DNA of 64,000 bases, taken from the NCBI RefSeq assembly GCF_900156465.1, contig NZ_LT707064.1:3983001-4047000 (forward strand), in the 5' to 3' direction. This document shows positions 1 to 64,000 of this stretch, one piece after another. Position numbers and translations under genes: made by a program. The stretch is from Pseudomonas sp. 7SR1. GTDB taxonomy: Bacteria > Pseudomonadota > Gammaproteobacteria > Pseudomonadales > Pseudomonadaceae. The notes beneath the pieces are model-generated. The model did not search any database, was not told the DNA's origin, and worked only from the letters and a program-made list of their open reading frames with translations. The stretch's first letter is position 1. Every line of letters begins with the position of its first letter.

Positions 1-481
1 ATACCGAGTTTTCAACATAGGGCGACAATTGCGGACCACAGAGTGGGCAGGGACTGAGTTCGATATAAATGCGGGTAACGAAATTACTGTAATCACCGTC
101 GGGAAGCGTGACGCTATTTATTGCTTGGACCAACGCGCTGATCTCCGCGTGTCCTCGTAATGTCGTGACAACTTTTTTGGTTGTTGTAGTGTAGTTTCCA
201 AGCAAATCCAGTTTTAACGCGCTGTCGCCGAACTTGTACATCAACAGGCCTCGAGCGGCATCGAAATGTTCGATTAGCGCGAAGCAGGTTCCATGAGATG
301 CTCCCGAACCAGCCAAAGCCCGGCGATTGGAGGAGGATTCGTGACAGATACTGGCCAAGTCGGGAATGGTGCCGCCATTAGTAGCCTGATTGGCTGCCAG
401 CCATGAGGCATATAAAGGGTTTGCCCCAGTCATCGCAATATTGCCGCCAGAGTAGCGACCCACTTTATGCACTTCCGTCAT
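1..481 (-). CDS. Deaminase-fold toxin candidate, T6SS-linked (3' end outside window)
   Basis: This open frame of at least 160 residues starts at ATG 481 and runs off the left edge without a stop. An excellent ribosome site (AAGGAG, 6 bases before the ATG) supports the start. Residues 111-113 are HAE and residues 145-148 are CPLC within SPCPLC, which is the zinc-binding HAE...PCxxC signature of the cytidine-deaminase fold. The HAE glutamate would be the proton shuttle. Secreted toxins of polymorphic, contact-dependent and type VI systems often use this fold to deaminate nucleotides or nucleic acids. The gene lies two genes downstream of clpV in the same direction, in DNA that is clearly AT-richer than the T6SS core. 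I infer a T6SS effector. The exact deaminase subfamily and substrate cannot be told, and any immunity gene would lie outside the window. Confidence 0.75.
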   Translation of the reverse strand, partial: MTEVHKVGRYSGGNIAMTGANPLYASWLAANQATNGGTIPDLASICHESSSNRRALAGSGASHGTCFALIEHFDAARGLLMYKFGDSALKLDLLGNYTTTTKKVVTTLRGHAEISALVQAINSVTLPDGDYSNFVTRIYIELSPCPLCGPQLSPYVENSV

Positions 482-552
482 GTAAATCTCCTTTTCGAAC
501 AGCCCATTCAGAGATGCGAGGCCAAGCGCGCCCCATGCCAACGACGCATGAC

Positions 553-1194
553 TCAAAGATTCTTCGTGTTGTACATGACACTTGAATGCCAACCGGTGAC
601 GCCGAAGGATAGGCTGTACGCCCACGGCGTAAGCCAGCTCCAGGGTCGTCCGCTCCAGCCTGACAGACCTCCCGCATTCAAGATGTCGTCGACGATGGTG
701 TGGCAGTTGTAGGCGTCGTTATAACGATTTCCATCAAATTCTTTATACGTCAGTGTCTTTGACGAAAGAGCCGTGATCCTATTGGTCATTTTTTCGATAT
801 TGCTTTTGCTGACTTTTTTTGTGAAGAACCACAAATCCAGCGTTTTTGATTCGCTTAAATCTGTCGTCAATACACCTTCAGGGTCCAGTTCGCCCTCCAT
901 CACAATTCCGACTGAGTAAAATTGCGTTTTAGGCCCAGAGGTATGCCAAAGTATCAAGCCCGCATGGCCCGGATAGTACTTTCCACCGGATATCGGATTG
1001 AGGCGCGAAACCAGATCAATCATCACTGTTGTCCTCCAGCCATCGTCGGAAGCCAAAGTGATGAGTTTTTCCGTCGTGACTGACTTCCCGCTGGTCACCA
1101 GTTTTTTTACTTCGTTATGAACGGTATTGTCTGTCCAGCGCGGCTCCAGCTTTTTTGCCTGACCCGATGAACCACCAGAAAGGAATTTACCCAC
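553..1194 (-). CDS. Permuted NlpC/P60-like (His...Cys) protein, possible T6SS effector
   Basis: A protein of about 213 residues lies directly after clpV, in AT-rich DNA. The frame is open from the clpV stop, and a TTG at 1206 is possible. The GTG at 1194 is the better start because GGAG sits 6 bases before it. Near residue 77 is a GHAGLIL segment and near residue 164 an YNCHTIVDDIL segment. A His followed later by an Asn-Cys-His/Ser helix is the arrangement of circularly permuted NlpC/P60 or LRAT-like papain folds (YiiX-like), which cleave amide bonds or move acyl groups. No signal peptide or membrane segment is obvious. From its place between clpV and the deaminase gene I infer a cargo or accessory role, such as a cell-wall amidase effector. 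An immunity or adaptor role is not excluded. The fold call rests on pattern only. Confidence 0.5.
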   Translation of the reverse strand: MGKFLSGGSSGQAKKLEPRWTDNTVHNEVKKLVTSGKSVTTEKLITLASDDGWRTTVMIDLVSRLNPISGGKYYPGHAGLILWHTSGPKTQFYSVGIVMEGELDPEGVLTTDLSESKTLDLWFFTKKVSKSNIEKMTNRITALSSKTLTYKEFDGNRYNDAYNCHTIVDDILNAGGLSGWSGRPWSWLTPWAYSLSFGVTGWHSSVMYNTKNL

Positions 1195-1239
1195 GATCTG
1201 CTCCAATCGCTTCTGTTTAATATTTTTTGGTGTACAGCA

Positions 1240-3783
1240 TCACTCCAGCACCCACTCCGCCAGCTTCCCCGTCACCTGTGTCATCAATACATTCTCGACA
1301 TCCCGTGCCCCGGCCGCGCTGCACTTGGCGAGTACGGCCTTGACGATCCCCGCGTCGAACTCGAACTGCTTGCCGGTCGCGGCCTTGTAGCGCCCGCGCA
1401 ATTTCTCCAGCTTCGCCAGCACAATCCCCTCCAGCGTCGCCTCATCCAGCGGCCGGTACGCCACCACCGTCATGCGCGCCAGGAATGCCGGGCGAAACGC
1501 TTGCAGCAGGACTTTGTGCAGGGCTTCGTTGAAGGCATCGGTGCCCAGTTGCGCGGCGGGCGTATCCAGCAGCAGTTCGGCGCCGACGTTGCTGGTGGCG
1601 AGCATCACGGTGTTCTTGAAATCCACCACCAGCCCGGTGCCGTCTTCCATCAAGCCTTTGTCGAAGACGTTGTAGAAGGCTTCGAGCACATCGGGGTGGG
1701 CTTTTTCGATTTCATCCAGCAACACCACGGAATAGGGTTTGCGTCGCACCGCTTCGGTGAGCACGCCGCCGCTGCCGTATCCGACATAGCCGGGCGGGGC
1801 GCCCTTGAGCTGGCTGACGGTGTGGGCTTCCTGGTATTCCGAGAGGTTGATGCTGATCAGGTTGCGTTCGCCGCCATACAAGGCATCGGCCAGGGCGTAG
1901 GCGGTTTCGGTCTTGCCCACGCCGGTGGGGCCGACGAGCAGGAACACGCCGACTGGTTTTTGCGGGTCGGTGAGGCCGGCGCGGTAGGCTTGCAGGCGTT
2001 GGGCGATGGTATCGAGCGCGGCGCCCTGGCCCATCACCCGCAGCCCCATGCGCTGGCCGAGGGTGCGCACGGCATGGGCTTCGTCGGCGAGCATCTTGCC
2101 CACCGGGATGCCGGTCCAGCCGGCGATCACGGCGGCGACGGTCTTGCTGTCCACTTGCTCCGGCACCAGGGGATCGTCCTGGCGGATAGCATCGAGACCG
2201 GCCTCCAGGCGCAGCAGTTCGGCGGCCAGGTGGTCGATGCGATTGTCGACTTCGATGTCGGGCTTTTCGCTGTCGGCGCGTTCGCTCAAGGCCAGCAGTT
2301 CGCGGCGGGTGTCGAGCAGTTCACGCACCGCTTCGCGCTCTTCGCCCCAACGGGTCTCCAGCTCGCGGATGGCCTGCACGTTGCTGGCGGATTCATCTTC
2401 CAGCAGGGTGATGCGTTCGCGGTGATCCAGGCCGGTGGCCTGTTCCCGGCGCAGGCGTTCGAGCTCGTCCTTGAGGCTGTTTTGGCGGTGGCGCAGGCTT
2501 TCCAGGGGCGGCGGCACGTCGTGTTGGCCGAGGGCGACCCGGGCGCAGGCGGTGTCGAGCACGCTGATGGCCTTGTCCGGTAGTTGACGGCCGGAGATGT
2601 AGCGGTGCGACAGCTTCACCGCTTCATGAATGGCGGCATCGAGCACTTGCACGCCATGGTGCTGTTCCAGCTTGGCGGCCACGCCACGGAGCATTTCCAC
2701 GGCGGTCACTTCGTCCGGCTCCTCGACTTGCACCAGCTGGAAGCGACGGGCCAGGGCCGGGTCTTTCTCGAAATATTTCTTGTATTCCAGCCAGGTGGTG
2801 GCGGCCAGGGTGCGCAGTTCGCCCCGGGCCAGGGCTGGTTTGAGCAGGTTGGCGGCGTCGCTGCCGCCCTCTGCGCCGCCAGCGCCGATCAGGGTGTGGG
2901 CTTCGTCGATGAACAGGATGATGGGTTTTTCCGCGCTGCGGACCGCGTCGATCACCCCCTTGAGGCGCTGCTCGAACTCACCCTTGACGCCGGCGCCGGC
3001 CTGCAGCAGACCGAGGTCGAGGACCCGCAGCGTGACCTCCTGCAAGGATGGCGGCACATCCCCCGCAGCGATGCGCAAGGCCAGGCCCTCCACCACGGCG
3101 GTCTTGCCCACGCCCGGCGCGCCCACCAGGATCGGGTTGTTCTGCCGACGTCGCAGCAGAATGTCGATGCACTGGCGAATCTCGCCGTCGCGCCCGACGA
3201 TGGGGTCGATGCGTCCATCGCGGGCGTCGGCAGTCAGGTCCTGGGTGTACTGGTCCAGTACAGGGTCCTGTTTGCGGGACGCCTCACCGGGTTTGGCCGG
3301 GCGTGCGCCGCCGGTATGCTCCCGGGAGTTCTCGGTCCATTCCAGCCAGTGCGTACGCAAGGCTTCCTTGGGAATGCGCAGCAACGACGAGGCGCTGTTG
3401 AGCAGCAGGCTGCGGCGCTCGTCGCGGTCCAGCAGGGCCAGCAGCAACAGCCCGGAGCGGATGCCGTCCAGGCCCAACACGCTGGCCTGGACCACGGCGT
3501 CCTCCAGCAGCCCGATGGTTTGCGCCGACAGGGCAGGAGTGCGGGTGCTGCCGGATTTGAACAGGTCCAGGGCCTTGTTGATTTCCGCCGCCACCGCATC
3601 GCGCTCCAGGCCGAAGCGCGGCAACAGGCAAGCGAAATCGCCCCCTTCGATGTCGAGCAGTTCCAGAAGCAGGTGTTCGATTTCCACGTAATGATGGCTG
3701 CGCTGCAGACAGCGTTGCGCGGCCCGTTCCAGGGCGCGACGGTTGTCCGGGTTGAGGCGTCCGATCAGGCTGGCCAGTTCCAT
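1240..3783 (-). CDS. clpV: Type VI secretion ATPase ClpV (TssH)
   Basis: The 847-residue product is an AAA+ unfoldase that binds contracted TssB-TssC sheaths in the cytosol and recycles them with ATP. It has an N-terminal Clp repeat domain (about residues 1-145). The first AAA module has Walker A GAPGVGKT near residue 221 and Walker B ILFIDEAH. A coiled middle domain follows, then a second AAA module with GPTGVGKT and VVLLDEIEKAH, and a ClpB-type C-terminal small domain. The length matches ClpV rather than the shorter ClpA. It is the last core gene of the minus-strand operon, one base after tssG. Its TGA stop is in the same frame as the downstream His...Cys protein. Confidence 0.97.
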   Translation of the reverse strand: MELASLIGRLNPDNRRALERAAQRCLQRSHHYVEIEHLLLELLDIEGGDFACLLPRFGLERDAVAAEINKALDLFKSGSTRTPALSAQTIGLLEDAVVQASVLGLDGIRSGLLLLALLDRDERRSLLLNSASSLLRIPKEALRTHWLEWTENSREHTGGARPAKPGEASRKQDPVLDQYTQDLTADARDGRIDPIVGRDGEIRQCIDILLRRRQNNPILVGAPGVGKTAVVEGLALRIAAGDVPPSLQEVTLRVLDLGLLQAGAGVKGEFEQRLKGVIDAVRSAEKPIILFIDEAHTLIGAGGAEGGSDAANLLKPALARGELRTLAATTWLEYKKYFEKDPALARRFQLVQVEEPDEVTAVEMLRGVAAKLEQHHGVQVLDAAIHEAVKLSHRYISGRQLPDKAISVLDTACARVALGQHDVPPPLESLRHRQNSLKDELERLRREQATGLDHRERITLLEDESASNVQAIRELETRWGEEREAVRELLDTRRELLALSERADSEKPDIEVDNRIDHLAAELLRLEAGLDAIRQDDPLVPEQVDSKTVAAVIAGWTGIPVGKMLADEAHAVRTLGQRMGLRVMGQGAALDTIAQRLQAYRAGLTDPQKPVGVFLLVGPTGVGKTETAYALADALYGGERNLISINLSEYQEAHTVSQLKGAPPGYVGYGSGGVLTEAVRRKPYSVVLLDEIEKAHPDVLEAFYNVFDKGLMEDGTGLVVDFKNTVMLATSNVGAELLLDTPAAQLGTDAFNEALHKVLLQAFRPAFLARMTVVAYRPLDEATLEGIVLAKLEKLRGRYKAATGKQFEFDAGIVKAVLAKCSAAGARDVENVLMTQVTGKLAEWVLE

Positions 3784-3784
3784 T

Positions 3785-4810
3785 TCAGGCGATCTCCGGC
3801 TGGCGAAGGCGGGTTTCGATCCGTTGTACGGTCAGGCTGGGCCTGCGTTGCAGGCCGCCATTCCAGCTCAGGCGTGGCGGTACCTGATGGCCCAGTTGCA
3901 GTGGGCTGGCGCCACGGACCAGCAACACCAGCGTGCAGTCCAGGTCGGGACCGAAATACAGGGCATAGAGGCTGGCGAGCAGCGGATGGGTTTCGCCGTC
4001 GGGCAGCAAGCCGTTGGCCTGGGTCGTGCTCAGCGGTCCGAGGGTCAGGCGCACGCCGGCATGTTCATCCCAGACCCGCGTACCGGCCACTGCGCTGCGT
4101 CCCAGGCACAGGTTGCGGCCACCTGCTTGCAGGCGGCTGCGACTGGCGGCCGGGATTAGCCGCCAGCCACCTTCATACGCGCTCAGTTCCACCGGCAACC
4201 CCAACTGCTCGCGGACGATCGCCGCGAAGCCGGCCAGGGAGCGTCGGCCATCGGCGTACAGGGCTGTGCAGGCCAGCACGGCAGAGTCGGGCGCAGCCTG
4301 GCGTTCCTGCAGGGCCTTGGGCAGCAGGCCGGTCAGTGCCCGCAGTTGTGCCTGGACGGCGGACGCCCCCGGGGCGGTGAAGCCCAGGGCGATGCGGTGC
4401 TTGCGCATGACCTTGTAGAGCAGGCTGAGCAAGCGATGCTGGAACAGGTCGAGAAATTGCGCTGGTGCGTGATCCCGGGCACGCGCCCGTTGTTGCAGCC
4501 ATTCCTGATAGGCATAGGGTAATGGACCGTCGGGACCGCCGAGACCGAAGATCGGCGTGCTCAGCACTGGCGCCTGGCCGGATTCCTGGCTCAGGCTTTC
4601 GACCTCACTGGCGGCGAACAGTGGCGTCAATGGGCCGCGCAGGCGCAGGGCTTCGGCGTGGGGCGCGGTGCCGCTGCCCAGGGATTCGGCCTGGGGGTGC
4701 TCGCGCTCGAGCAACAGCAATGCCTGGAGCCATTCGAAGCGCTGCGGATCGCGCCGCAGTCGCTGGCTGAGGTTCAGAGACTCAGGGGTTTGCCGGCCTG
4801 GGGTTGCCAT
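3785..4810 (-). CDS. tssG: Type VI secretion baseplate protein TssG
   Basis: This 341-residue protein of the TssG/VasB/ImpH family forms the baseplate wedge together with TssE, TssF and TssK, and helps anchor the sheath to the membrane complex. The family-like opening (LSQRLRRDPQRFEWLQALLLLE) and the central FGLGGPDGPLPYAYQEWL segment are clear. The gene overlaps the end of tssF by 37 bases and is followed by clpV after one base, so translation is probably coupled. Length and position are normal for the family. Confidence 0.95.
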   Translation of the reverse strand: MATPGRQTPESLNLSQRLRRDPQRFEWLQALLLLEREHPQAESLGSGTAPHAEALRLRGPLTPLFAASEVESLSQESGQAPVLSTPIFGLGGPDGPLPYAYQEWLQQRARARDHAPAQFLDLFQHRLLSLLYKVMRKHRIALGFTAPGASAVQAQLRALTGLLPKALQERQAAPDSAVLACTALYADGRRSLAGFAAIVREQLGLPVELSAYEGGWRLIPAASRSRLQAGGRNLCLGRSAVAGTRVWDEHAGVRLTLGPLSTTQANGLLPDGETHPLLASLYALYFGPDLDCTLVLLVRGASPLQLGHQVPPRLSWNGGLQRRPSLTVQRIETRLRQPEIA

Positions 4811-6564
4811 GTCTTCACCTCCCTGTCGGACTGGACCAAGACCGTGCGCACGAAGCGGTTGGCGGTGGCATAGAGTGAGAAGAACTGCGCCAGTACGCCG
4901 GAAAACAGTACGGCGCTGCTGCCGACGAAATGCTGCGGATCCAGTTGCAGGCGTACCTCCAGGCCGTTGCGCCAGCCACGCCAGGCATCTTCGCCCACAT
5001 GGGCGATCACCCGCTCGCAGGCCAGCCCCAGCACGCCTTCGATCTGGCGCCGGGCGCTGGCTTCGTCCCGCAGGTTGTGCAGTTCGAGAATCTCGCGCAG
5101 CGCATCCAGCGCCTGGGGACCTTCCACCAGTGAAAGATGATTGAGGGTCAGTTGGGACACCAGCCGCCAGCGCGACTCACCGTCCAGGCGCGGCAGGCTC
5201 TGGGGGCTGGGCGGGTTGCGCAGGCGGGCCCAGGCCACCGGGCCGGGACGCTCGAAACCCAGCGGCGTGCCGGCCGGCAGGCTCTGGGCCAGGTGCCGGT
5301 TGGTGCACAGCAATTCGGCAGTCAGGCTGTAGTCCCGGGGATCGCTCAGGGGATCGAGCTGGGTGTCCACCAGGCTGACCATCAGGTCGGTGCCCAGCCG
5401 GTTCGGGCTCATGCCACTGACCCGACGCGCATGCCAGTAACAGGTCTGGTCGTTGCCGTGCTGGCTGCCGTAATAGGCCGGCACCCTGCGCACGCCCTGG
5501 CTGGAACTGGCCCGCATGGCGCGGATGCTGTGGATCTCGACGCTGTTTTCGCGATGACTGTCGGCCACCAGCCGGTATTCGCTGCGGGTGCCGTCCGGGC
5601 GCAATGGTTCGCTGGTCCTGGGAAACAGGTTGATCACCGGCGCGCAGCCCAGGGCGATGTCGCTGGCCTGGAGCGGCAGGCGACTGACGGGGGCGCGGTC
5701 GAAAACGATATAGAGATACAGGGACGGTTGGTCGCTGGTGGCGCCCGCCAATGGCAGGTCGAAGAAGCCGAACTTGTCGGGGAAGGCGAAATATTCGGCC
5801 AGCAATCGCATGCCCGGGTGCACACCGTCCTCGTCCGGCAGCAGGGCTTCGTCGCTGGCGAAACCGACGATCCGGGGCAAGCCCGCCAGCGGTTCCGGCA
5901 CGCTGCCCGGAGCGCCGGCCAGGACCTTGACCGCATGGGCGCCGAGCAGGTCGTACAGCCAGGCGTTGATCATCGGTGAAGCCGCCAGGTGCACCCGCAG
6001 TTCATCGATCCCCAGCGTCGCCCATGAGCGTTCCCCCAGGCACCGCAGCTCCAGGCGCAAGGCCGAGCGTGCCTGTACCACACCGGTCAGCGCCTGGGCC
6101 TCATCGCTGCCCAGCAGCACGGCTTCGCAGATTTGCAGCGGCCACAGGTGCACTGCGGCGGTGGTACGCAAGTGAATGCTCTGGCCTTTGTCCGTGGTCA
6201 CGAACAGGGGCGTATCCCGGGGCAGGGGATAGCCATCGTCGAGGTTGCCTTTGCTCGGGTCGGGCTCGAACTGCACGATCGCGCAGGACGGCAGCGGGCG
6301 CATGGCCAGGGGGTACAACTGTTCGAGCAAGGCATCGCTGAACTCGGCATAGTCGTCATCCAGCCTGCGTTGCAACCGTGCAGCGAGCAATGCGAAACCT
6401 TCCAGCAGCCGTTCGACGTGGGGGTCCGGGCATTCACCGGGAGACAGCTCCAGGCGCCGGGCAACCTTGGGGTAGCGTTCGGCGAACAGGCTGCCGGCAT
6501 GTCGCAGCCAGGTCAGTTCACGCTGGTAATAGTCCAGCAGTTGCGGGTCAATCGAGTCGCTCAT
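4774..6564 (-). CDS. tssF: Type VI secretion baseplate protein TssF
   Basis: The 596-residue product belongs to the TssF/VasA/ImpG family, the largest wedge protein of the T6SS baseplate. The start at 6564 gives the standard opening MSDSIDPQLLDYYQREL and has GAGG 7 bases upstream. A longer frame to 6603 lacks such support. The early stretch on serum-like RYPKVARRLELS and PDPHVERLLEGFALLAARLQ is typical of the family. The start overlaps the end of tssE by 17 bases and the 3' end overlaps tssG, as expected in a tightly coupled baseplate operon. Confidence 0.95.
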   Translation of the reverse strand: MSDSIDPQLLDYYQRELTWLRHAGSLFAERYPKVARRLELSPGECPDPHVERLLEGFALLAARLQRRLDDDYAEFSDALLEQLYPLAMRPLPSCAIVQFEPDPSKGNLDDGYPLPRDTPLFVTTDKGQSIHLRTTAAVHLWPLQICEAVLLGSDEAQALTGVVQARSALRLELRCLGERSWATLGIDELRVHLAASPMINAWLYDLLGAHAVKVLAGAPGSVPEPLAGLPRIVGFASDEALLPDEDGVHPGMRLLAEYFAFPDKFGFFDLPLAGATSDQPSLYLYIVFDRAPVSRLPLQASDIALGCAPVINLFPRTSEPLRPDGTRSEYRLVADSHRENSVEIHSIRAMRASSSQGVRRVPAYYGSQHGNDQTCYWHARRVSGMSPNRLGTDLMVSLVDTQLDPLSDPRDYSLTAELLCTNRHLAQSLPAGTPLGFERPGPVAWARLRNPPSPQSLPRLDGESRWRLVSQLTLNHLSLVEGPQALDALREILELHNLRDEASARRQIEGVLGLACERVIAHVGEDAWRGWRNGLEVRLQLDPQHFVGSSAVLFSGVLAQFFSLYATANRFVRTVLVQSDREVKTWQPQAGKPLSL

Positions 6565-6991
6565 GTCGTACCTCAAGGCCGTCGCCGGCGTGCTCGATGA
6601 CAAAGGCTACGGGCCAGGAGCGCGAGTCGCCGCGCAGTTCCCCCAGCAGCCGGATGCTCAATTGCTGCGGATGGCCGGGTACGGGGATGACCTGGACCTC
6701 GCCCAGTTGCAGGCGAGGCTCGAAGCAGGTGATGGCCTGGCGGATTTCCCGGGTCAACAGGCGACGGTCATCGCTGCGCTGCTGCTGCAACGCGGTCCAG
6801 TCGGCGATGCCGTAGTCCAGGATGCTCGGCGGTTCGGTCAGGGCCCGGGGGCCGCGGCGGGTGTTGAACAGACGGTGCAGTTCGGCGTGGACCGAGTCTT
6901 GCAACGCCTGGCGGTCGAACACCCGGCCATGTTCCTCCGGCAGGTCGGCCAGGCGTTCGAACAACGGCGGGCGAAATCCCTGGCCAGCCAT
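6548..6991 (-). CDS. tssE: Type VI secretion baseplate protein TssE (gp25-like)
   Basis: This 147-residue protein has the gp25-like lysozyme-related fold that starts sheath polymerisation on the baseplate. Family landmarks are the N-terminal PLFERLAD, the SILDYGIAD segment and the REIRQAITCFEPRL segment (the EPRL core). GGAG lies 7 bases before the ATG. It follows hcp by 12 bases and overlaps tssF, so it belongs to the same transcript. Confidence 0.95.
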   Translation of the reverse strand: MAGQGFRPPLFERLADLPEEHGRVFDRQALQDSVHAELHRLFNTRRGPRALTEPPSILDYGIADWTALQQQRSDDRRLLTREIRQAITCFEPRLQLGEVQVIPVPGHPQQLSIRLLGELRGDSRSWPVAFVIEHAGDGLEVRHERLD

Positions 6992-7003
6992 GGCGCGGCT
7001 CCG

Positions 7004-7501
7004 TCACTTGCTCATCTTGTTGGCGGCCAGGTCCCAGGTGGTGCCCGCCGTGCCTTCCTTGGTGCCGTCGTCTTTCTGGGCGGTGAGCTCCCATTTGATC
7101 TTGGTGAAGTTCAGCGACAGGGTCTCCACTGGCTTGCCGCCCGTGCCGCCGCTGACACTGACGTTGGACAGTACGACGTTGGACAGGGTGTAGACGATGA
7201 AGGGCATGAGCTGGCCGCTGCCTTCGGCGGCGTTGCGGCCAATGGTGATGACGGCTTGCGGGATCGGTTTGCCGGCGCAGCAATACTCGTTGAGCGAGGG
7301 GGTGGAGCTGTCGATGAACTTGGTCAGGGTGAATTCCCCGACATGGGGTCTGCCGGAGGTCCGCTCCGAGTTGCTGACGTCGTTGGTGACTTGCATCGCC
7401 ACGTTGTGGCTGTAGGACATGACTTCGATCTTGTCCGTGAAACCCTCCAGCAGGCTGTCGCCCTTGATGTCGCCGCCGAGGTCGAGAATGATCGCATCCA
7501 T
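7004..7501 (-). CDS. hcp: Hcp (TssD), T6SS tube protein
   Basis: The 165-residue Hcp-family protein forms the hexameric rings of the inner tube and carries small effectors in its pore. The opening DAIILDLGGDIKGDS and the segments SYSHNV and VGEFTLTKFIDSSTP are typical of Hcp. It has a strong AGGAG site 9 bases before the ATG. A REP hairpin separates it from tssC, so it may be expressed at a different level from tssB-tssC. The central position in the operon (tssC-hcp-tssE) matches HSI-III-type clusters. Confidence 0.97.
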   Translation of the reverse strand: MDAIILDLGGDIKGDSLLEGFTDKIEVMSYSHNVAMQVTNDVSNSERTSGRPHVGEFTLTKFIDSSTPSLNEYCCAGKPIPQAVITIGRNAAEGSGQLMPFIVYTLSNVVLSNVSVSGGTGGKPVETLSLNFTKIKWELTAQKDDGTKEGTAGTTWDLAANKMSK

Positions 7502-7568
7502 TGTGTTGAACTCCTGAAAAAGACAAAGGGGTGGTGGTGCCCGATACCGTTAGAACGACCGCCGAAGC

Positions 7569-7598
7569 TGTGGCGAGGGGATAAATCCCCTCGCCACA
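7569..7598. repeat. REP-like perfect palindrome between tssC and hcp
   Basis: A perfect 13-base stem (TGTGGCGAGGGGA / TCCCCTCGCCACA) with a 4-base TAAA loop lies in the gap between tssC and hcp. A related GCTCGCTCGCCACAGG sequence follows at once. The sequence is of the type found in Pseudomonas intergenic REP elements. In the tssC-hcp transcript it would form a strong hairpin that could protect or separate the two parts of the message. Confidence 0.75.
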
Positions 7599-7626
7599 AA
7601 AGCTCGCTCGCCACAGGATTCCCGGG

Positions 7627-9108
7627 TCAGGCAGCGACCGGCGGCGGCAGGGTCGCGACCAGGCGGATCGAGGCGGTCAGCTCCTCGAGCTGGAAGTGCG
7701 GCCGCAGGAACACCGTGGCCTTGTAGGCCCCGGGCTTGCCGGCCACCTCGGTCACGTCCACCCGTGCTTCGCGCAGGGGGTACTGCGCCTTGATCTCTTG
7801 CGGCGCGTTGTCGTTGATCAGCACATAGTCGGCGATCCAGTTGTTGAGGTAGGTCTGCACGTTGTCGCGGGTCATGAAGCTGCCGACCTTGTCGCGCATG
7901 ATGACCTTCAGGTAATGGGCAAAACGCGAGGCCGCGAGGACGTACGGCAACATCGCCGAGATCCGTGCGTTGGCGTTGGCTTCGTTGGTGTTGTAGACCT
8001 TGGCCTTGTTGGTGGTCTGGCCACCGAAGAACACCGCGATGTCGCTGTTTTTCTTGTGGCACAGGGCAATGAAACCGAGGTCGTTGAGCTCTTTCTCGCG
8101 GCGGTCGGTAATCGCCACTTCGGTCGGGCACTTGAGGGAAAGGTCCCCGGAACTGGTGCGGAAGGTATGGGCCGGCAGGCCTTCGACCGCGCCACCGCCC
8201 TCGGCGCCGCGAATCGCCGCGCACCAGCCGTACTTGGCGAAGGCTTCGGTGATGCGTTGCGACAGCGCCCAGGCGGCATTGCCCCACAGGTATTTGCTGT
8301 GGTCGGTGCCGTTGACGTCCTCGACGTAGTTGATGCCTTCCACCGGCAGGGTGTCCGGGCCGTAGGGCAGGCGCAGCAGGAAGTGCGGCAGCACCAGGGA
8401 CACGTAGCGCGAGTCTTCGCTTTCACGGAAGGCGCGCCATTTGATCAGTTCCTGGCTCTCGAAGATCTTCGACAGGTCCCTGGGTACCGCCAGTTCGGTG
8501 AAGCTGCTCATGTCGAACAGGCGCGGGCTGGCCGCGGCAATGAACGGTGCGTGCGCCGCGGCGGCGACGTTCGACAGTTTTTCCAGCAGGCCGATGTCCT
8601 GCGGGTGCCGGCCAAAGGTGTAGTCGCCCACCAGCAGGCTGAACGGGTGCCCGCCGAAGGTACCGTATTCTTCCTCGTAGATTTTCTTGAACAGGGCGCT
8701 CTGGTCGAATTCGACGGCTTTTTCCAGGTCGTTCTGCAGCTCTTTCTGGGTCACGTTGAGCAGGCGCAACTTGAGGCGGGTGCTGGTCTCGGTGTTCTGC
8801 ACCAGCATGTGCAGGCCACGCCAGGATGCCTCGAGTTTCTGAAGTTCCGGGTGGTGCAGCACTTCGTTGAGCTGGGCGCTGATCAGCTGGTCGATCTGGC
8901 TGATGCGGTCGTTGATCATGGCCACGGTGTCCTTGTCGATGGCCATGCCTTCGTCGAGGACCTGGGTGGCGAATTCGGCCAGCATGTCGCGGGCGTAGTC
9001 CTGCTGGCTGTCATCGTGGGCCATGCGGCCTTCGGCGATGATCTTGTCCAGCAGCGACAGGGTCTGGGTCGTGCTCTCGCTGGTTTGAGCGCTGGATGAA
9101 GCGGGCAT
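7627..9108 (-). CDS. tssC: T6SS contractile sheath large subunit TssC
   Basis: The 493-residue EvpB/TssC/VipB-type sheath protein co-assembles with TssB around the Hcp tube. The family signatures LEASWRGLHMLVQNTETS and YGTFGGHPFSLLVGDYTFGRHPQDI are clear, as is the C-terminal FHLEELTASIRLV-like tail. The ATG at 9108 has GGAG 8 bases upstream. It lies 30 bases after tssB in the same operon. Length is normal. Confidence 0.97.
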   Translation of the reverse strand: MPASSSAQTSESTTQTLSLLDKIIAEGRMAHDDSQQDYARDMLAEFATQVLDEGMAIDKDTVAMINDRISQIDQLISAQLNEVLHHPELQKLEASWRGLHMLVQNTETSTRLKLRLLNVTQKELQNDLEKAVEFDQSALFKKIYEEEYGTFGGHPFSLLVGDYTFGRHPQDIGLLEKLSNVAAAAHAPFIAAASPRLFDMSSFTELAVPRDLSKIFESQELIKWRAFRESEDSRYVSLVLPHFLLRLPYGPDTLPVEGINYVEDVNGTDHSKYLWGNAAWALSQRITEAFAKYGWCAAIRGAEGGGAVEGLPAHTFRTSSGDLSLKCPTEVAITDRREKELNDLGFIALCHKKNSDIAVFFGGQTTNKAKVYNTNEANANARISAMLPYVLAASRFAHYLKVIMRDKVGSFMTRDNVQTYLNNWIADYVLINDNAPQEIKAQYPLREARVDVTEVAGKPGAYKATVFLRPHFQLEELTASIRLVATLPPPVAA

Positions 9109-9138
9109 GGCGTTATCTCCCTTGAGTGATGGGCACGA

Positions 9139-9705
9139 TCAGGCCTTGGGTTCGTCGGCCGGGGCCGGGTCATCGTTGGCGGCCACGGTGGGCAGCTCCT
9201 GCGGTGCTGCGTCCTGGGGCCGGGCCGACTTGATCTCTTGCAGGCCCTCGGTGTTGGCGATGACGTCGCGCAGCAGCTTGTCCAGGTCATCGTTGCCATC
9301 GAGCTTGGTCAGCAGGTCGCGCAGGCGCTGGCGGGCTTCGAACAGCCGGCGCAGAGGCGTGATCTGCTCCACGACCTTGACCGGGTCGAAATCGTCGATG
9401 TGGCGGAACTTGAGTTCGATGTTCAGCTTGCTGTCGTCGCCGCTCAGGGTGTTGTTCACCTGGAGCGTGGCGCGGGGGCCGATGGAGGCGAGCACCTCGT
9501 TGAAGTTGTCGCGATCGATTTCGGTGAAGCGCCGTTCGTTGAGCTTGGGCAGCGGCTCCAGCGGCTTGCCCGAAAGGTCGGCCAGGATGCCGACGACCAG
9601 TGGCAACTCTTTCTTTTCGATGGCATTGCCGATTTCCACGTCATAGGTGATCTGGACGCGGGGAGGGCGGACTCTGTCGAGCTTGTGCTGGGTACTTTCT
9701 GCCAT
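9139..9705 (-). CDS. tssB: T6SS contractile sheath small subunit TssB
   Basis: The 188-residue VipA/TssB-type sheath protein shows the expected opening (RPPRVQITYDVEIGNA) and the LPLVVGILADLSG segment. Its C-terminal half (RLFEARQRLRDLLTKLDGNDDLDKLL) contains the helix that ClpV contacts in this family. It is the first gene of the minus-strand operon and is read away from tssJ. The last 30 residues are rich in Ala, Pro and Asp and probably disordered. Confidence 0.97.
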   Translation of the reverse strand: MAESTQHKLDRVRPPRVQITYDVEIGNAIEKKELPLVVGILADLSGKPLEPLPKLNERRFTEIDRDNFNEVLASIGPRATLQVNNTLSGDDSKLNIELKFRHIDDFDPVKVVEQITPLRRLFEARQRLRDLLTKLDGNDDLDKLLRDVIANTEGLQEIKSARPQDAAPQELPTVAANDDPAPADEPKA

Positions 9706-9718
9706 GGCGGCCGACTCC

Positions 9719-9743
9719 GATGCATGAGTGGAAGCAATGCATC
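9719..9743 (-). promoter_or_regulatory. Leader hairpin just upstream of the tssB ribosome site
   Basis: A perfect 7-base inverted repeat (GATGCAT-N11-ATGCATC) ends directly against the GGAG ribosome site of tssB. In the tssB message it can form a stem next to the site where ribosomes load. Nearby, the 10-base word CATTCCCTTG occurs twice in direct orientation (9761-9770 and 9809-9818). The role is unknown. Translational control or a protein-binding site is an inference. Confidence 0.4.
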
Positions 9744-9929
9744 GGGAGGCCCGCTCATCGCATTCCCTTGCTGATCCACAGGTTGCAAATGGAGGGCAGT
9801 AGACCTGTCATTCCCTTGACGAACCTGGCGCATTCGACCGTGCTGGCCGAACTATCCAAGACGCTAGAACAGGTCTATAAAAATGCAAGCAAAAACAATT
9901 TTTGACCGCTGTGAGAAGGAAGATTCATT

Positions 9930-10394
9930 TTGCGTGAGTTTTTTTTCGGATTTTTCTTGAGCCTGGCCCTCACCGGTTGCTCGCTCTTTGCCCCCAGCGT
10001 CGACCTGGACAGCCTCACCCTGGACGTCGCGCCCCGGGCCAATGACGACACGCCGATCGCCGTGGATTTCATTGCCGTGAACGACCCGGACCTGCTCAAG
10101 CAGCTATCGGGGATCACCGCCAGGCAGTGGTTCGCCGAGCGCGAGCAGTTCCAGCGCGACTATCGTCAGCTGATGTCGGTGTGGGGGCTGGAGCTGGTCC
10201 CCGGCCAGTTCATCGACCGCCAGCCGTTCCCGCTGGAGGGCCGGCGGGCCGCTGGACTTTTGGTCTTCGCCAGCTATAACACTCCCGGAGCCCACCGGCT
10301 CCGGCTGGACGATCAGCGCGAGGCCTGGCTCAGGTTCGACAGCCGGGAGATGACCCTCGTGAACGATGGGAAGGTCGATGCCAGTCAGCCTTGA
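9930..10394 (+). CDS. tssJ: T6SS outer-membrane lipoprotein TssJ
   Basis: This 154-residue protein begins with a lipoprotein signal (FFFGFFLSLALTGC, lipobox LTGC near residue 17). After acylation it would sit in the outer membrane and hold TssM as part of the trans-envelope complex. It starts at a TTG with an AGAAGGA site upstream. The segment DDTPIAVDFIAVNDPDLLKQL fits TssJ-type lipoproteins of HSI-III-like clusters. It is the first gene of the plus-strand operon, followed by tssK. Sequence conservation is low in this family, so position carries part of the call. Confidence 0.85.
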   Translation: MREFFFGFFLSLALTGCSLFAPSVDLDSLTLDVAPRANDDTPIAVDFIAVNDPDLLKQLSGITARQWFAEREQFQRDYRQLMSVWGLELVPGQFIDRQPFPLEGRRAAGLLVFASYNTPGAHRLRLDDQREAWLRFDSREMTLVNDGKVDASQP

Positions 10395-10445
10395 ATGACC
10401 GCGGGCCGCCTGGCGCGGCGACACTGGGATGTCGAAGGGAGTCGT

Positions 10446-11777
10446 ATGAGTCTGTTACCTGACGCGGTGTGCTGGCACGAGGGCATGCAGTTGCTGCCCC
10501 AGCATTTCCAATTGCAAGGGTTGCGCGCCGAGGCCCTGGCCGCGCATGTCGCCACTGCCTGCAACCCCTGGTTCTGGGGTGTCAGCCAACTGGAAGTCGA
10601 CCCTTCGGCCCTCGCCGCCGGCCAGGTGCGGCTGCTGCAGTTGCAAGGCACCTTGCCGGACGGGTTGCCCGTCAACCTGCAGGCCGGTGTCGGCCCGACC
10701 CTGGAGCTGGATATCACCGAGGCGGTCAACAAGACCGACGACGCCACGGTGACCGTGTACCTGGCCATCAGTCCGCTCTGGCGCGCCGGGCAATTGCTGC
10801 CCCTCAAGGGACGCCTGCAATCGGTGGTCGGCGATGCGCTGCCGGACCTCACCAGTGGCGAGTTCCCGGAGTCCATCACCGTCTGGCGGCCGAACCCGCG
10901 GTTGTGCACGCAGCTGAGCAAGGCCGATTCGATCTGCCTGCCGTTGTTGCGTATCCGCAAGGAAGGCGGCGGGTTCCTGCGCGTGCCCTACACCCCACCC
11001 ACGCCCGTGCTGTTGCCCGAGTCGATGCTGGGGCGGCGGGTCGCCGGGCTGTGCGCCCGGGCGCGGGAGAAATGCATGTTTCTCGCCGGCCGGTTGCGTC
11101 AGGCCCAGGCTGCCGGTAACCAGGACGACGCGGCGGAAATCCGCCGGCAGATGACGGCGTTGTGGGCGCGCTTGCCGGAAGTGGAAGGCGCGTTGAACAC
11201 CCGCGTGACGACGCCCCAGGCGATGCACGGCTTGTTGCTGGGATTGGCCGGTGCCTGGTCGGCCCTCGATCCGCTGGCCGGTGTCCCGGCTTTCGCCCCG
11301 CTGGATTTCGTCGAACTGCAACGCGGCTACGAACCCTTGCTCGACTGGCTGGAAGACACCCTGGAACGGGTCCGTGCCGGCTATCGCAGCCTGGCTTTCG
11401 AACGCAACGACCAGGTCTTTTCCATTCAGTTGCCCGACGACCAGCCGAGCCAGCGCCTGGTCATCGGCCTGCGCATGCCCAACGGTGCCAGCGAGCAGGC
11501 CGCGGCCGACTGGTTGCGCGGGGCGATCATCGCATCCGCACCGCATATTCCATTGCTGAGCCGCCAGCGCATGAGCGGTCTGCCTCACCAGGCCATGAGT
11601 CGCAACGAACAGGTGGCCTACAGCGTGGGAGACGATACCCGGTTGTTTGTGGTGAACGCCGGCGGCCAATGGTTCGACGGGCAGTTGCCGTTGCACATCG
11701 TCGCCCCGGCATCGGCCCAGGTCAGCAGCCCGTGGCAAGTGGTGCTGTTCGTGGCGCAAGTCGGTGAAAGTGCCTGA
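10446..11777 (+). CDS. tssK: T6SS baseplate protein TssK
   Basis: The 443-residue TssK protein links the baseplate to the TssL-TssM membrane complex. The start at 10446 gives the family opening (LPDAVCWHEGMQLLPQHFQ) and has AAGGGAG 5 bases upstream. The frame extends further up to 10395 without support. Later segments such as LPFLRIRKEG-like PLLRIRKEGGGF and the C-terminal YFxV-like RLFVVNAGGQWFDG agree with the family. It is 51 bases after tssJ and followed by tssL. Confidence 0.95.
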   Translation: MSLLPDAVCWHEGMQLLPQHFQLQGLRAEALAAHVATACNPWFWGVSQLEVDPSALAAGQVRLLQLQGTLPDGLPVNLQAGVGPTLELDITEAVNKTDDATVTVYLAISPLWRAGQLLPLKGRLQSVVGDALPDLTSGEFPESITVWRPNPRLCTQLSKADSICLPLLRIRKEGGGFLRVPYTPPTPVLLPESMLGRRVAGLCARAREKCMFLAGRLRQAQAAGNQDDAAEIRRQMTALWARLPEVEGALNTRVTTPQAMHGLLLGLAGAWSALDPLAGVPAFAPLDFVELQRGYEPLLDWLEDTLERVRAGYRSLAFERNDQVFSIQLPDDQPSQRLVIGLRMPNGASEQAAADWLRGAIIASAPHIPLLSRQRMSGLPHQAMSRNEQVAYSVGDDTRLFVVNAGGQWFDGQLPLHIVAPASAQVSSPWQVVLFVAQVGESA

Positions 11778-11795
11778 TCGCAGAAGGGGAGTGGT

Positions 11796-12557
11796 ATGCC
11801 TGACGGAAGTGGCGGGGCGGTTCGGAGTCTGCATGAGGCGCCGCTGAGCAGCGCTTTCCGGCAGGCCTGGCTGAAATGGTCCCAGCAATGGCAGGACCTG
11901 CCCAAGGACAGCGACTCCGCGGCCCTGGTCAGTCGTGTGGTGGAGTTTTCCGGACGCAGTGCCCAGCGCCTGTGGCGGACGGCCTTCGCCAGCGTCGGTG
12001 ACTCCGCCACCGAGCAGGTCAAGGCGCTGGTCTATGCCTTCGTCGCACTGGTGGACGAAACCCTGCTGTTCAGCCCCTGGCCGGGGCAGCTCGCCTGGCA
12101 ACAGCATCCGTTGGAATCGCGCATGTATTCCAGCCGCCAGGCCGGCGAGCGTTTGCCTTCGGCCATCAAGAAGCTGCTGGACGAGCAGATGCCCGGTACC
12201 CGGGACCTGGCGAATGTCTACCTGCAATGCCTGATCCTCGGTTTCCAGGGGCGCCTGCGTGGCGAACCCGGTCAGGTCCAGCATGAAAAATGGCGCCTGG
12301 CACTCTTCGCGTTTGCCTGGCAGTACGATGCGGACTACGAGGAGGTCAGCGAACGCCTGGCGATGTCCGCGGCGGCGCCACCGATGCGCATGCCGGCGCA
12401 GACATCGTTGCCGGACGGCTTTCGCCTGGGGCTGGCGATCCTGGCGATGGTCCTGCTGCTGACCGGGCTGGGGCAGGTGTTCTGGCGTGACATCCGTTCG
12501 GAGCTCGAACCGGTGCTGCAACTGAACGAGTCGGTGGTCCAGGAGCAGGATTCATGA
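11796..12557 (+). CDS. tssL: T6SS inner-membrane protein TssL (DotU)
   Basis: The 253-residue DotU/IcmH-family protein has a helical cytoplasmic domain (KALVYAFVALVDETLLFS, the standard DotU motif near residue 85) and one C-terminal membrane helix (GLAILAMVLLLTGLGQVFW). It has no OmpA-like peptidoglycan-binding extension. It partners TssM and the baseplate. AAGGGGAG lies 5 bases before the ATG. Its end overlaps tssM by 4 bases (ATGA). Confidence 0.95.
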   Translation: MPDGSGGAVRSLHEAPLSSAFRQAWLKWSQQWQDLPKDSDSAALVSRVVEFSGRSAQRLWRTAFASVGDSATEQVKALVYAFVALVDETLLFSPWPGQLAWQQHPLESRMYSSRQAGERLPSAIKKLLDEQMPGTRDLANVYLQCLILGFQGRLRGEPGQVQHEKWRLALFAFAWQYDADYEEVSERLAMSAAAPPMRMPAQTSLPDGFRLGLAILAMVLLLTGLGQVFWRDIRSELEPVLQLNESVVQEQDS

Positions 12558-15500
12558 GCCCCCTGAGCATCGTCGCGCTGGTGTTGCTGACCATTGTCCT
12601 GGTGGTGCTGGTCGCGGCGCTGGTCTGGTGGCTGCGGACCCAGGGCGGAGCCGCCATCCGCAGCTTCTATGGCTCGGTGCGCCACATGGAGCAGGAGCAA
12701 GGCACCCGCGACCGCTACCAGATGCCCTGGCTGATGATGCTGGGCAACGAAACCGATGCAGCCCGGTTGTGCAGCCAGTGGCGCTTGCAACCGACGGACA
12801 GGGTGGCGTGGTTCGGGCGTTGGTGGTCGGATGCCGAAGGCGCGGTGCTGGTGGTGCCCCAGGCGCTGTTCCTGCCCGACGAAGGCATGAACCGGCAACG
12901 GGGCAACTGGTGGCGTTTGCTGGGACTGATCCTGCGCTTGCGCAGTCGGCGCCCGCTGGACGCGGTGATCTGGACGGTGCCGTTCGACAAGCTCGACGAT
13001 ATCGAGCACACCACCGAGCTGAGCCTCAAGGTCCGGCGAGGTTTCATCGACCTGTTGCAGCGCTTCGGCCTGAGCCTTCCGGTGTATGTGGTGATCACCG
13101 GCATGGAAGAAATGCCCAGCTTCCAGGAATTGGTCAGCGCGCTGCCGGGCGACGCCCGTGAATCGATAGTGGGCTGGTCCTCGCCGTACTCGCCGGAGGC
13201 GGCGTGGCAGTCGCACTGGAGCGACCAGGCCCTGGATCAGGTCCATGCCGCGTTGTCGCAGTCGATCATTGAAATCGGCGCCCTGTCGGGGCAGTTGAGT
13301 GGCGACCTGTATGCTCTGCCGGAGCGCTTCGAAGGCTTGCGCCGGGCCTTGCAGGTGCTGTTGGAGCCGGTGTTCCAGGGCAATGTCCAGGGTGAAGCCC
13401 CACGCTTTCGCGGCGTGTATTTCACCGCCAGCCAGGCACCGGCTGCCATCGGGGACGGCTTTCCTGCCGACGACAAGGTCTTGCGGCAAACGGTGTTCGC
13501 CCGGCAGCTGTGGACCCGCCGGCTGGTGGCTGAGCGCGGCCTGGCCCAGCCGGTGCCGCGGCTGCTGCGCTTGCGCCAGCGCTGGCATCGGCTGGCCGGC
13601 GCGGTCGCGCTGGTGGTCGGGCTGGTCTGGTTGGGGGGCATGCTCTGGGTCTGGCACGATTCGGTGGAGCAAGCCGAGGGCTTGTCGCAGTTGGTGTTGC
13701 GCGCCCACAAGAACCACATGGTGGTCGATCCTGACGAACCGCAACTGGAGCCGACCCGGTTCAATGTACTGAACTACTGGAACGTGCTGGAAACAGCCCC
13801 GCGCTGGCGCTTCGTCTCGGTGGTCTTTCCCACCTCGTGGTTTTCCTCCGTGGACACGCAACTGGAACAGGGTCTGCGCCAGACCGCGCGGCACCACTGG
13901 ATCCTGCCGTTGCGTGACCTGCTGGTATCGGACCTGGAGAAACTCAAGTCCATCCGCAACACCGAGCGTCGCGGCAACGTGCAGAGCGATGACCCGGCCC
14001 AGTGGCAGAGCTATGTGAAGGCCAGGGACCTGGTGGAGCGCGCGGTCCGCCTCGAACAGCACAACCAGTTGTTCAACCAGGTCATCAGTAACCCCAAGGC
14101 GCCGCTGGACGAGTTGGTGCAACTGAGCAACAACGCCCTGTCGTTGAACCTCAACCCTGGCACCCTGGGCCGGGCGCGGTTCTACAACCGGGTGCTGTTC
14201 GATGCACAGAACTCCGATCTCAAGGGCCTGGACCTGAACGCCGCGCGCCCGGTGGTCTCCGACAATTTCACCGGCCTGATGCAACGCTGGCTCGATCATT
14301 ATTTTCTCGCCGACAACTTCGTGCGCCAGGCCGGTTACCTCAAGCTGCACCTGCAACGGCTGGAGGCGGGCGGTGGCAACTCGTTGAGCGAGCTGGAAGA
14401 CCTGATGGCGCTGATCGATGACCTGCAGACCCTGGTCAGCCTGACCAATGCGGCCTGGAGCCGGGGCAAGGGCCAGGACCTGGTGCCCGGCTACAGCCAG
14501 TTGATGGACAAGGTCAGCCACAGCGCGCTGCTTGGGCCGCAGTTGGAACAGGATCTGCAAAGCCAGGCGGCGAAGTTGCAGCAGAGCTTTCGCGACCAGT
14601 GGATCGTGCAGAGCGGGTCCCGGGACAACCTGCTGGTCCAGCAGGGCAGCGGCCTGCTGGTGCTGCAAGAACATGTCACGGCCCTGGACGACGCGGTGCA
14701 GGCCCTGTTCAAGCGTGACTTCGTCGCCCTGGCCTTGCAGAAGGCCCCGTCCGTCGGCACCGCCGATGGTATGGGCAGCGGCAGCGACGACTTCAGCGTG
14801 GCCCTGAACTACTTCGCCAGCTACAAGAGCTACGCCAATGACGAGCTGCCACGCATTCCGCCGGCGTACCGCGACGCGCTGATCCAGGCCGCCGAAGGCG
14901 CGGCGGCGCGGGCCATGTGGCTGAGCCTGGATGAGAGCGACGAGCAATGGCCGGGCATGGGCTTCAACGTGCAGGCTTCCCAGGCCGTCGCACTGCAGAA
15001 AGCCTTCATGGACGTCAATCGTGGCGACCTGGCGGTGCGTTTCCAGCGCCTGCTCAATCGCCGTGCATTGGCCCAGATCAACAGCGGCCTGCAGGAAATC
15101 GATGCCCAGCCGCTGTTCAGCCAGCGGGCCGATATCCAGCGCTGGGACGGCTCGAAGAACTTCGGCCTGCAGCTGTATGGTGCCAGCGATCCGCAAGGGC
15201 TGAAGCTGAGCCTGAACCAGCAGTTCGACGCCATGCTGCAGATTGCCGAGCAACGCATGCCGGCCCTGGAATGGCTGATTGTCCAGCAGGACAACCTGTC
15301 GGCCTCGGAGCATGACCAGGTGTCGCGCTTCATGGCGATGAACGACGAGTTGCTCAAATACAAGAACCAGAATCCGGCCAGTTCGGCGGCGCAACTGACG
15401 CAATTGGTGAGCCGGGATTTCATCGAAATGGATACGGCGTCCTGCGGGCAGATCCTGCAGACCACCCAACTGTCCGGCGGGCGCGGCGACCTGGCCCGGC

Positions 15501-16378
15501 GTGCCGTGGCGTTGCAGCAGAGCGCCCTGCAGCGCTGCCTGTATCTGCAGCAAAGCCAGGCGGCGGCCGCCTGGAACGATGTGGCCGATTACTTCAACCA
15601 GTACCTGGCCGGGCGTTTTCCGTTTTCCCAGGACGCGCGGGCCAGTGACGCCGATCCGGCGCGGGTGCAGCGTTTGCTGGAGCTGATCGACACGCGCCTG
15701 CCCCTGGCCCAGGCCGGGTTGGCGCTGAGCCAGACGCCGGAGCGGCTGGCCGCGGAGGATTTCCTCAACCGGCTGAAACAGGCCGGGACCTGGTTGGGAC
15801 CGCTGTTCGTGCGGGACAAGAGCGGGATCCTCGGTGTGGAGATGGATGTACGCTGGCGCACCGATCGCGACGAAGAGCGCGGTGCCGACCAGGTGATCGC
15901 CTGGGGGCTGAACACTGGCAACCAGCAGATCGGCTACCCCGGCGAACCCCAGCAGAACCTGCGCTGGATGGTCGGGCAACCCGTGCGGCTGACCCTGCGC
16001 TGGGCCCGCAACGGTTACCAGCGGCCGGCCAATGACCCGTTGCAGCCCAACCTGGTGGTACGCGACCTGGAAGCCGGTTGGGAATACCAGGGGCCGTGGT
16101 CGTTGCTGCGCCTGATGCGTGCGCAGGTGTCGGCCCAGCGCCAGCCGAACGTCGATTACACCGATTTCCCGCTGACCCTGCAGTTGCCGGTGACCGCCCA
16201 GCTCCAGACCCAGGCCCGCACCACACAGCAGACCCTGATGTTCCTGCGCCTGTCGTTGATGAGCCAGGGGTCGAAGCTGCCCCTGTCGATTGTGCCACCG
16301 CCGACCCGGGCACCCCGTTCACCTTTCATGGCGACCTCGTCGAGCCCCGCCGTCGCCACCCGTGAGGAGGGCCTGTGA
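12554..16378 (+). CDS. tssM: T6SS inner-membrane protein TssM (IcmF), Walker A missing
   Basis: The 1274-residue IcmF/TssM protein is the inner-membrane shaft of the trans-envelope complex, reaching TssJ through its periplasmic C-terminal part. Membrane helices are visible near residues 5-26 and 349-370 (LAGAVALVVGLVWLGGMLWVW). In the first cytoplasmic domain the place of the GTPase-type P-loop reads LGNETDAA (about residues 63-70), without the GK-S/T residues, so nucleotide binding by this site is unlikely. Some T6SS lineages naturally lack it. The C-terminus carries the IcmF-type domains. It overlaps tssL by 4 bases and tssA by 4 bases. Confidence 0.95.
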   Translation: MSPLSIVALVLLTIVLVVLVAALVWWLRTQGGAAIRSFYGSVRHMEQEQGTRDRYQMPWLMMLGNETDAARLCSQWRLQPTDRVAWFGRWWSDAEGAVLVVPQALFLPDEGMNRQRGNWWRLLGLILRLRSRRPLDAVIWTVPFDKLDDIEHTTELSLKVRRGFIDLLQRFGLSLPVYVVITGMEEMPSFQELVSALPGDARESIVGWSSPYSPEAAWQSHWSDQALDQVHAALSQSIIEIGALSGQLSGDLYALPERFEGLRRALQVLLEPVFQGNVQGEAPRFRGVYFTASQAPAAIGDGFPADDKVLRQTVFARQLWTRRLVAERGLAQPVPRLLRLRQRWHRLAGAVALVVGLVWLGGMLWVWHDSVEQAEGLSQLVLRAHKNHMVVDPDEPQLEPTRFNVLNYWNVLETAPRWRFVSVVFPTSWFSSVDTQLEQGLRQTARHHWILPLRDLLVSDLEKLKSIRNTERRGNVQSDDPAQWQSYVKARDLVERAVRLEQHNQLFNQVISNPKAPLDELVQLSNNALSLNLNPGTLGRARFYNRVLFDAQNSDLKGLDLNAARPVVSDNFTGLMQRWLDHYFLADNFVRQAGYLKLHLQRLEAGGGNSLSELEDLMALIDDLQTLVSLTNAAWSRGKGQDLVPGYSQLMDKVSHSALLGPQLEQDLQSQAAKLQQSFRDQWIVQSGSRDNLLVQQGSGLLVLQEHVTALDDAVQALFKRDFVALALQKAPSVGTADGMGSGSDDFSVALNYFASYKSYANDELPRIPPAYRDALIQAAEGAAARAMWLSLDESDEQWPGMGFNVQASQAVALQKAFMDVNRGDLAVRFQRLLNRRALAQINSGLQEIDAQPLFSQRADIQRWDGSKNFGLQLYGASDPQGLKLSLNQQFDAMLQIAEQRMPALEWLIVQQDNLSASEHDQVSRFMAMNDELLKYKNQNPASSAAQLTQLVSRDFIEMDTASCGQILQTTQLSGGRGDLARRAVALQQSALQRCLYLQQSQAAAAWNDVADYFNQYLAGRFPFSQDARASDADPARVQRLLELIDTRLPLAQAGLALSQTPERLAAEDFLNRLKQAGTWLGPLFVRDKSGILGVEMDVRWRTDRDEERGADQVIAWGLNTGNQQIGYPGEPQQNLRWMVGQPVRLTLRWARNGYQRPANDPLQPNLVVRDLEAGWEYQGPWSLLRLMRAQVSAQRQPNVDYTDFPLTLQLPVTAQLQTQARTTQQTLMFLRLSLMSQGSKLPLSIVPPPTRAPRSPFMATSSSPAVATREEGL

Positions 16379-17457
16379 GCGTACCGATATCCCCTCTGCC
16401 TGATCTGATCGCTCGCTTGCTCGAGCCCATTGGCGCCGAATCGCCTTGCGGCCAGGACCTGCGCTACGAAGCGGAATACGACCAACTGCGGGAGTTGCGC
16501 CGTGAGGACGACACCAGCCTGCCCACTGGCGTCTGGCAAGCCTCGGTCAAGCGCGCCCACTGGCCGGAGCTGGAAAGACTCGCCACGGCGCTGCTGCTCG
16601 AGCGCAGCAAGGACTTGATGATCAGCGCCTGGCTGGGGGAGGCCTGGCTGCACCTGAGCGGGCTGGACGGCCTGCCGGGCAGCCTGGCCCTGGTGGCGGG
16701 CCTGTGCGAGCGGTATCCCGAGCAACTGCACCCCATGGCCGATGAGGGCGACCAGTCATGGCGGGTGATTCCGCTGGAGTGGTTGGCTCGTCGTTATGGC
16801 GAGGTGCTGTTGACCCGGGTGGCCTTGTTCGATGGCCGGGACCCGTCCTTCGACCGCTTCTGCCTGGATGACTGGCAACGCCTGCAGCGCCAGCAAGTGC
16901 AGGTCAACGACAGCAAGAACGCCACGGCATCGGCGGAAGCCGCCCGCAGCGACCAGAAGAAACTCAGTGAGTTGATTCGCAGCACGCCGTTGTCGTTCTG
17001 GTTGCATCGCCAGGGCACCCTGATGTTGAGCCTGCAACACCTGCAGCGGCTCGAAGCCTGGAGCGATACTTACCTGGGCTCACTGGCGCCGGGCTACAAA
17101 TCCTTGCAGGACGTGATCCAGGCCCTGCTGGCACTGGTAGAGGAGTTCATTGCGATGCATCCACAACAACCCTCCACGGTACCGGTGCAGGCGCCGCCGA
17201 CGCTTGCGCCGTCGACGTCCGATGCGCAAAGCCCTGTGCTCCAGGCTTTCCAGGAACCGGCCAGCCGCGAGGAAGCCTATCGACAATTGCTGGTCATCGC
17301 TGCCTACCTGGCGCGTACCGAGCCCCACAGCCCGGTGCCATACCTGATCCGGCGCGGCGTGGAATGGGGCAACAAGCCGCTGAGCGAGCTGTTGGGGGAA
17401 TTGATCAGCGCCGATGCCGAGTCCCGGCGGGTGTGGACCCTGCTGGGAGTACTCTAA
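16375..17457 (+). CDS. tssA: T6SS protein TssA (ImpA N-terminal domain)
   Basis: The 360-residue protein has the ImpA/TssA N-terminal domain (IGAESPCGQDLRYEAEYDQL near residues 18-38; DLMISAWLGEAWLHLSGLDGLPGSLALV near residues 80-110). TssA proteins prime or cap tube-sheath assembly. The GTG start overlaps the tssM stop as GTGA. It closes the plus-strand operon and converges on the next gene with a 4-base overlap. The gene order tssJ-K-L-M-A opposite tssB-C-hcp-E-F-G-clpV matches P. aeruginosa HSI-III. Confidence 0.93.
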   Translation: MSVPISPLPDLIARLLEPIGAESPCGQDLRYEAEYDQLRELRREDDTSLPTGVWQASVKRAHWPELERLATALLLERSKDLMISAWLGEAWLHLSGLDGLPGSLALVAGLCERYPEQLHPMADEGDQSWRVIPLEWLARRYGEVLLTRVALFDGRDPSFDRFCLDDWQRLQRQQVQVNDSKNATASAEAARSDQKKLSELIRSTPLSFWLHRQGTLMLSLQHLQRLEAWSDTYLGSLAPGYKSLQDVIQALLALVEEFIAMHPQQPSTVPVQAPPTLAPSTSDAQSPVLQAFQEPASREEAYRQLLVIAAYLARTEPHSPVPYLIRRGVEWGNKPLSELLGELISADAESRRVWTLLGVL

Positions 17458-18407
17458 GGTAGCGGCTCGGGCAACGGCACCGGCGTCAGTACCGGCTTGC
17501 CGGCGAAGAATGCGTTCAGGTTCTGGCCCACCAGTTCCACGGTGCCCCGGGTCGCCTCCGGTGAAAGGCCGGCGACATGGGGCGTCAGGACGACGTTGGG
17601 CAGGTGCTTCAAGGCGTCAGGCACTTCAGGCTCGTGGTCGAACACGTCCAGGGCCGCTCCGGCGATGCGTCGATATTCCAGGGCGCTGATCAGGTCGGCG
17701 GTCGAGACCACGCTGGCCCGGGCGATGTTCACCAGGAAACCGTTGGGCCCCAGGGCATCGAGGGCCTGTTTGTTGATCAACTGCCGGGTGTCGAGGCCAC
17801 CGGGTGTGGCGACCACCAGGAAATCCGAAACCCTGGCCAGTTCCGTAGGCGTGGCGCAGTAGGCGTAGGGCACGTCGTTGCGCACCCGGCGGCTGTGGTA
17901 GCTGACGCTCATGTCGAAACCGAGGGCGCCCCGCTTGGCGATCGCCATCCCTACCGCGCCGAGGCCCAGCACCCCCAGCCGTTTGCCGGCCAGGGAGGGG
18001 CGCATGACCTTCGCCCATTCGCCCCGGCGCACGCAGGCGTCGGCGCGAGGAATATCGCGCACCAGCGCCAGCAGCAGCGCCATGGCATGGTCGGCCACCG
18101 ATGAAGCGTTGACCCCGGCACCATTGGTTACCACGATGCCGCGCTCCCGGGCGGCCTGCAGGTCCACCTGCTCGTAGCCGGCGCCGATCACGCAAATGAT
18201 CTGCAGGTTGGGCAGTGCGGCAATCTCCTGCGCCGTCAGGCCCAGGGGACCGCGCGTCAGCACCGCGTTGAACCGCTCGCCATGCTCGAAGATCGCCGCC
18301 CTGCGTTCGGCAGGCGTCGGCGCCAGTTCCAGGTGATAGCCCTGGCGCTCGAGAATCGGCAGGTATTCATTGACGGTTTCAACCAGTACCAGGACGGTTG
18401 CGGGCAT
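17454..18407 (-). CDS. D-2-hydroxyacid dehydrogenase, NAD(P)-dependent
   Basis: The 317-residue enzyme of the D-isomer 2-hydroxyacid dehydrogenase family would reduce a 2-keto acid such as glyoxylate or hydroxypyruvate in the cytosol. The NAD(P) Rossmann motif is GLGAVG (about residue 150). The catalytic Arg (NIARAS), Glu (DHEPEVP) and His (LTPHVAGLS) are all present. The start at 18407 has AGGAG 6 bases upstream, and the longer frame to 18581 is not needed. It converges on tssA and does not belong to the T6SS. Exact substrate is not readable from the sequence. Confidence 0.88.
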   Translation of the reverse strand: MPATVLVLVETVNEYLPILERQGYHLELAPTPAERRAAIFEHGERFNAVLTRGPLGLTAQEIAALPNLQIICVIGAGYEQVDLQAARERGIVVTNGAGVNASSVADHAMALLLALVRDIPRADACVRRGEWAKVMRPSLAGKRLGVLGLGAVGMAIAKRGALGFDMSVSYHSRRVRNDVPYAYCATPTELARVSDFLVVATPGGLDTRQLINKQALDALGPNGFLVNIARASVVSTADLISALEYRRIAGAALDVFDHEPEVPDALKHLPNVVLTPHVAGLSPEATRGTVELVGQNLNAFFAGKPVLTPVPLPEPLP

Positions 18408-18741
18408 GCTGTGCTCCTGTGGGCAATCGGGCTGAGAAAAAAGTGTGGGCGAGCCTGCGGCGACGGGGTTTTGTGCAGTATGGCTCATGGTGCTCTGGAA
18501 TCGTTTCAATCTGTCCTGAGTGTAGGAGCTGGCGCAATGTGGCGATAGGGCCGCCAGCCTGCTCACGGGCATTACCCACAACCCATGTGCTGATCCGCAC
18601 CACCGCTCCTCAGCTAAGTCTTTGCTTCTGCTCGCTAATCCCGGACAATCGCGCCCCTGTTTCGGCCAGGGCGCTGCCTGTCGGGCTTTTCCGACTCGTC
18701 CTGGCCGGGTGCACGTGACCGGACAGCGGAGATCCGACCGG
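18408..18741. other. Intergenic region between divergent dehydrogenase and permease genes
   Basis: About 330 bases separate two divergent genes. No convincing small gene is present. Around 18521-18555 is a degenerate REP-like stretch (TGTAGGAGCTGGC followed by GCGATAGGGCCGCCAGCCTGCTC). Promoters for both genes must lie here, but no consensus pair stands out. Confidence 0.4.
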
Positions 18742-20022
18742 ATGAATGATCAGGCCAATAGCGTCGAAGAGCGCTTTGAAGCGACAGCCCCAGCCACCCT
18801 CAGTCAATGGAGTCGCCACGACACCACCTGGATGCTGGGCCTGTTTGGCACCGCCATCGGAGCAGGCACTCTGTTCCTTCCCATCAATGCCGGACTGGGC
18901 GGTTTCTGGCCACTGCTGATCCTGGCATTGCTGGCGTTCCCCATGACGTTCTATGCGCACCGGGGCCTGACCCGTTTCGTGTTGTCCGGTCGAGACGGCG
19001 CGGATATCACCGAGGTGGTGGAAGAGCACTTCGGGATCAAGGCGGGCGCGCTGATCACCTTGCTGTACTTCTTTGCGATCTTCCCGATCCTGCTGATCTA
19101 CAGTGTGGCGCTGACCAATACGGTGGGCAGTTTCCTGGAGCACCAGCTGCACATCCAGCCGCCGCCGCGGGCGGTGTTGTCCCTGGTGTTGATCCTGGGC
19201 CTGCTGGCGGTGGTGCGGTGTGGCGAGCAGGCCATCGTCAAGGCCATGAGCCTGATGGTCTATCCCTTCATCGTTGCGTTGCTGTTTTTGGCAGTGTTCC
19301 TGATCCCCCACTGGAACGGTGGCATCCTGACCACGGCGTCCACGTTGCCCGAGCCGTCGGCTTTGCTGCACACGCTGTGGCTGGCGATCCCGGTGATGGT
19401 GTTCTCGTTCAACCACTCGCCGATCATCTCGGCGTTTGCGGTGGACCAGAAGCGTCGCTACGGTGTGAACGCCCAGGCGCGCAGCTCGCAGATCCTGTCT
19501 CGCGCCCATGTGCTGATGGTGGTGATGGTGCTGTTCTTTGTATTCAGTTGCGTGCTGACCCTGTCGCCGGCGCAACTGGCCGAAGCCAAGGCGCAGAATC
19601 TGTCGATCCTGTCGTACCTGGCCAATCACTTCAGCAATCGGACCATTGCCTTCGCCGCGCCGTTGATCGCGTTCGTGGCGATTTCCAAATCGTTCCTGGG
19701 GCATTACATCGGTGCCAGCGAGGGGCTCAAGGGCCTGATCGTCAAGAGCGGCCGCCGTCCGGCGCCCAAGACCCTGGATCGCCTGACGGCGATGTTCATG
19801 CTGGTGGTGTGCTGGATCGTCGCCACGCTCAACCCGAGCATCCTGGGCATGATCGAAACCCTGGGCGGCCCGGTAATTGCGGCGATCCTGTTCCTGATGC
19901 CGATGTACGCCATCCAAAAGGTCCCGGCCATGGCCCGTTACCGCGGCCAGGCGTCCAATGTGTTCGTGACGCTGGTAGGGGTTGTGGCAATTACCGCGCT
20001 GGTCTATTCCCTGACATCCTGA
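18742..20022 (+). CDS. HAAAP-family serine/threonine-type permease
   Basis: The 426-residue inner-membrane protein has about 11 hydrophobic segments and belongs to the hydroxy/aromatic amino acid permease family (SdaC/TdcC-like). The landmark near the N-terminus is the GLFGTAIGAGTLFLPINAG segment. The NHSPIISAF segment near residue 225 is also typical of SdaC-like carriers. A role in proton- or sodium-driven uptake of serine or threonine is likely but the exact substrate is inferred. Start at 18742 gives a GGAG site 10 bases upstream. It is a single-gene unit closed by a shared terminator with acnB. Confidence 0.85.
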   Translation: MNDQANSVEERFEATAPATLSQWSRHDTTWMLGLFGTAIGAGTLFLPINAGLGGFWPLLILALLAFPMTFYAHRGLTRFVLSGRDGADITEVVEEHFGIKAGALITLLYFFAIFPILLIYSVALTNTVGSFLEHQLHIQPPPRAVLSLVLILGLLAVVRCGEQAIVKAMSLMVYPFIVALLFLAVFLIPHWNGGILTTASTLPEPSALLHTLWLAIPVMVFSFNHSPIISAFAVDQKRRYGVNAQARSSQILSRAHVLMVVMVLFFVFSCVLTLSPAQLAEAKAQNLSILSYLANHFSNRTIAFAAPLIAFVAISKSFLGHYIGASEGLKGLIVKSGRRPAPKTLDRLTAMFMLVVCWIVATLNPSILGMIETLGGPVIAAILFLMPMYAIQKVPAMARYRGQASNVFVTLVGVVAITALVYSLTS

Positions 20023-20032
20023 CTGGATTCCT

Positions 20033-20059
20033 TGTGGGAGCGAGCCTGCTCGCGATGGC
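20033..20059. repeat. REP sequence after the permease gene
   Basis: GTGGGAGCGAGCCTGCTCGCGATGG is read here. Its core is an inverted repeat GCGAG-CCTG-CTCGC, and the flanks are those of the common Pseudomonas REP type. It sits in the gap between two convergent genes, the usual place for REPs. Confidence 0.8.
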
Positions 20060-20094
20060 GTCAGTTCAGGTTGCATCGAAATTACAGGCATAAA

Positions 20095-20128
20095 AAAACG
20101 CCGCCCCTCGCAAGAAGGGCGGCGTTTT
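20095..20128. terminator. Bidirectional terminator between permease and acnB
   Basis: A perfect 12-base stem (AAAACGCCGCCC / GGGCGGCGTTTT) with a 10-base loop has an A-run on one side and a T-run on the other. It can stop transcription from both convergent genes. Confidence 0.92.
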
Positions 20129-20145
20129 AGTCGAGCGTTGAAGCC

Positions 20146-22746
20146 TTAGGCTTGAACGACCGGGATGTTGGCGTTTGCAGCCGCTTCACGGAACTCGGCG
20201 ATCTGGTCGAAGCTCAGGTAGCGGTATACGTCCGCCGCCATGCTGTCGATCTTGCCGGCGTATTCCATGTACTCCTCGACGGTCGGCAGCCGACCCAGGA
20301 TGGATGCCACGGATGCCAGCTCGGCCGAAGCCAGGTAGACATTCGCGCCGTCACCCAGACGGTTCGGGAAGTTACGGGTCGAGGTGGATACCACGGTGGA
20401 GTTCGGCTCGACGCGTGCCTGGTTACCCATGCACAGCGAGCAGCCTGGCATTTCCATGCGTGCACCGGCCTTGCCGTAGATGCCGTAGTAGCCTTCCTCG
20501 GTGAGCTGGTGAGCGTCCATCTTGGTCGGCGGCGACAGCCACAGACGGGTCGGCAGCTGGCCCTTGACCTGATCCAGCAGCTTGCCGGCCGCGCGGAAGT
20601 GGCCGATGTTGGTCATGCACGAACCGATGAAGACTTCGTCGATCTTCTCGCCAGCGACGCTGGAGAGCAGGCGGGCGTCGTCCGGGTCGTTCGGCGCGCA
20701 GAGCACAGGCTCCTTGATCTCGGCCAGGTCGATCTCGATGACTTCGGCGTACTCGGCGTCCTTGTCGGCTTCCAGCAGTTCCGGGTTGGCCAGCCAGGCT
20801 TCCATCGCCTGGGCACGACGCTCCAGGGTGCGGGCATCGCCGTAGCCTTCGCCGATCATCCAGCGCAGCAGGGTGATGTTCGACTTCAGGTATTCGGCGA
20901 TGGATTCCTTGGACAGCTTGATGGTGCAACCGGCTGCCGAACGTTCTGCCGAAGCGTCGGACAGTTCGAAGGCTTGCTCGACGGTCAGGGTTTCCAGGCC
21001 TTCGATCTCCAGGATACGGCCGGAGAAGGCGTTCTTCTTGCCTTTCTTCTCGACGGTCAGCAGGCCTTTCTGGATCGCGTAGTAAGGGATGGCATGAACC
21101 AGGTCACGCAGGGTGACGCCTGGCTGCAGCTTGCCCTTGAAGCGAACCAGGATCGACTCCGGCATGTCCAGCGGCATGACGCCGGTGGCGGCAGCGAAGG
21201 CTACCAGGCCGGAACCGGCCGGGAAGGAGATGCCGATCGGGAAGCGGGTGTGGGAGTCGCCACCGGTGCCGACGGTGTCCGGCAGCAGCATGCGGTTCAG
21301 CCAGCTGTGGATGATGCCGTCGCCTGGACGCAGGGACACGCCGCCACGGGTCATGATGAAGTCAGGCAGGGTGTGGTGGGTGGTGACGTCGATCGGCTTT
21401 GGATAGGCCGCGGTGTGGCAGAACGACTGCATGACCAGGTCGGCGGAGAAGCCCAGGCAAGCCAGGTCTTTGAGCTCGTCACGGGTCATCGGGCCAGTGG
21501 TGTCCTGGGAACCGACGGTGGTCATCTTCGGCTCGCAGTAGGTGCCAGGGCGAACGCCCTTCACGCCGCAGGCCTTGCCGACCATTTTCTGCGCCAGGGT
21601 GTAGCCCTTGCTGCTTTCGGCCGGTGCTTCAGGCTTCTTGAACAGGTCCGAAGGTGGCAGGCCGAGTTCGGCGCGGGCCTTCTCGGTCAGGCCGCGGCCG
21701 ATGATCAGGGGGATGCGGCCACCGGCGCGGACTTCGTCCAGCAGGACCGGAGTCTTCATTTCGAAGGTGGTCAGGACTTCATCGGTGCCGTGCTTGCAGA
21801 CCTTGCCAGCATGAGGGTACAGGTCGATCACGTCGCCCATGTTCATGTTGGACACGTCGAATTCGATCGGCAGGGCGCCGGCGTCTTCCATGGTGTTGTA
21901 GAAGATCGGGGCGATCTTGCTGCCGAAGCAGAAACCGCCGGCACGCTTGTTCGGCACGTACGGGATGTCGTCGCCGAAGAACCACAGGACCGAGTTGGTC
22001 GCCGACTTACGCGACGAACCGGTACCGACCACGTCGCCAACGTAGGCGATCGGGAAGCCGCCGTTGCGCATTTCCTCGATCTGCTTCATCGGGCCGGTCT
22101 TGCCTTGCTCGTCGGGCACGATGCCGTCGCGGGCCATTTTCAGCATGGCCAGGGCGTGCAGCGGGATGTCCGGGCGGGACCAGGCATCAGGGGCAGGGGA
22201 CAGGTCGTCGGTGTTGGTCTCGCCGGTGACCTTGAAGACCCGCAGGCTGATCTTGTCGGCCAGTACGGGACGCTTCTTGAACCACTCGCCGTCGGCCCAG
22301 GATTGCAGGACGGCCTTGGCGTGGACGTTGCCATTGCGGGCTTTTTCAGCCACGTCGTGGAAGGCGTCGAACATCAGCAGGGTGTGCTTGAGCTCTTCGG
22401 CGGCTACCGGGGCCAGTTCGGCGTCGTCCAGCAGCTCTACCAGGGTCACGATGTTGTAGCCACCCTGCATGGTGCCGAGCAGTTCGACGGCACGCTTCTT
22501 GTCCAGCAGGGGGGATTGGGCCTGGCCCTTGGCCAGGGCGGACAGGAAGCCGGCCTTGACGTAGGCGGCTTCGTCGACTCCTGGTGGAACGCGATTGGTG
22601 ATCAGGTCAACGAGGAAAGCTTCTTCGCCAGCCGGGGGATTCTTCAGCAGCTCGACCAGGCCTGCGGTTTGTTCGGCGTTAAGCGGCTGGGGAACGATAC
22701 CCAGTGCTGCGCGCTCTTCGATATGTTTGCGGTAGGCTTCAAGCAC
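20146..22746 (-). CDS. acnB: Aconitate hydratase B (bifunctional with 2-methylisocitrate dehydratase)
   Basis: The 866-residue enzyme converts citrate to isocitrate in the TCA cycle through a 4Fe-4S cluster. It opens with [16 protein letters not shown] and carries the HEAT-like N-terminal domain of AcnB. The cluster cysteines are in GSCMTN and CSLCMGNQ near the C-terminus. The GTG at 22746 is chosen because this is the normal AcnB N-terminus and GAGG lies about 8 bases upstream. The frame stays open to 22959 but those residues do not look like AcnB. Length is normal for the family. Confidence 0.97.
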
Positions 22747-23117
22747 AGTATTACCCTCATCAGTGGTCCCAAATGGGTGTCCGGGACGCTCATCCAGGAG
22801 CCCGCGGTACGCATGCGCGTCGGAGGCTTTTTGAGCCACCATGCCAGCGTTGCCGGGGTTCCTCACAGAAGCTGCTTTCAAAGTTTTACGCCTGCAGAAC
22901 GGGGAGCTGATGAGGGTTGGCGTCGGGCTTTCCCCGCTGGAAAGACCCTTCGCCAACACCGTTCTGAAGGAACGACTGTGCTCGTGACGCTTTGAAAACA
23001 GCTTCTAACGGACATTTGGCGCCTTAAAAGGCTGGCTGATTCTACGGGAAAAAAAGATTAAAGGTAAGTTGGGCCAGCAAGTTTGAAGGGGTGATCAATC
23101 TTAGACAAAGGGCTAAC
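22747..23117. other. acnB leader region with long inverted repeats
   Basis: About 370 bases hold no convincing gene. A 17-base inverted repeat (AGAAGCTGCTTTCAAAG at 22867-22883 against CTTTGAAAACAGCTTCT at 22990-23006, 16 of 17 paired) brackets about 106 bases, within which a smaller CTTTCC/GGAAAG hairpin lies near 22932-22948. On the acnB side this would be promoter or leader RNA. Whether it is a folded leader or two protein sites is not known. Confidence 0.4.
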
Positions 23118-23624
23118 ATGCCGGCCTGTCCTGCTTTTGCGTGTGCGTGTCCTATGCCCAACCAGCTCATCAAGACCCCCTGCGTCGGCCTCTGCTCCAC
23201 TGTCTACGGTGACCTGGTGTGCCGTGGCTGCAAGCGGTTCCACCATGAAGTGATCCACTGGAACGGCTATAACGAGGATGAGAAACGGGCGGTGTGGCTG
23301 CGGTTGGAAAAGCTGCTGGTGCAAGTGATGGTGGCCAAGCTGGAGGTCTTCGAGCCGGAGCTGCTGCGCCAGCAACTGGTGACACGGCAGATCCGCTTCG
23401 TGCCGCAGCAGTCGGAGTACTGCTGGGCTTATCAACTGATCGCCCGGGGCGCGCGGGTGATCAACAACCTGGAAGCCTACGGCATGGTGCTGTTGCCGGA
23501 GTTTCGCGACTGGGAACTGCCCGACTTGCGCGATGCCATCGATCGGGAATTCTTCCTGCTGTCCGAAGCCCACTACCAGCGCTACATCGCGCCGGGTTTC
23601 CTCAAGGATGCGATGGGCGGTTGA
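23118..23624 (+). CDS. DUF1289 domain protein (zinc-ribbon-like, about 168 aa)
   Basis: The protein has a DUF1289 motif near residues 19-36, TPCVGLCSTVYGDLVCRGC, with cysteines spaced C-X3-C-X8-C-X2-C that suggest metal binding. The rest (VWLRLEKLLVQVMVAKLEVF, then YLLPEFRDWELPDLRDAI-like helices) is conserved in pseudomonads but of unknown function. The ATG at 23118 has AAAGGG 6 bases upstream. The next in-frame ATG at 23154 has no ribosome site. It is divergent from acnB. Its stop lies next to the duplicated usp fragment. Confidence 0.8.
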   Translation: MPACPAFACACPMPNQLIKTPCVGLCSTVYGDLVCRGCKRFHHEVIHWNGYNEDEKRAVWLRLEKLLVQVMVAKLEVFEPELLRQQLVTRQIRFVPQQSEYCWAYQLIARGARVINNLEAYGMVLLPEFRDWELPDLRDAIDREFFLLSEAHYQRYIAPGFLKDAMGG

Positions 23625-23630
23625 TCCCCC

Positions 23631-23690
23631 CTCCTGGAGCTTGAGCACCGGCGCATCGCTTTCCAGCGTGTCGAGCACCGCTTCGGCGGT
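23631..23690 (-). pseudogene. Fragment of a universal stress protein gene (partial duplicate)
   Basis: These 60 bases match 25145-25204, the 3' end of the intact usp gene, at 57 of 60 positions. On the minus strand they read TAEAVLDTLESDAPVLKLQE, against TAEAVLDTLESDVLVLKPQE in the intact gene. There is no start or rest of the gene. The fragment and the intact usp gene bracket the orphan gene at 23870-24994, so it looks like the scar of an insertion or duplication event. Confidence 0.85.
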
Positions 23691-23869
23691 CGCTGGGTGG
23701 CTGAGGCCGTCCAGCAGGGGAGGAGCCGCGTCGCTTCTTCTCATGCTCCTGCGGCGTCGGCTCCGTTTATCGGATAGAGCCGTCCACCTGTTGGTTCTGA
23801 CAGTAGCCAGCCTCTCGTTTGCACCGCTCAATAGACTCCAACATCTTCCCCGACAGGAGTTGCGCCACC

Positions 23870-24994
23870 ATGTTCGAGAAAACCGATTCATCGCACGTAC
23901 AAGCCAACCGTCAGATCCAGGTCTTCGACGGCGAAGAGCTCAAGGGAACCGCCAACGTCAGTGACGCGGGTGACTGGAGCCTGACGGTGACCGGGCTCAG
24001 GAGGGGATGGCACAGCTTCAAGGCGCGTGGGCTGTATGGCGAAAATCCTGAGTCGGCGGTGCGCACGCTGGAGGTCGGGTCACGGTCGGATCTGCGGCGG
24101 CCCGTGGTGGTCGAGGCCGACGCGAACGCTCAGGTGGACCCGAGCCTGTTGCCCGGCGGCATTACCGTTCGCATAGAGTATGACGGCATGCAGCCTGGCG
24201 ACCAGGTGAAAATGGTGTTCGAAGGGACCGCCGATGGCAGCGCCACGCAGACCAAGAGCGTCGCGACACCGCCCGCCCCGCTTGAATACGCCATCTCCCA
24301 GGCCACCTTGTTCCCCAACAGCGCGCGCACGGTCCAGGTGTTCTACGAAGTCACCCGCGGCGGACTGCCTTACGGCGAGTCCCTGAGGTTTCCATTGAGC
24401 GTGCTGGGCCTTGCCTGGAACAGTTTCACCATCAATGGCTGGAATACGGAGTCCTTCCAGCCGGTGACCGCTTTTGACGGGGTGTTTTTCGGGCGGACCG
24501 TCAGCCGCGCCGTCGCGCCCGTGGTGTATTCCTCCTCCAAGGCGGAGGTAACCGTTGACGGTTCAGGGAAAGTCACCTTTGCCCGCGCCTGGACAGGCAG
24601 CGTCACCCTTACTGCCCGCGATGCTGGCGGGCGCTCCATTGCCTATACCCTCAACGCCCCCAGTAAATGGTTCCTGATGGAGACGCTGGCAATACGCACT
24701 GTGGCCGAGCATTATCAGTTCGTGCAGGCCAATACCGCCAAGGGTTATCGAGCGGCCAGGATCCCAGATTACACCTTCCACCTTACGAGAAAAGTGGGGC
24801 GGCTTTGGAGTGAGTGGGGCAATTTGACAGCGTATGGTTGGTCAAATACTCCAGGTTCTATTTGGCTAGCAGACGACCCGGGTGGTACTACCATGTGGCG
24901 GGATCTCAGTAGTGTCACAAATGGACCTCACGCATCCATAGAGAGTCCAGGCACATCCCGCTGGTGGACAATCTGCTACCGCAACAACCCATAG
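23870..24994 (+). CDS. Orphan Ig-like protein with invasin-type C-terminal domain
   Basis: The 374-residue protein starts at ATG 23870 with AGGAG 10 bases upstream. Residues about 15-70 form a bacterial Ig-like repeat (QIQVFDGEELKGTANVSDAGDW). Further beta-rich regions follow, including a region near residues 190-265 like Ig/BIG2 modules. The last 90 residues (LWSEWGNLTAYGW, GSIWLADDP, ending in WWTICYRNNP) resemble the lectin-like tail of invasin/intimin-type adhesins. The base composition drops in AT-rich direction over this tail. There is no signal peptide, barrel or secretion domain, so it may be the passenger piece of a once larger adhesin or be carried by another system. Function is not assignable. 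Confidence 0.55.
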   Translation: MFEKTDSSHVQANRQIQVFDGEELKGTANVSDAGDWSLTVTGLRRGWHSFKARGLYGENPESAVRTLEVGSRSDLRRPVVVEADANAQVDPSLLPGGITVRIEYDGMQPGDQVKMVFEGTADGSATQTKSVATPPAPLEYAISQATLFPNSARTVQVFYEVTRGGLPYGESLRFPLSVLGLAWNSFTINGWNTESFQPVTAFDGVFFGRTVSRAVAPVVYSSSKAEVTVDGSGKVTFARAWTGSVTLTARDAGGRSIAYTLNAPSKWFLMETLAIRTVAEHYQFVQANTAKGYRAARIPDYTFHLTRKVGRLWSEWGNLTAYGWSNTPGSIWLADDPGGTTMWRDLSSVTNGPHASIESPGTSRWWTICYRNNP

Positions 24995-25105
24995 ACCCTG
25001 GGCCGCCAGTCGCAGGCAAGTGAGCGACTGGCGGCATCCCCCCGATAGGCCCCCCCACATACGCCCATCAGTTCGGTCGCCATGGCGATTCTCGAATGTC
25101 CAGGA

Positions 25106-25969
25106 TCATTCCTTGACCGCCAGCTCCACCAGGTGATCCTCCACCTCCTGGGGCTTGAGCACCAGCACATCGCTTTCCAGCGTGTCGAGCACCGCTTCGG
25201 CGGTGTTGCCGATCAGGACCCCTGACAATCCCGAGCGCGCCACGGTGCCGATCACCGTCACGGCCGCTTCGAGCCGGCGTGCCATGTAAGGGATCAGGAC
25301 GTCCGCCGGGCCCTCTTCGATGTGCAGGTGCTGATCGTCGATATCGAATTCGGCCTGGAATGCCCGGCATTGTTCGCGATAACGGGCTTCGATGGTTTCC
25401 TTGAGCTGGAACGTCGGGTCGGCGGACGACAGCATCGGGGTGGGATGGGCGCTGATCACGTGAAGGTGCGCCTTGGCCAGGAGTGCAATGTCATAGCCAT
25501 GATCGATGATGGTGTTGTGCAGGTGCCGATGTTCCTCGTCGGCATTGCCCACGTCGACGGCGGCCAGGATCACTCTGTCCTTCCAGGAACCTGCGGTTTT
25601 CACCAGCAGCACCGGGGTCGGGCAGTGGCGCAGCAGTTTCCAGTCCGCCGGGGTGAGCAGGGCTTTTTTCAGCGGGCTGTCGGCAAAGTGCTGCTTGATG
25701 ACCAGGCCGCAACCTTCGGCCTGTTGCACATCGATGATGGTCTCGTGAAGGCTCTCGTTCCAGGCCTGTTCCGTGGTGACGCTGTAGCCATCGGCTGCCA
25801 GGCCGGCCTTGAGCACGCTGAGCATGCCGCCGTGGTCATGCTTTTTATCGCAGACCAGCAGATGCAGGTGGGCCTGGGTCACTCCGGCGATCAGCTTGGC
25901 GCGCTTGAGCGCCAGGCTTTCCGAGTGTTCGGGGTCGATGACCACCAGAATGCTGCGAATGGCTTGCAT
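25106..25969 (-). CDS. Tandem-domain universal stress protein (UspE-like)
   Basis: The 287-residue cytosolic protein carries two UspA domains, residues about 3-145 and 150-280. The first starts IRSILVVIDPEHSES and the second DRVILAAVDVGNADEEH. The second domain ends with IGTVARSGLSGVLIGNTAEAVL, the G-X2-G-X9-G-S/T-type nucleotide site seen in ATP-binding Usps. The ATG at 25969 has GGAG 9 bases upstream. An ANR box stands at the right distance upstream, so induction at low oxygen is expected, as known for several Pseudomonas Usps. Confidence 0.9.
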   Translation of the reverse strand: MQAIRSILVVIDPEHSESLALKRAKLIAGVTQAHLHLLVCDKKHDHGGMLSVLKAGLAADGYSVTTEQAWNESLHETIIDVQQAEGCGLVIKQHFADSPLKKALLTPADWKLLRHCPTPVLLVKTAGSWKDRVILAAVDVGNADEEHRHLHNTIIDHGYDIALLAKAHLHVISAHPTPMLSSADPTFQLKETIEARYREQCRAFQAEFDIDDQHLHIEEGPADVLIPYMARRLEAAVTVIGTVARSGLSGVLIGNTAEAVLDTLESDVLVLKPQEVEDHLVELAVKE

Positions 25970-26003
25970 GATCGGCGTCTCCAGCAATGAAAAGGCAGGG
26001 TGT

Positions 26004-26052
26004 TGCTCAACTATAGTTGTTGCCGGTCAGTCGTGGACTTGATGCATATCAA
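26004..26052 (-). promoter_or_regulatory. ANR-dependent promoter of the usp gene
   Basis: A perfect ANR/FNR box, TTGAT-GCAT-ATCAA, lies at 26039-26052. Reading toward usp, a TATAGT -10 hexamer lies at 26015-26010. This puts the box centre about 41.5 bases from the predicted start site near 26004, the textbook place for class II FNR-type activation. Confidence 0.82.
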
Positions 26053-26084
26053 CGGCAATGGCTGGTGGTCTGGGAGCAGGCCGG

Positions 26085-26090
26085 TATAAT
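26085..26090 (+). promoter_or_regulatory. Candidate -10 element of miaE
   Basis: A perfect TATAAT lies 40 bases before the miaE ATG. The -35 position 17 bases upstream (CTGGTG) is poor, so this is a candidate only. Confidence 0.4.
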
Positions 26091-26129
26091 CGGCGCCCTT
26101 TGCTGGTCTACCTTTTTTCCGTGAGCCCC

Positions 26130-26735
26130 ATGACCCTTCCCGACATTCATGAATTCCTCGGCTGCCGCACGCCCGATGCCTGGGTCCAGGCCGCGCTGGC
26201 GGATCAGGAAACCTTGCTGATCGATCACAAGAATTGTGAGTTCAAGGCCGCCAGTACCGCCCTGAGCCTGATCGCCAAGTACCATTCCCATGTCGACCTG
26301 ATCAACATGATGTCGCGCCTGGCCCGGGAAGAGTTGGTGCACCACGAGCAGGTCATGCGCCTGATGAAGAAGCGCAAGGTCGGCCTGCGCCAGCTCTCCG
26401 CCGGGCGCTATGCCTCGGGGCTGCGCAAGGTGGTGCGCAGCCACGAGCCGGTCAAGCTGGTGGACACCCTGGTGGTCGGTGCCTTCATCGAAGCCCGCAG
26501 CTGCGAGCGTTTCGAGGCCCTGGTTCCGCATCTGGACGAGGAACTGGGCAAGTTCTATTTCGGCCTGCTGAAAAGCGAGGCCCGGCATTTCCAGGGCTAC
26601 CTGAAGCTGGCCTACCAGTACGGTGATGCCGATGACGTTGCCCGGGTGATCGACAGGGTGCGTGAGGCGGAGCGGGAACTGATCGAATCGCCGGACGTGG
26701 AATTGCGCTTCCACAGTGGTGTGCCGACGCTATAG
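26130..26735 (+). CDS. miaE: tRNA-(ms2io6A)-hydroxylase MiaE
   Basis: The 201-residue di-iron monooxygenase hydroxylates the isopentenyl group of ms2i6A37 in tRNAs that read UNN codons. Ferritin-like metal ligands are visible: Glu in NCEFKA, E-L-V-H in EELVHHEQ, Glu in EARSCERF and E-A-R-H in SEARHFQGY. ATG 26130 is the family start. A GTG three codons upstream is also possible. It is divergent from usp and monocistronic. Length matches the family. Confidence 0.95.
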   Translation: MTLPDIHEFLGCRTPDAWVQAALADQETLLIDHKNCEFKAASTALSLIAKYHSHVDLINMMSRLAREELVHHEQVMRLMKKRKVGLRQLSAGRYASGLRKVVRSHEPVKLVDTLVVGAFIEARSCERFEALVPHLDEELGKFYFGLLKSEARHFQGYLKLAYQYGDADDVARVIDRVREAERELIESPDVELRFHSGVPTL

Positions 26736-26754
26736 ACGCAGCCCCTGCACACCA

Positions 26755-27246
26755 TCAGCCATCGGTCAGGCCCAGGCGTTCATGCCACTGGGCAATCGAT
26801 TCCTCGGGGTAGACATCGAACCGCTGGTCGCCCGGATGCGCTTCGACTTCCACCCAAGGCGCCCTGGACCCCAGCATCAGATGAGTGTGCTCCGGCGGGA
26901 CCGGCAGCGGGGTGTCGATGGCCGAGGCGAAGGGATGGATCAGTTCCGGCCATTCGGGGCTGAACAACCACAGCCCCGAGCCGCACAGGGAGCAGAAATG
27001 CCGTTCGGCACTGCTGCGGTGGGCGCGCTTGTCGCCTTCTTCCTTGAGTCGTGCATGGTAGATCGTGATGTGCTGGCGGCCACGCACCTTGAGACTTTGC
27101 GCGTCGCCGCCCAGGTTGATGGCAAAGCCACCGCCGCCCTGGGTCTTGCGGCAGATCGAGCAGTAGCAGCGCTGGTAAGGGTAGGGGTGGGCGCAGGTCA
27201 GGCTGAATGACACCGCGCCGCAGTGGCAGGAACCTTCGAGCTGCAT
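26755..27246 (-). CDS. GFA / CENP-V-fold zinc protein
   Basis: The 163-residue protein is of the glutathione-dependent formaldehyde-activating (GFA) fold. The zinc cysteines are seen in GSCHCGAV (residues 6-13), CYCSICRK (about 27-34) and FCSLCGSG. It has a perfect GGAGG site 4-5 bases before the ATG. Most such proteins are of unknown substrate, so only the fold is certain. It is convergent with miaE. Confidence 0.85.
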   Translation of the reverse strand: MQLEGSCHCGAVSFSLTCAHPYPYQRCYCSICRKTQGGGGFAINLGGDAQSLKVRGRQHITIYHARLKEEGDKRAHRSSAERHFCSLCGSGLWLFSPEWPELIHPFASAIDTPLPVPPEHTHLMLGSRAPWVEVEAHPGDQRFDVYPEESIAQWHERLGLTDG

Positions 27247-27387
27247 GGGGACCTCCGTCGGCTGGCTTGAGACGTCGGGGTTTTTGACAGCCGATCGAGG
27301 CTGGACGTTCGAACGCTTTCGCCAGCAGGCCTCCCTTTGCAGTGGCCGGCAGTCCCGGGCGTGAGCAAACGGGGTGGGAAAAAAGCA

Positions 27388-28014
27388 TCAGGCGCTCCCG
27401 CGGCCGGGCACTCGCCACAAGTACCATGCCGCCACGGTCCGATACGGGCTCCAGGCCAGGCCGATGTCGATCATCTGCCGACGACCGGGTTGTCGCTCCA
27501 GTCCTTTCATCCGCCGATACCCCTCGCGAACGCCAAAGTCGTCGGCTGGCAGGATGTCCGGCCGCTCCAGGCTGTAGATCAGCAGCATCTCCACGGTCCA
27601 GCGGCCGACGCCGCGCAGCGTGACCAGGCGCTCGATCAGGTTTTCATCGTCCATGGCCAATGCCGTCGGGTAATCCGGTACCACGCCGTCCAGCGCCGCT
27701 TGGGCGATGCCCTGGAGGGTGGCGATCTTGCCGGCGGAAAAACCGCAGGCCCGCAGCCGTTCGAAGTCGGTGGCCAGGATCTGTTCGGGACGAGGGAAGG
27801 CCTGCGTCGGAAACAGGGCCAGCAACCGGCCGAGAATGGCATCGCCGGCCTTGGCGTGCAGCTGCTGGTAGGCGATGGCTCGCATCAGCGCCTCGTAAGG
27901 ATCGCGAGCCGGCTTGGGTTGCAGCAGGCAGGGGCCCACCGTTTCGACGTGCTGTCGCCAGTCTTCGTCGAGGTTTGCCAGAAAGGCGCTGGCTTCGTGG
28001 TAGGGCACGGGCAT
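27388..28014 (-). CDS. alkA: DNA-3-methyladenine glycosylase II (AlkA-type)
   Basis: The 208-residue HhH-GPD glycosylase removes alkylated bases from DNA. The helix-hairpin-helix is LVTLRGVGRWTVEM (about residues 131-144), followed by the Gly-Pro-Asp-type loop with the catalytic Asp in LPADDFGV. It starts 23 bases after the ada stop and is very probably co-transcribed with it. It lacks the N-terminal beta domain of E. coli AlkA, as in many short AlkA-type enzymes. Confidence 0.9.
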   Translation of the reverse strand: MPVPYHEASAFLANLDEDWRQHVETVGPCLLQPKPARDPYEALMRAIAYQQLHAKAGDAILGRLLALFPTQAFPRPEQILATDFERLRACGFSAGKIATLQGIAQAALDGVVPDYPTALAMDDENLIERLVTLRGVGRWTVEMLLIYSLERPDILPADDFGVREGYRRMKGLERQPGRRQMIDIGLAWSPYRTVAAWYLWRVPGRGSA

Positions 28015-28037
28015 CGGCTGTTCACTGTTCGGGCTGA

Positions 28038-29120
28038 TCAGAAGGCCAGGGGCAACGAGACCTGTACCGCGGCTTGTTCCAGCCGCAGCAGAAAGGCCTT
28101 GCGTGGCTGCCCGCCACCATAGCCGGTCAGCGAGCCGTCCGCACCGATCACCCGATGGCAGGGAATGACGATGGCCAGGCGATTCTGTCCGTTCGCCAGG
28201 CCCACGGCGCGGCTGGCGCCAGGGCTGCCGAGCCGGGCGGCGATGGTGCCATAGCTGCGGGTTTCGCCATAGGGGATGTCTTGCAACGCGGCCCAGACCC
28301 GTACAGCGAAAGCACTGCCGGGCATGTGCAGTGTGACAGTGAAGGTGGTGAGCTTGCCGGCGAAATAGTCGGCCAGTTCGGTTTCGATCTGCCGCAGGTG
28401 CGGGTTGTGCCCCGGCGCGACGGTATAGCCGTAGCGCTGTTGCAGCTCTTCGATTTCCCGGGTCAGGGCCGGGCGGTCGAGAAATTCCAGCAGCACCAGG
28501 CCGCGTCGTTCGGCCATGGCCAGCATGGGACCCAATGGCGTGGTCAGGCGGGTGAACAGCAGCGGTTCGCTGAGGGCGGCGCGACCTGGTGTGATGTGGA
28601 AAGACTTGACGAAGGCATCGCGAAATCCGCTCAGGGACTCGTAGCCTGAATCGAACGCGGCATTGTCGATGGAGGCTCCCTCCTTTATGCCTCCCAGCGC
28701 CATGCCCAGGCGTCGGGTGCGCAGGTAGCCGTGGAAGGTCATGCCGAAATGCTGCTTGAACCAGCGCCGGAGCTTCAGCGGCTCGATGCCACGCTCCAAC
28801 AGCAGGGCGTCGGTCCAGCGCAGGTCGGGTTCGGCGTCCACGGCCTTGAGCAGGCCCTGGATCCAGTCCGGTGCGATGGCGGCGGCGTCCAGCGGCTTGC
28901 AGCGCAGGCAGGCGCGGTAGCCGGCGGACATGGCTTCGTCGGCATGGGCGAAGAATTCCACGTTCTCCGGCTTAGGCTTGCGCGCCGTGCAAGCGGGGCG
29001 ACAGAAAATGCCGGTGGTCTTGACGGCCGTGAAGAACACCCCCTCGTAGGCGGTGTCTCGTTCGAGCATGGCGCGGACCATCTCGGCGTGGGGTGGGAGC
29101 AGCGAGTCTTGTCGGTTCAT
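28038..29120 (-). CDS. ada: Ada: alkylation-response regulator and O6-methylguanine-DNA methyltransferase
   Basis: The 360-residue protein has three parts. The N-terminal zinc domain carries CRPACTARKPKPENVEFF (about residues 40-58) and CLRCKP, whose first Cys takes methyl groups from phosphotriesters. The middle part is an AraC-type helix-turn-helix (about residues 95-185). The C-terminal methyltransferase domain has the active Cys in IPCHRVIG. Methylated Ada activates its own operon, here ada-alkA. ATG 29120 is the likely start, and an ATG four codons upstream is possible. A GCGCAA word near 29196-29202 upstream resembles half of the E. coli Ada box, but this is weak. Confidence 0.93.
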   Translation of the reverse strand: MNRQDSLLPPHAEMVRAMLERDTAYEGVFFTAVKTTGIFCRPACTARKPKPENVEFFAHADEAMSAGYRACLRCKPLDAAAIAPDWIQGLLKAVDAEPDLRWTDALLLERGIEPLKLRRWFKQHFGMTFHGYLRTRRLGMALGGIKEGASIDNAAFDSGYESLSGFRDAFVKSFHITPGRAALSEPLLFTRLTTPLGPMLAMAERRGLVLLEFLDRPALTREIEELQQRYGYTVAPGHNPHLRQIETELADYFAGKLTTFTVTLHMPGSAFAVRVWAALQDIPYGETRSYGTIAARLGSPGASRAVGLANGQNRLAIVIPCHRVIGADGSLTGYGGGQPRKAFLLRLEQAAVQVSLPLAF

Positions 29121-29264
29121 GGGGCTGAGCATAGATCCGCGCCCGGGTCGGCTCCACCGAAAAATCGACAGTGAATTTCCGGTCGCCGGTCGGATTTGCG
29201 CGAACAAAAAATGAACCTTTGAGTCTTAAAGGCTCAACCGTTGATTTTGTCTTTCGGAGACATC

Positions 29265-29771
29265 ATGTCCAAACATAATAAATCCCTTATCGCCGTTGCG
29301 GTCTGCACCCTGATGCTGGGTGCTTCGGCCTTGCTGCCAGCGGATCTGTCGCCCATTGGCGCCAGTTATGCCGCAGGTGGCGGCAATGGTGGTGGCGGTG
29401 GCGGCGGTAACGGGGGAGGTAATGGCGGCGGCAACGGAGGAGGCAATGGGGCCGGCAATGGCGGCGGTCATGCCGGCGGCAAGGGCAATGGCAAGTCCGG
29501 CGACTCCAGCGGCCATGGTTTCGGCTTGAGCAGCGACCATGCCGGCAAGGCCACCCGTACCCGTGACCATGGCCTGAGCGGCATTCACACCGGTACCACC
29601 CGCACCGACCGTGCCGGCAAGACACACGCTTCGGTGACCTCGAGCGTCGCGCAGGATCGTGACACCCGTGGCCTGACCAAGGCCTCGGCAATCTCCGCCA
29701 CCACCCCTGGCACCCACAACACCAAAGGCCTGACCAACGCGACCAGCTCTTCGATCAAGAACGATCGCTGA
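29265..29771 (+). CDS. Secreted Gly-rich protein of unknown function
   Basis: The 168-residue product has a signal peptide (SKHNKSLIAVAVCTLMLGASA, with cleavage likely near ASYA). Residues about 38-75 are almost pure Gly with Asn and Ala (GGGN repeats), followed by a Thr, Ser, His, Gly and Asp-rich tail with imperfect GLT/GLS repeats. CGGAG lies 7 bases before the ATG at 29265. It is divergent from ada and followed by a strong terminator. I do not recognise the family. A secreted or periplasmic low-complexity protein is all that can be said. Confidence 0.6.
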   Translation: MSKHNKSLIAVAVCTLMLGASALLPADLSPIGASYAAGGGNGGGGGGGNGGGNGGGNGGGNGAGNGGGHAGGKGNGKSGDSSGHGFGLSSDHAGKATRTRDHGLSGIHTGTTRTDRAGKTHASVTSSVAQDRDTRGLTKASAISATTPGTHNTKGLTNATSSSIKNDR

Positions 29772-29780
29772 TCGCCAATG

Positions 29781-29819
29781 AAAAGCCGCGGCGCCTCTAT
29801 CGAGGTGTCGCGGCTTTTT
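29781..29819. terminator. Bidirectional terminator between the Gly-rich gene and trkH
   Basis: AAAAGCCGCG...CGCGGCTTTTT forms a 17-base stem (two G-T pairs) with a 4-base loop, an A-run upstream and a T-run downstream. It serves two convergent genes. Confidence 0.9.
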
Positions 29820-29851
29820 ATTGGTCGGTTACCCAGCAGCAAACGAAGCGT

Positions 29852-31306
29852 TCAGTACTTCCAGAACACGGGCGTGAACAGTACCAGGACGGTCAGGATC
29901 TCCAGTCGGCCCAGCAGCATGCCCAGGGTCAAGAGCCATTTGGCCGCGTCCGGCAACGTCGAGAAATTGCCCGCCGGCCCGATGATCGGCCCCAGTCCCG
30001 GTCCCACGTTGCACACGGCAGTGGCTGCGCCGGTCAAGGCCGTTGTCCAGTCCAGGCCGATCAGCGCCAGGCCCAGGGCGATGCCACCGATGGTGATGGT
30101 GAAGAAAAACGAGAAGGTCAGCAGCGAGCGGACGATCTCTTCGTCGATGGGATGGTCGTTGTACTTTTTCTGAATCACCGCCCGTGGATGGATCAGCTGT
30201 TTCAGGCTGCCTATCAGCAAGGCCTCGGCCACCTGGAAGCGAAAGATCTTCAACCCGCCGGCCGTTGAGCCCGAACAACCGCCGACGAAGGTCAGGTAGA
30301 AGAACAGCAACAGGGCAAAACTGCCCCAGAGGGTGTAGTCGCCCAGCGCAACGCCTGTGGTGGTGACCACCGAAGTCACATTGACCGCCACGATACGCAC
30401 CGCATCCCACCACGAGTGATCGCTGTTCAGGCTCAGCCAGGTGCCGACCAGCAGCCAGGTAATGACCAGGAAACCGACGAATCCCCTGACTTGCTGGTCC
30501 TTGAGCAATGCACGCCTGTGGCCACGCAACGTGGCCACATAAAGGGTAAAGGGCAAGGAGCCGGCCATCATCACGACGACCGAGACCCAGTGGACGGCCG
30601 GTTGAGGCCAATGAGCCAGGGAAGAATCCGAGGTGGAAAACCCGCCCGTGGAAATCAGCGACATCGCATGATTGATCGCTTCGAAGGGCGTCATGCCGGC
30701 TCCCCACAAGGCCAGGGCCGCCAGGGCAGTCAATCCGGTGTAGATCCACAGGATGTAGTTCGCCGCGACGTGGGAGCGCGGCGTGACTTTTTCCGACCAG
30801 TCCGACGACTCGGTCTGGAACAGACGCATGCCGCCGACCCGCAGCAACGGCAGGATCGCCACGGCCATGCCGATAAAGCCGATTCCGCCGAGCCAGTGCA
30901 GCATCGAACGCCAGACCAGCAGGCCCGGGGACGCATTGTCGAGGCCGGTCAGGATGGTCGAGCCAGTGGTCGTGATGCCCGACATCGTCTCGAAAAAGGC
31001 GTCGGTGTAGCTGATGTGCTGGATGAGCACCATGGGCAGGGCGGCGAACGCGCAGACAACGACCCAACTGGCGGTGGTGAGCAGGTACATGTCTCTGGGG
31101 CGTATCTGCGTATGGGCCGGGCGGCCACGGGCCACCAGGGCGATGCCGCAGACAAAGGTGATCAGGCTCGACCACAGGAAGGCCGACAGGTCATCGTTTC
31201 GCTCATACCACATCAGCGTCAGGAGCGGGATCGCCATGCTGGCGGCCAGGGTGATCAGGAAAATGCCGAGGATGAAACCAATGAACCGCAGTACCGCAAA
31301 AGACAT
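29852..31306 (-). CDS. trkH: Trk-type potassium transporter membrane subunit TrkH
   Basis: The 484-residue inner-membrane protein has the four M1-P-M2 modules of the TrkH/KtrB superfamily. Pore-loop signatures are TTTGSTIL (about residue 112), STGGFSTSD (about 228), TTTGVALG (about 321) and CNVGPGLGP (about 437). It forms the channel-like subunit that works with the NAD-binding protein TrkA, which is encoded elsewhere. It is divergent from the LysE gene. No strong ribosome site precedes the ATG at 31306. Confidence 0.93.
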   Translation of the reverse strand: MSFAVLRFIGFILGIFLITLAASMAIPLLTLMWYERNDDLSAFLWSSLITFVCGIALVARGRPAHTQIRPRDMYLLTTASWVVVCAFAALPMVLIQHISYTDAFFETMSGITTTGSTILTGLDNASPGLLVWRSMLHWLGGIGFIGMAVAILPLLRVGGMRLFQTESSDWSEKVTPRSHVAANYILWIYTGLTALAALALWGAGMTPFEAINHAMSLISTGGFSTSDSSLAHWPQPAVHWVSVVVMMAGSLPFTLYVATLRGHRRALLKDQQVRGFVGFLVITWLLVGTWLSLNSDHSWWDAVRIVAVNVTSVVTTTGVALGDYTLWGSFALLLFFYLTFVGGCSGSTAGGLKIFRFQVAEALLIGSLKQLIHPRAVIQKKYNDHPIDEEIVRSLLTFSFFFTITIGGIALGLALIGLDWTTALTGAATAVCNVGPGLGPIIGPAGNFSTLPDAAKWLLTLGMLLGRLEILTVLVLFTPVFWKY

Positions 31307-31508
31307 GGCGCGCGCCCGGTTGAGTGAGCCGCCGAGTATCGATTTCTCCGTAGAGGTTCGGCGTAAAGTTTGCGTAAAAAATCAACAGTGATGGGCCTGT
31401 TCCAAGGCTGGCGGCTGGCCGCGTCGCACTTGGGCAGTTTTGTTCAATACCCCGCCCAGCACGGCATTTACCCTGGTCGCCACCCCACAGACATGAAGAA
31501 GGTATGCG

Positions 31509-32096
31509 ATGAATCTGATTATTTCCATGGCGGCTTTTGCCCTGGTGGCTTCCATTACGCCGGGGCCGGTCAATATCGTGGCCCTCAGTTCCGGGGCCCG
31601 TTATGGGTTCCGGGCCACCTTGCGCCATGTGGCCGGTGCCACCCTGGGGTTCGTGTTGCTGCTGGTGCTGATGGGCCTGGGATTGCACGAAGTGTTGCAG
31701 CGCTGGCCCGGCCTTACGCGGGTGGTTCAGCTGGGGGGCGTGGGATTTCTGTTGTTCATGGCCTGGAAGCTGGCGATGGATGATGGAGAGCTCGGCGCAG
31801 CGCAGGAGGGGCGTGCGCCCTCGATGTTCCATGGCGCGTTGATGCAATGGCTCAATCCCAAGGCCTGGCTGGCCTGCGTGGCGGGCATGGGTGCCTTCGT
31901 GGCCGATGGCGAAGCGCGGCTGGTGTGGCAGTTCGCAGCCATCTACCTGGTGATCTGCTACGTTTCGGTGGGTTGCTGGGCCTATGCCGGCAGTTTCCTG
32001 CGGGCCTGGCTGGGCAACCCGGCCGCCATGCGTCTGTTCAATCGGTCGATGGCGGCGCTGCTGGTGGCCAGCGCGGTGTACCTGCTGCTGCCTTGA
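31509..32096 (+). CDS. LysE/RhtB-family amino-acid exporter
   Basis: The 195-residue membrane protein has about six hydrophobic segments. The family signature is TPGPVNIVALSSGARYGFRATL near residues 18-39, and MQWLNPKAWLACVAG is also typical. Such proteins export amino acids or related compounds by proton antiport. AAGAAGG lies 6 bases before the ATG. It converges on an AraC-type regulator 13 bases away, a common pairing for these exporters. Substrate is unknown. Confidence 0.88.
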   Translation: MNLIISMAAFALVASITPGPVNIVALSSGARYGFRATLRHVAGATLGFVLLLVLMGLGLHEVLQRWPGLTRVVQLGGVGFLLFMAWKLAMDDGELGAAQEGRAPSMFHGALMQWLNPKAWLACVAGMGAFVADGEARLVWQFAAIYLVICYVSVGCWAYAGSFLRAWLGNPAAMRLFNRSMAALLVASAVYLLLP

Positions 32097-32109
32097 ACCG
32101 GCCTGGCCG

Positions 32110-32934
32110 TCAGCCGCGATACTGGCCGGGTGTCGCCGCCAGGTGCTGCTTGAAGGCTCGCTGGAAATGCGCCTGGTCGGCGAACCCGCTGTCCAGCGCC
32201 ACATCGGCGATCAGCCGGCCTTCGCGCAGTTGGCGGCGGGCGAACTGGATCCGGCGATTGACCAGGAATGCATGGGGCGTCATCCCGTAATGGCGCTTGA
32301 AGGCCCGGCTCAGGTAGGACGGCGAAAGCTGCGCGGCGCTGCAGATGTCTTCCAGTCTCAGGGCTTCGGTGCAGTGATCGTGGATGAATTGCGCCGCCCG
32401 CATCAGGCCCGGATGGCTGCCCCGGTCCGGACGACCCGCCGGGTTGAGGCGCTGTTGCAGGTCGGTGAAGAACGCCTCGGCGGCGGCCTGTTTGTGCCGG
32501 ATGTCGATCCGTTCATCCACCAGCAGCCCATACAGCGCCTGCAAAGCGGCGAACAGCTCGGCATCGCGGCTATGGGTGGTGGCGAAACCCTGGAAATCCG
32601 TGGTTTGGTCAAAGCCGATACGCTGTTGCAAGTCCCTCAGCCACTGGGTATCGACGTAGAGCATCACATAGGACCAGGGTTGATCGTCGATCGGGTTGCA
32701 GGCATGGACGTCGCCGGGGTTCATCAGCACCACCGTGCCGCTTTCCACCCGCAAGGCCGACTGTTCGTGAAGATAGGTGCTGCACCCGGCGGTAATCGCC
32801 CCGATGGAGAAATGATCGTGGGAATGACGCGAATAACAGACCTTGCGTCCGTCGGCGATGGCCCGGGCTTCGATGAAAGGCAGCGCCGCGTCACGCCAGA
32901 AGCGCGGGGCGTCATCTTGGGGGGCGGGCTTCAT
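32110..32934 (-). CDS. AraC-family regulator with cupin sensor domain
   Basis: The 274-residue regulator has an N-terminal cupin-like domain (HSHDHFSIGAITAGCSTYLH, then NPGDVHACNP) and a C-terminal double helix-turn-helix (residues about 180-272: LRLEDICSAAQLSPSYLSRAFKRHYGMTPHAFL, ending FQRAFKQHLAATPGQYRG). The cupin His residues suggest small-molecule sensing. ATG 32934 is the first in frame with a GAGG about 10 bases upstream. It probably controls the facing LysE exporter, which is inferred from pairing only. Confidence 0.87.
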   Translation of the reverse strand: MKPAPQDDAPRFWRDAALPFIEARAIADGRKVCYSRHSHDHFSIGAITAGCSTYLHEQSALRVESGTVVLMNPGDVHACNPIDDQPWSYVMLYVDTQWLRDLQQRIGFDQTTDFQGFATTHSRDAELFAALQALYGLLVDERIDIRHKQAAAEAFFTDLQQRLNPAGRPDRGSHPGLMRAAQFIHDHCTEALRLEDICSAAQLSPSYLSRAFKRHYGMTPHAFLVNRRIQFARRQLREGRLIADVALDSGFADQAHFQRAFKQHLAATPGQYRG

Positions 32935-33169
32935 CGGCTGGCATCCTCGTGTTGGACCTGCGTCGCAGTGTACTGGAGTACATGCGCATTGCGAGGCGGT
33001 TTTCGATGCAACCTGCACTGGTATCAAGATTATTCGTACAGGGCCAGGGCTTGGCCCGTAGATATCCGCGGGATTTACCGTTCGGCTGGGTCGGCAGTGG
33101 AAGGGGCGACGGGCTGGACTAGACTGCTCCTGGACCAGACTGCGAAAAGTCCCGCCAATGGAGTTTCCA

Positions 33170-34132
33170 ATGCTCGCGCCAGGTAAACCTGACAACGAAG
33201 CTACCCGCCTCAAGAATCTGCAAGCGCTCAAGCTGCTCGACACCGCGCCCGAGGAGCGGTTCGACCGGTTGACCCGACTGGCCCGACGCCTGTTCGACGT
33301 GCCCATTGCGCTGGTGTCCCTGGTGGACGCCAATCGCCAGTGGTTCAAGTCCAACGCCGGGCTGGATGCGAGCCAATCACCGCGGGAGATTTCTTTCTGC
33401 GGGCACGCGATTCTGCAGGACCAGATCCTGGAGATCTGCGATGCGGAGCAGGATGAGCGGTTCAGCGACAATCCGCTGGTCGTAAGTGAGCCGGGCATTC
33501 GCTTTTATGCCGGGCAACCGTTGGGGCTGGAAGATGGAAGCAAGCTGGGCACGTTGTGCCTGATCGACACCCGGCCGCGCAAGCTCGATGGCGAGGAGCG
33601 CCAATTACTGCGCGACCTGGCTCGCATGGCCGAGCAGGAATTGATCGCCGTGCAGATGGCGAGCATGGACGAACTGACCTTGCTGTCCAACCGACGCGGG
33701 TTCAAGACCCTGGCCCAGCATGCCTTGAGTGTGTGTGATCGCTTGGGGCGCCCGGCGACATTGCTGTTCTTCGATCTCAACGAGTTCAAGGCCGTCAACG
33801 ACCGTTTCGGCCATGCCGAGGGCGACCATGCCCTGAAGACCTTCGCCGACGTGCTGCGCATCGCCTTTCGCGAAAGCGACGTGATCGGCCGTTTGGGCGG
33901 GGATGAGTTCGTGGCGTTGCTCACCGGGGCTTCTCATGTGGAAATCACGTCGATCATGGCGCGGCTCCAGGAAATCCTGGATGAGCGCAATGCGATGCTG
34001 CAGCGCGGCTATGACATCCGCTTCAGCGTGGGCCAGATCGAGTATCAGCCGCAGCGCCATGGGTCCATCGACACCCTGCTGGCCGATGCGGACGCGGCCA
34101 TGTATGCCCATAAGCAGGCCCAGCGCCGCTAG
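33170..34132 (+). CDS. GAF-GGDEF diguanylate cyclase
   Basis: The 320-residue cytosolic protein has an N-terminal GAF domain (about residues 1-150, with VALVSLVDANRQWFKS-like core ALVSLVDANRQWFKS) and a C-terminal GGDEF domain. The active loop RLGGDEF is intact. An inhibitory I-site RESD lies exactly five residues before GGDEF. It should make cyclic di-GMP with product control. The start at 33170 has GGAG 6 bases upstream and is better than the ATG at 33158. Its TAG stop is the first base triplet shared with a short inverted-repeat element. Confidence 0.92.
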   Translation: MLAPGKPDNEATRLKNLQALKLLDTAPEERFDRLTRLARRLFDVPIALVSLVDANRQWFKSNAGLDASQSPREISFCGHAILQDQILEICDAEQDERFSDNPLVVSEPGIRFYAGQPLGLEDGSKLGTLCLIDTRPRKLDGEERQLLRDLARMAEQELIAVQMASMDELTLLSNRRGFKTLAQHALSVCDRLGRPATLLFFDLNEFKAVNDRFGHAEGDHALKTFADVLRIAFRESDVIGRLGGDEFVALLTGASHVEITSIMARLQEILDERNAMLQRGYDIRFSVGQIEYQPQRHGSIDTLLADADAAMYAHKQAQRR

Positions 34133-34215
34133 GCTCTGTACGAAAAGCCTTGATGCTCGTTCAGGCAGCGTTGAAAACTGCCTGACCTTCGTCTCAATAC
34201 GTTCGTACAGAGCCT
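34131..34215. repeat. MITE-like inverted-repeat element, copy 1
   Basis: An 85-base element has perfect 14-base terminal inverted repeats (AGGCTCTGTACGAA / TTCGTACAGAGCCT). Its left end overlaps the TAG stop of the cyclase gene. The inside (CCTTGATGCTCGTTCAGGCAGCGTTGAAAA-like) is shared with copies at 43772 and 61550. It has no coding capacity. Confidence 0.8.
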
Positions 34216-34230
34216 GGCACGACGGTCGCC

Positions 34231-34319
34231 TGTAGGGAGCGGGCTTGCCCGCTCTCACAAAGCATCCCGGCCAAATGACAGCCCACCCCCAGACAGAACG
34301 GGCTTGCCCGCGAAGGCGG
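34231..34319. repeat. Pair of REP sequences
   Basis: GAGCGGG-CTTG-CCCGCTC at 34237-34254 forms a perfect hairpin, preceded by TGTAG. A second core, CGGG-CTTG-CCCG at 34299-34310 followed by CGAAGGCGG, stands 45 bases on. Both have the usual Pseudomonas REP core and lie between convergent genes. Confidence 0.75.
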
Positions 34320-34320
34320 T

Positions 34321-35316
34321 TCAACCATTGAGCAAGCTCATCGTCTGGGCACCGTACCGCTCACCCGCGACCACGCCTTTGGCGCCGAAAATCTCATCGA
34401 GCTGGCCCAGTTCGGCAGCACTCAATGCGACCGCTGCCGCCGCCACGTTGCTTTCCAGGTATTTGCGTTGCTTGGTGCCCGGGATAGGGATCACATGTTC
34501 GCCCTGGGCCAGTACCCAGGCCAGGGCCAGTTGCGAAGCGCTGATGCCCTTGCTCGCGGCCATGGACTTGACCCGATCCACCAGCGCCAGGTTGCGATTG
34601 AAATTGTCTGCCTGGAACCGTGGGCTGAAGCGGCGATAGTCATCGGCGGCGAAGTCGTCCGGGCTCTTCAATTCCCCTGTCAGGAAACCACGGCCCAAAG
34701 GGCTGTAGGCAACGAACGCGATGCCCAGGCGTCGGCATGTCTCCAGCACGTCGTTGTGTTGCGGGTCGCGGGACCATAACGAGTATTCGCTCTGGACCGC
34801 CGCCAGGGGATGCACCCCATGGGCCCTGCGGATGGTTTCGGCGCTGGCTTCGCAAATGCCGATGTGGCGCACCTTGCCGGCCCTGACCAGTTCGGCCATG
34901 GCGCCGACCGTCTCCTCGACCGGGACCTGCGGGTCAATGCGGTGCTGGTAGTACAGGTCGAGATAATCGGTGCCGAGGCGCCTGAGGCTGCCTTCGACCG
35001 ATTGCCTGACGTATTCGGGGCGACCATTGACGCCCCGGGCATGGGGATCGTCGCTGCGCACCAGGCCGAACTTGCTCGCCAGGCAGATGCCCTCGCGCTT
35101 GCCGCGCAGGGCACGACCGAGCAACTCCTCATTGGTGTACGGCCCATACATGTCAGCCGTGTCGAACAGCGTCACTCCCAGTTCCAGCGCACGATGCAGG
35201 GTGGCGATGGCCTCTGGTTCGTCCACGCCCGTGGTGTAGAAATCCGACATGCCCATGCAGCCCAGGCCGATGGCGGAAACGAAGGGGCCTTGCTGGCCTA
35301 ATTGGCGGGTCTTCAT
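34321..35316 (-). CDS. Aldo/keto reductase
   Basis: The 331-residue cytosolic NADPH oxidoreductase of the AKR family has the full catalytic set: Asp in LFDTAD (about residue 51), Tyr in MYGP, Lys in LASKFG and His in YYQHRID. The C-terminal [15 protein letters not shown] binds NADPH. AGGAG lies 8 bases before the ATG. It is divergent from a LysR regulator with a palindrome between them, so it is probably its target. Natural substrate is unknown. General aldehyde reduction is likely. Confidence 0.9.
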
Positions 35317-35399
35317 AAGATTGACTCCTGGTTCATGGATGACCCGTTCAGTTTCCGGCGAACAGTGAAGTGGATAAAGTGGCGATATTTGGTTTAACT

Positions 35400-35416
35400 A
35401 TTCGTGAATCACGAAT
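35400..35416. promoter_or_regulatory. Palindromic LysR-type operator
   Basis: ATTCGTGA-A-TCACGAAT is a perfect 8-1-8 palindrome that includes the T-N11-A form favoured by LysR regulators. It lies 14 bases before the regulator ATG in the gap to the divergent aldo/keto reductase. Confidence 0.75.
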
Positions 35417-35430
35417 AATGAGGCGCGAAG

Positions 35431-36354
35431 ATGGACCGGTTACAGGCAATGCAAGTGTTCCGACGTATCGTCGAGCTGGGCGGTTTTGGCAAGGCTGCGG
35501 ACGATCTGGGATTGCCACGGGCCACGGTCAGCCTGTTGATCCAGCAACTGGAAGCGCACCTGGGGGTGCAATTGCTCCAGCGCACCACCCGGCAGGTGCG
35601 GGCGACACTCGACGGCGAGGCCTACTATCAGCGTTGCGGCCAGCTGTTGGACGATCTGGACGATCTGGAAGGCTCGATGTCGGCGCAACGCAGTCAGCCT
35701 TGCGGCACGTTGAAAGTGGACATGCCGATTGCCTTTGGCTGCACCTGGATCCTGCCGCACCTGCAAGACTTCTATCAGCGATACCCGCTGTTGCGATTGG
35801 ACCTGGGCTTTCATGACCACCAGGTGCACCTGCAGCGCGAAGGGGTGGATTGTGCTATCCGGGCCGGCAATATCACGGACCAGGCGCTGGTGGCGCGGCC
35901 GGTCGTACGCTTGAGCCAGTTGACGTGCGCCAGCCCGGACTATCTCGCCCGTTCCGGCACGCCGCGCCGGCTGGAGGATCTGGCGGAACATCGCGCTGTC
36001 AGCTTCGGGGCGGGCAATGGACGGTATTTCCCGTTCGAATTCGAGATGGCAGGGCAGGTGCGTGAGTGGCAAGTGCCGGGTGAGCTGACGGTCAACAATG
36101 CCGATGCCTACGTGACGGCGTGTGAAGCCGGCTTTGGCCTGATCCAGGCCCCGCGGTACCACGTGCAACGGCAACTGGCCGAGGGGCGTCTGGTGGAGGT
36201 GCTGCAGGCCTTTGCCGTACCGGCCTGGCCGATTTCGCTGGTGTACCCGCCGCACCGCCAGCTCTCGCCCCGGGTACGGGTATTCATCGACTGGGTGATC
36301 GAGCTGCTGCACGGGATCGCGCAGGCGCGGCGAGAACTGATGGTCAAGGCTTGA
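35431..36354 (+). CDS. LysR-family transcriptional regulator
   Basis: The 307-residue regulator has an N-terminal winged helix-turn-helix (residues about 1-60: AMQVFRRIVELGGFGKAADDLGLPRATVSLLIQQLEAHLG) and a two-lobe effector domain. GAGG lies 7 bases before the ATG. The domain pattern (ATVSLLIQQLE, LDGEAYY) belongs to the large CrgA-like group that controls neighbouring oxidoreductases. It probably regulates the divergent aldo/keto reductase and itself through the palindrome between them. Confidence 0.92.
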   Translation: MDRLQAMQVFRRIVELGGFGKAADDLGLPRATVSLLIQQLEAHLGVQLLQRTTRQVRATLDGEAYYQRCGQLLDDLDDLEGSMSAQRSQPCGTLKVDMPIAFGCTWILPHLQDFYQRYPLLRLDLGFHDHQVHLQREGVDCAIRAGNITDQALVARPVVRLSQLTCASPDYLARSGTPRRLEDLAEHRAVSFGAGNGRYFPFEFEMAGQVREWQVPGELTVNNADAYVTACEAGFGLIQAPRYHVQRQLAEGRLVEVLQAFAVPAWPISLVYPPHRQLSPRVRVFIDWVIELLHGIAQARRELMVKA

Positions 36355-36406
36355 TCGGTCTTGAGGCCACAGCCCGCACCGCTGGGCGTTGTCGTGCCGC
36401 GTTCCC

Positions 36407-37876
36407 TCAGGGGGCTTTCGAAATGAAACGGGCATCGACGCCGTCGTGTTGCCAGCCTCCACCCAGTGCCTTGAAGGTGGCGATCGCGGCGCGAGCCGAT
36501 TCGGTTTGCGCCTGGGCCCTGCCATCCGCCGCCGCCAGGAGGTGCTCGTCGGCGTCCAGCACTTCGATCAGGCTGACCACGCCTTTCTCATAGGCTGCGA
36601 ATGAGGTCGAGCGAGCCTTGGCATAGGCGGATTCGCCCTGGACCAGGTGAATCGACTGTTGCTGTCGATTGATCAAGGCCGAGAGGGAGGTTTCGACATC
36701 TTCGCAAGCCCGCAGGACGGACTGCCGATAGGCCGCCAGGGCTTCGGCTTCCTGGCCTTTCGCCAAGTCGATCTGGGCATCGATGCGGGCGAAGTCGAAC
36801 AGTCTCCAACGCAATCCCAGCACCGCCGAAGCCTGGCTGGCGTCATTGCTGAACAGGTTGCCACTGGACACCGCCGTGGCAGTGCCCAGCAACGCACCCA
36901 GGGAGAGTTTCGGGTAGTACTCGGAAGTGGCTTGCCCGATGCGTGCGTTGGCTGCCGCAAGGCGACGCTCGGCGACGATCAGGTCCGGGCGTCGCCGCAA
37001 GAGATCGGCCACGGCGCCCATGTCCGCCAGGTTCGGCACGCCCGGAATGGCGCCAGGTTCGGTGAACTGTCCGCGGTAGGTGCCCGGTGGCTTGCCCAGC
37101 AGGACGTCCAGTGCGTTCATGGCTGCATCGAGGCCCGCTTGCAGGACCGGTACGCTGGCCTGGGCCTGGGTCAGCGATCCTTGGGTCTGGTGCAACTGCA
37201 ATTCGGGCGCCAGGCCCTTTGCATACAAGTGCTCGATGGTGGAAAGAAGCTGTTCCCGGGTCTTGACTTGCTGCCGGGCGATGTCCAGGCGTGTCTGCAG
37301 GCCGCGGATGCTGACATAGAGGTCCGCCGTTTGCGCCACGACCGCCAGGCGGGTCGCCACCGCTGCGGCCTGGGAGGCCTGGTACTCGGCCAGGGCGGCC
37401 TCTTTGCCGCGGCGCAGCCCACCGGAGATGTCGAGTTCCCAGCCCGCGTTCAAGTTTGCCTCATAGGCGTTGCCATAGCGGTTGTAGGAGGGGGTTGAAT
37501 TCAACACCTGGCCCAGCGGCGTCTCCAAAGATTGGCGAGACCGGGCGGCCTGGGCATCGACGGTGGCCGACGGCAGCAGCGCTGCGTTGGCGGCGCCCAG
37601 TCCGGCGCGAGCCTGTTCGATCCTTGCGCTGGCCTGGGCCAGGTCCAGGTTCTGCTCGAGTGCCTGGCGAACCAGCTGGTTCAGGAGCGGGTCGTTGAAC
37701 GCGCCCCACCAACGGGCGAGGTCGGTTCTTGCAACGCTATCCGGCCCCGGTGCGGGCGCCTGGGTGGAAAAATGCGCCGGCAATTGCAGGTCGGGCTCGG
37801 AGTAGTCGGGACCTGCCGCGCAGCCCGCGACCATACCGAAGCACAGCATGACGGCAAAACGGGGAGTAGGGGGCAT
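36407..37876 (-). CDS. NodT-type outer-membrane efflux lipoprotein (RND system)
   Basis: The 489-residue protein of the OprM/NodT family forms the trimeric outer-membrane channel of a tripartite pump. It starts with a lipoprotein signal (lipobox VAGC, near residue 18) and has the two OEP repeats (WWGAFNDPLLNQLVRQALEQN; NLDLAQASARIEQARA; the second near residues 330-460). ATG 37876 has AAGG 7 bases upstream. It is divergent from tetR, with the pump genes on the other side. Site A of the shared operator lies directly upstream. Confidence 0.93.
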   Translation of the reverse strand: MPPTPRFAVMLCFGMVAGCAAGPDYSEPDLQLPAHFSTQAPAPGPDSVARTDLARWWGAFNDPLLNQLVRQALEQNLDLAQASARIEQARAGLGAANAALLPSATVDAQAARSRQSLETPLGQVLNSTPSYNRYGNAYEANLNAGWELDISGGLRRGKEAALAEYQASQAAAVATRLAVVAQTADLYVSIRGLQTRLDIARQQVKTREQLLSTIEHLYAKGLAPELQLHQTQGSLTQAQASVPVLQAGLDAAMNALDVLLGKPPGTYRGQFTEPGAIPGVPNLADMGAVADLLRRRPDLIVAERRLAAANARIGQATSEYYPKLSLGALLGTATAVSSGNLFSNDASQASAVLGLRWRLFDFARIDAQIDLAKGQEAEALAAYRQSVLRACEDVETSLSALINRQQQSIHLVQGESAYAKARSTSFAAYEKGVVSLIEVLDADEHLLAAADGRAQAQTESARAAIATFKALGGGWQHDGVDARFISKAP

Positions 37877-37902
37877 GCAATACCTTCGCAAAGGGGAGGG
37901 GT

Positions 37903-37930
37903 TTGTGACGATATTACGATTTGGTCACAA
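37903..37930. promoter_or_regulatory. TetR operator, site A (OMF/tetR)
   Basis: TTGTGACGA-N10-TGGTCACAA, 17 of 18 arm positions paired. It lies between the outer-membrane factor and tetR genes and matches sites B and C. The regulator can thus control itself and the channel gene. Confidence 0.8.
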
Positions 37931-37967
37931 GTTGTCAAGCTGGCCCGGGATGAGTAAGCTGGCCCCC

Positions 37968-38588
37968 ATGAACCAGCCATCCCCCCCATCGCCCAGCGTT
38001 CGCGGCCCTGCCGATCACGACATTCGAGACCAGATCGTCGCGGCGGCCAACGAGCACTTCAGCCAGTATGGCTACGGCAAGACCACGGTGTCCGACCTGG
38101 CCAAGGCCATCGGCTTTTCCAAGGCCTATATCTACAAATTCTTCGACTCCAAGCAGGCGATCGGCGAAGCCATCTGCTCCAACTGCCTGGGGAAGATCGT
38201 CGACGCCGTGGAACAGGCCATCGAGGTTGAAGGCCTGTCCAGCACCGAACGTCTGCGGCGCCTGGTCAAGGCCCTGGTCGAGACGGGCGTGAGCCTGTTT
38301 TTCAATGAGCGCAAGCTCTACGACATCGCGGCGTTTTCCGCGATGGAGCGCTGGCCCAGCTCGCAGGTCTATAGCGCCCGGATCAGGCGCTTCGTGCTGG
38401 ATATCGTGCGCGAAGGGCGGGAATCGGGTGAGTTCGAGCGCAAGACCCCCCTGGACGAAACCGTCGAGGCGATCCATCTGTCGCTGCGTCCGTTCACCAA
38501 CCCGCTGTTATTGCAGTACAACCTCGACTACGTCGAGCAAGCCCCCACCCTGATCTCCAACCTGATCCTGCGCAGCCTGATGCCATAA
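37968..38588 (+). CDS. TetR-family repressor of the efflux regulon
   Basis: The 206-residue repressor has an N-terminal helix-turn-helix (IVAAANEHFSQYGYGKTTVSDLAKAIGFSKAYIYKFFDSKQAI, residues about 22-65) and a helical ligand domain. The start could also be ATG 37950; neither has a strong ribosome site. It is divergent from the outer-membrane factor and precedes the pump operon on the same strand. Three near-identical operators in the region (sites A-C) fit this repressor best. The ligand is unknown. Confidence 0.88.
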   Translation: MNQPSPPSPSVRGPADHDIRDQIVAAANEHFSQYGYGKTTVSDLAKAIGFSKAYIYKFFDSKQAIGEAICSNCLGKIVDAVEQAIEVEGLSSTERLRRLVKALVETGVSLFFNERKLYDIAAFSAMERWPSSQVYSARIRRFVLDIVREGRESGEFERKTPLDETVEAIHLSLRPFTNPLLLQYNLDYVEQAPTLISNLILRSLMP

Positions 38589-38687
38589 GGCGCGGCGGTG
38601 GGTGCGCTGGCATCCATCGCCCGTTCCAGTCCCATTCATGAACCTTCGCCTTTGCTGACGGGCAGGAAGCTCTTCCTTGTCGATGTT

Positions 38688-38715
38688 TTGTGACCATTGA
38701 CAGAATTGGTCACTT
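38688..38715 (+). promoter_or_regulatory. TetR operator, site B, over the pump promoter
   Basis: TTGTGACCA-N10-TGGTCACTT, 7 inner arm bases perfectly paired. The N10 spacer contains a perfect TTGACA (38697-38702) in the direction of the pump genes, so a bound repressor would cover the -35. A clear -10 at ideal spacing is not seen. The adaptor ATG follows 36 bases downstream. Confidence 0.85.
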
Positions 38716-38751
38716 GAATGAGCATAACGCATCCGCTATCGAGAGGTCGTT

Positions 38752-39873
38752 ATGATCCCGCGCCATTCCCTGTCATTCATGCTGCTTGGTTTGTTGTCAT
38801 GTGCCCTGGTGGCCTGCAGTGAGACCGCGCCGCCCGATCCGCGCCTGCAAACACCTCTCGTACGGGTCGAAGTGGTGCAGCCGGCCGATCCCGCGAAACG
38901 GGTATTCACCGGTATCGTCGCGGCACGGGTGCAGAGTGACCTCGGTTTCCGGGTCTCCGGCAAAGTGCTGGAGCGGCTGGTGGATACCGGCCAGAGCGTC
39001 AAGCGCGGGCAGCCGCTGATGCGCATCGATGCCAATGACTTGAGGCTGGCCGCCCGTGCACAGCAGCAGGCAGTGCTGGCAGCCACGGCACGGGCCCGCC
39101 AGGCCGCTGACGATGAACTTCGCTACCGTGACCTGGTGTCGATCGGAGCGGTGTCCGCTTCAGCCTATGCAGCGATCAAGGCGACCGCCGATTCGGCCAA
39201 GGCCCAGCTCAACGCGGCCCAGGCCGAGGCCGATGTGGCAGCCAATGCGACGAGCTATTCGACCTTGGTGGCCGATGCCGATGGGGTGGTGGTCGACACC
39301 CTGGCCGAGCCCGGGCAGGTCGTCAGTGCGGGCCAGGTGGTGGTGCGCGTCGCCCATTCGGGCCAGCGCGAGGCGGTGATCCAGTTGCCCGAAACGCTGC
39401 GCCCGGCGCTGGGCTCGCCGGCGACGGTCGAGCGTTATGGCCAGCACCGCAGCGGTGCCAGCGCCTACCTGCGCCAGTTGTCCGATTCGGCGGACCGGCA
39501 GACCCGGACATTCGAGGCGCGCTACGTATTGGACGGCGCGCTGGCCAACGCAACCCTGGGTTCGACCATCACGGTGGCGATCGCCGATGGCCAGGCGGCC
39601 AACGGCAATGACGTGCAAGTACCCATCGCCGCCCTCCATGATGCCGGAAAAGGCCCGGGTGTCTGGGTCGTGGCCGGCGACCCGGGGCAGGTGACCTGGC
39701 GACCCGTCACGATCCAGGCCTTGAACAATGCCGAGACCGCTCGGGTGACAGGCGCGCTGCAGGCCGGTGAGCGCATCGTTGCGCTGGGTGCCCATCTTCT
39801 GAGCGAGGGGCAGCAGGTCAGGTCCGAGTCGCCCGTCAGCCTTCGCACGCCTGTGGCTGAGGTGGCTCGATGA
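38752..39873 (+). CDS. RND efflux periplasmic adaptor lipoprotein
   Basis: The 373-residue adaptor has a lipoprotein signal (lipobox VACS, near residue 22) and the normal order of membrane-fusion parts: a barrel-sandwich with lipoyl half motifs GKVLERLVDTGQSVKRGQPLMRID and DGVVVDTLAEPGQVV, a short alpha hairpin (about residues 95-155), a beta-barrel and a membrane-proximal domain. It joins the RND pump to the outer-membrane channel. GAGAGG lies 5 bases before the ATG. The stop overlaps the transporter start as ATGA. Confidence 0.93.
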   Translation: MIPRHSLSFMLLGLLSCALVACSETAPPDPRLQTPLVRVEVVQPADPAKRVFTGIVAARVQSDLGFRVSGKVLERLVDTGQSVKRGQPLMRIDANDLRLAARAQQQAVLAATARARQAADDELRYRDLVSIGAVSASAYAAIKATADSAKAQLNAAQAEADVAANATSYSTLVADADGVVVDTLAEPGQVVSAGQVVVRVAHSGQREAVIQLPETLRPALGSPATVERYGQHRSGASAYLRQLSDSADRQTRTFEARYVLDGALANATLGSTITVAIADGQAANGNDVQVPIAALHDAGKGPGVWVVAGDPGQVTWRPVTIQALNNAETARVTGALQAGERIVALGAHLLSEGQQVRSESPVSLRTPVAEVAR

Positions 39874-42800
39874 GTGGCTTCAATCTGTCGGCACTGGCGG
39901 TGCGGGAGCGCTCGATCACGCTGTTCCTGATCCTGCTGATTTCCATCGGCGGGCTCTACGCTTTCTTCAAGCTTGGGCGTGCGGAAGACCCGGCATTCAC
40001 CATCAAGCAGATGACCGTGATCACGGCCTGGCCCGGTGCGACGGCCCAGGAGATGCAGGATCAAGTCGTCGAGAAGCTGGAAAAGCGCATGCAGGAACTG
40101 CGCTGGTACGACCGCACCGAAACCTTCACCCGTCCGGGGCTGGCTTTCACCACCGTCTACCTGCTCGATAGCACACCGCCTTCGGCTGTCGCGGACGAGT
40201 TCTACCAGGCGCGCAAGAAGATTCATGATGAAGAGAACGGCTTGCCGCCGGGTGTGATCGGCCCGATGGTCAACGACGAGTATGCCGACGTCACCTTCGC
40301 CCTTTATGCCCTGAAGGCCAAGGGCGAACCGCAGCGCAGGCTGGTGCGGGAGGCCGAAGGCCTGCGCCAGCGCCTGCTGCATGTGGCGGGTGTCAAGAAG
40401 GTCAATATCATTGGCGAGCAGGCCGAGCGGATCTATGTCGAGCTGTCGTACGAGCACCTGGCGACGCTGGGTATCTCTGCCCGGGACATTTTCAACGCGC
40501 TCAATGCCCAGAACCTGATGACGCCGGCCGGTTCGGTGGAAGCGAAGGGGCCCCAGGTCTTCATCCGCCTGGACGGCGCATTCGATGACTTGCAGAAGAT
40601 CCGCGATACGCCGCTGGTGGTGCAGGGCAGGACCCTGAAGCTGTCCGATGTGGCCGAAGTCCGGCGCGGTTATGAAGACCCCGCCACCTTCCTGGTACGC
40701 AATAACGGCGAGCCGGCCCTGCTGCTGGGCGTGGTCATGCGCGACGGCTGGAACGGCCTCGACCTGGGGAAGGCGCTCGATGCCGAGGCGACGGCCATCA
40801 ATGAGCAGATGCCCTTGGGCCTGACGCTGACCAAGGTCACGGATCAGGCGGTCAACATCAGCGCGTCCGTCAATGAATTCATGGTCAAGTTCTTCGCCGC
40901 CCTGGGCGTGGTGCTGCTGGTGTGCTTCCTGAGCATGGGCTGGCGCGTGGGCATTGTCGTCGCGGCGGCGGTGCCGTTGACCCTCGCCGCGGTCTTCATC
41001 GTGATGGCTGCGACGGGCAAGGATTTCGACCGGATCACCCTGGGCTCGCTGATCCTGGCGTTGGGGCTGCTGGTGGACGACGCCATCATCGCCATCGAGA
41101 TGATGGTGGTGAAAATGGAGGAGGGCTATGACCGGATCAAGGCCAGCGCCTATGCCTGGAGCCATACCGCGGCGCCCATGTTGTCGGGCACGCTGGTCAC
41201 GGCGATCGGCTTCATGCCCAACGGTTTTGCCAAGTCCACGGCGGGTGAGTACACCGCCAACATGTTCTGGATCGTCGGCATTGCCCTGATCACCTCGTGG
41301 GTCGTCGCGGTGGTGTTCACGCCGTACCTGGGGGTCAGGCTGTTGCCTTCGATCAAGGCCCCGGAGGGCGGCCACGCCGCTATCTACGGTACGCCTCGTT
41401 ACCAGCGTTTCAGGCGCCTGCTGGGTGGTGTCATTCGCCGCAAGGGCCTGGTCGCGTTATCCGTCGTCGGCCTGTTCGTCGTGGCGGTGCTGGGCATGGG
41501 GGTGGTGAAGAAGCAGTTCTTCCCGACCTCGGACCGGCCCGAGGTACTGGTGGAGGTGCAGATGCCCTACGGCACCTCGATCGAGCAGACCGATGCGGCC
41601 ACGGCCAAGGTGGAGGCCTGGCTGGCGAAACAGCCGGAAGCGCGCATCGTCACGGCCTACATAGGACAGGGCGCACCGCGTTTCTATCTGGCGATGGCAC
41701 CGGAACTGCCTGATCCTTCGTTCGCCAAAATCGTTGTCCTGACCGCCAGCCAGGAGGAGCGTGACGCGCTGAAGCTACGGCTTCGACAAGCGGCGGCCGA
41801 CGGCCTGGCCCCTGAAGCCCGGGTTCGTGTGACCCAGTTGGTGTTCGGTCCTTATTCGCCGTTCCCGGTGGCCTTCCGGGTCATGGGCCCGGACCGCGCT
41901 GTGCTGCGCGATATCGCCGCGCAAGTGCGCGAAGTAATGGCCGCCAGCCCGATGATGAGAACCGTCAATACGGACATGGGCGAACGTGTCCCGACGTTGC
42001 ACCTCACCCTGGACCAGGATCGCCTGCAGGCTTTCGGCCTGACTTCCACGGACGTTGCCCAGCAACTTCAGTTCCTGCTCACTGGCGCCCCCGTCACGCA
42101 GGTTCGCGAGGATATCCGTTCGGTCCAGGTGATCGCGCGTTCGGCAGGCGACACGCGCCTGGATCCGTCGCAGATCGGTGCCTTCACCTTGACCGGTGCC
42201 CAGGGCCAGCGAGTCTCGCTGTTGCAGGTCGGCACGGTGGGGACGCGCATGGAGGATTCGCTCCTGCGCCGCCGTGACCGTACGCCCACCATCACCGTGC
42301 GCGGCGACGTCGCCGAAGGGCTCCAGCCGCCGGATGTGTCCAATGCGGTCATGGCTCAGCTGCAACCGATCATCGAGCGACTGCCGCCCGGCTACCGGAT
42401 CCAGATGGCCGGGGCTGTCGAGGAGTCGGGAAAGGCGAACAAGGCATTGCTGCCCCTGTTCCCGATCATGATCGCGCTGATGCTGCTGACCATCATCGTC
42501 CAGGTACGCTCGATGTCGGCCATGCTGATGGTGTTCGCCACCGCGCCCCTGGGGTTGATCGGCGTGGTGCCGATCCTGCTGCTGTTCCAGCAGCCGTTCG
42601 GCATCAACGCCCTGGTGGGCCTGATTGCGCTGTCGGGCATCCTGATGCGCAACACCCTGATCCTCATCGGCCAGATCCACGTGAACGAACAGGCCGGCCT
42701 GTCGCCTTACGACGCGGTGGTCGAAGCCACGGTGCAACGTGCGCGACCGGTGATCCTCACCGCGCTGGCGGCGATGCTGGCATTCATTCCGCTGACCCAT

Positions 42801-42962
42801 TCGGTGTTCTGGGGAACGCTGGCCTACACGCTGATCGGCGGGACCTTCGCCGGTACCGTGCTGACCCTGATATTCCTGCCTGCGATGTATTCGCTCTGGT
42901 TCAAGATCAAGCCCGGGCCTGCCCACCAACCCGTCCTGGAGGCGCACGCCGTATCGCGCTGA
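39870..42962 (+). CDS. RND-family multidrug efflux transporter
   Basis: The 1030-residue inner-membrane pump of the AcrB/HAE-type family has 12 membrane helices and two large periplasmic loops. The proton-relay Asp pair is in LGLLVDDAIIAIE (about residues 395-407), and a helix-10 Lys region lies further on. It exports lipophilic compounds with proton flow. It is co-transcribed with the adaptor and probably with the following thioesterase 32 bases downstream. Substrates are unknown. Confidence 0.95.
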   Translation: MSGFNLSALAVRERSITLFLILLISIGGLYAFFKLGRAEDPAFTIKQMTVITAWPGATAQEMQDQVVEKLEKRMQELRWYDRTETFTRPGLAFTTVYLLDSTPPSAVADEFYQARKKIHDEENGLPPGVIGPMVNDEYADVTFALYALKAKGEPQRRLVREAEGLRQRLLHVAGVKKVNIIGEQAERIYVELSYEHLATLGISARDIFNALNAQNLMTPAGSVEAKGPQVFIRLDGAFDDLQKIRDTPLVVQGRTLKLSDVAEVRRGYEDPATFLVRNNGEPALLLGVVMRDGWNGLDLGKALDAEATAINEQMPLGLTLTKVTDQAVNISASVNEFMVKFFAALGVVLLVCFLSMGWRVGIVVAAAVPLTLAAVFIVMAATGKDFDRITLGSLILALGLLVDDAIIAIEMMVVKMEEGYDRIKASAYAWSHTAAPMLSGTLVTAIGFMPNGFAKSTAGEYTANMFWIVGIALITSWVVAVVFTPYLGVRLLPSIKAPEGGHAAIYGTPRYQRFRRLLGGVIRRKGLVALSVVGLFVVAVLGMGVVKKQFFPTSDRPEVLVEVQMPYGTSIEQTDAATAKVEAWLAKQPEARIVTAYIGQGAPRFYLAMAPELPDPSFAKIVVLTASQEERDALKLRLRQAAADGLAPEARVRVTQLVFGPYSPFPVAFRVMGPDRAVLRDIAAQVREVMAASPMMRTVNTDMGERVPTLHLTLDQDRLQAFGLTSTDVAQQLQFLLTGAPVTQVREDIRSVQVIARSAGDTRLDPSQIGAFTLTGAQGQRVSLLQVGTVGTRMEDSLLRRRDRTPTITVRGDVAEGLQPPDVSNAVMAQLQPIIERLPPGYRIQMAGAVEESGKANKALLPLFPIMIALMLLTIIVQVRSMSAMLMVFATAPLGLIGVVPILLLFQQPFGINALVGLIALSGILMRNTLILIGQIHVNEQAGLSPYDAVVEATVQRARPVILTALAAMLAFIPLTHSVFWGTLAYTLIGGTFAGTVLTLIFLPAMYSLWFKIKPGPAHQPVLEAHAVSR

Positions 42963-42994
42963 ACGGTCCGTGTGCGTAAAAAGAGGAGATCCGC

Positions 42995-43774
42995 ATGAGT
43001 TCGTTGGCCGGGGTCATCCAGCGGTTCGATCCCGCTGCACCGTTTGTGGCAGCGGACAACTGGCGCCAGGGCCGAACGGTCTTCGGCGGTTTGTCCGCGG
43101 CCTTGTCGTTGCAGACAGTGTTGCTCGAGACCGGCGCGGACCTGCCGCCCTTCAAATCGGCGCAGGTTTCCTTCATCGGCCCGGTGACGGATGCCCAGAC
43201 ATTCAACACCAGCGTCTTGCGCCGTGGTCGCTCGATGACCTCGGTCGCGGTGGATTGCATGTCGGGTAATGACCTGGCGCTGCGTACAACGCTGTCGTTC
43301 GCCTTGCCCCGCACCAGCCGGATCGTCCATGAGGCATGGGGACGCCCGGCCGTCGCGGGGCCAACCCGATACCCGGTGTTGCATCTGGACAGGCAGATTG
43401 CCCCGGCATGTGCCTTCAATTTCGAAATGCGCCCGGCGGGAGGCTCCCTTCCGATGACCGGAGCCGACCATCCCGAGTTGCTGATGTGGGTGCGCCACCT
43501 GGATGCGCAAGGCGTGGATCCGGCTGTCGCCTTGATTGCATTGGCTGACAGCCTGCCACCTGCGGCCATGACCTGCTTCACCGAGCCGGCTGCCATCAGT
43601 TCCGCGTCATGGATGATCGACTTGCCCCAGCCTGCGACCGCTGGCCGTTGGTTCCTGATCAATGCCTTCAGCCGACAGGCCCTGGAAGGTTATTCCCTGC
43701 AAGACATGGAAATCTGGGACGAGAGCGGCCGCAGGGTGCTTTGGGCACGCCAGACCGTGGCGGTCTTTATCTAG
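42995..43774 (+). CDS. Double-hotdog acyl-CoA thioesterase-like protein
   Basis: The 259-residue protein has two hotdog folds of the TesB/4HBT_3 type: residues about 12-110 (WRQGRTVFGGLSAALSLQTV, a conserved acyl-binding segment) and about 120-258 (ending DMEIWDESGRRVLWARQTVAVF). Such proteins hydrolyse acyl-CoA or related thioesters. GAGGAG lies 6 bases before the ATG. It is the third gene of the TetR-controlled pump operon. Its TAG stop abuts repeat element copy 2. A thioesterase inside an efflux operon is unusual. Confidence 0.82.
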   Translation: MSSLAGVIQRFDPAAPFVAADNWRQGRTVFGGLSAALSLQTVLLETGADLPPFKSAQVSFIGPVTDAQTFNTSVLRRGRSMTSVAVDCMSGNDLALRTTLSFALPRTSRIVHEAWGRPAVAGPTRYPVLHLDRQIAPACAFNFEMRPAGGSLPMTGADHPELLMWVRHLDAQGVDPAVALIALADSLPPAAMTCFTEPAAISSASWMIDLPQPATAGRWFLINAFSRQALEGYSLQDMEIWDESGRRVLWARQTVAVFI

Positions 43775-43866
43775 GCTCTGTACGAGAGGCCTTGATACTC
43801 GCTCATGTTGCGTTGAAAACAGCCTCGCCTGACCTTCGTCTCAAGGCTTTTCTTACAGAACCCAGG
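43772..43866. repeat. MITE-like inverted-repeat element, copy 2
   Basis: The left end TAGGCTCTGTACGA and the inside (CCTTGATACTCGCTCATG, GCGTTGAAAACAGCCT) match copy 1; the right end (AAGGCTTTTCTTACAGAACCC) is slightly decayed. The element starts exactly at the TAG stop of the thioesterase gene. A separate perfect 10-base inverted repeat (CCTTGCTCGA at 43930-43939 and TCGAGCAAGG at 43971-43980) lies farther along the same gap. Confidence 0.75.
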
Positions 43867-44004
43867 ATTTTTATCCGGCAAGTCGAGCGTGGGGATTCCA
43901 GCGCTCGAGTTCCCCGCACAATCCACCCGCCTTGCTCGAGGAGGCCGAACGTCATCCGTATCGTTCTTTTTCGAGCAAGGGCACGGGTGAGCGGTGATTG
44001 CCGC

Positions 44005-45258
44005 TCAGGTGCGATGGGTGAAGAGAAACAGGATGATCGCCACCAGGCAGACGCTGGCCTGTGTGACACCCAGGGTGGTGACGGGGGCGAAGTCCGATGC
44101 GGACCCCAGCCAGGTGGTTACCGCCGACGCCCCCATGGTCAGGAAGCCAAGCAGCGCTGACGCCAGCCCGGCCTCTTTACCGAAAGGGTTCAGGGTGATG
44201 GCTGTTCCCAGAGGGTTGGCGAGGCCCATGCCCCACAGGAAAATCACCATCGACAGGGAATACCAGGCCAGGCCCGGATCGGCGGGACCGACGATGAGCA
44301 CCAGTCCGCCCGCCAGGGCCGTGGCGAAGCCCAGGGCTGTGATCTTCCGGCTGCCGTAGCGTCGAGCCAGGTGCGGGGCCGCCATGCCCGCCGCGAACAC
44401 GACGAACACAGTGGCCGCGAAGTACAGCCCGGCTTCCAGGGATGTCAGGCCGATCCCGCTCATCAGGATCGCCGGGGCGGCGCCGAACGAGGCGAACAGC
44501 CCGCTCATCAACAGGCTCACCGACACGGCGGGAAGCACGAACCGGCGGTCGCGCAGCAAGCCGCCATAGGCCCGCAGGACACTCAGCGGCGAATGCGGGG
44601 CCCGGCGCTCGGGCGGGTGTTTCTCCCCCAGGCCACGGGCATAGAAGATCGCAATGGCGATGGCCGCCAGAGCGACCAGGGCGAAGATCGCCCGCCAGCC
44701 CAGCGTCGAGGTCAGCAGGCTACCGATCAGCGGCGAGAACCCTGGCGCGGCTGCCGTGGCGATCATCGTCAGCGACAAGGCCCGGGCCAGGTTCTCGCCT
44801 TCGAACAGATCGCGGGCGATGGCACGGGAAAGCACCGCCGCCGCACAAACGCCCAGGGCCTGGATAATACGCCCGAGCAGGAGCGTTTCCAGGGTGGTGG
44901 CGAAACCCGCGACAGCCGTGCCCGCCACGAACAGGGACAAACCGCCCAGTACCAGTTTCTTGCGTCCGTACCGATCCGCCAGCGGCCCGACGATGAGTTG
45001 GGCCAAGGCGAAGGTGATGAAGAAACTGGAGAGGGTCAGGCCCAGCGCCCGGGTCGGCACGCCGAGTTCCTGCCCGATGTCGGCAAAGGCCGGGAGGATG
45101 ATGTTGGTGGACAGGATGCTGATGGCGGCAAGGCCGGCCAGCAGCACCACGATCCTGGCGCTCAGTATCGGCTGCCCGGGGGCGGAAGCCGCGACGAGGG
45201 TTCCCGCAGTCCCGCCCTCGACTGGTTGCAGCGAAGGCGTTCGCGGTTCGGCCATCAT
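44005..45258 (-). CDS. MFS drug-type exporter (Bcr/CflA-like)
   Basis: The 417-residue inner-membrane carrier has 12 predicted helices. The major-facilitator motif A is GPLADRYGRKKLVLGG (about residues 93-108), and the motif C-like region is GFSPLIGSLLTSTLGWRAIF. It is likely a proton-coupled exporter of a small, toxic or signalling compound. Its ATG overlaps the stop of the upstream ketosynthase gene as ATGA, so the two are expressed together under operator site C. Confidence 0.9.
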   Translation of the reverse strand: MMAEPRTPSLQPVEGGTAGTLVAASAPGQPILSARIVVLLAGLAAISILSTNIILPAFADIGQELGVPTRALGLTLSSFFITFALAQLIVGPLADRYGRKKLVLGGLSLFVAGTAVAGFATTLETLLLGRIIQALGVCAAAVLSRAIARDLFEGENLARALSLTMIATAAAPGFSPLIGSLLTSTLGWRAIFALVALAAIAIAIFYARGLGEKHPPERRAPHSPLSVLRAYGGLLRDRRFVLPAVSVSLLMSGLFASFGAAPAILMSGIGLTSLEAGLYFAATVFVVFAAGMAAPHLARRYGSRKITALGFATALAGGLVLIVGPADPGLAWYSLSMVIFLWGMGLANPLGTAITLNPFGKEAGLASALLGFLTMGASAVTTWLGSASDFAPVTTLGVTQASVCLVAIILFLFTHRT

Positions 45259-46547
45259 GGTGTGGCTTCCCAGCGGCGGAACAATACGCTGGCATTCACC
45301 CCGCCGAATCCAAAGCCATTGGACAAGGCATAGGTCAGGGGCATTTTCCGCGCATCGAGGCCAACCAGGTCCAGCCCTTCGGCAGCCTCGTCGGGGCTGA
45401 CCAGGTTCAGGGTGGGTGGCACGACCTGGTCGCGTAGCGCCAATACCGTGAAGATCGCTTCGATGCCTCCGGCGGCGCCAAGCAGGTGACCGGTGGCGGA
45501 TTTCGTGGAAGTGATCGCCACGCCTGAGCCGGTGCCGAACACCGACCTGATCGCGGCCAGCTCGCCCTTGTCGCCCACCTGGGTCGACGTGGCATGGGCG
45601 TTGATATGCTGGACTTCGCTTGCGCTCACATCGGCCTGGCGCAAGGCTTGCTCCATGGCCCGTCTTGCACCGTTGCCATCCTCGGGGCCGGCGGTGAGGT
45701 GATAGGCGTCGGCGCTGGTGCCATAGCCCACCAGTTCCGCCAAGGGTGTCGCGCCCCGGGCGAGGGCATGTTCCAGCGACTCGATGACCAGCAGCCCGGC
45801 GCCTTCTGCCATGACAAAACCATCGCGGTCGCGATCGAACGGGCGCGAGGCGGTTTCAGGAGCCTCGGCCGGGTGCGTGGACAGTGCCCGGGCGGCGGCG
45901 AAGCAACCCAGGGTCACCCGATCCATCGCGGCTTCCGTACCGCCGCAGATGGCGATGTCCGCTTCACCGCTGGCGATGAGGCGGGCTGCGTCGCCGATGG
46001 CCTGGACGCCGGCGGCGCAGGCCGTCACCGGAGCACCGAGAGGGCCCTTGAAACCGTTCTGGATCGACACGTTGCCTGCCGCCATGTTCGCGAGGAAGGA
46101 GGGGGCCGTGAACGGGGACAGCCGGCGAGGGCCGCGGCTGTCGGTGATGCGAATGGCCTCGGCGATCGCGCCGAAACCTCCGACGCCCGAGGCGATGATG
46201 GTGGCCGTGCGCTCTTGCTGGTGCGCTTGCGCTGGGTGCCAGCCTGCCTGCTCCAGTGCTTCATGGGCGGCGACCATTGCGAATTCGATGAAGCGATCCA
46301 TCTTCTTGCGTTCTTTCGCCGCGATGATCCGGTCAGGCGCATAACCGGCAACGGCATCTTCTTCCAGCGTCGGCACCTGGCCGCCTACCGCGATTCCCGT
46401 GCCCTCGACCATTTCGTCTGGAAGCCTGCGGATGCCCGAGCGCCCGTCAAGCAGACGACGCCACACTTCTTCGACGCCACACCCCAGCGGGCCGACGATA
46501 CCGGTTCCCGTGACTACTATTCGCTTGCGACCTTTGGAATTGATCAT
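45255..46547 (-). CDS. FabF-like beta-ketoacyl-ACP synthase
   Basis: The 430-residue ketosynthase is of the KASII (FabF) type. The catalytic Cys is in VTACAAGVQA (about residue 168), and the two His are in NAHATSTQVGD (about 311) and KSATGHLLG (about 348). All three are kept, so it should be able to condense acyl-ACP. The start at 46547 (GAGG, 5-6 bases upstream) gives a normal KAS N-terminus (KRIVVTGTGIVGPLG). It is not in a fab cluster but with an exporter and under the TetR operator, so a special role, such as a resistant back-up for an inhibited FabF or a tailoring step, is possible. Confidence 0.88.
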   Translation of the reverse strand: MINSKGRKRIVVTGTGIVGPLGCGVEEVWRRLLDGRSGIRRLPDEMVEGTGIAVGGQVPTLEEDAVAGYAPDRIIAAKERKKMDRFIEFAMVAAHEALEQAGWHPAQAHQQERTATIIASGVGGFGAIAEAIRITDSRGPRRLSPFTAPSFLANMAAGNVSIQNGFKGPLGAPVTACAAGVQAIGDAARLIASGEADIAICGGTEAAMDRVTLGCFAAARALSTHPAEAPETASRPFDRDRDGFVMAEGAGLLVIESLEHALARGATPLAELVGYGTSADAYHLTAGPEDGNGARRAMEQALRQADVSASEVQHINAHATSTQVGDKGELAAIRSVFGTGSGVAITSTKSATGHLLGAAGGIEAIFTVLALRDQVVPPTLNLVSPDEAAEGLDLVGLDARKMPLTYALSNGFGFGGVNASVLFRRWEATP

Positions 46548-46633
46548 TTGACCCTCGTCATTACTGATTCGGCGCCCGTCGGATCGCACCGATCCATATG
46601 CCGGCCAGGATCGACGGGAGGCCAGTTTTAGTC

Positions 46634-46661
46634 TTGTGACCAATATTGTCAATGGTCACAA
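46634..46661 (-). promoter_or_regulatory. TetR operator, site C, over the ketosynthase promoter
   Basis: TTGTGACCA-N10-TGGTCACAA, both 9-base arms perfect. Read toward the ketosynthase, the spacer holds TTGACA (-35) followed after 16 bases by TAAAAC as a likely -10. Site B has the same layout in the direction of its gene. The distance to the ATG is about 87 bases. Confidence 0.85.
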
Positions 46662-46688
46662 AGCTGAGAGACCAAGGCCATGGCGGTT

Positions 46689-47690
46689 TCATTTGAGCTG
46701 AACCACGACCTTGCCCTTGGCGCGGCCCTGCGCCAGGTATTGCAGTGCCTCTGTCGCGCGTTCGAAGGCAAAGACCTTGTCGATCACCGGACGAATGCGC
46801 TCCGACTCGAGCAATCCGCCGATCTCCTCGAGCTGAGCGCCATCGGGACGGACGAAAAGAAACGAATAGCTGACGCCCTTCTTTTTCGCCAGGCCCATGA
46901 TGCGGCGGCTCATGAGGCCGAATACGAAGGCCAGGAAGAAATTGAGCCCGCGGGCGCGGGCGAATGCCTTGTCCAGGGGGCCGACGAGAGAAACGATCCT
47001 GCCTCCCGGCTTGAGTACCTCGAGGGACTTTTCAATCGTGTCGCCTCTGAGCGTGCCCAGGACACTGTCGTAGCCGCGCAGCACCGTCTCGAACGCTAGC
47101 TGTTTATAGTCCAGCACTTCGTCGGCCCCCAGGTCGCTGACCCATTGGACATTTGCCGTGCTGGTGGTGGTGGCCACCTTGGCGCCGAAGTGTTTGGCCA
47201 GCTGGATCGCAAAGCTGCCGATGCCACCCGAACCTGCGGGGATGAAGACGTTCTGCCCCGCCTGCAGATGGGCACGTTCCTTCAGGGCTTGCCATGAGGT
47301 GAGGCCGACCATGGGTATCGACGCTGCCTGGACGAAATCCAGGTTGGCCGGTTTGGGCGCCGCCACGTCCTGGGGTACCGCGGCCAATTCGGCCAGTGAC
47401 CCGGTACCCCGGTCGAACAGGCTGGCGAAGATGGCGTCACCGACCTTGAAACGTGTCACGCGGCTGCCCACCTCCACGACGACCCCGGCCAGGTCGCTGC
47501 CGATGACGGCCGGTAGCTGGAGCTTGAGCACCGGCTTGAACAGGCCGGTCATGATCATGTTGTCGATGGGGTTCAAGGCGGCGGCATGAACCTCGACCAA
47601 CAGTTCGTCCGGCTTGAGCGTGGGGCGTGGGACTTCGGCAAACCCGATGTCGGGCGATCTGCCGTAGCGTTTGAAGGTGAGTGCTTTCAT
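46689..47690 (-). CDS. Quinone-oxidoreductase-like NADP-dependent dehydrogenase
   Basis: The 333-residue protein is of the medium-chain dehydrogenase family without zinc. The NADPH motif is PAGSGGIGSFAIQLA (about residues 150-164), and the GroES-like domain (VHAAALNPIDNMIM; VIGSDLAGVV) comes first. It would reduce quinones or enones with NADPH. AAAGGA lies close to the ATG at 47690. It reads toward the ketosynthase gene, but 140 bases with operator site C separate them. Confidence 0.87.
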   Translation of the reverse strand: MKALTFKRYGRSPDIGFAEVPRPTLKPDELLVEVHAAALNPIDNMIMTGLFKPVLKLQLPAVIGSDLAGVVVEVGSRVTRFKVGDAIFASLFDRGTGSLAELAAVPQDVAAPKPANLDFVQAASIPMVGLTSWQALKERAHLQAGQNVFIPAGSGGIGSFAIQLAKHFGAKVATTTSTANVQWVSDLGADEVLDYKQLAFETVLRGYDSVLGTLRGDTIEKSLEVLKPGGRIVSLVGPLDKAFARARGLNFFLAFVFGLMSRRIMGLAKKKGVSYSFLFVRPDGAQLEEIGGLLESERIRPVIDKVFAFERATEALQYLAQGRAKGKVVVQLK

Positions 47691-47794
47691 TCCTTTATCC
47701 TGGTCGGGGCAGGTTGGGCTTGGCGGGGCTTCGATGCGACGATGCGGCGACGACAGGACTGTCGCCACCGCACGGTATCCACATCGGCAGAACC

Positions 47795-48583
47795 TCAGGC
47801 TTGAGGCTGGTAGCGCTCGGCCGCGTGGGCCTGGCGGATGTCCGACATGAGTCCCTGGCGCGCGCCATCCAGGGCGTCCCAGCGTTCGGCGACATGCAGG
47901 GGGGGAATGGTGACCCGTTCGCGACGATCGAAGCCGACCAGGGCCGCATCCACCAGTTCACCCACCTCCATCACTTGCGCAAGGATGTTGATGTCGATGC
48001 CGGCGCGTTCCCAGATCTCCGTGCGAGTCGATGCCGGTAGCACCGCCTGCACATAGACACCCTTGGACGACAGTTCATGGTCCAGCCCCTGGGAGAGGAA
48101 CAGCACGAAGGCCTTGGTGGCGCCATAGACCGACATGCCGAACTCGGGCGCAAAACCCACCACCGAGCCGATGTTCACGATCGCGCCGCTGCCAGCCTGC
48201 GCAAAGCGCGGGGCGACTGCGCAGGCCAGCCGGGTCAGAGCGGTGACGTTGAGAGTGATCAGGCGTTCGATGGCGTCGGAAGACTGCTGCACGAAGCCGC
48301 CTGACTGGGCCATGCCGGCGTTGTTGATCAGCACGCCGATGCGAGCGTCATCGCGCAGACGAGTCTCAAGCGCGGCCAGGTCGGCGGATTCGGTCAAGTC
48401 CGCTTGCAGCACCTCGACGGCGACACCGTGGTCCGCCCGCAGGCGTTGCGCCAGGGTGTCCAGGCGGGCCTTGTCGCGTGCGGCCAGCACCAGGTCGTGG
48501 CCGCGGCGGGCGAAACGTTCTGCGTAAGTCGCGCCGATGCCGGTGGAAGCGCCGGTGATGAAGACGGTTGGAAGCGTGGTCAT
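47795..48583 (-). CDS. Short-chain dehydrogenase/reductase
   Basis: The 262-residue SDR has the NAD(P) motif TGASTGIG (about residues 10-17), the NNAGM motif, and catalytic Ser (NIGSVVG), Tyr and Lys (YGATK). AAAGGA lies 7 bases before the ATG. It is divergent from a TetR gene and lies directly after the remnant of a nemA gene on the same strand, so it once was probably the second gene of a nemA-SDR unit. Substrate unknown. Confidence 0.9.
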   Translation of the reverse strand: MTTLPTVFITGASTGIGATYAERFARRGHDLVLAARDKARLDTLAQRLRADHGVAVEVLQADLTESADLAALETRLRDDARIGVLINNAGMAQSGGFVQQSSDAIERLITLNVTALTRLACAVAPRFAQAGSGAIVNIGSVVGFAPEFGMSVYGATKAFVLFLSQGLDHELSSKGVYVQAVLPASTRTEIWERAGIDINILAQVMEVGELVDAALVGFDRRERVTIPPLHVAERWDALDGARQGLMSDIRQAHAAERYQPQA

Positions 48584-48629
48584 GAGTCTTTCCTTTACGG
48601 GAGAGTCGGTCAGGCAGGGAGGGCTCGCC

Positions 48630-48704
48630 TCAGCCGGCGAGGGTTGGGTAATCGGTGTAGCCCGCGGCGCCGCCGCCATAAAGCGTGGCCGGGTTCGAAA
48701 AGCG
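48630..48704 (-). pseudogene. 3' remnant of a NemA-type old yellow enzyme gene
   Basis: The minus strand from about 48704 to the TGA at 48630-48632 reads NPATLYGGGAAGYTDYPTLAG-stop. YGGGAxGYTDYP-L is the conserved C-terminus of N-ethylmaleimide reductase (old yellow enzyme). The rest of the gene, about 340 codons, is absent; only about 25 codons remain. It lies between the divergent TetR control region and the SDR gene, as expected if an upstream nemA had been deleted. Confidence 0.82.
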
Positions 48705-48747
48705 TTTTTCCGGACATTCCTTTCAGATTCCAGGATGGGGAAAGGCT

Positions 48748-48765
48748 TTATGATTACGATCATAA
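48748..48765. promoter_or_regulatory. Inverted-repeat operator of the second TetR regulator
   Basis: TTATGAT-TACG-ATCATAA is a perfect 7-4-7 palindrome in the control region between tetR and the SDR/nemA unit. A second, looser dyad (TTGATG-N8-CATCAA) lies at 48783-48802. Both fit TetR-type control; the first is the stronger candidate. Confidence 0.65.
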
Positions 48766-48849
48766 TCTAAATTGTCAAATCTTTGATGATGATCGACATC
48801 AATGTATAGTGAGGCTTCCCCAGCAGGCAGATATCCACCTGGATGCGTT

Positions 48850-49464
48850 ATGAAAGTCTCTAAAGCACAGGCACAGGCCAACCGGGCGCGGGTTGTCGAG
48901 ACGGCGTCCACGCTGTTTCGTGAACGCGGCTACGACGGCGTTGGCGTCGCTGACCTGATGGCGGCGGCCGGCTTTACCCACGGCGGTTTCTACAAGCAAT
49001 TCAACTCCAAGGCCGACCTGATGGCGGAGTCGGCGGCCTGCGGTATCGCACAGACCGTTGCGCTGAGCGACGGCATCAACATCCAGGATTTCGTTCGGTA
49101 TTACCTGTCGCGCCAGCATCGCGACGCCCGTGCCACCGGTTGCACCATGGCGGCGCTGGGCGGGGATGCCGCGCGTCAACCAGAGGCTGTCCGGGCCACC
49201 TTCGCGGCGGGCATCGAAAGCCTGTTGGACGCGCTCAGCCATGAGGCAGGGGAGTCGAGCGAAGCTGACCCCGCGCAGGTGCGAGCCGAGTCCCTCAGCA
49301 CGCTGGCGCATGTCATCGGCGCAATGGTCATGTCGCGAGCCTGTCCGGACGATTCGCCGCTGGCCGACGAAATCCTGAGTGTGTGCCGCGACCGCCTCCT
49401 TGCCTCACCGAGCCCGTCCGAAGAGGCGGGGCAAGACGGTGACCCTGGGGTTGGCCCGCTATGA
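48850..49464 (+). CDS. TetR-family regulator (NemR-like context)
   Basis: The 204-residue repressor has the helix-turn-helix ANRARVVETASTLFRERGYDG... VADLMAAAGFTHGGFYKQFNSKADL. Cysteines at GCTMAAL and SRACPDD lie in the ligand part and might sense electrophiles, as in NemR-type regulators next to old yellow enzymes; this is inference. ATG 48850 is the family start, and the ATG at 48802 lies in the promoter. It is divergent from the SDR gene and nemA remnant. Confidence 0.85.
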   Translation: MKVSKAQAQANRARVVETASTLFRERGYDGVGVADLMAAAGFTHGGFYKQFNSKADLMAESAACGIAQTVALSDGINIQDFVRYYLSRQHRDARATGCTMAALGGDAARQPEAVRATFAAGIESLLDALSHEAGESSEADPAQVRAESLSTLAHVIGAMVMSRACPDDSPLADEILSVCRDRLLASPSPSEEAGQDGDPGVGPL

Positions 49465-49497
49465 ACCCGAAGGGTTGAGCTTGCAAGGCTTGATAAA

Positions 49498-49814
49498 GTG
49501 GTGAGTGGCGCCTTGGTGGGTCAGTGGTGGCATGGAATGCATTTTTCGGATGGCGGCGAGCAGGGGCGTCATCGGGAAATACGCGGTCAGGCCGTTCCGC
49601 AGCGTTGTGAGTACCGTCTCACTTACACCGCCATTCGATCCTGGGGCGTTTCTCCCTATCTATCCGATGCCAGTGCCCGGCTCTTCAAGGGCGGGCAGCA
49701 GATCGGTTTTGGGCATTATCATCTGACAGGCCAAGGCGGTCTCGATCCAACCAAGGTCGCTCCGCTCGAGCAGAAGATGGCGCTGGTAATCAACCAACTA
49801 TTAGGTCAAGACCA
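49498..49814 (+). pseudogene. Truncated Sbal_3080-type lipoprotein gene
   Basis: Only the C-terminal half of this small lipoprotein family is left: CEYRLTYTAIRSWGVSPYLSD followed by ARLFKGGQQIGFGHYHLTGQGGLD and a final helix. The signal peptide and N-terminal part are missing. The expected preceding part (GKYAVRPF) appears in another frame just upstream, so a frameshift and deletion are likely. It ends in the start of the next gene (ATGA overlap). Confidence 0.5.
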
Positions 49815-50243
49815 ATGAGTTCATTCAAAAGTATCGCGGCCCTGTTGCTCATGCTCGTCTTGGCCGGCTGCGCTCACACCAGCTCCAATCAGCCCTATTT
49901 CGAACCGCCGCCACTGCCACCAGGCAAGGCATTGGTGTACCTGATGCGGACTCAGGTCCTGCAAGGCAGTTTTTATGACAGCGTGTTCAGCATCGACGAC
50001 AGTGCCGTGGTGGGACTCAATAACAAGACCTATTCCTGGGTACAGGTGAGTCCGGGCCTGTACAAGGTATCGGCGGGGCCGCGTCCGCATCCCAGGAACG
50101 TATTCCTGAACCTGCCGGTCGAGTCGGGCAAAGAGTACTTCATAGAATATACGCAGGAATATGCGGCCGAGATGATCCGGGTACGCGATCCCAAGGAAGG
50201 GAAGGCCATGGTGAAAGGGTATTTCTATATCCCGGCCAAATAG
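49815..50243 (+). CDS. DUF2846 lipoprotein
   Basis: The 142-residue product has a lipoprotein signal (ALLLMLVLAGC, lipobox near residue 19). The rest is a beta-rich DUF2846-like domain (GKALVYLMRTQ; FSIDDSAVVGLNNKTYSWVQVSPGLYKVSAG; GKEYFIEYTQE). Such lipoproteins are found in the envelope, function unknown. It follows the truncated lipoprotein gene with a 4-base overlap and ends before a strong terminator. Confidence 0.8.
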   Translation: MSSFKSIAALLLMLVLAGCAHTSSNQPYFEPPPLPPGKALVYLMRTQVLQGSFYDSVFSIDDSAVVGLNNKTYSWVQVSPGLYKVSAGPRPHPRNVFLNLPVESGKEYFIEYTQEYAAEMIRVRDPKEGKAMVKGYFYIPAK

Positions 50244-50271
50244 AGGCTCCTTGAATCATGTTGAGCTAACT

Positions 50272-50299
50272 GAACGGGCGACTTTGGGGCGCCCGTTTT
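50272..50299 (+). terminator. Terminator after the DUF2846 gene
   Basis: AACGGGCG...CGCCCGTTTT forms an 8-base stem with a T-run. An outer TTGAATCA / TGATTCAA pair brackets it. It lies 28 bases after the stop. Confidence 0.8.
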
Positions 50300-50409
50300 C
50301 GTGATTCAACTGCCTGCACGAGCCTGCGTCTTCCTTGCGCCGTCCGCACCCTTGATCCCAGGTCGATGCCGTTGCGGTGCCGATCGAGCCGATCAACGTC
50401 ACTGCGAAC

Positions 50410-51546
50410 TCAACGCCGCCCCACCCGCGTACTCACATCCACCCACACCGCCAGCACCAGGATGCTGCCCTTGACGATCATCTGCCAGTAGCTGTCGACA
50501 TCGAGCATGGACATGCCGTTGTCCAGGCTGGTGATGACCAGCGCGCCGAGCAGGGCTCCGTAGACGGTGCCGGAGCCGCCGCGCATGGAGGTGCCACCGA
50601 TGAAGCAGGCGGCGATGGCGTCGAGTTCGCCCATGTTGCCGGCCGAGGGCGAGCCCGCCGCCAGGCGCGCGGTGTTGACCACGCCGGCGAGGGCGCACAT
50701 CACCCCCATGATGCCGAAGATCCACAGCTTCACTGCCTGCACATTGATGCCGGACAGGCGCGTGGCTTCCATGTTGCTGCCCACCGAGTAGACCCGGCGA
50801 CCGAATACGGTCTGGCTGGTGACGTAGCTGAACACCCCCAGCAGAATCAGCAAAAGCAGTACCGGCACAGGAATGCCGTCGTAGCTGTTCAGGGTGTAGA
50901 CGAACCCGGCCAGCACCACGCCGATCAGCACCACGCGCAGCACGTCACGCACCCGTGAATGGGCGGCCAGGCCATGGAGGGCGCGGTTGCGGCGTTGTTT
51001 CCAGGTCAGGAACAGCGTCAGGGCGAACAGCAGCACACCCAGGCCCGTGCCTACGGTGTGGGGCAGATATCCCTGGCCGACGTAGACCAGTTCCGGCGAC
51101 ACCGGGGCGATGGTGGTGCCGCCGGTGACGCCCAGCAGAATGCCGCGAAAGGCCAGCATGCCGCCCAGGCCGACGATGAACGAGGGGATGCGCAGGTAGG
51201 CCGTCATGTAGCCGTTGCCCAGGCCGATCATCAGGCCGCACAAGGCGACCAGGCTCAGGTTCGCCAGCAGCGGGATGTGATAGACCACGTCCAGGATCGC
51301 CGCCAGTCCTCCCAGCAAGCCGAGCAACGAGCCCACCGACAGGTCGATCTCGCCACTGATGATCACCAGCACCATGCCGCAGGCGAGGATTCCGGTGATG
51401 GACATCTGCCGCAGCAGGTTGGACAGGTTGCGCGGGGTCAGGAACCCGCCATCGGTCTGCCAGCTGAAAAACAGCCAGATGACCGCCACGGCGATCACCA
51501 GCGCGAGCATTTTGTAGCGGCTGAAAAGTTGTTTGACCTGATTCAT
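50410..51546 (-). CDS. xylH: D-xylose ABC transporter permease XylH
   Basis: The 378-residue inner-membrane permease of the ribose/xylose ABC family has about 10 hydrophobic segments. Landmarks are GMVLVIISGEIDLSVGS (about residue 57) and the C-terminal GGTSMRGGSGTVYGALLGAL. It works with the XylG ATPase and the XylF binding protein. The ATG follows the xylG stop directly (TAGATG). It is the last gene of the xyl operon in the window. Confidence 0.94.
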   Translation of the reverse strand: MNQVKQLFSRYKMLALVIAVAVIWLFFSWQTDGGFLTPRNLSNLLRQMSITGILACGMVLVIISGEIDLSVGSLLGLLGGLAAILDVVYHIPLLANLSLVALCGLMIGLGNGYMTAYLRIPSFIVGLGGMLAFRGILLGVTGGTTIAPVSPELVYVGQGYLPHTVGTGLGVLLFALTLFLTWKQRRNRALHGLAAHSRVRDVLRVVLIGVVLAGFVYTLNSYDGIPVPVLLLLILLGVFSYVTSQTVFGRRVYSVGSNMEATRLSGINVQAVKLWIFGIMGVMCALAGVVNTARLAAGSPSAGNMGELDAIAACFIGGTSMRGGSGTVYGALLGALVITSLDNGMSMLDVDSYWQMIVKGSILVLAVWVDVSTRVGRR

Positions 51547-53103
51547 CTACGCAGACTTCCGATCGTTATTGTCATGGCCATCGGGATGGCTGAGCGCAGC
51601 GGCGAGCACCTGTTCCTGGGTCAGGCCCTGGTTGATGAAATCCCCCCGCAATTGGCCGTCGCCGATTACCAGCACGCGGTCGGAAACCCCCAGCACTTCG
51701 GCCAGTTCCGACGACACCATGATGATCGACACGCCTTCGGCCGCCAGGGCGCCCATCAGTTTGTAGATCTCGTACTTGGCGCCGACGTCCACGCCCCGGG
51801 TGGGCTCGTCGAGAATCAGCACGCGGGGTCTGGTCAGGAGCATCTTCGCCAGCACGGCCTTCTGCTGGTTGCCGCCGGATAGGCTGGTGATCGGCAGGAA
51901 CGGGCTGGCGGTCTTGAGATGCATGCGCGAGATCTCCCTGTCGATGCAGCCCAGCTCCGCTTCGGCGTCGATGCGGGTCATCTTCGAATAGTTCTCCAGC
52001 ACGGCCAGGGTGATGTTCTGGCCAACGCCCAGGTCCGGGATGATGCCCTGGCGCTTGCGGTCCTCGGGGACCATGCACAGGCCGGCGCGGATCGATTTCA
52101 GGGGCGTGCGCGTGTCGATCGGCTTGCCGTCCAGCCAGACTTCGCCTTCGTAGCGCCCGGGGTAGGCGCCGAACAGCGCCGACACCAGTTCCGTGCGGCC
52201 GGCCCCCACCAGGCCTGCGATGCCAAGGATCTCCCCGCGCTTGAGCACGAAGGAGATGTTGTCGACCCGCTTGCGCCTGGGGTTGTCGACGTCGTAGCAG
52301 GTGACGTGGCGAGCCTCGAATATCACGTCGCCGATGTCATGGGGTTCGGTGGGGTAGAGGTTGTTCATTTCCCGTCCCACCATCTGGGCGATGATGCTGG
52401 GGATGTCCATGTCCGCCATTGCGGTAGTGGCGATGTGTTTGCCATCGCGGATCACCGAAATGGTGTCGCAGACGGCTGCGACTTCATCGAGCTTGTGGGA
52501 GATGTAGACGCAAGCGACGCCCTTGGCCTTGAGGCCACGGATGATGTCCAGCAACACTTCGATTTCCGAGCGGGTCAGGGCCGATGACGGTTCGTCGAGG
52601 ATCAGCAGGCGCGCCTGTTTGTTCAGGGCCTTGGCGATTTCCACCAGTTGCTGGTAGCCGCCGCCATACTGGGAGACGGGCAGCGAGACGTTCATGTCCG
52701 GCACCTTGAGTTCGCGCATCAGGGCTTCGGCGCGGTGGATCATCGCCGGGTAGTTCATGCGTCCGCCGGGCAGCGTCAGCTCATGGCCCATGAAGATGTT
52801 CTCGGCCACCGACAGGTCGGGCACCAGGGTCAGTTCCTGGTGGATGATGACGATGCCGGCGGCTTCGGTCTCGCTGATCGATTGGGCCTTGAGCGGCTGG
52901 CCATCCCAGAGGATTTCGCCGTCCCAGGTGCCATGGGGATAGACCGCCGACAGGACCTTCATCAACGTGGATTTGCCGGCACCGTTCTCGCCGCACAGGC
53001 CGACGCATTCGCCGGGCCTGACCTTGATATCGATACCGTTCAGCGCTTTGACACCGCCGAAAGTCTTGACGATGCCATTCATTTGCAACAGGTAGTCGGA
53101 CAT
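51547..53103 (-). CDS. xylG: D-xylose ABC transporter ATPase XylG
   Basis: The 518-residue protein has two ABC modules. Module one has Walker [10 protein letters not shown] and the signature [15 protein letters not shown]; module two has the degenerate Walker A region GLVGAGRTE and [15 protein letters not shown]. It powers xylose import. ATG 53103 is the family start. A REP hairpin lies between xylF and xylG, which could lower xylG expression relative to the binding protein. Confidence 0.94.
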
Positions 53104-53169
53104 GGTGAAGGCTCGTGAAAAAGGGCTCACACAGACGCAGGGGGCAAGAATTTCTGGTGTCAGTCAGGC

Positions 53170-53203
53170 CCCTGTGGGAGCGAGCAAGCTCGCTTCCACA
53201 GGG
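53170..53203. repeat. REP hairpin between xylF and xylG
   Basis: CCCTGTGGGAGCGAG-CAAG-CTCGCTTCCACAGGG pairs at 14 of 15 positions. It is a standard Pseudomonas REP core inside the operon. Confidence 0.82.
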
Positions 53204-53233
53204 ACTTTGCTTAACCCGGGATGTGCATCCAGG

Positions 53234-54235
53234 TCACTGCCCGGCGATCTGCGCCTTGGTATAGAACCCGTCCTTTTCCAGCAGGTCGATGTTGTCCTTG
53301 GTCAGCGGCGTTGGCGTGAGCAGGATGGTGTCGACTTTCTTGCTGCCGTTGTCGTATTGCGAACTGAAGTTGGGTTTCTCGTTGCGTGCCAGTTGCACCG
53401 AGAGCTTGGCGGCTTCGGAGGCGATCAGCTTCAGGGGCTTGTAGACGGTCATGGTCTGGGTGCCGTCGATCACCCGCTTGACCGCCGCCAGGTCGGCGTC
53501 CTGCCCGGAGATCGGCACCTTGCCAGCCAGCTTCTGCGCGGCCAGGGCCTGGATGGCGCCGCCGGCGGTGGCGTCGTTGGAAGCGACGATGCCATCGATC
53601 CTGTTGTTGTTCCGGGTCAGGGCGTTTTCAACGATGCTCAGGGCTTCGGTGGGGTTCCATTCCTTGACCCATTGCTGGCCGACTATCTTGATGTCGCCCT
53701 TGTCGATGGCCGGTTGCAGCACCTTCATCTGGCCCTCGCGCAGGACCTTGGCGTTGTTGTCGGTGGGCGCGCCGCCGAGCAGGAAGTAGTTGCCCTTGGG
53801 GGCCGCTTTCAGCACGCCGCTGGCCTGCATCTCTCCGACCTTTTCGTTATCGAAGGAAATGTAGGCGTCGATATCGGCGTTGAGGATCAGCCGGTCATAG
53901 GACACCACCTTGATCCCGGCCTTCTTGGCCTCGGCGACGGCGTTGGTCAGCACGGTGGCGTTGAACGGCACGATGACGATCACATCGACGCCACGGGAGA
54001 TGAGGTTTTCGATCTGTGAAATCTGCTTCTGCTCGTTGGCATCGGCCGACTGTACATAGACCTTGGCATCGAGTTTTTCCGCTGCGGCGACGAAGTAGTC
54101 CCGGTCCCGCGACCAGCGTTCCAGGCGCAGGTCATCGATGGAGAAACCGATCTTCGGGTGGGTGGCGTCGGCCATGACCGGAAGCGACAGCAGGGCCAGG
54201 GCGCCGGCGAGCAAGGTGCGTTTGACTGTTTTCAT
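53234..54235 (-). CDS. xylF: D-xylose-binding periplasmic protein XylF
   Basis: The 333-residue periplasmic binding protein has a signal peptide (KRTLLAGALALLSLPVMA) and the sugar-binding fold. Typical segments are IGFSIDDLRLERWSRDRDYF, VIVIVPFNATVL and SYDRLILNADIDAYISFDN. It delivers xylose to XylG-XylH. AAGGA lies 7 bases before the ATG. It follows xylA by 147 bases, so a second promoter inside the operon is possible. Confidence 0.95.
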   Translation of the reverse strand: MKTVKRTLLAGALALLSLPVMADATHPKIGFSIDDLRLERWSRDRDYFVAAAEKLDAKVYVQSADANEQKQISQIENLISRGVDVIVIVPFNATVLTNAVAEAKKAGIKVVSYDRLILNADIDAYISFDNEKVGEMQASGVLKAAPKGNYFLLGGAPTDNNAKVLREGQMKVLQPAIDKGDIKIVGQQWVKEWNPTEALSIVENALTRNNNRIDGIVASNDATAGGAIQALAAQKLAGKVPISGQDADLAAVKRVIDGTQTMTVYKPLKLIASEAAKLSVQLARNEKPNFSSQYDNGSKKVDTILLTPTPLTKDNIDLLEKDGFYTKAQIAGQ

Positions 54236-54382
54236 GGGTGCGTCCTTTTATTGTTTTTTGAAAGACACTGCCTGACGGTGAACGTGGTGCCGGTAGAACT
54301 GTAGAGAGTCTCGGGGCGCGGCGAGCGGAGATTTGTCGCGAGAATGTAACAGCCTCGCGGCGCCCGTCGGCTCTCCTGGCCG

Positions 54383-55699
54383 TCAGGGATAGATGAACCG
54401 ATTGACCAGGTTTTCGAGCATCTCCTGGCGACCGCTGACCGCCTGCGGGTTCAGTTCGTGGGCAAATGCATGTTCGGCCAGGGCGGCGAGGCTGAATTCC
54501 CCCGCCAGCACCGCTTGCCCGAAAGGTTGCTGCCAGCCGGCATAGCGCTGGTCCTTGAACTGCTGGAGCCGATCGTTGCGCACCATGGCCGCTGCACGCT
54601 CCAGGGACACGGCGAGCACGTCCATGGCGGTGACGTGGCCATGGAACAGGTCGAGTTCGTCCACGCTCTGGCGACGCACCTTGGCGTCGAAGTTGAAGCC
54701 GCCATTGCCGAAGCCACCGGCCTTGAGGATCTCGTAGATCGCCAGGGTCATTTCCTCGACGCTGTTGGGGAACTGGTCGGTGTCCCAGCCGTTCTGCGGA
54801 TCGCCCCGGTTGGCATCGATGCTGCCGAATATTCCCAGTGAAACGGCCGTGGCGATCTCGTGATGGAAGCTGTGGCCGGCCAGGGTCGCATGGTTGGCCT
54901 CGATGTTGACCTTGATTTCCTTCTCAAGGCCGAACTGCTGCAAGAAGCCGAAGACCGTGGCGCTGTCGTAGTCGTATTGATGCTTGGTCGGTTCCTGGGG
55001 CTTGGGTTCGATCAGCAGGTCGCCCTTGAAACCGATCCTGTGCTTGTGCTCCACCACCATGGCCATGAACCGGCCCAGTTGCTCGCGCTCGCGCTTCAGG
55101 TCGGTGTTGAGCAGGGTTTCATAACCCTCGCGACCGCCCCACAGGACGTAGTTTTCGCCCTTGAGACGCTGGGTGGCGTTCATCGCGCTGCACACCTGGG
55201 CGGCGGCACAGGCGAACACTTCCGGGTCCGGGTTGGTGGCGGCGCCCGCGGCGAAACGCGGGTTGCTGAAGCAATTGGCCGTGCCCCACAACAGCTTGAC
55301 CCCGGTCTGCTCCTGGTGGCGTTCCAAGTGGTCGATCATCTGTGCGAAGTGGTTGCGATAGTCCTTCAACGAGTTGCCTTCCGCAGCGACATCGGTGTCG
55401 TGGAAGCAGTAGTAGTCGACACCCAGCTTGGAGAAGAATTCGAAGGCCGCCTCGGCCTTGCCGATGGCCACTGCCATGGGGTCCCCGGGCTGGTGCCAAG
55501 GGCGCTTGAAGGTGCCGGCGCCGAATACGTCAGAACCGGGCCAGACAAAGGAGTGCCAATAGCAGACCGCCATGCGCAGGTGCTCGCGCATGGGCTTGCC
55601 GAGCACGAGTTTGTTGGCGTCGTAGTGGCGAAAGGCAAGGGGCGAGTCGCTGGCAGGCCCTTCGTAGCGAATCTTGTCGACAACGGGAAAGTAGGGCAT
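54383..55699 (-). CDS. xylA: Xylose isomerase XylA
   Basis: The 438-residue metal-dependent TIM-barrel enzyme turns D-xylose into D-xylulose in the cytosol. Metal and catalytic residues are visible in CFHDTDVA (His and Asp), [15 protein letters not shown] (Glu and Lys), [13 protein letters not shown] (Glu and His) and [10 protein letters not shown] (Asp). The start at 55699 has AAGGA 9 bases upstream. It opens the operon xylA-xylF-xylG-xylH and is divergent from xylR. Xylulokinase (xylB) is not in the window. Confidence 0.96.
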
Positions 55700-55767
55700 T
55701 TGCAGGTTTCCTTGTTGTTCTTGGCGGTGTCCCGATACTAGCAACGGCCCGCCGGCCGCTGATTATG

Positions 55768-55794
55768 AAAATCACCAATGCATGGTTCGATTTT
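55768..55794. promoter_or_regulatory. Possible XylR operator in the xylA-xylR gap
   Basis: AAAATC-N15-GATTTT is an inverted repeat around a central ATGCAT. It lies in the 148-base gap between the divergent xylA and xylR genes. XylR sites in E. coli are paired direct or inverted A/T-rich repeats, so the match is only suggestive. Confidence 0.35.
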
Positions 55795-55847
55795 GAGTAC
55801 TAGTCTGTGGCAACCGCCTCGACGTCGACCGGCCCAGGACCACAACA

Positions 55848-57023
55848 ATGAAAACCGTCCCTCCCGTCCACCGCATTGCACTGCTTTTCAACGGCAGCAA
55901 GATCTACGACCGCGGCATCATCAGCGGCATCGGCAATTACCTGAGCAGCACCCGCGCGTCCTGGGACCTGTTCCTGGAAGAGGATTTCCTCTGTCGCTTG
56001 AAAGGCATCGAGCGCTGGCAGGGCGACGGGATCATCGCCGACTTCGACGACCCACTGATCGGCGAGGCGTTGGCCGGGATCCGCCTGCCCGTGGTGGCGG
56101 TGGGGGGCTCCTATGAGGATGAGCGTGCCTATCCCAAGGGCATTCCCTATGTCGCCACGGATAATTTTGCGTTGATGAAGCTGGCCTACGAGCATCTGAT
56201 CGAGGCCGGACTGACACGCTTTGCCTGTTTCAGCCTGCCCGTGGCGCAAGCCAATCGCTGGGCGCAGGAGCGTGAAAGAGCCTTTCGCTCGCTGCTGCAG
56301 CGCGACGGCTTGCATGTGGAGGTATATCGCGGCATGGGCACCAGCGCGCCGCTCTGGGACAGCGCGGTGGAACAGCAGATCGCCTGGCTGCAAAGCCTGC
56401 CCAAACCCATCGGTATCATTGCCGTCAGCGATGCGCGGGCACGGCAGTTGCTGCAAGCCTGCCTGACCGCTGGCATCGCTGTGCCGGAACAGGTGGCGCT
56501 GATCGGCATCGATAACGACCCGCTGACCCGCAGCCTGACCCGGGTGCCCCTCAGCTCGGTCATTCAAGGCACCGAGACCATGGGCCGCACTGCCGCGCGC
56601 CTGCTCCACCAGATGTTGCACGGCATGCCCTCCACGGGCACTCAGGTGTTGATCCCGCCGGATGCGATCAATGTCCAGGCGTCGAGCCTGCATCAACCCC
56701 TGGGCAACCCTTACGTCATGCAGGCCTTGCTGTTTATCCGCCAATACGCCTGCCAGGGCATCAAGACTGCCCAGGTGGCGGCCTATGTCGGTGTGTCCCG
56801 CTCATCCCTGGAAGCGCATTTTCGCAAGGTGCGCGGATGCAGCGTGCACGACGAAATCCTGCGCTTCAAACTGGCCGCCGCTGCCAGCGGACTGGAGAAA
56901 ACCGATTCGCCGATTGCCGACATCGCCCGTCAGTGCGGCTTCAAGTCGGCGCAATACCTGCACACGGTGTTTCGTCGGGAGTTCGGCTGCACACCGCGCG
57001 AGTATCAGCAAGGCGCAACGTGA
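55848..57023 (+). CDS. xylR: Xylose operon regulator XylR (AraC family)
   Basis: The 391-residue regulator has an N-terminal periplasmic-binding-protein-like domain that binds xylose (HRIALLFNGSKIYDRGIISGIGNYL...; about residues 8-275) and a C-terminal AraC-type DNA-binding domain (TAQVAAYVGVSRSSLEAHFRKVRG; ADIARQCGFKSAQYLHTVFRREFG). AGGA lies 8 bases before the ATG. It is divergent from xylA and should activate xylA-xylFGH when xylose is present. Confidence 0.94.
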   Translation: MKTVPPVHRIALLFNGSKIYDRGIISGIGNYLSSTRASWDLFLEEDFLCRLKGIERWQGDGIIADFDDPLIGEALAGIRLPVVAVGGSYEDERAYPKGIPYVATDNFALMKLAYEHLIEAGLTRFACFSLPVAQANRWAQERERAFRSLLQRDGLHVEVYRGMGTSAPLWDSAVEQQIAWLQSLPKPIGIIAVSDARARQLLQACLTAGIAVPEQVALIGIDNDPLTRSLTRVPLSSVIQGTETMGRTAARLLHQMLHGMPSTGTQVLIPPDAINVQASSLHQPLGNPYVMQALLFIRQYACQGIKTAQVAAYVGVSRSSLEAHFRKVRGCSVHDEILRFKLAAAASGLEKTDSPIADIARQCGFKSAQYLHTVFRREFGCTPREYQQGAT

Positions 57024-57053
57024 CGATGGCTCGTTCCACCGTGCAGAAGCTCA

Positions 57054-58013
57054 TCAATACTGGCGCACGACCACGGCGTTGTAGCGCCGTTGCAACTCGT
57101 CGTAACCTGCCCGTGCAGCGGCGAGGTCCTGGTTCAGTTGCGCGGCGTCCGCCCCGGCGGCCCAGTGCTGTTGCAGGCGTTCGAGGTACGTCAACCATTC
57201 CCAGGCCTGCGAGCTGATGACGCTCCACACGGGCAGGTTGCCATCTGCCGAGCGCAAGCGGGGCAGTGCCTGGATGAAGGTCTCTGCGTCCGCCCAACGG
57301 GTCATCAATGACTGATGCAGGTCGAGCAACTGACGGGGCGTCAGCGCCGCGCCGGTGGTCATGGCATCGAGGGCATCCATGGTCTGGCGGGCATCGATCA
57401 TGAAGCGCAGCGTATACCAATGCTGGTCATGCCCCAGGCGTTGCTCGATGGAGGCCAGTTGCTGCTGTCGCGCCTCCAGTTGCGGCTGCTCGAACGCCTG
57501 GCGCAAAGGGATCGCCCGGGTGCGTGCTTCTTGCAGGCGCGCGCTCAGGGCTTGTTCAAGCCGGGCCAGTTCGAGGGGATCCCGATCCATCGGCCGCTGC
57601 GCCAGCCAGCGCTCGACGGCCTCGGCGTCCGGACGCAGTTGGTCGTAGGCCGTGACGTAGTTTCTGGCTAGCGCTTGCAGGCCTTCCGGTGTTCCTGCGC
57701 CGAGCCATCGGTAACAGGGCGATGGCGGTGCATCGTTGCCGGGGACGATTTCACCGGAGCCCATGCCGAAGCCGGCAAAGAAATGTCGGTAGGCATCGTG
57801 CTGCGTCGATGAAGCGACCAGGTCACGGTATTCGGCGTAGCGTCGCTCCAGGAGCTCCGCGCCATTCAACAGGCAGGTGTTGATCTGCTGCACTTGCTGC
57901 CAGCGCGAGCGGGTCTGCGGGTCGATGTGCTTGCGAGGGTCCAGCTGCAGCACCAGCCAGGTCAGGCCCAGCAGTGCAATCACAGCAATCGCGAAGGCTC
58001 GATTACTGATCAT
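57054..58013 (-). CDS. DUF3829-type membrane-anchored protein
   Basis: The 319-residue protein has one N-terminal membrane helix (ISNRAFAIAVIALLGLTWLVL) and a helical periplasmic or cytosolic body with coiled-coil-rich stretches. A DUF3829-like form is suggested by NTCLLNGAELLERRYAEYRDLV and the Tyr/Asn-rich end. ATG 58013 overlaps the upstream J-like gene stop as ATGA, with AGGA upstream. Function is unknown. Its link with an Hsp70 and a J-like partner suggests it is a client or accessory of that chaperone set. Confidence 0.72.
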   Translation of the reverse strand: MISNRAFAIAVIALLGLTWLVLQLDPRKHIDPQTRSRWQQVQQINTCLLNGAELLERRYAEYRDLVASSTQHDAYRHFFAGFGMGSGEIVPGNDAPPSPCYRWLGAGTPEGLQALARNYVTAYDQLRPDAEAVERWLAQRPMDRDPLELARLEQALSARLQEARTRAIPLRQAFEQPQLEARQQQLASIEQRLGHDQHWYTLRFMIDARQTMDALDAMTTGAALTPRQLLDLHQSLMTRWADAETFIQALPRLRSADGNLPVWSVISSQAWEWLTYLERLQQHWAAGADAAQLNQDLAAARAGYDELQRRYNAVVVRQY

Positions 58014-59668
58014 GGCTTTCCTGCCTGGGAGGACGTGGGTACATGCCACTGCTGCGCGGACAATTCGGTCGGGCAGGGCGTCGAGGTGGATTGGCGTGCG
58101 GCGCAGGTTCGCTGTGGCCAGGCCTGGAGCCCCTCGTTCGGGGCGAGCGGCGCATTGCCCGCGAGGGTATTGCCCAGCAGGAGCAGCGGGATGAGGATGC
58201 CCAGCGAGAGGCCGACAAGGACATCGTCCGGCAAGCGCTCATAGACTCGGGAATACAGGGCGGCGGCGCGTTTGGTCAGATTGCCTCGGCTCAGGATCGC
58301 CAGCGTGGCGAGGATGCCGAAGTAGGCAACCGCTCCGGCAAGTCCACCCGCCAGGTAGATGACGCCGCCCAGCAGTCCGACCCAGAGGCTTTCGCGTATC
58401 GGCAGCGGGGTGGGGCGTCGCAGGCTCAGCCAGCGCCCGTAGCGGTCATGGAGCCATTGATCGAGGCGCCATGCCCGGCTCAGGGTCTTGCATGCCGCGT
58501 TGAGCCCCCATGCAGCGGCGCCGAGAAACAGCGCGCGCAGGAACATGTCGATGACGCTGATGTAGAACGTCCCGCCGAGGCGATACTCCAGCAGCCAGCT
58601 CATGCTGGCCGAAGCGCCGACGATGGCCAGGGGCACCGCCATGGCCGGCGGCCGACGACGCAGCGCGCGCCAGTTGTCCGGGGCCAACTGCGGCATCTGG
58701 TACAGCAACTGCGGATAGCGAAGCTGCACGGTGCGATACAACGCCTCGCAGGCATCCCAGTCGGCGGCGCTGAAGGTGATGCTCAGGCGCACCCGGGCGT
58801 CTTCGTCGAGGGTGCCGAACAGCATGCGCGCTGCCTGGGATTCGCTGCTGTCATAGAACTGGGTGAGGCGGGTCTGTTCCTGCACGAACATGGCACAGTC
58901 GCTGCGAGCCAGCAGTTGGCTCCACCAGGGCTCGGGGCAGGCGTTATGATGACCGCTGCGGGTCCAGCCCTGTTGCGTGCAAATGCTTTCGAACAGCCTC
59001 TGCGACCAGTTCGGCGACTGTAGCAGCACCAGGGCCAGGCTCTGGTTCAGCCACTGGCGCGCATCCAGGGTTTGCAGCCAGGGGCTTGCGGCCAGCTTGC
59101 GGGCCAGTTCGAGGAATCGCCCGCTATCCTGCCGGGCCTCGGTCAGGCGCGACGAGGCCTGCTCCATGAGGGTGTTGCGCAGGTGTTCGAGGGTGGTTCG
59201 CGGCAAGCCTTCATGTTGCCAAGGGGTGAGCCAGTGCAATTGCTCGATGGCCGCCTCGGCCAGTTCGTAGCGGTCGTCTGGCAGGCAGCGCAGCAGCAGG
59301 CCTTGTTCGAACGCCGCTTCGCATCCAAGCAGGCGTGCCTGGGCCACGCGGTCGGCGAGGTTGGTCGCGCTGATTCCTTCCAGGCATTGCGCCGCCAGGC
59401 CTTCGGCCGGGCAAGCCCCGTCATCCGTCTGCCGAGGGGACGGTTGTTGCACCCGAGGCGACTCGATGGGCTCGGGCAGCGAGGTGTCGGCGGGCTCCTC
59501 ACGCTGCCAATCGGCCCATGCCATCGCCTGCTCATAAGCCTCGCGCAGTCGCTGGAAGCCCTCGGGGTCTTCGTCGGGCCGGTGTCGCTTGAGCAGGCTG
59601 GCATACTGGCGCTTGATGCTGCGCTTGTCGGCATCCTCCGGCAGATCCAGGACCACCCAGCAACTCAT
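58010..59668 (-). CDS. Membrane J-domain-like co-chaperone (DjlB/DjlC-like)
   Basis: The 552-residue protein starts with a J-like domain (residues about 1-50: CWVVLDLPEDADKRSIKRQYASLLKRHRPDEDPEGFQRLREAYEQA). The usual HPD loop reads HRPDED, so one extra Arg stands between His and Pro-Asp. A long helical middle and at least four membrane helices (about residues 345-520) follow. It overlaps the HscC gene on one side and the DUF3829 gene on the other by 4 bases each. In E. coli, hscC is also next to the J-protein genes djlB/djlC, so it is probably the specific HscC partner. Confidence 0.82.
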   Translation of the reverse strand: MSCWVVLDLPEDADKRSIKRQYASLLKRHRPDEDPEGFQRLREAYEQAMAWADWQREEPADTSLPEPIESPRVQQPSPRQTDDGACPAEGLAAQCLEGISATNLADRVAQARLLGCEAAFEQGLLLRCLPDDRYELAEAAIEQLHWLTPWQHEGLPRTTLEHLRNTLMEQASSRLTEARQDSGRFLELARKLAASPWLQTLDARQWLNQSLALVLLQSPNWSQRLFESICTQQGWTRSGHHNACPEPWWSQLLARSDCAMFVQEQTRLTQFYDSSESQAARMLFGTLDEDARVRLSITFSAADWDACEALYRTVQLRYPQLLYQMPQLAPDNWRALRRRPPAMAVPLAIVGASASMSWLLEYRLGGTFYISVIDMFLRALFLGAAAWGLNAACKTLSRAWRLDQWLHDRYGRWLSLRRPTPLPIRESLWVGLLGGVIYLAGGLAGAVAYFGILATLAILSRGNLTKRAAALYSRVYERLPDDVLVGLSLGILIPLLLLGNTLAGNAPLAPNEGLQAWPQRTCAARQSTSTPCPTELSAQQWHVPTSSQAGKP

Positions 59669-61371
59669 CGCCAGACGTCCCGTTCCAAGGTGTCGAGCTG
59701 TTCGGAAATCTGCATTCGCAGGGCGCGGATGTCGTGCAGTTCCTGGGTTTCGAGCACCTGGGCAAAACGCGTGGCCAGGTCGTCGACCCGCTGGCGAAGG
59801 TCACCGCGGCTTTCCTGGTAGAGGCGTTCGAGGCGGGCGATCAGCACGGTATTGGGCTGCTCGTCACGCGGATGGACCTTCAGCGCCGCCAGCGCTTCGA
59901 GCCGACGGGCGATGTCGGCTTCGTCCAGCAGGCCGGTGTTGTTGGTGATCACCAGTTTGTGCCGCTCCCCGGTCTGGACGGTCTGCGCATCGGCTTCCAG
60001 CAGGCCGTTGGTGTCGTAGGTGAAGCGCACGTCGATGCTCACCTCACCGGCGGGCATGGGGGGCACGGGGATTTCCAGCTCGCCGAGCAGGATGTTTTCG
60101 CTGACCTGGCGGCTCTCGCCCTGGTAGACCTTCAGCAGAACCATCTTCTGCTGGTCGCGCAGGGTCACCACGCGTTTGACCCGGCTCACGGGGACCACGC
60201 AATTGCGTTCGATGATCGGCAGGTAATGGCCCGACTCGAGCTTGCCACCGTAGTCGACCGATATCTCGATGCCCATGGAGTAGGGGCAGACATCCGTGAG
60301 CACCACTTCTTCGAGCGCCGCGTCACGGCTTTTCAGGCCCGCTTGCACGGCGGCGCCGAGCGCCACGGCTTCGTCGGGGTTGAGTTGGATCGACGGAAAG
60401 CGGCCGAACAGGCTGGCGACCAGTTTTCGCACCAGGGGCATGCGGGTGGTGCCGCCCACCAGCAGCACCTCGTCCAGCTCGCTGGCGCGGATCCGGGCAT
60501 CGCGCAGGGCCGTTTCGATGGGGGCGCGCAGCCGGGCGAACAGCGGCGCATAGAGCCCGGCCATTTCCGCCTGGGTGTATGGCTGATGCCACTCGCGGTC
60601 GCCCTGGCGCACCGAGAACGTGGCGCTGGGCTCATGCCCGAGGGCCCTGCGCACCCGTTCGGCTTCCCGATGCAGGCGACTGAACAGTTGCGCATCGCCA
60701 AGGGGGACAGGGCCGGCAGCCGATTTGCCCTGGGCGCTCACGAAGGCCTGGAGCAGCAGCGTGTCGAAATCTTCCCCGCCAAGGTAGTTGTCGCCGGCGC
60801 TGGCCCGGACTTCCATCACGCCTTCGAACAGCTCCAGGATGGACACGTCGAAGGTCCCGCCGCCAAGGTCGAAGACCAGGAAGGTGCTGGCGTTGTCGCG
60901 TTGATGCAGGCCATAGGCGAGCGCCGCCGCCGTGGGTTCGTTGACCAGTCGCTCGACCTTGAAGCCGGCCAGTTCGCCGGCGATGCGCGTGGCTTTGCGC
61001 TGGGCGTCGTTGAAGTAGGCCGGGACGCTGATGACGGCTTCCTCCACCGGCTCGCCGAAGTGCCGTTCGGCATCCTCGCGCAGGCTGCGCAGCACCATGG
61101 CCGAAAGCTCCTCGGCGCGGAACTGACGATTGCCAAGGGCGGTGAGTCGGGCGCTGCCCATGTAGCGCTTGAAGAGAGCGGTGGTCACTTGCGGATGGGT
61201 CTGCAAGCGTTCCAGTGCCGCGCGACCGACCATCATCCGGCCTTCATCGTCCAGGCCCACCACACTGGGGGTCAGCCACTCGCCGAGGGCATTGGGCACC
61301 AGTTGCGCAGCGCCATCGCGCCATGCCGCAATCAGGCTATGGGTGGTGCCCAGGTCAATGCCGACAATCAT
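59665..61371 (-). CDS. hscC: Hsp70-family chaperone HscC
   Basis: The 568-residue Hsp70 is shorter than DnaK and matches HscC in length. The ATPase domain carries GIDLGTTHSL, DLGGGTFDVS and the LVGGTTRMP motif. The substrate-binding part is short and lacks the long DnaK lid; the end is coiled-coil-like. It would use ATP with a dedicated J-protein to act on special clients. GGAGG lies 9 bases before the ATG. It leads the three-gene overlapping operon hscC - J-like - DUF3829. Confidence 0.92.
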   Translation of the reverse strand: MIVGIDLGTTHSLIAAWRDGAAQLVPNALGEWLTPSVVGLDDEGRMMVGRAALERLQTHPQVTTALFKRYMGSARLTALGNRQFRAEELSAMVLRSLREDAERHFGEPVEEAVISVPAYFNDAQRKATRIAGELAGFKVERLVNEPTAAALAYGLHQRDNASTFLVFDLGGGTFDVSILELFEGVMEVRASAGDNYLGGEDFDTLLLQAFVSAQGKSAAGPVPLGDAQLFSRLHREAERVRRALGHEPSATFSVRQGDREWHQPYTQAEMAGLYAPLFARLRAPIETALRDARIRASELDEVLLVGGTTRMPLVRKLVASLFGRFPSIQLNPDEAVALGAAVQAGLKSRDAALEEVVLTDVCPYSMGIEISVDYGGKLESGHYLPIIERNCVVPVSRVKRVVTLRDQQKMVLLKVYQGESRQVSENILLGELEIPVPPMPAGEVSIDVRFTYDTNGLLEADAQTVQTGERHKLVITNNTGLLDEADIARRLEALAALKVHPRDEQPNTVLIARLERLYQESRGDLRQRVDDLATRFAQVLETQELHDIRALRMQISEQLDTLERDVWR

Positions 61372-61549
61372 GTCCGTTAAGCCTCCCTTACTTTTCGCGC
61401 CTTGGCGTTACCTGCGAGCCGGCCAGCCTAGCAGAGATGAATCCACTTGATCGGGAAAACCGTCGGATTTCATGCAGCACAATCCATCGCCGAGCTGCCC
61501 GTGGGCGAGTCCCGTCGCCGGCTGGGAAGCCCTTCACAGGGCCCTTTTC

Positions 61550-61667
61550 AGGCTCGGCCTGATACGAAAAAAAGCCTGGGCAGTGCCCATTGTCAGTCGG
61601 GCAACGGCGCTTGCTCGGCGCTTTCACGCCGCATCATCGAGTCTCAAGGCTTTCCGGACAGAGCCTA
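61550..61667. repeat. MITE-like inverted-repeat element, copy 3 (diverged)
   Basis: Read on the minus strand it starts TAGGCTCTGTCCGGAAAGCCTTGA, close to copies 1 and 2, and ends in a decayed version of the other end (AGGCTTTTTTTCGTATCAG...GAGCCT). The inside differs. It begins exactly at the TAG stop of the solute-binding protein gene, as copies 1 and 2 do at their genes. Confidence 0.6.
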
Positions 61668-62399
61668 GCGTTCTTCCCGCATGATCCGCGCCACTTCTCC
61701 CGCAGCCTCCAATTGCTCGAAGGCCTGTCGCGCCCTGGCGACGATCTCGTCCGGCGTGCTCAGGCTGAAGGCCATGGACACCCGGGCGGGGCGGTCGTCG
61801 ATCGAAAACACCTCTTGCAGGATGGCGAAATCCACATGCTCGTCTTCGCAGATCACTCGCGCAGCCTTCTCGGGCATCGGGATCAGCTGGACTTGATGGT
61901 TGAGCAGTTTCTGAAAGTTGTCGCGACGATCGCCCGAGACCACCAGCCGGGTGAAGCCTGCCTGCTGCAGCAGCAGTTGCTTGGAGTCGTTACGCACCAC
62001 GCCCACGCTGTAGCGCTTGGCATCCTCGAGGCTGGCCAGGACGATGTCGTGGCGCTCGCGCAGCTTGTAGAGCTTGATCGTGACTCGCTCCAGCTCCCCG
62101 ACCCATTTGAACAGCGATTCACGCAAGGGGGTACGATCCATGGGATAGATCAGCACGTTGGGCTCGTGCAGGGCTTTCTCGTAGGCCCGGGCCCAGGGAT
62201 ACAGCAGGATGCGGTGATCGGTCAGGCCGGCCTTGTTCAGGGTTTCCTCGACGACGCGGGTGCCCGGCCCGACCAGCTTGCCTTCGCGGGGGTATGCGTA
62301 GAGTGAATCCTCGGTGACCACTTCGATCCCCGCACCACGGCTTTCCAGGCAGGCCAGGGCCAGCAACAACGACAGGCAGAGCGGCAGACGACGGTGCAT
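61665..62399 (-). CDS. Periplasmic solute-binding-like protein (SBP_bac_3 type)
   Basis: The 244-residue protein has a signal peptide (RRLPLCLSLLLALACLESRGA) and a two-lobe SBP fold like amino-acid binding proteins (IEVVTEDSLYAYPREGKLVGPGTRVVEETLNKAGL; KRYSVGVVRNDSKQLLLQQAGF; FAILQEVFSIDD). It has no ABC permease or ATPase next to it. It lies 16 bases after a diguanylate cyclase gene on the same strand, so it may sense a ligand for the cyclase rather than import it. GAGG lies 5 bases before the ATG. Confidence 0.85.
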   Translation of the reverse strand: MHRRLPLCLSLLLALACLESRGAGIEVVTEDSLYAYPREGKLVGPGTRVVEETLNKAGLTDHRILLYPWARAYEKALHEPNVLIYPMDRTPLRESLFKWVGELERVTIKLYKLRERHDIVLASLEDAKRYSVGVVRNDSKQLLLQQAGFTRLVVSGDRRDNFQKLLNHQVQLIPMPEKAARVICEDEHVDFAILQEVFSIDDRPARVSMAFSLSTPDEIVARARQAFEQLEAAGEVARIMREER

Positions 62400-62415
62400 A
62401 TAGGCCTCACGGGTG

Positions 62416-63759
62416 TCAGAAGGCGACGCAATTGCGTCCCTGGTGTTTGGCTCGGTACAACGCCTGGTCGGCGCATTGCAGCAACAGGTCGAAGTGATTC
62501 ATGGTGCGAGGATCCAGTTCGGCCACACCGATGCTCAGGGTGACGAAGGGCGACACCGTCGAGCCGCTGTGGGGCAATTGGCGTTCGGCCAGGTGCGCGC
62601 GGACCCGTTGGGCCGCCTCGTAAGCCTGGCTGGCGTCGACGTTGGGCAGTACCACGACGAACTCTTCGCCGCCAACCCGGGCGGTCAGTTCCCCCGAGCG
62701 CCCGAAGACACTGCGCAGGGTTTCGGCGATCTGCTGCAGACACTCGTCGCCCTTGATATGGCCGTAGGTGTCGTTGTAGGTCTTGAAGAAATCTACATCG
62801 CACATCAGCACCGCCAGCGGCGTGCCGTGGCGCAGCGCGCGGCGAAATTCGATTTCCTTCAGTTCGTCGAAGTAGCGGCGGTTGGGCAGTCCCGTCAATG
62901 CGTCGTGGCGTGACAACGCTTCGAGGGACTGGTTGGCTGCCTTCAGTTCCGCGGTACGTGCCTCGACCAGCTCGGCCAACTGGTCGCGGCTGGCTGCCAT
63001 GGCCAGTTCATCCAGGCGCTGGCGTTCCAGGTGGGCGTGGAGGTTGTCCTGCAATTCATTGACCTGGGACTCCAGCAGGCTCAACTCGTCCTGGCGCCGT
63101 ACCGAGCGCTGCAGCTTGAAGTGCCGTTTGAGGGTATCGGGCGTGAGCTGGCCCAGGTGCCGGGCGATATGGACCACATGCACGGTCACCAGGCGATTGA
63201 ACATGGTCATGACCAAGCCGGCCAGCAGCAGCGACTGGACAAGCTGGGTGATGACGATGCTGCGGGCCTCGCCCCAGAGGCGCTCCCACAACAGGTTGCT
63301 GTCGCCTTCGATGATCAGCTCGCCGACTTTTTCGTTCGCCCCGGCATAGGGCTGCGCGACGAGCTCGCGACGCAACACAGGCGCAGGCCCCGGGGCCACG
63401 TTGGCGTATCGGTTGAGTTCGATGATTTCAGGGGGCTGGCCGGGACGTGGGATAGTGAGCAGCAATCGGCCCACCGGCGCGGCCTTCGCGACGCTGGCCA
63501 GTTGCTTGCCCAGCGATTCGCGATCCATTTCCCAGATGGCATGGGCCAGCGTGTTCTGGAACACCTGGTCGATCAGTACCAGTTCGGAGTTCATTTCCGC
63601 CAGGTTGTTTTCCCACGCCAGCCAGGTCCGCAAGGTGACCATCGCCAGGGTGAAAAGCAGGCAGAACAGCAGCGTCGCCAGTACCAGCCGACGGCCTAGC
63701 GAGCTGAATGCCTTGATACGTGGCTGTTTCGCGGACGATGTCTCTGAATTGCGCGCCAT
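62416..63759 (-). CDS. Membrane diguanylate cyclase with periplasmic sensor domain
   Basis: The 447-residue protein has two membrane helices (about residues 22-45 and 172-195), a periplasmic sensor loop between them, a HAMP/coiled-coil linker (LLESQVNELQDNLHAHLERQRLDELAM) and a GGDEF domain with the intact active loop RVGGEEF. The residues five before it are RSGE, so the usual RxxD inhibitory site is missing. It should make cyclic di-GMP. It is flanked in the same operon by two periplasmic solute-binding-type genes. Confidence 0.92.
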   Translation of the reverse strand: MARNSETSSAKQPRIKAFSSLGRRLVLATLLFCLLFTLAMVTLRTWLAWENNLAEMNSELVLIDQVFQNTLAHAIWEMDRESLGKQLASVAKAAPVGRLLLTIPRPGQPPEIIELNRYANVAPGPAPVLRRELVAQPYAGANEKVGELIIEGDSNLLWERLWGEARSIVITQLVQSLLLAGLVMTMFNRLVTVHVVHIARHLGQLTPDTLKRHFKLQRSVRRQDELSLLESQVNELQDNLHAHLERQRLDELAMAASRDQLAELVEARTAELKAANQSLEALSRHDALTGLPNRRYFDELKEIEFRRALRHGTPLAVLMCDVDFFKTYNDTYGHIKGDECLQQIAETLRSVFGRSGELTARVGGEEFVVVLPNVDASQAYEAAQRVRAHLAERQLPHSGSTVSPFVTLSIGVAELDPRTMNHFDLLLQCADQALYRAKHQGRNCVAF

Positions 63760-63760
63760 G

Positions 63761-64000
63761 TCACAGCCATTTGCGCAAGATGGCATCGTAGACGCCGTTG
63801 CGCTGGATCGCCTCCAGGCCCGCGCGGAATTTCTCCACCGTCTCGGCCGGTGTCTTGCGGCTGAACGCCATGCTCAGGCCTTCCTCGCTGCTGAGGTCGG
63901 GAATCGGCAGCGAACGAATCAGCACCTTGGCCGGGTCCTCGCCATTCTGGCGGGCCAGGTATTGTGCGTTGAGCTCGTTGGAAATCCACATTTCCACGTG
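63761..64000 (-). CDS. Solute-binding-like protein, C-terminal part (5' end outside window)
   Basis: About 80 residues of the C-terminal lobe of an SBP_bac_3-type protein are visible (MWISNELNAQYLARQNGEDPAKVLIRSLPIPDLSSEEGLSMAFSRKTPAETVEKFRAGLEAIQRNGVYDAILRKWL). The start lies beyond the right edge. The stop TGA is one base before the cyclase ATG, so they are translated together. The FSRKTPAETVEKFRAGLEAI end is typical of periplasmic amino-acid-type binding proteins. Confidence 0.85.
   Translation of the reverse strand, partial: HVEMWISNELNAQYLARQNGEDPAKVLIRSLPIPDLSSEEGLSMAFSRKTPAETVEKFRAGLEAIQRNGVYDAILRKWL

What the first reader, a model, noticed from the sequence alone, without database searches (positions are those of the whole stretch)
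36407..46661. One TetR regulon joins an RND pump with a thioesterase, a FabF-like ketosynthase and an MFS exporter
Three copies of the same 28-bp operator TTGTGACCA-N10-TGGTCACAA lie before the OMF/tetR pair, the adaptor gene and the ketosynthase gene. Sites B and C carry TTGACA (-35) in the spacer in the same place relative to the controlled gene. The regulon thus covers two exporters plus two acyl-thioester enzymes, all intact in their catalytic residues. I infer a response to, or a route for, a lipophilic acyl compound or fatty-acid-synthesis inhibitor: pumps remove it and a spare ketosynthase replaces the blocked FabF, or the enzymes make and export an acyl product. I know of no described system with this exact set.
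Basis: partly seen in the sequence, partly recalled or inferred. Interest (0 to 1): 0.82.

Follow-up and report, generated by a model that had tools for sequence, protein, structure and literature searches.

The report
Repressor pairs drug pumps with ketosynthase
One repressor in a Pseudomonas seems to switch two drug exporters together with a spare fatty-acid-building enzyme and a thioesterase; the core of this switch was described in Pseudomonas putida in 2021, but the shared DNA switch site and the wider gene set are laid out here and suggest a joint defence of fatty-acid synthesis.

Summary
Three copies of a 28-bp palindrome (1, 2 and 0 mismatches) lie before OMF/tetR, the adaptor gene and the ketosynthase gene; up to 3 mismatches they are the only copies in the 6.09-Mb genome. 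The site is conserved: of 80 named TetR loci, 77 hold an adaptor gene; the fixed pattern stands before 69 of these at up to 4 mismatches, a trained matrix before 77. Adaptor sites often carry TTGAC inside the operator, with a -10 element 17 bp on. Ketosynthase-MFS belongs to the regulon: a relative has the pair behind the operator on another contig, and four Pantoea agglomerans strains carry TetR-operator-ketosynthase and operator-pump on different plasmids. FadL, SDR and thioesterase are variable members. The core is not new: in P. putida F1 a TetR gene, two efflux genes and fabF2 form one operon, TetR represses it, and derepressed FabF2 replaces FabB (PMC8319022); the authors called the pump 'unrelated'. 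New here are the operator, the wider, trans-acting regulon and the MexK/TriC class of the pump. The most likely role, inferred only, is a response to a lipophilic compound that disturbs fatty-acid synthesis: export plus bypass enzyme. No inducer is known.

The parts
36407..37876 (-). outer membrane factor (NodT/OprM-type) of the RND pump
   Evidence: TIGR01845 303 bits, cut-off 210; present in 64 of 80 related loci at 45% identity or more
37903..37930 (.). operator site A, between OMF and tetR
   Evidence: 1 mismatch; matrix score 37.0
37968..38588 (+). tetR repressor (TetR_N + TetR_C_27), probable start at 37968
   Evidence: Pfam; no NCBIfam equivalog reaches its cut-off; helix-turn-helix region nearly invariant in 37 aligned sequences
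38688..38715 (+). operator site B; TTGACA -35 at 38697-38702 inside it
   Evidence: 2 mismatches; architecture conserved
38752..39873 (+). periplasmic adaptor (MFP) of the RND pump
   Evidence: TIGR01730 183 bits, cut-off 94.9
39870..42962 (+). RND permease, MexK/TriC class
   Evidence: PF00873; nearest solved structures MexK 836 bits and TriC 761 bits, next best 210
42995..43774 (+). TesB-like double-hotdog acyl-CoA thioesterase, probably co-transcribed with the RND gene
   Evidence: 4HBT_3 + 4HBT_3C
44005..45258 (-). Bcr/CflA-family MFS exporter, 4-bp overlap with the ketosynthase gene
   Evidence: TIGR00710 212 bits, cut-off 200.9
45255..46547 (-). FabF2-type beta-ketoacyl-ACP synthase (C177, H318, H354)
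   Evidence: PRK06333 721 bits, cut-off 525; FabF equivalog 523, cut-off 493.75; 48% identical to the own FabF; residues
46634..46661 (-). operator site C; TTGACA -35 at 46652-46647 on the - strand
   Evidence: 0 mismatches; matrix score 40.4

Best explanation
This is a TetR-repressed efflux-plus-lipid regulon, a rearranged form of the P. putida F1 Pput_2425-2424-2423-fabF2 operon. TetR binds the 28-bp palindrome, covers the -35 hexamer of the pump and ketosynthase promoters and keeps them off; a third site between OMF and tetR gives control of OMF and autorepression. A ligand, unknown and probably lipophilic, releases TetR. The MexK/TriC-class RND pump and the Bcr/CflA exporter then remove it, while FabF2 takes over elongation steps of fatty-acid synthesis (FabB and weakly FabF) and the thioesterase trims unwanted acyl thioesters. 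Shown here by sequence: sites, promoter architecture, conservation and linkage in trans. Shown by others in P. putida F1: repression of tetR and pump promoters, fabF2 cotranscription, FabB replacement. Inferred: binding in this strain, the ligand, and the protective purpose.
For: Three sites, none elsewhere in the genome at up to 3 mismatches. In the genus, sites average 2.29 in 49 TetR-positive genomes against 0.80 in 100 TetR-negative ones; reversed-pattern control 0.84 and 0.70. Untrained pattern before the adaptor gene in 53 of 77 named loci at up to 3 mismatches and 69 of 77 at up to 4; trained matrix 77 of 77, and before tetR 68 of 80. TTGAC in the operator toward the gene in 93 of 128 distinct adaptor sites, 19 of 21 FadL, 5 of 5 thioesterase and 1 of 1 ketosynthase sites, against 0 of 70 and 0 of 15 tetR sites; in 98 adaptor sequences with TTGAC, -10 positions A 0.99, A 0.91, T 0.97 after a 17-bp spacer. 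Trans linkage: unnamed relative G112 has site-KS(94%)-MFS(90%) on a contig other than tetR. Four P. agglomerans strains carry tetR-site-fabF and OMF-site-site-MFP-RND on two plasmids (sites); for one strain the whole pump plasmid was searched and lacks a close TetR. P. vagans pVag1 has SDR, OMF, TetR, MFP, RND, fabF, MFS together. The window ketosynthase lies inside the clade of pump- or MFS-linked enzymes. Genetics in P. putida F1 (PMC8319022).
Against: No binding or expression data exist for this strain. The ketosynthase is not universal: it follows the RND gene within 1.5 kb in only 22 of 70 loci where it could be seen (in L084 it lies 1.8 kb behind). In 24 of 41 TetR-positive genomes with a ketosynthase at E<=1e-150 it lies elsewhere, and 14 of 14 of these that I scanned have no site within 1.5 kb. 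In two genomes (G125, G039) the MFS gene is far from tetR with no site in the 14-kb stretch (L199, L200). Three loci with a more distant TetR (39-43%) next to a similar pump have no site (L201-L203). In P. putida F1, deleting fabF2 raised rather than lowered resistance to ampicillin, erythromycin and carbenicillin, and deleting the two pump genes did not change the fabB-deletion phenotype. The matrix was trained partly on the same loci. Identity of the window proteins with the named P. putida F1 proteins was not measured.
Confidence: 0.6

Rival explanations
1. Acyl-CoA/UFA balancing: the ligand is an acyl-CoA or a fatty acid from catabolism of organic compounds; FabF2, FadL, thioesterase and SDR adjust acyl chains and the pump exports surplus or toxic acyl compounds. 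Coping with diverse acyl-CoA intermediates is the purpose that the P. putida F1 authors suggest.
For: Relatives put FadL/TodX (PF03349) and the thioesterase directly behind the operator (22 and 7 site-gene pairs). Among the Foldseek PDB hits of the TetR model are acyl-CoA-binding FadR regulators of Bacillus and Thermus. Discussion of PMC8319022.
Against: TM-scores are about 0.5-0.7, and efflux and other TetRs score alike. The constant part of the regulon is a MexK/TriC-class pump, not a catabolic gene; FadL, thioesterase and SDR are in 31, 12 and 21 of 80 loci.
Confidence: 0.25
2. Production and export of a specialised acyl product made by ketosynthase, thioesterase and SDR and sent out by the two exporters.
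For: The enzyme types would fit; pVag1 has AHL synthase and LuxR genes, the first 1.3 kb behind the MFS gene.
Against: Enzymes come and go independently between loci; I noted no carrier protein, ligase or other dedicated gene recurring in the loci whose frames or annotation I read; in P. putida F1 FabF2 acts in ordinary fatty-acid synthesis.
Confidence: 0.08
3. Plain efflux regulon with passengers: the pump is the only selected part and the ketosynthase is an accidental neighbour.
For: No ketosynthase within 1.5 kb behind the RND gene in 48 of 70 loci; the P. putida F1 authors call the pump 'unrelated'.
Against: The operator goes with the ketosynthase when it is unlinked from the pump (G112; four Pantoea strains) and when the pump is reduced to a remnant in the assembly (P. 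orientalis, L032: TetR-site-RND tail-KS). A same-class pump and ketosynthase are also neighbours in alphaproteobacterial plasmids under a different TetR.
Confidence: 0.1

Closest known systems
Pput_2425-2424-2423-fabF2 operon of Pseudomonas putida F1 (PMC8319022; abstract, discussion and passages read)
   Same: TetR gene, two efflux genes and a FabF2 in one regulon; TetR represses its own and the pump promoter; FabF2 is cryptic until derepressed
   Different: Here the ketosynthase forms a separate unit with an MFS gene and its own operator; OMF and a thioesterase are added. The main text names no operator ('operator' and 'palindrom' 0 hits); supplements were not read.
MexL-MexJK of Pseudomonas aeruginosa
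   Same: TetR, one adaptor and an RND permease of the same class (MexK is the nearest solved structure)
   Different: Recalled: no OMF gene or ketosynthase in that cluster. MexL operator not compared; the paper opened for it has no hit for MexL.
TriABC-OpmH (P. aeruginosa) and TriR-TriABC (A. tumefaciens, PMC12838394)
   Same: RND class; repressor TriR in A. tumefaciens with triclosan as ligand (abstract and passages)
   Different: Needs two adaptors; one here; no ketosynthase described ('fabF' 0 hits)
FarR/FarE of Staphylococcus aureus (PMC10019231, search listing only; FarE as the exporter recalled)
   Same: TetR regulator linked to resistance to an antimicrobial fatty acid and RND-type efflux
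   Different: Gram-positive; no ketosynthase in the part of the abstract seen
KAS genes in thiotetronate antibiotic clusters (PMC5518548, search listing only; self-resistance by a spare KAS recalled)
   Same: Spare ketosynthase as possible resistance factor
   Different: No biosynthetic cluster for an inhibitor noticed here

Membership tests
P. putida F1 Pput_2425/fabF2 regulon | TetR gene next to a two-gene RND pump, with a FabF2 gene in the regulon | tested here: met
   Gene families and order; shared operator in the window and in relatives that have the P. putida order TetR-MFP-RND-KS
P. putida F1 Pput_2425/fabF2 regulon | fabF2 last gene of the TetR-pump operon | tested here: not met
   The ketosynthase starts 2.8 kb beyond the end of the thioesterase gene, on the opposite strand, with its own operator
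P. putida F1 Pput_2425/fabF2 regulon | TetR represses its own and the pump promoter and thereby fabF2 | not testable with these tools
   Shown in P. putida F1 only; here operators overlap the predicted promoters
P. putida F1 Pput_2425/fabF2 regulon | Orthology of the proteins by direct sequence comparison | not tested
   P. putida F1 sequences were not fetched by name; relatives with both TetR types share the helix-turn-helix
TriABC-type triclosan pump | two adaptor genes | tested here: not met
   one MFP gene in the cluster
MexK/TriC class of RND permeases | closest solved relatives are MexK and TriC | tested here: met
   836 and 761 bits, next best 210 bits
FabF/KAS II (PRK06333 subfamily) | score above the curated cut-offs and Cys-His-His triad | tested here: met
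   721 against 525 and 523 against 493.75 bits; C177, H318, H354
FabF/KAS II (PRK06333 subfamily) | condensing activity, FabB replacement | not testable with these tools
   reported for P. putida F1 FabF2
Acyl-CoA-responsive TetR (FadR type) | binds acyl-CoA | tested here: inconclusive
   weak fold similarity only; Bacillus-type FadR equivalog 37.9 bits, cut-off 200

The most novel reading that the evidence does not exclude
A widespread, partly plasmid-borne 'pump plus spare target' defence: an inducible regulon that expels a lipophilic inhibitor and at the same time makes replacement copies of its target. The ketosynthase replaces a blocked FabB/FabF; in alphaproteobacterial plasmid versions with another TetR and no 28-bp site, a similar ketosynthase lies beside the same RND class, and in some it is followed by an extra ftsZ. 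Different regulators recruiting the same pump and ketosynthase, and operators that keep unlinked parts together across replicons, would make this a recurrent resistance strategy.
Probability: 0.35. Interest if true: 0.78.

Novelty: new variant of a known kind. Interest (0 to 1): 0.6.

Why it matters
In P. putida F1, fabF2 is known as a cryptic gene beside an 'unrelated' pump. The conserved operator, kept when the genes are on different contigs or plasmids, says that pump and ketosynthase answer to one signal. That turns a puzzle (why pseudomonads keep a silent spare ketosynthase) into a direct test: find the ligand of this TetR with an operator-reporter. If it is a ketosynthase inhibitor, it would reveal a natural, inducible route around antibiotics aimed at bacterial fatty-acid synthesis.

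Tried and rejected
Operator as chance, or as a site that every genome of the genus has: rejected by shuffles, the reversed-pattern control and TetR-positive against TetR-negative genomes. Ketosynthase as biosynthetic-cluster enzyme: no recurrent dedicated partner seen in the loci whose frames or annotation I read. TetR as a known equivalog (FadR, BetI, AcrR and others listed): no NCBIfam model reaches its cut-off. TetR ligand from fold: model mean pLDDT 89, but PDB matches are broad, at TM about 0.5-0.7, so nothing is concluded. MexL operator comparison: the paper opened for it has no MexL hit. Literature searches that gave nothing on the function of this set: (listings only). Locus tags searched: Pput_2422-2425 gave one paper, PMC8319022. 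PP_3300-3304 (10 papers listed, of which I opened the three on Pseudomonas): a screen in which deleting PP_3302 had a minor effect on growth of a siderophore-export mutant, an annotation remark on PP_3303 and a list that counts PP_3302 among metal-type RND genes. That these tags are the KT2440 equivalents of the F1 operon is recalled. Searches in which I looked for other descriptions of the regulon; papers in those listings other than PMC8319022 and PMC2569920 were not opened.

The MFS search of 398 genomes scored only four candidates a genome, so 24 is a lower bound.
Full report
1. Observation. Gene calls: OMF (NodT family), TetR, adaptor, RND permease, TesB-like thioesterase, Bcr/CflA MFS exporter, FabF-like ketosynthase. 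The ketosynthase is one of several in the genome: the canonical FabF is 48% identical, three others 36-38%, and one further short match exists. Its nearest solved structure is 4ddo/4f32 (584 bits).

2. Conservation of the operator. A search with the TetR protein gave 80 named loci, its upper limit: 67 Pseudomonas, 3 Halomonadaceae and 10 betaproteobacterial, five of these MAGs. The fixed pattern taken from the window, without training, stands within 320 bp before the adaptor gene in 53 of the 77 loci that hold one at up to 3 mismatches and in 69 of 77 at up to 4. A matrix built from 153 distinct sites found near TetR, adaptor and OMF genes gave no score of 10 or more in 1.70 Mb of base-shuffled sequence; at a threshold of 14 it finds a site before the adaptor gene in 77 of 77 and before tetR in 68 of 80 loci, but it was trained on part of these loci. 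In the genus, genomes with the TetR have 2.29 pattern sites on average, genomes without it 0.80, close to the reversed-pattern control of 0.70. The rule has a border: three loci of the genus with a more distant TetR (39-43% identity) beside a similar pump have no site.

3. Promoter architecture. Over 112 loci (two of them seen twice), 285 sites were found; 268 have the start of an annotated regulon gene within 320 bp, and the other 17 lie 52-131 bp behind a tetR gene. Two kinds exist. Sites before the adaptor, FadL, thioesterase and ketosynthase often carry TTGAC at positions 10-14 toward the gene (93 of 128, 19 of 21, 5 of 5, 1 of 1 distinct sequences); sites before tetR never do (0 of 70; 0 of 15 for the second TetR type). 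In 98 adaptor sequences with TTGAC a -10 element follows at a spacer of 17. Window site B fits this (TTGACA, 17 bp, GAGCAT), and site C has TTGACA and AAAACT at the same spacing. Covering of the -35 by TetR is therefore the likely mode of repression.

4. Is the ketosynthase-MFS unit really in the regulon? Three lines say yes. (a) In unnamed relative G112 the operator (score 33) stands before a ketosynthase-MFS pair 94% and 90% identical to the window's, on contig C3, while tetR, thioesterase, FadL, SDR, OMF, adaptor and RND are on C63. (b) In four Pantoea agglomerans strains (BH6c, AJ2b, DAPP-PG734, C410P1) one plasmid carries TetR-operator-fabF and another OMF-operator-operator-adaptor-RND; three of the four have the MFS gene behind the RND gene, in C410P1 no MFS match was found (sites). 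For BH6c the whole pump plasmid was searched and has no TetR closer than 30% identity, E 8e-6; for the other three only the stretch was seen. (c) Elsewhere the ketosynthase follows the RND gene within 1.5 kb (22 of 70 loci where it could be seen), in P. vagans pVag1 with the MFS gene behind it. Of 24 genomes, out of 398, with a close MFS, 13 have the ketosynthase beside it and 2 more have TetR or RND beside it; in one of these two the MFS gene is divergent from tetR across the operator. In the other 9 neither is within 1.5 kb, and in two genomes where I looked 14 kb around the MFS gene (G125, G039) there is no site.

5. What speaks against a fixed unit. Among 49 TetR-positive genomes, 41 have a ketosynthase at E<=1e-150. 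In 15 it lies within 11 kb of tetR (in one of them, G120, the TetR is the distant kind without a site), in one more beside the RND gene on another contig (G004, L196), and in G112 in trans. In the other 24 it lies elsewhere; 14 of these were scanned and none has a site within 1.5 kb. A tree of 65 rows separates the unlinked Pseudomonas enzymes (13 rows, weak support 85/33) from a clade of 45 rows (99/93) that holds 43 of the 46 pump- or MFS-linked ones, the window's among them; the other three linked rows, from Halomonadaceae, lie outside both. So there are two kinds of FabF2 in Pseudomonas, and in this sample one of them lies with the pump or the MFS gene.

6. Other members. The operator also precedes FadL/TodX (22 site-gene pairs; two proteins checked as PF03349) and the thioesterase (7 pairs). 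An SDR gene lies in 21 of 80 loci. In some loci a second TetR of 53-61% identity stands beside the first; the one aligned shares the recognition region, and the sites are of the same kind.

7. Prior knowledge. PMC8319022 (abstract, discussion and passages read) reports for P. putida F1 an operon of TetR gene Pput_2425, two efflux genes and fabF2. Loss of the TetR gene raises the tetR and pump promoters and fabF2, so that FabF2 replaces FabB; fabF2 deletion raised resistance to three antibiotics; fabF2 clusters with a TetR gene are said to occur in other species. The authors see the pump as unrelated and give no operator in the main text. This covers the core of the finding. The RND permease belongs with MexK and TriC, pumps tied to triclosan (PMC12838394 abstract and passages).

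8. Function. Repression is well supported by analogy; the ligand is not known. Export plus bypass of a disturbed fatty-acid synthesis accounts for pump, MFS, FabF2 and, in relatives, FadL (uptake of outside fatty acids) and thioesterase. The rise in resistance on deleting fabF2 in P. putida F1 does not fit a simple resistance role against those three drugs, which by general knowledge do not act on ketosynthases. A lead that fits the spare-target idea: in four alphaproteobacterial plasmid loci the same RND class (65-66% identity) and ketosynthase (66-67%) are neighbours under a TetR of another type, with no such operator, once with a hotdog thioesterase; in 4 of the 12 alphaproteobacterial records with a ketosynthase of 65% or more in the sampled listing a shortened ftsZ follows the ketosynthase.

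9. Verdict. Observation confirmed; interpretation partly supported; core already described, regulon and operator a new variant. Interest 0.6.

Noticed in passing
L256 7377-8369, L257 7332-8339; also NZ_CP032695.1 and NZ_CP098809.1: Extra ftsZ genes (TIGR00065 387-389 bits, cut-off 295, for the two scanned; about 330 residues) directly behind a fabF2-like gene in alphaproteobacterial plasmids: 4 of 12 such records in the sampled listing.
   Followed up: partly
L244 5511-7284, L248 5484-7260: HxlR-type regulator plus fabF-like gene (67-68% to the window's) beside tet(G) and floR on plasmids of Enterobacter hormaechei and Pseudomonas paraeruginosa; 8 of 13 matching plasmid records hold most of the gene. 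Described only.
   Followed up: partly
L032 10001-12387: Pseudomonas orientalis: TetR, operator, a short RND remnant and then the ketosynthase; in this assembly the pump is missing but the enzyme is kept under the operator.
   Followed up: partly
L018, L025, L073-L076, L188: Two TetR paralogues in one locus, with the same kind of operator near both in most of them.
   Followed up: partly
window 46689-48763 and 48802-49464: Quinone-oxidoreductase-like gene, SDR and another tetR beside the regulon; in L035 and L048 a similar oxidoreductase and SDR (54% and 74%) lie beside the regulon's TetR.
   Followed up: no
L242 12058-13402: AHL synthase and LuxR genes close behind the full cluster on P. vagans pVag1.
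   Followed up: no
L247 3384-7263: Pantoea sp. At-9b: fabF2-like gene behind a HlyD/DHA2 exporter pair, without the operator.
   Followed up: no
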